8,082 nucleotides of DNA from an uncultured Actinomycetes bacterium (GTDB taxonomy: Bacteria; Actinomycetota; Thermoleophilia; Solirubrobacterales; Thermoleophilaceae). Numbering within the stretch: position 1 is the first letter of the stretch; each line of letters begins with the position of its first letter. The stretch spans positions 1 through 8,082 of the forward strand of contig CAMLNW010000122.1 in NCBI GenBank assembly GCA_946481495.1. Direction: 5' to 3'. The translations under genes were made by a program, and so were the position numbers. The notes below the pieces were generated by a model that searched no databases, was not told the origin of the DNA, and worked only from the letters and a program-made list of their open reading frames with translations. Shown in pieces: positions 1 to 8,082 of the stretch.

Positions 1-2
1 AC

Positions 3-125
3 GGACGCCGACACGACTTCGACATCCGCATGAAAACCCCATGCACCAAGAAGCAGACCAAAGCCGCCAAGCGCCAGGCAAAGCGTGCAGCGGCCAAGGC
101 CCGAGCAGGGAGCAAGCGCGGGTAA
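3..125 (+). CDS. Possible C-terminal tail of a basic protein, cut by the left edge
   Basis: An open frame enters from the left edge and stops at TAA 123-125. It encodes about 40 residues, the last 25 of which are dominated by Lys, Arg and Ala (for example KKQTKAAKRQAKRAAKARAG). Such Ala/Lys/Arg runs are common as nucleic-acid-binding tails of actinobacterial proteins, but nothing identifies the protein. An internal ATG at 30-32 would alternatively give a 31-residue peptide. The stop lies three bases before the GTG of the TetR gene, which would fit a co-transcribed neighbour. The other forward frames here give either an early stop or an Arg/Gln-rich shadow of the TetR gene. Whether this is coding at all is uncertain. 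Confidence 0.3.
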   Translation, partial: GRRHDFDIRMKTPCTKKQTKAAKRQAKRAAAKARAGSKRG

Positions 126-128
126 CCC

Positions 129-818
129 GTGACTGCTGCCCAGGCCACCAAGATCTCGGCTGCGATGCCGCCGTCCGGTATCACGGGGAATCCCCCGCCC
201 GGTCGGCGGCGTGCGGACCAGATTCAGGGTGGGCATCACGGGCTGACGCGCGACGAGGTCGAAAACTCGCAGCGCGGGCGGATCGTCGGGGCGATGATCC
301 GGATGATCGGCAAGCGGCCGTTCCACGACGTCGGGGTGGCCGATCTGGTCACCGTCGCTGGGGTGTCGCGCAAGACCTTCTACCAGCAGTTCCACAACAA
401 GGAGGAGGTCTTCGCCGAGGCTTACGACCAGGCGCTCGGCGACCTGCTCGAGATGATGCGCGACGCCGCCGAGACCTCGCAGGGTAGGCGTGACCGGCTC
501 GCGGTGCGTGTCACCACTCTTCTCACTCTCCTCGCGCGCGACGAGGCAGTCGGGCGGGTCTGCTTCGTCGAGGTGGCCGCCGCTGGCCCGCTCGCGCTCG
601 AGCGCCGCCGCCACGGCACCGCCGCGCTCGCCAGTGCCCTGCTCGGCTTCGACGAGGGCGGCGACGTACCGATCACCGCCCTCGCCGCTGCCGGCGGCCT
701 CAGCGAGGTCATCCACCACGAGATCGTCGCCGGCCGCGGCGCCCGACTCGTCTCGCTCGCCCCTGACATGGTCGAGACCGTCCTCTCACCGATCTGGGCC
801 GAAGCCGGCTGGCAGTGA
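129..818 (+). CDS. TetR/AcrR-family transcriptional regulator
   Basis: This is a DNA-binding repressor of the TetR family, usually a dimer that leaves its operator on binding a small ligand. The predicted 229 residues have a disordered Pro/Arg-rich lead, then GHHGLTRDEV and QRGRIVGAM, the typical first helix. The helix-turn-helix spans about residues 68-90: VADLVTVAGVSRKTFYQQF, with recognition-helix residues K82, T83, F84 and Y85. The C-terminal ligand-binding domain is Ala/Leu-rich and not diagnostic. GTG 129 is given as the start; ATG 165 is an equally acceptable alternative that leaves the HTH intact, and neither has a clear Shine-Dalgarno sequence. The regulated gene is not obvious, because the next gene downstream is degraded and no divergent gene is visible. 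The family call is firm; the target and ligand are unknown. Confidence 0.92.
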   Translation: MTAAQATKISAAMPPSGITGNPPPGRRRADQIQGGHHGLTRDEVENSQRGRIVGAMIRMIGKRPFHDVGVADLVTVAGVSRKTFYQQFHNKEEVFAEAYDQALGDLLEMMRDAAETSQGRRDRLAVRVTTLLTLLARDEAVGRVCFVEVAAAGPLALERRRHGTAALASALLGFDEGGDVPITALAAAGGLSEVIHHEIVAGRGARLVSLAPDMVETVLSPIWAEAGWQ

Positions 819-860
819 TCGCTTCCTGTTGCGCTCGCGTCACTTCCCTGTGTCGGTAGC

Positions 861-1219
861 GACCTGGATCCGCTCGAGCGGCACTACGTCGCTCGTGCGG
901 TCGTCCTAGCCTCGCTAGTCGCGGCAGGCTTAGCGCTTTGGCTGGGTGTCGACGGCGAGTTTCACGACGGGCTTCCTGGTATCGCGCTCGGCTCTCCCTT
1001 TCTCCTCCACGCTGAGCGCGCCTTGGTGTTGATGGCGGCTCGGCTGCCAGCGAGGCGGCAGAGAGCTGGAATGCGGTGTACGACGAGATCGATCGTCTGA
1101 ACGCGACGTACAGAGGCCTGGCAAGGAATACGCGCGCCCGTCTGGATGACGTCGAGCACGAGCTTGGAGCCTTGAAGAGCGTTGGCGAGCGGGCTCGACA
1201 GAGAGCGGATATGCTATGA
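861..1219 (+). pseudogene. Degraded membrane / coiled-coil protein gene with apparent frameshift
   Basis: Two protein-like stretches lie end to end in different frames. The first (from about 861, in the TetR frame) reads DLDPLERHYVARAVVLASLV, then a membrane helix ending LALWLGV, then SPFLLHAERALVLMAARL. It becomes low-complexity after about 1047 and stops at 1098-1100. The second, in the frame one base back, is open from 1016 and turns protein-like near 1052. It reads SEAAESWNAVYDEIDRLNAT and ends as a charged helix, GERARQRADML, with TGA at 1217-1219. A single missing base near 1035-1050 would join them into a protein of about 120 residues. No ATG, GTG or TTG lies in frame between the TetR stop and the membrane helix, so the start also seems lost. 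The TGA overlaps the next gene's ATG. About 70% of codons end in G/C in both parts, which supports a single origin. An alternative is a short intact gene from GTG 1076 (47 residues), or a sequencing error. Confidence 0.5.
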
Positions 1220-1428
1220 CGAAGAGGGTGGTGGACTGGGAAGACATAGACGACCTCGACGAGTTGATTCGGAGGCTCGACGAGGATGAGCCAAGGCGAC
1301 GCGAGCGCATGGCGCGTGGCCGTGCTCACATTGACCAGGCATTGCGTTACCTCGGCTTCAGCGAGGAAGAGATTGCGAGCGTGCGCTCTGGACGAAAAGT
1401 CATTGCATCTCCCCGCCGTGCGGCGTAG
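1216..1428 (+). CDS. Small charged protein of unknown function (70 aa)
   Basis: This is an intact 70-residue frame from ATG 1216 to TAG 1426-1428. The family is not recognised. The first third is strongly acidic (DWEDIDDLDELIRRLDEDEP), followed by an Arg-rich stretch, a helix reading HIDQALRYLGFSEEEIASV, and a basic tail ending SPRRAA. No membrane segment or signal peptide is visible. The start overlaps the stop of the degraded upstream gene as ATGA, a typical arrangement for translational coupling, so the two probably formed one transcription unit. By hand count 48 of 70 codons end in G/C, clearly fewer than in the three genes downstream, and they include ATA. Small acidic proteins in overlapping pairs can be antitoxins, but no toxin fold is visible in the partner, so that role is not assigned. 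Confidence 0.6.
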   Translation: MTKRVVDWEDIDDLDELIRRLDEDEPRRRERMARGRAHIDQALRYLGFSEEEIASVRSGRKVIASPRRAA

Positions 1429-1460
1429 GTTGCGCCAAGGGCAAGGCAACGGCGAGAGAT

Positions 1461-1466
1461 GGGAGG
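1461..1466 (+). promoter_or_regulatory. Ribosome binding site that decides the start at 1471
   Basis: GGGAGG lies four bases before ATG 1471, whereas the upstream in-frame ATG at 1459 has only a weak purine run before it. The choice of 1471 also makes this protein begin MGLFKKAKDQ, matching MGMFKDMKDM at the start of the related protein at 2024. Confidence 0.55.
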
Positions 1467-1470
1467 CCCG

Positions 1471-1935
1471 ATGGGGCTCTTCAAGAAGGCGAAGGATCAG
1501 ATGGCACAGGCTCAGGATGCGATGAGCCAGGCGGCCGGGGCGCAGCAGATGGCCGACGACGCGATGGCGCAGGCGGGGATGGCCGGCCAGAGCGTGAACA
1601 TGGGCAACGCGGCCGGGATGGCGCAGCAGGGGATGGCCGACCGCGGCGCGCTCGAGCAGCAGGCGCACGAGCAGAACCGGATCCTCGGGATCGGGTCGCC
1701 GGGCGTGGCGACGATCAAGGGGCATGTCGACACCGGCGAGCAGGTGGCGGGCAACCCGGTCTGGATGCTCGAGGTCGAGATTGCGCCCGAGGGCGGCGCG
1801 CCCTACACGGTCCAGAAGCGCGAGATCATCTCCTCGGTCGCGATGAGCGGCTACGCCGACGGCACGACGATGCCGTGCCGGATCGACCCGGCGGACCCGA
1901 ACACGTTCGCGTTCGGCGAGAAGCCGTTCATGTAG
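1471..1935 (+). CDS. Met/Ala/Gln-rich helix plus beta-domain protein, first of a paralogous trio
   Basis: The gene encodes 154 residues of unknown function. Residues 1-60 form a Met/Ala/Gln-rich helical segment beginning MGLFKKAKDQMAQAQDAMSQ, with no signal peptide. From about residue 78 comes a beta-rich domain: GVATIKGHVDTGEQV, then VWMLEVEI, PYTVQKREI and RIDPADP (residues 137-143). In actinobacteria, small proteins with a DTG...PYT...VDP.DP domain are often found next to membrane or SHOCT-type segments; that resemblance is from memory and not tested. The same domain recurs in the next two genes at nearly the same residue position. The lead-in MGLFKK looks like an amphipathic membrane-binding start, which is inference. 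The gene is probably first in the 1471-2985 operon, with 88 bases to the next start. Confidence 0.85.
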   Translation: MGLFKKAKDQMAQAQDAMSQAAGAQQMADDAMAQAGMAGQSVNMGNAAGMAQQGMADRGALEQQAHEQNRILGIGSPGVATIKGHVDTGEQVAGNPVWMLEVEIAPEGGAPYTVQKREIISSVAMSGYADGTTMPCRIDPADPNTFAFGEKPFM

Positions 1936-1939
1936 CGCT

Positions 1940-1975
1940 CGGCGGAGAAGTCCCGCCGTCGGCGTAATTCCGCCG
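1940..1975 (+). other. Two adjacent small GC hairpins between paralogous genes
   Basis: CGGCGG (1940-1945) can pair with CCGCCG (1953-1958) across a 7-base loop. Immediately after, CGGCG (1960-1964) can pair with CGCCG (1971-1975) across the loop TAATTC. No T-run follows. They could be an mRNA processing or partial termination element within the trio, or just chance in GC-rich DNA. Confidence 0.25.
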
Positions 1976-2007
1976 GTTCCCGCCCGTTGGACGGTCACAA
2001 CCGCAAC

Positions 2008-2015
2008 GGAAGGAG
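2008..2015 (+). promoter_or_regulatory. Strong ribosome binding site for the gene at 2024
   Basis: GGAAGGAG sits eight bases before ATG 2024. It is one of the best Shine-Dalgarno matches in the window and suggests that the second gene of the trio is translated efficiently and independently of the first. Confidence 0.65.
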
Positions 2016-2023
2016 CAGTTCAG

Positions 2024-2470
2024 ATGGGGATGTTCAAGGACATGAAGGACATGGTCGGCGTCGTGCGCAGCGACGAGCTCAAGGAGCTCAAGAAGAAGGC
2101 GGACGCGCAGCCCAAGGTCTCGATGCTCGACGGCGTCAAGATGGCCAACCAGGCGATGGACCAGGCGCAGGAGATGCAGGCCGCGATGGCCTCGCAAGGC
2201 CTGAGCGCCAATCCGATGGCGAACATGGCCGCGATGTCGCAGGGCATCCAGGGCAGCGCCACCGTCAAGGGCACGACCGACACCGGCCAGAAGCTCGGCG
2301 ACGCGTCGGTCTACGACGTCGAGCTCGAGGTCCAGATCCCGAACGAGGCGCCCTACACCGTCGTCCACCGCCAGGCGATCGCGCTCGCGGCGCTGGGCAA
2401 CTGGCAGCCGGGCAAGCTTTGGCCGGTGCGCGTCGATCCGAGCGACCGCTCGAAAGTGATCATCGGCTGA
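2024..2470 (+). CDS. Helix plus beta-domain protein, second of a paralogous trio
   Basis: The product has 148 residues. It begins MGMFKDMKDMVGVVRSDELK, then has a charged and Met-rich helical stretch (MANQAMDQAQEMQAAMASQG) up to about residue 76. The beta-domain starts at residue 77 with GSATVKGTTDTGQKLG and continues with YDVELEVQI, PYTVVHRQAIALAAL and VRVDPSD at residues 135-141. It matches the upstream protein in the start (MG.FK), the overall layout, the DTG, the PYTV and the [VI]DP.D signature, so the two are almost certainly paralogues. No signal peptide or membrane helix is visible. TGA 2468-2470 shares its last base with the next ATG, so translation of the membrane protein downstream is probably coupled. 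The function is unknown; a peripheral partner of that membrane protein is a plausible inference. Confidence 0.87.
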   Translation: MGMFKDMKDMVGVVRSDELKELKKKADAQPKVSMLDGVKMANQAMDQAQEMQAAMASQGLSANPMANMAAMSQGIQGSATVKGTTDTGQKLGDASVYDVELEVQIPNEAPYTVVHRQAIALAALGNWQPGKLWPVRVDPSDRSKVIIG

Positions 2471-2985
2471 TGCGCTACATGGTCTACAGCGGCTATCTGA
2501 TGATCGTCGTCGGCCTCGTAATGGTCGTCGGCGGGACGATCGGCGGCATGGCCGGCGGACCAGCCGCGGCCGGCCTGCTGCTCGGCGTCGGCGGTGGCGG
2601 TCTCGGCTGCGCGGCGGGCGGCTGGTTCATGGTCTGGCTCGGCCGTGGCTGGGATACGCCACTCGACAGCGCGGCCGACCTCCACAAGTACGGCCGCCCG
2701 GCGAACGCCGAGGTGGTGTCGGTCGAGGGCGCCCAGCTCGATGCCGCCGGCACCCGCACCGCGAAGCTGTCGCTGCGCGTTAGCCCGACCAACGAGAGCG
2801 AGTACAAGACCACCCGCACAGTCGCGATTCCCGGCGGTCGCGTGCCGAACGTGGGCGAGACCGTGACCGTGAAGTTCGACCCGAACAGCCGCAAGGACTT
2901 CGTGCTGCTCGAGCAGAGCTTCGAGGTCAAGGACCACGTCACCCAGGCCGCCGACGCCTACTTCGGCGGCCTCCAGAAGAGCTAG
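2470..2985 (+). CDS. Two-helix membrane protein with the same beta-domain, third of the trio
   Basis: The 171-residue product has two N-terminal membrane helices. The first is at about residues 5-28 (YLMIVVGLVMVVGGTIGG); the second, very Gly-rich, is at about 32-60 and ends WFMVWLGRG. From residue 78 a beta-rich domain follows: ANAEVVSVEGAQLDAAG, then KLSLRVSP, YKTTRTVAI, VGETVTVKFDPNS (V134 to P138) and DFVLLEQ. The ordering of strands and the FDP motif parallel the VDP.D region of the two upstream proteins, and the domain begins at the same residue number, although the DTG is absent. The layout recalls DUF3592-type membrane proteins, a resemblance from memory. The start at ATG 2470 is fixed by the TGATG overlap with the preceding gene; the same frame is open back to 1987, but that stretch only shadows the upstream gene. 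With two helices, the domain faces the same side as the N-terminus. Confidence 0.85.
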   Translation: MRYMVYSGYLMIVVGLVMVVGGTIGGMAGGPAAAGLLLGVGGGGLGCAAGGWFMVWLGRGWDTPLDSAADLHKYGRPANAEVVSVEGAQLDAAGTRTAKLSLRVSPTNESEYKTTRTVAIPGGRVPNVGETVTVKFDPNSRKDFVLLEQSFEVKDHVTQAADAYFGGLQKS

Positions 2986-2991
2986 GCGAGA

Positions 2992-3031
2992 CGGCCGGGC
3001 GCCACGCGGACCCTGTCCGCGTGCCCGGCCG
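2992..3031 (+). terminator. Strong bulged hairpin closing the three-gene operon
   Basis: CGGCCGGGC (2992-3000) pairs with GCCCGGCCG (3023-3031), and inside it ACGCGGAC (3004-3011) pairs with GTCCGCGT (3015-3022). The loop is CCT and there is a three-base bulge at 3001-3003. All 17 base pairs are Watson-Crick. There is no T-run, which is common for terminators in high-GC actinobacteria. It starts seven bases after the stop of the third trio gene and ends 17 bases before ATG 3049, so it could instead act on the leader of the next gene. Confidence 0.6.
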
Positions 3032-3048
3032 GTAGCCTGCGCGGGAAC

Positions 3049-3351
3049 ATGGACCCAGCCGCACTGCGAAACCGCTTGCTCGTCGTCACCGGGATGTGGC
3101 GCGACGCCACCGACGAGCCGCTGCCGAAGCTGCCTGCGGGCGATCCGGTGGCCCAGATCGAGGCGTTCGAGCTGCAAGTCGTGGACCGAATGTTCGCCGA
3201 CGCGACTCCTGAGAGCGCAAGACGGGTAGCAGACAGGACATGGGATCTCGTGCACGACCGTTTGGACGACGATCCGGTCAAGCAGCGGGTAGTGGAGGGA
3301 CACGAGCAGCTGGCGAAGCTCTCCGCCGGGGGCCTGACGGCTCCGGAGTAA
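3049..3351 (+). CDS. Unknown 100-aa helical protein encoded just upstream of the sensor phosphatase/kinase gene
   Basis: The frame runs from ATG 3049 to TAA 3349-3351. I do not recognise the family. The protein looks soluble and mostly helical, beginning MDPAALRNRLLVVTGMWRDA, with AQIEAFELQVVDRMFADA and VADRTWDLVHDRL later and a short Gly/Pro-containing end. There is no membrane segment, Cys/His cluster or STAS-like serine motif, so it does not look like an anti-anti-sigma factor. No clear Shine-Dalgarno precedes the ATG, which follows the 2992-3031 hairpin closely. Its stop is only five bases before the GTG of the large signalling gene, and the latter's ribosome binding site lies inside this gene's last codons. 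The two are therefore probably co-expressed, and it may be a partner or regulator of that sensor (inference from context only). Confidence 0.7.
   Translation: MDPAALRNRLLVVTGMWRDATDEPLPKLPAGDPVAQIEAFELQVVDRMFADATPESARRVADRTWDLVHDRLDDDPVKQRVVEGHEQLAKLSAGGLTAPE
3345..3348 (+). promoter_or_regulatory. Ribosome binding site that decides the GTG start at 3357
   Basis: GGAG lies eight bases before GTG 3357 and overlaps the end of the preceding gene. The frame is open back to 3240, but that part overlaps the preceding gene and reads as Arg/Gly-rich shadow. The protein from GTG begins MADSPELFSRAL just before the first membrane helix. Confidence 0.6.
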
Positions 3352-3356
3352 CGCTC

Positions 3357-5918
3357 GTGGCGGATTCGCCCGAGCTCTTCAGCCGCGCCCTGATGGCGCG
3401 GTGGATGGCCTATCTCTTCACGGGGGGCGCTTTCGTCGGCTGCTTGACGCTCGCCTTCCCGCACGACCCGGGCGTCCAGGACGGCCCGCTCTACGCGCTC
3501 GCCGGGATGGCCGTCGCGATCGGCCTGTTCGTGCTCTGGAGGGCCGAGTCGATCCCGAGCTGGGGGATGCACGTCGCGCTCGCCGCCGGCAGCGTGATCC
3601 TCGCGGCCGGCAACTACTTCGTCGGGCCGAGCGGCCTCTACCTGATCATCTTCACCTGGACCGGCCTCTACGCCTTCTACTTCTACAAGCCGAAGGTGGC
3701 GCTAATCCACCTCGGCATCATCGGCCTGGCCTACTTCGTCGTGCTGGTGCTGCAGGACCCGCCGAGCCCGATCGTGCGCTGGGTGCTCGCGATCGGCACG
3801 CCCGGGATCGCCGGCCTGATGATCTCGACGCTGCTCGACCGCGTCCGCAACGAGGCCGCCCAGACCGCGCGCCAGGAGCAGGGGCTGCGTGAGAGCGAGG
3901 CGCGCACGCGGGCGATCGTCGACAGCGCGCCGGAGCCGTTCCTCGGCGTCGCCGAGGATGGGACCGTCGTCTCCTGGAATCCCGCGGCGGGGCGGGTGTT
4001 CGGCTGGACGGTGGAGGAAGCGCTCGGCCAGCCGATCCGCGACCTGATCATCGTTCCCGAGAACTACGACGACCATCTGCAGCGCCGCGAGGAGGAGTTC
4101 ACCCGCCCGGACGGTGAGACACGGCCGTCGAAGCGCGAGGTCGAGCTGCTGCGCAAGAGCGGCGAGCGCTTTCTCGCCGAGGTCACCTACTCGCGCGTGC
4201 GCGCGGGCGACCGGCCGATGCTCGCCTGCTTTATCCGCGACGTCAGCGACCGCGAGCAGCGTGAGCGCGAGCGGGCCGAGCTCTACCGCGAGCAGGCGGC
4301 GCGCGAGGAGGCCGAGCAGATGGCCGGGATCGTCCACGGCCTGCAGATGCTGCTCGACGTCGCGCTCGCCCACCAGCGGCTCGACGAGATGCTCGAGGCG
4401 CTGCTGCCGCGCGTCTGCGAGGTCGTCAACGCCGAGGCGGCAGCGGTGCTGCTGAGCGAGGAGGACGGCTCGCTGCTGCTGCGCGCCTCGATGTTCGGCC
4501 CGATCGGGAGCGACGACGAGCCGCTGCGGATCGAGCTCGGCCAGGGGATCGCGGGTCGCGTCGCACGCGATCGCCAGCCGCTGCTGGTCCAGGATCCCGA
4601 CCCGTCCGAGGTCGCCGACCCGGCGCTGCACGGCGTCCACTCGATCCTCGGCGTGCCGCTACTCGCCGGCGGTGAGGTCGCCGGGGTGCTGCAGGTCGGC
4701 GTTCCGTCGCCGCGCCGCTTCTCCGAGGACGACCTGATGCTGCTCGGTCTGGCGGCCGACCGTGTCGCGCTGGCGATCGACCACCTGCGCGTCTACGAGC
4801 GCGAGCACCGGATCGCCGAGACGCTCCAGCGCAGCCTGCTGCCGGAGCGGCTGCCGCGGCTGCCCGGGCTCGAGGTCGCGGCGCGCTACCAGCCGGCGGC
4901 GAGCGAGTCCGAGGTCGGCGGCGACTGGTACGACGTGATCGCGATGCCCGGCGGGAAGGTCGGCCTGGTGATGGGCGATGTCGCCGGCAAGGGGCTGGCG
5001 GCCGCGTCGATGGTCGGCCGGCTGCGCAGCGCAATGCGCGCCTACGCGCTCGAGGGCCACGCGCCGGCCGACGTCGTCGAGCGGCTCAACCAGCTCGTCT
5101 GGTCCGAAGTCGAGGACAGCCACATGACGACGATGGTCTACGTCGTGCTCGACCCGCTCGAAGGGCGCGTCACCTGGGTCAACGCCGGCCACCTGCCGCC
5201 GCTCGCGGTGACCAGCGACGGCATGGCGCGCTTCCTCGAGGGCTCCAGCTCGGTCCCGCTCGGCGTCATGTCCTATCCCGCCTACGAGGCCTCGGAGACC
5301 GAGATGCCGCTCGGCGGCACGGTGCTGCTCTACACCGACGGGCTCGTCGAGCGACCGGGCGAGCTGCTCGACGACGGACTCGACCGGCTGTCGGCCGCGG
5401 TCCGCGGCGAGCGCGTCGGACCGGAGGAGCTGTGCGATCACGTGCTCGAGCAGCTGGTGCCGTCGCTGGGCGTAGCCGACGACGTCGCGCTGCTCGCGCT
5501 CTGCAGCCCACGGCTGTCCGACAGTTTCCGGCTCGAGCTCGGCTCCGAACCCGGCGAGCTGGCCGCGCTGCGGGCGCTGCTGCGACGCTGGCTGCGCAAC
5601 GCCAACGGCGACGAGATCGAGATCGCCGAGATCCTGACGGCGGTCGGCGAGGCGGCGGCGAACGCGATCGAGCATGGGGGATCGATTGCCGGTGGGCCAC
5701 CGTTCGAGGTCACTGGCAGCCTCGATGGCGACGACGTCGAGATCGTCATCGCCGACTCGGGCGGCTGGCGCGAGGGCCGGCGCTCGGAGGGTGGCCGCGG
5801 GCTGATGCTGATGCGCTCGTTGATGGATACGGTCGAGGTCGATCCTGGGGCCGACGGGACTACCGTCACGATGCGGCGCCAGCTGGGCGTCGAGGCGCCC
5901 GCCGCAGGCCAGCTTTGA
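3357..5918 (+). CDS. Membrane PAS-GAF-SpoIIE phosphatase fused to an RsbW-type HATPase kinase
   Basis: The 853-residue protein is a membrane-bound partner-switching regulator. Six helices span about residues 15-160. A PAS domain follows at about 180-295 (RAIVDSAPEPFLGVAEDG, VVSWNPAAGRVFGW), then a GAF domain at about 322-478 (AEAAAVLLSEEDG, GQGIAGRVARDRQPLLVQDP). A SpoIIE/RsbU-type PP2C phosphatase occupies about 490-717. Its metal-site motifs are intact: GGDWYD (D523, D526), GDVAGKG (D541), NAGHLPPL (from N609), LYTDGLVE (D661) and ADDVALL (D708, D709). The C-terminal HATPase domain (about 722-845) has an N-box, EAAANAIEHG (E765, N769, H773), ADSGG (D800) and GGRGL (812-816), so ATP binding looks possible. 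In this family the phosphatase reactivates an anti-anti-sigma protein while the kinase phosphorylates it or binds a sigma factor. Mycobacterial Rv1364c is a comparable fusion but also has a STAS domain, which is absent here. The cognate STAS protein and sigma factor must lie outside the window. Confidence 0.93.
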   Translation: MADSPELFSRALMARWMAYLFTGGAFVGCLTLAFPHDPGVQDGPLYALAGMAVAIGLFVLWRAESIPSWGMHVALAAGSVILAAGNYFVGPSGLYLIIFTWTGLYAFYFYKPKVALIHLGIIGLAYFVVLVLQDPPSPIVRWVLAIGTPGIAGLMISTLLDRVRNEAAQTARQEQGLRESEARTRAIVDSAPEPFLGVAEDGTVVSWNPAAGRVFGWTVEEALGQPIRDLIIVPENYDDHLQRREEEFTRPDGETRPSKREVELLRKSGERFLAEVTYSRVRAGDRPMLACFIRDVSDREQRERERAELYREQAAREEAEQMAGIVHGLQMLLDVALAHQRLDEMLEALLPRVCEVVNAEAAAVLLSEEDGSLLLRASMFGPIGSDDEPLRIELGQGIAGRVARDRQPLLVQDPDPSEVADPALHGVHSILGVPLLAGGEVAGVLQVGVPSPRRFSEDDLMLLGLAADRVALAIDHLRVYEREHRIAETLQRSLLPERLPRLPGLEVAARYQPAASESEVGGDWYDVIAMPGGKVGLVMGDVAGKGLAAASMVGRLRSAMRAYALEGHAPADVVERLNQLVWSEVEDSHMTTMVYVVLDPLEGRVTWVNAGHLPPLAVTSDGMARFLEGSSSVPLGVMSYPAYEASETEMPLGGTVLLYTDGLVERPGELLDDGLDRLSAAVRGERVGPEELCDHVLEQLVPSLGVADDVALLALCSPRLSDSFRLELGSEPGELAALRALLRRWLRNANGDEIEIAEILTAVGEAAANAIEHGGSIAGGPPFEVTGSLDGDDVEIVIADSGGWREGRRSEGGRGLMLMRSLMDTVEVDPGADGTTVTMRRQLGVEAPAAGQL

Positions 5919-5937
5919 AACCAGCCGGGAACTCAGT

Positions 5938-5947
5938 TGGCCGGCCA
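5938..5947. other. Perfect 10-bp palindrome upstream of the monooxygenase gene
   Basis: TGGCCGGCCA lies in the 54-base gap between the kinase gene and the GTG at 5973. It might be a regulator half-site cluster or a weak hairpin, but short GC palindromes are frequent in DNA of this composition. Confidence 0.15.
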
Positions 5948-5972
5948 GCCAGTGTCCGGTAGGCTCCGAACG

Positions 5973-7355
5973 GTGAGCACTTCCAGTAGACGTGTATGTG
6001 TGATTGGCGCCGGCAGCTCGGGCATTGCGAGCTGCCAGGTCCTCAACGCCCGCGGCATCGATTTCGACTGTTACGAGCAGGGCTCGGGCGTCGGCGGCAA
6101 CTGGCGCTATGGCAACGACAACGGGATGTCTTCCGCCTACGAATCGCTGTTCATCAACACGTCGCGCAAGATCATGGAGTACGCGGCCTACCCGATGCCG
6201 AAGTCCTATCCGGACTACCCGCATCACAGGCAGATCGCGGCCTACTTCGACGACTACGTCGACCACTTCGGCTTCCGCGACAAGATCGCGTTCCGCACCG
6301 AGGTGACGAGCGTCGAGCAGGCATCGGAGGGTGGCTGGAACGTCAGCATGCGCTCCGTCGATGGCGGCGACGAGCGGACCACCCACTACAACGACGTAAT
6401 GATCGCCAACGGTCACCACTGGGACCCGCGCTGGCCGGAGCCTGACTTTCCCGGCGAGCTCGATGACTCGGTCGAGGTGACCCACGCTCACTACTACCGC
6501 AACTCCAAGGGCTACGAGGACAAGAACGTGCTCGTGCTCGGGATCGGCAACTCGGCCTGTGACATCGCCGTCGAGACCTCGCGCGTGTCGAAGATGACCT
6601 ACCTGGCGATGCGCCGCGGTGCTTGGATCGTTCCGAAGTACATCGGCTCGACGCCGATCGACGAGATCGCGCCCGGCTGGATCGCACGCTGGGCGCCATT
6701 CTGGCTGCAGCGCCTCTTCCTTCAGATGACGATCAACCGCGCTCAGGGCGACCCGACCGAGTTCGGCCTGCCGAAGCCCGACCACCGGATCGCCGAGGCT
6801 CACCCGACGGTCTCGTCCGACCTGCTGCCGCGGATCGGACACGGACGGATCACCGTCAAGCCGAACATCAAGCAGTTCGAGGGCGACTCGGTTCGCTTCG
6901 TCGACGGCTCGGTCGAGCAGATCGACCGGATCGTCTACTGCACCGGCTACAAGATCAGCTTCCCGTTCATCGACCACGAGTTGCTCGACCCGTCGGGCGA
7001 CAACCGGATCGAGCTCTACCGCAAGGTCGTTCACCCCGACCTCGCCGGTCTCTACTTCATCGGCCTGATCCAGCCGCTCGGGGCGATCATGCCGATCGCC
7101 GAGCTGCAGTCCGAGTGGGTCGCCGATGTGGTCGAGGGCAAGGTGCCGCTGCCCGACCGGCCCGAGATGCTGACCGAGATCGCCGCCGACCAGGCCGCGA
7201 TGCGCAAGCGCTACGTCGCCTCGAAGCGACACACGATTCAGGTCGACTACTGGCCGTACCTGTACCAGCTGCGCGACGAGCGCAAGCGGCGGGCGCTGGC
7301 CCCACAATCTGGTGCGCCCGCGGGGGACACCGCCAAGGAGGAGATTGCCGCATGA
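5973..7355 (+). CDS. Class B flavin-containing monooxygenase (FAD/NADPH)
   Basis: The predicted 460-residue enzyme uses FAD, NADPH and O2 to oxygenate a small substrate (N-, S- or Baeyer-Villiger-type oxidation). The FAD-binding Rossmann motif is VIGAGSSG (G12-A-G-S-S-G17), with E35 at the end of the second strand and VGGNW (G41 to W44). The NADPH motif is VLVLGIGNSACDIAVE (G190, G192, A195 in place of the third Gly). VYCTGY (323-326) is the usual C-terminal TG motif. The FMO signature region reads PDFPGELDDSVEVTHAHYYR: H171 and Y175 are present, but the F and G of FxGxxxH are not. Length is typical of bacterial FMOs. GTG 5973 was chosen because GAGSSG then falls at residue 12, with GGTAGG nine bases upstream; TTG 5937 and GTG 5952 are alternatives. 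The stop overlaps the aldehyde dehydrogenase start, so the two enzymes probably act together; the substrate is unknown. Confidence 0.9.
   Translation: MSTSSRRVCVIGAGSSGIASCQVLNARGIDFDCYEQGSGVGGNWRYGNDNGMSSAYESLFINTSRKIMEYAAYPMPKSYPDYPHHRQIAAYFDDYVDHFGFRDKIAFRTEVTSVEQASEGGWNVSMRSVDGGDERTTHYNDVMIANGHHWDPRWPEPDFPGELDDSVEVTHAHYYRNSKGYEDKNVLVLGIGNSACDIAVETSRVSKMTYLAMRRGAWIVPKYIGSTPIDEIAPGWIARWAPFWLQRLFLQMTINRAQGDPTEFGLPKPDHRIAEAHPTVSSDLLPRIGHGRITVKPNIKQFEGDSVRFVDGSVEQIDRIVYCTGYKISFPFIDHELLDPSGDNRIELYRKVVHPDLAGLYFIGLIQPLGAIMPIAELQSEWVADVVEGKVPLPDRPEMLTEIAADQAAMRKRYVASKRHTIQVDYWPYLYQLRDERKRRALAPQSGAPAGDTAKEEIAA
7335..7343 (+). promoter_or_regulatory. Strong ribosome binding site for the aldehyde dehydrogenase gene
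   Basis: AAGGAGGAG lies inside the last codons of the monooxygenase gene, with its GGAGG core ten bases before ATG 7352. It supports that start and efficient coupled translation of the pair. Confidence 0.65.
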
Positions 7356-8082
7356 CCGCCACCCTGCCCGACACAGCGACCGACACGATTGAGGTCGAGA
7401 ACCCGGCTACCGGCCAGATCGTCGGCAGGGTGCCGCGGATGTCGACCGAGGACGTCGCACCGATGGTCGCGCGGGCCCGTGCGGTGCAGCCGGCCTGGTG
7501 GGGACTCGGCTACGACGGCCGCGCGCAGATCCTGCGCCGCGCCCAGAAGTGGGTGCTCGACAACGACGAGCGGATCGTCGACACGATCGTCGCCGAGACC
7601 GGCAAGACACGCGACGACGCCCAGTCGGCCGAGATCGGCTACGCCGCGTCGGCGTTTGGCTTCTGGGCCAAGAACGCCGAGAAGTTCCTGCGCGAGCGCA
7701 AGGTCCGCACGAGCAACCCGATGCTGCTCGGCAAGAAGGCGCTCGTTCGTTACCGGCCGCGCGGCGTCGTCGGCGTGATCGGGCCCTGGAACTACCCGCT
7801 GACCAACTCGTTCGGTGACTGCATCCCCGCGCTGGCTGCCGGCAACGCGGTGATCCTCAAGCCGTCCGAGGTCACGCCGCTGACGTCGCTGCTGATGGCC
7901 GAGTGCATGGCCGAGTGTGGCGCGCCCGACGGCGTCTTCCAGGTGCTGACCGGCCTCGGCGACGTCGGCGCCGAGCTTGTCGACCACGTCGACTTCGTGA
8001 TGTTCACCGGCTCGACGGCGACCGGCAAGAAGGTCGCCGAGCGCGCCGCGCAGACGCTGACCCCGGTCGGGTTGGAGCTCGG
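7352..8082 (+). CDS. NAD(P)-dependent aldehyde dehydrogenase, 3' end beyond the window
   Basis: The first 243 codons of an ALDH-superfamily enzyme, about half of the usual 480-500 residues, are present. It oxidises an aldehyde to the acid using NAD(P)+. Visible motifs in order are VENPATGQIVGRVP near the N-terminus, GVIGPWNYPLTNSF with the catalytic-site N147, AAGNAVILKPSEVTP with cofactor-contacting K170 and E173, FTGSTATGKKV (G220, S221), and LELG at the very edge with the general base E242. The catalytic Cys lies beyond the window. RYRPRGVVGVIGPWNYP is most like the succinate-semialdehyde dehydrogenase (GabD2-like) and broad-range actinobacterial ALDHs, as judged from memory, so the substrate should be left open. 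The start at ATG 7352 overlaps the monooxygenase stop (ATGA) and has a strong ribosome binding site. It probably removes an aldehyde formed in the same pathway. Confidence 0.93.
   Translation, partial: MTATLPDTATDTIEVENPATGQIVGRVPRMSTEDVAPMVARARAVQPAWWGLGYDGRAQILRRAQKWVLDNDERIVDTIVAETGKTRDDAQSAEIGYAASAFGFWAKNAEKFLRERKVRTSNPMLLGKKALVRYRPRGVVGVIGPWNYPLTNSFGDCIPALAAGNAVILKPSEVTPLTSLLMAECMAECGAPDGVFQVLTGLGDVGAELVDHVDFVMFTGSTATGKKVAERAAQTLTPVGLEL

Follow-up and report, generated by a model that had tools for sequence, protein, structure and literature searches.

The question raised by this locus is whether three small consecutive genes, called A, B, and C here, make up one working set or only lie side by side. 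They are found in a window of 8,082 nucleotides (the whole stretch of DNA analyzed) from the Thermoleophilia, a class described as common in soils but rarely cultivated, whose class-specific proteins are listed as of unknown function (PMC6544083). The analysis identifies the trio as a real and recurring gene set that has no name but whose domain is of a known kind. Recurring as one predicted membrane anchor and two related partners, it is a defined set for testing.

Layout of the locus

Reading of the ORFs confirmed three same-strand ORFs at 1471–2985 of the window, with the following features:

1471..1935, + strand: gene A, 154 aa, without a membrane helix; a Met/Gln-rich N-terminal half, then an OB-like domain; GGGAGG precedes the ATG at 1471
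1693..1917, + strand: OB-like domain of A, about residues 75–149, assigned by profile comparisons of sequences (the AlphaFold2 models cover B and C only)
2024..2470, + strand: gene B, 148 aa, without a membrane helix; a Met-rich N-terminal half, then an OB-like domain; GGAAGGAG precedes the start
2246..2467, + strand: OB-like domain of B, residues 75–148, assigned by AlphaFold2 model and fold searches (OB folds)
2470..2985, + strand: gene C, 171 aa; two predicted membrane helices, then an OB-like domain
2473..2652, + strand: the predicted transmembrane pair of C, modeled as helices at residues 2–26 and 31–61
2695..2907, + strand: OB-like domain of C, residues 76–146, assigned by domain profiles, AlphaFold2 model, and fold searches

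The start of A was set at 1471, within a longer ORF that opens at 1459, and the MGLFK start is kept in relatives. As a preliminary description of this DNA had it, the first two products carry a Met-rich half that begins with MG.FK, both N-termini reading MG(L/M)FK. A gap of 88 bases separates A from B, the stop of B and the ATG of C overlap by one base (TGATG), and the trio may be co-transcribed.

Upstream lie a TetR-type regulator (129–818, Pfam scan) and, directly before A, a small 70-aa ORF (1216–1428) with no convincing family match. Downstream of the trio is a large sensor phosphatase composed of PAS, GAF, SpoIIE phosphatase, and HATPase domains (ORF 3240–5918, the start probably near 3358 as judged by eye), and between it and C is a 100-aa ORF (3049–3351) without a Pfam match at E ≤ 1. 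These are followed by a flavin monooxygenase-like protein (5937–7355, Pfam scan) and an ORF that starts at 7352, runs off the window end, and looks by eye like an aldehyde dehydrogenase.

The common C-terminal domain

Judged from sequence, A, B, and C have in common one C-terminal domain of ~75 residues, the relationship being strong between A and B, remote between B and C, and marginal between A and C. A and B match by BLASTP (2e-17), by full profiles (E 2.6e-25), and with the domains cut out (hhalign E 4.2e-21, probability 99%), and their origin as clear paralogs by duplication is well supported by these alignments. For B and C, BLASTP finds no match in the domain (E 0.74), and the domain profiles align over 72 columns (hhalign E 3.7e-5, probability 71%), scoring 29.5 where the best of the shuffles reaches 23.2. 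For A and C, BLASTP gives E 0.043 over 57 columns, and hhalign gives E 0.0075 with a probability of 5%, the profile score of 18.6 exceeding the shuffle maximum of 16.9 by a small margin. The hhalign E-values of these domain pairs each refer to one comparison; in all three pairs, 0 of 100 column shuffles reach the observed score, and reversed profiles score 14.9 (A–B), 11.4 (B–C), and 11.8 (A–C). Plain hmmsearch fails to join C to the other two, the C model giving E 1.2 against B and the A and B models not listing C at E ≤ 10. C thus appears to be a remote relative of B with a marginal match to A, and the proposal that three consecutive genes share a C-terminal domain is borne out by profile–profile alignment.

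The AlphaFold2 model of B, with block means of 88–97 pLDDT from residue 71 on, has strands at 75–91, 94–104, 111–119, 132–137, and 145–147, and a helix at 121–127. The model of C has strands at 76–90, 96–105, 112–120, 131–136, and 144–146 and lacks the helix found in B. The strand order is identical, so that the two proteins modeled give no sign of the differing folds that would have counted against a shared domain. Fold searches with both models retrieve OB proteins, if weakly, such as IF1, CsaA, and a domain of Nmd3. Several chains of the DUF2500 structure 3q6c are also among the Foldseek rows for B (E 0.24–0.52, not significant), but DUF2500 is absent from the families listed for A, B, and C members at E ≤ 0.1.

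The nearest named family by sequence is DUF3592 (PF12158), which is matched below the cut-off only. In the window, A scores 13.2 bits (E 0.15) against a gathering score of 25.3, and a Pfam scan of B and C gives no DUF3592 match at E ≤ 1. Among relatives, sub-threshold matches at E ≤ 0.1 occur in 20 of the 50 B, 4 of the 45 A, and 3 of the 48 C members, the best being at E 0.0017 in B members. DUF3592 is the commonest Pfam match among B and A members, and for C members DUF4131 (4/48) is listed ahead of it. In the literature searched, DUF3592 turned up in one paper, as an incidental mention, and the trio may help to assign a function to DUF3592-like domains.

The domain had also been described as lying in the same register in all three products, with a conserved Asp-Pro. 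The register holds in this genome but is not general among relatives, where the Asp lies at residues 94–146 in A members (137–139 in 7/45), 132–142 in B members (137–139 in 32/50), and 126–139 in C members (137–139 in 9/48). Because relatives of A and C differ in length and in Asp position, the common residue numbering is local to this genome and no family property. The Asp-Pro is kept in A (45/45) and C (47/48), but not in B, whose members have Asp-Gln in 35 and Asp-Pro in 11 of 50 cases.

N-terminal halves, topology, and descent

C is predicted to cross the membrane twice, and A and B are predicted to be without membrane helices. The model of C shows two long helices ahead of the domain, and a Kyte–Doolittle scan (19-residue) picks out a pair of hydrophobic stretches in 41 of 48 C members and a single one in the other 7. 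C of the window is one of the latter, only its residues 10–28 passing the scan, so that the two membrane helices proposed for it find agreement in the model and the family but only in part in its own hydropathy. In the 41 members with two stretches found, K+R averages 1.0 ahead of helix 1, 0 across the loop, and 1.2 over the 15 residues that follow helix 2, a charge bias that weakly favors a cytoplasmic location of the C domain.

The N-terminal halves of A and B are Met-rich and poorly predicted. Tests for amphipathic helices and coiled coils give a weak signal for A and none for B: 19 of 45 A members show heptad/helical periodicity under 0.05 (median 0.055, A itself 0.09), as opposed to 1 of 50 B members (median 0.375, B itself 0.535). 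The split into two soluble or peripheral partners and one anchor, as first described, is a predicted one.

In a domain tree taking in 45 A, 50 B, and 16 of the 48 C members together with P0363 of Nonomuraea gerenzanensis (L036:2872–3333), each of the three proteins has a group of its own (support 0.672 for A, 0.751 for B, and 1.0 for C), and therefore, with modest support, the A/B split would predate the relatives sampled. P0363 has an A-like domain (hmmsearch 1.2e-5; hhalign E 4.3e-6 with A, 2.4e-5 with B, and 0.001 with part of C) and clusters with A in the tree (support 0.916), but carries two hydrophobic helices instead of the Met-rich half. Both kinds of N-terminal half, helix pair and Met-rich, thus occur with this domain. 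P0363 sits in a stretch of L036 without listed genes, the neighborhood being known from a domain scan of L036 alone. Of the suggested history of duplication followed by N-terminal replacement, the first step is well supported for A and B; P0363 makes the second, in one direction or the other, plausible for C.

Linkage and readings of the gene set

Recurrence in relatives was assessed by a proxy, in which listed best matches whose longest contigs are of equal size stand in for genes on the same contig, using the best 120 of 411 matches for A, of 239 for B, and of 180 for C. Among the matches listed, shared longest-contig sizes of at least 2 kb number 18 for A–C, 6 for A–B, and 6 for B–C, as compared to means of 0.40, 0.33, and 0.37 and maxima of 3, 3, and 2 in offset (shifted) controls. 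The sizes 16238 and 4161 are common to A, B, and C; so is 922, a size from the range under 2 kb, in which chance matches abound and only B–C (10 vs. a control maximum of 8) stands above control. Linkage of A, B, and C, as distinct from exact adjacency, therefore recurs in relatives far above chance on contigs of at least 2 kb, as judged by equal size. In addition, pairwise distances of A and C are correlated in those 7 of the 18 pairs for which both proteins are aligned (r 0.61, a value that 13 of 2000 permutations attain). In P0332, an A protein without an end runs in one frame into a B protein without a start; this is either a fusion or an assembly error and suggests that A adjoins B elsewhere. 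The few relatives named by organism are metagenome genomes of Solirubrobacterales and Thermoleophilaceae (P0155 for C; P0282, P0304, and P0343 for A).

The reading we tentatively favor, while giving it somewhat less than an even chance, is that of a linked set in which a membrane-held C docks the duplicated cytoplasmic A and B through related OB-type domains. In bacteria related to Solirubrobacterales/Thermoleophilaceae, A, B, and C would make up a small set of linked genes, each with a DUF3592-like OB-type domain. The two-helix hairpin of C would keep its domain at the membrane face, presumably the cytoplasmic one, where A and B may dock through their related domains, and the flexible Met-rich arms of A and B would stay free for a partner, for example, an unfolded or membrane-bound client. 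Such an A–B–C complex might have a chaperone-like or adaptor role. It is unlikely, though conceivable, that the trio is a lineage-specific three-part system in which Met-rich-armed OB duplicates on a membrane-anchored OB homolog form an unnamed bacterial client-binding scaffold.

A serious competitor, only slightly less likely, is that the small domain is common to proteins doing separate work, with adjacency reflecting old tandem duplication and shared regulation and no complex being formed. It would accord with A and B being duplicates, with the remote relationship of C, with the gap between A and B, and with P0363, which has the domain with two hydrophobic helices and whose partners, the gene table being empty there, are neither shown nor excluded. 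However, the linkage that recurs among the matches listed is most frequent for A and C, the most different pair, and the stop/start overlap of B and C also argues against separate work.

We consider it improbable that A and B are chaperone-like arms of a coiled coil plus OB (CC-OB), analogous to those of proteasomal ATPases, tethered by C. B shows a helix-plus-OB layout in its model, its fold matches include CsaA, an export chaperone, as well as OB domains from proteasomal ATPases, and CC-OB arms prevent aggregation of denatured proteins, as stated in PMC11222466. Yet the N-half helices of B are modeled at low confidence and OB matches are generic; the weak signals in A and missing signals in B for coiled coils and amphipathic helices speak against a simple CC-OB arm.

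More improbable still is that the trio, an NfeD-like OB anchor in the membrane and its partner proteins, acts in membrane microdomains as NfeD does together with flotillin: NfeD combines a membrane segment with a partner-bound, cytosolic five-stranded OB-like barrel (PMC11222466), a layout that C resembles in likewise pairing a membrane hairpin with an OB-like domain, but the list of 8 families matched by 48 C members at E ≤ 0.1 does not include NfeD, and no SPFH/flotillin match occurs among the eight window proteins scanned (the partial right-end gene lying outside the scan). NfeD serves as a working analogy for the trio, not as a family to which it belongs. Of the 120 listed C matches, 7 bear the source name “sporulation protein YlmC with PRC-barrel domain”; the families listed for the 48 C members at E ≤ 0.1 include no PRC-barrel.
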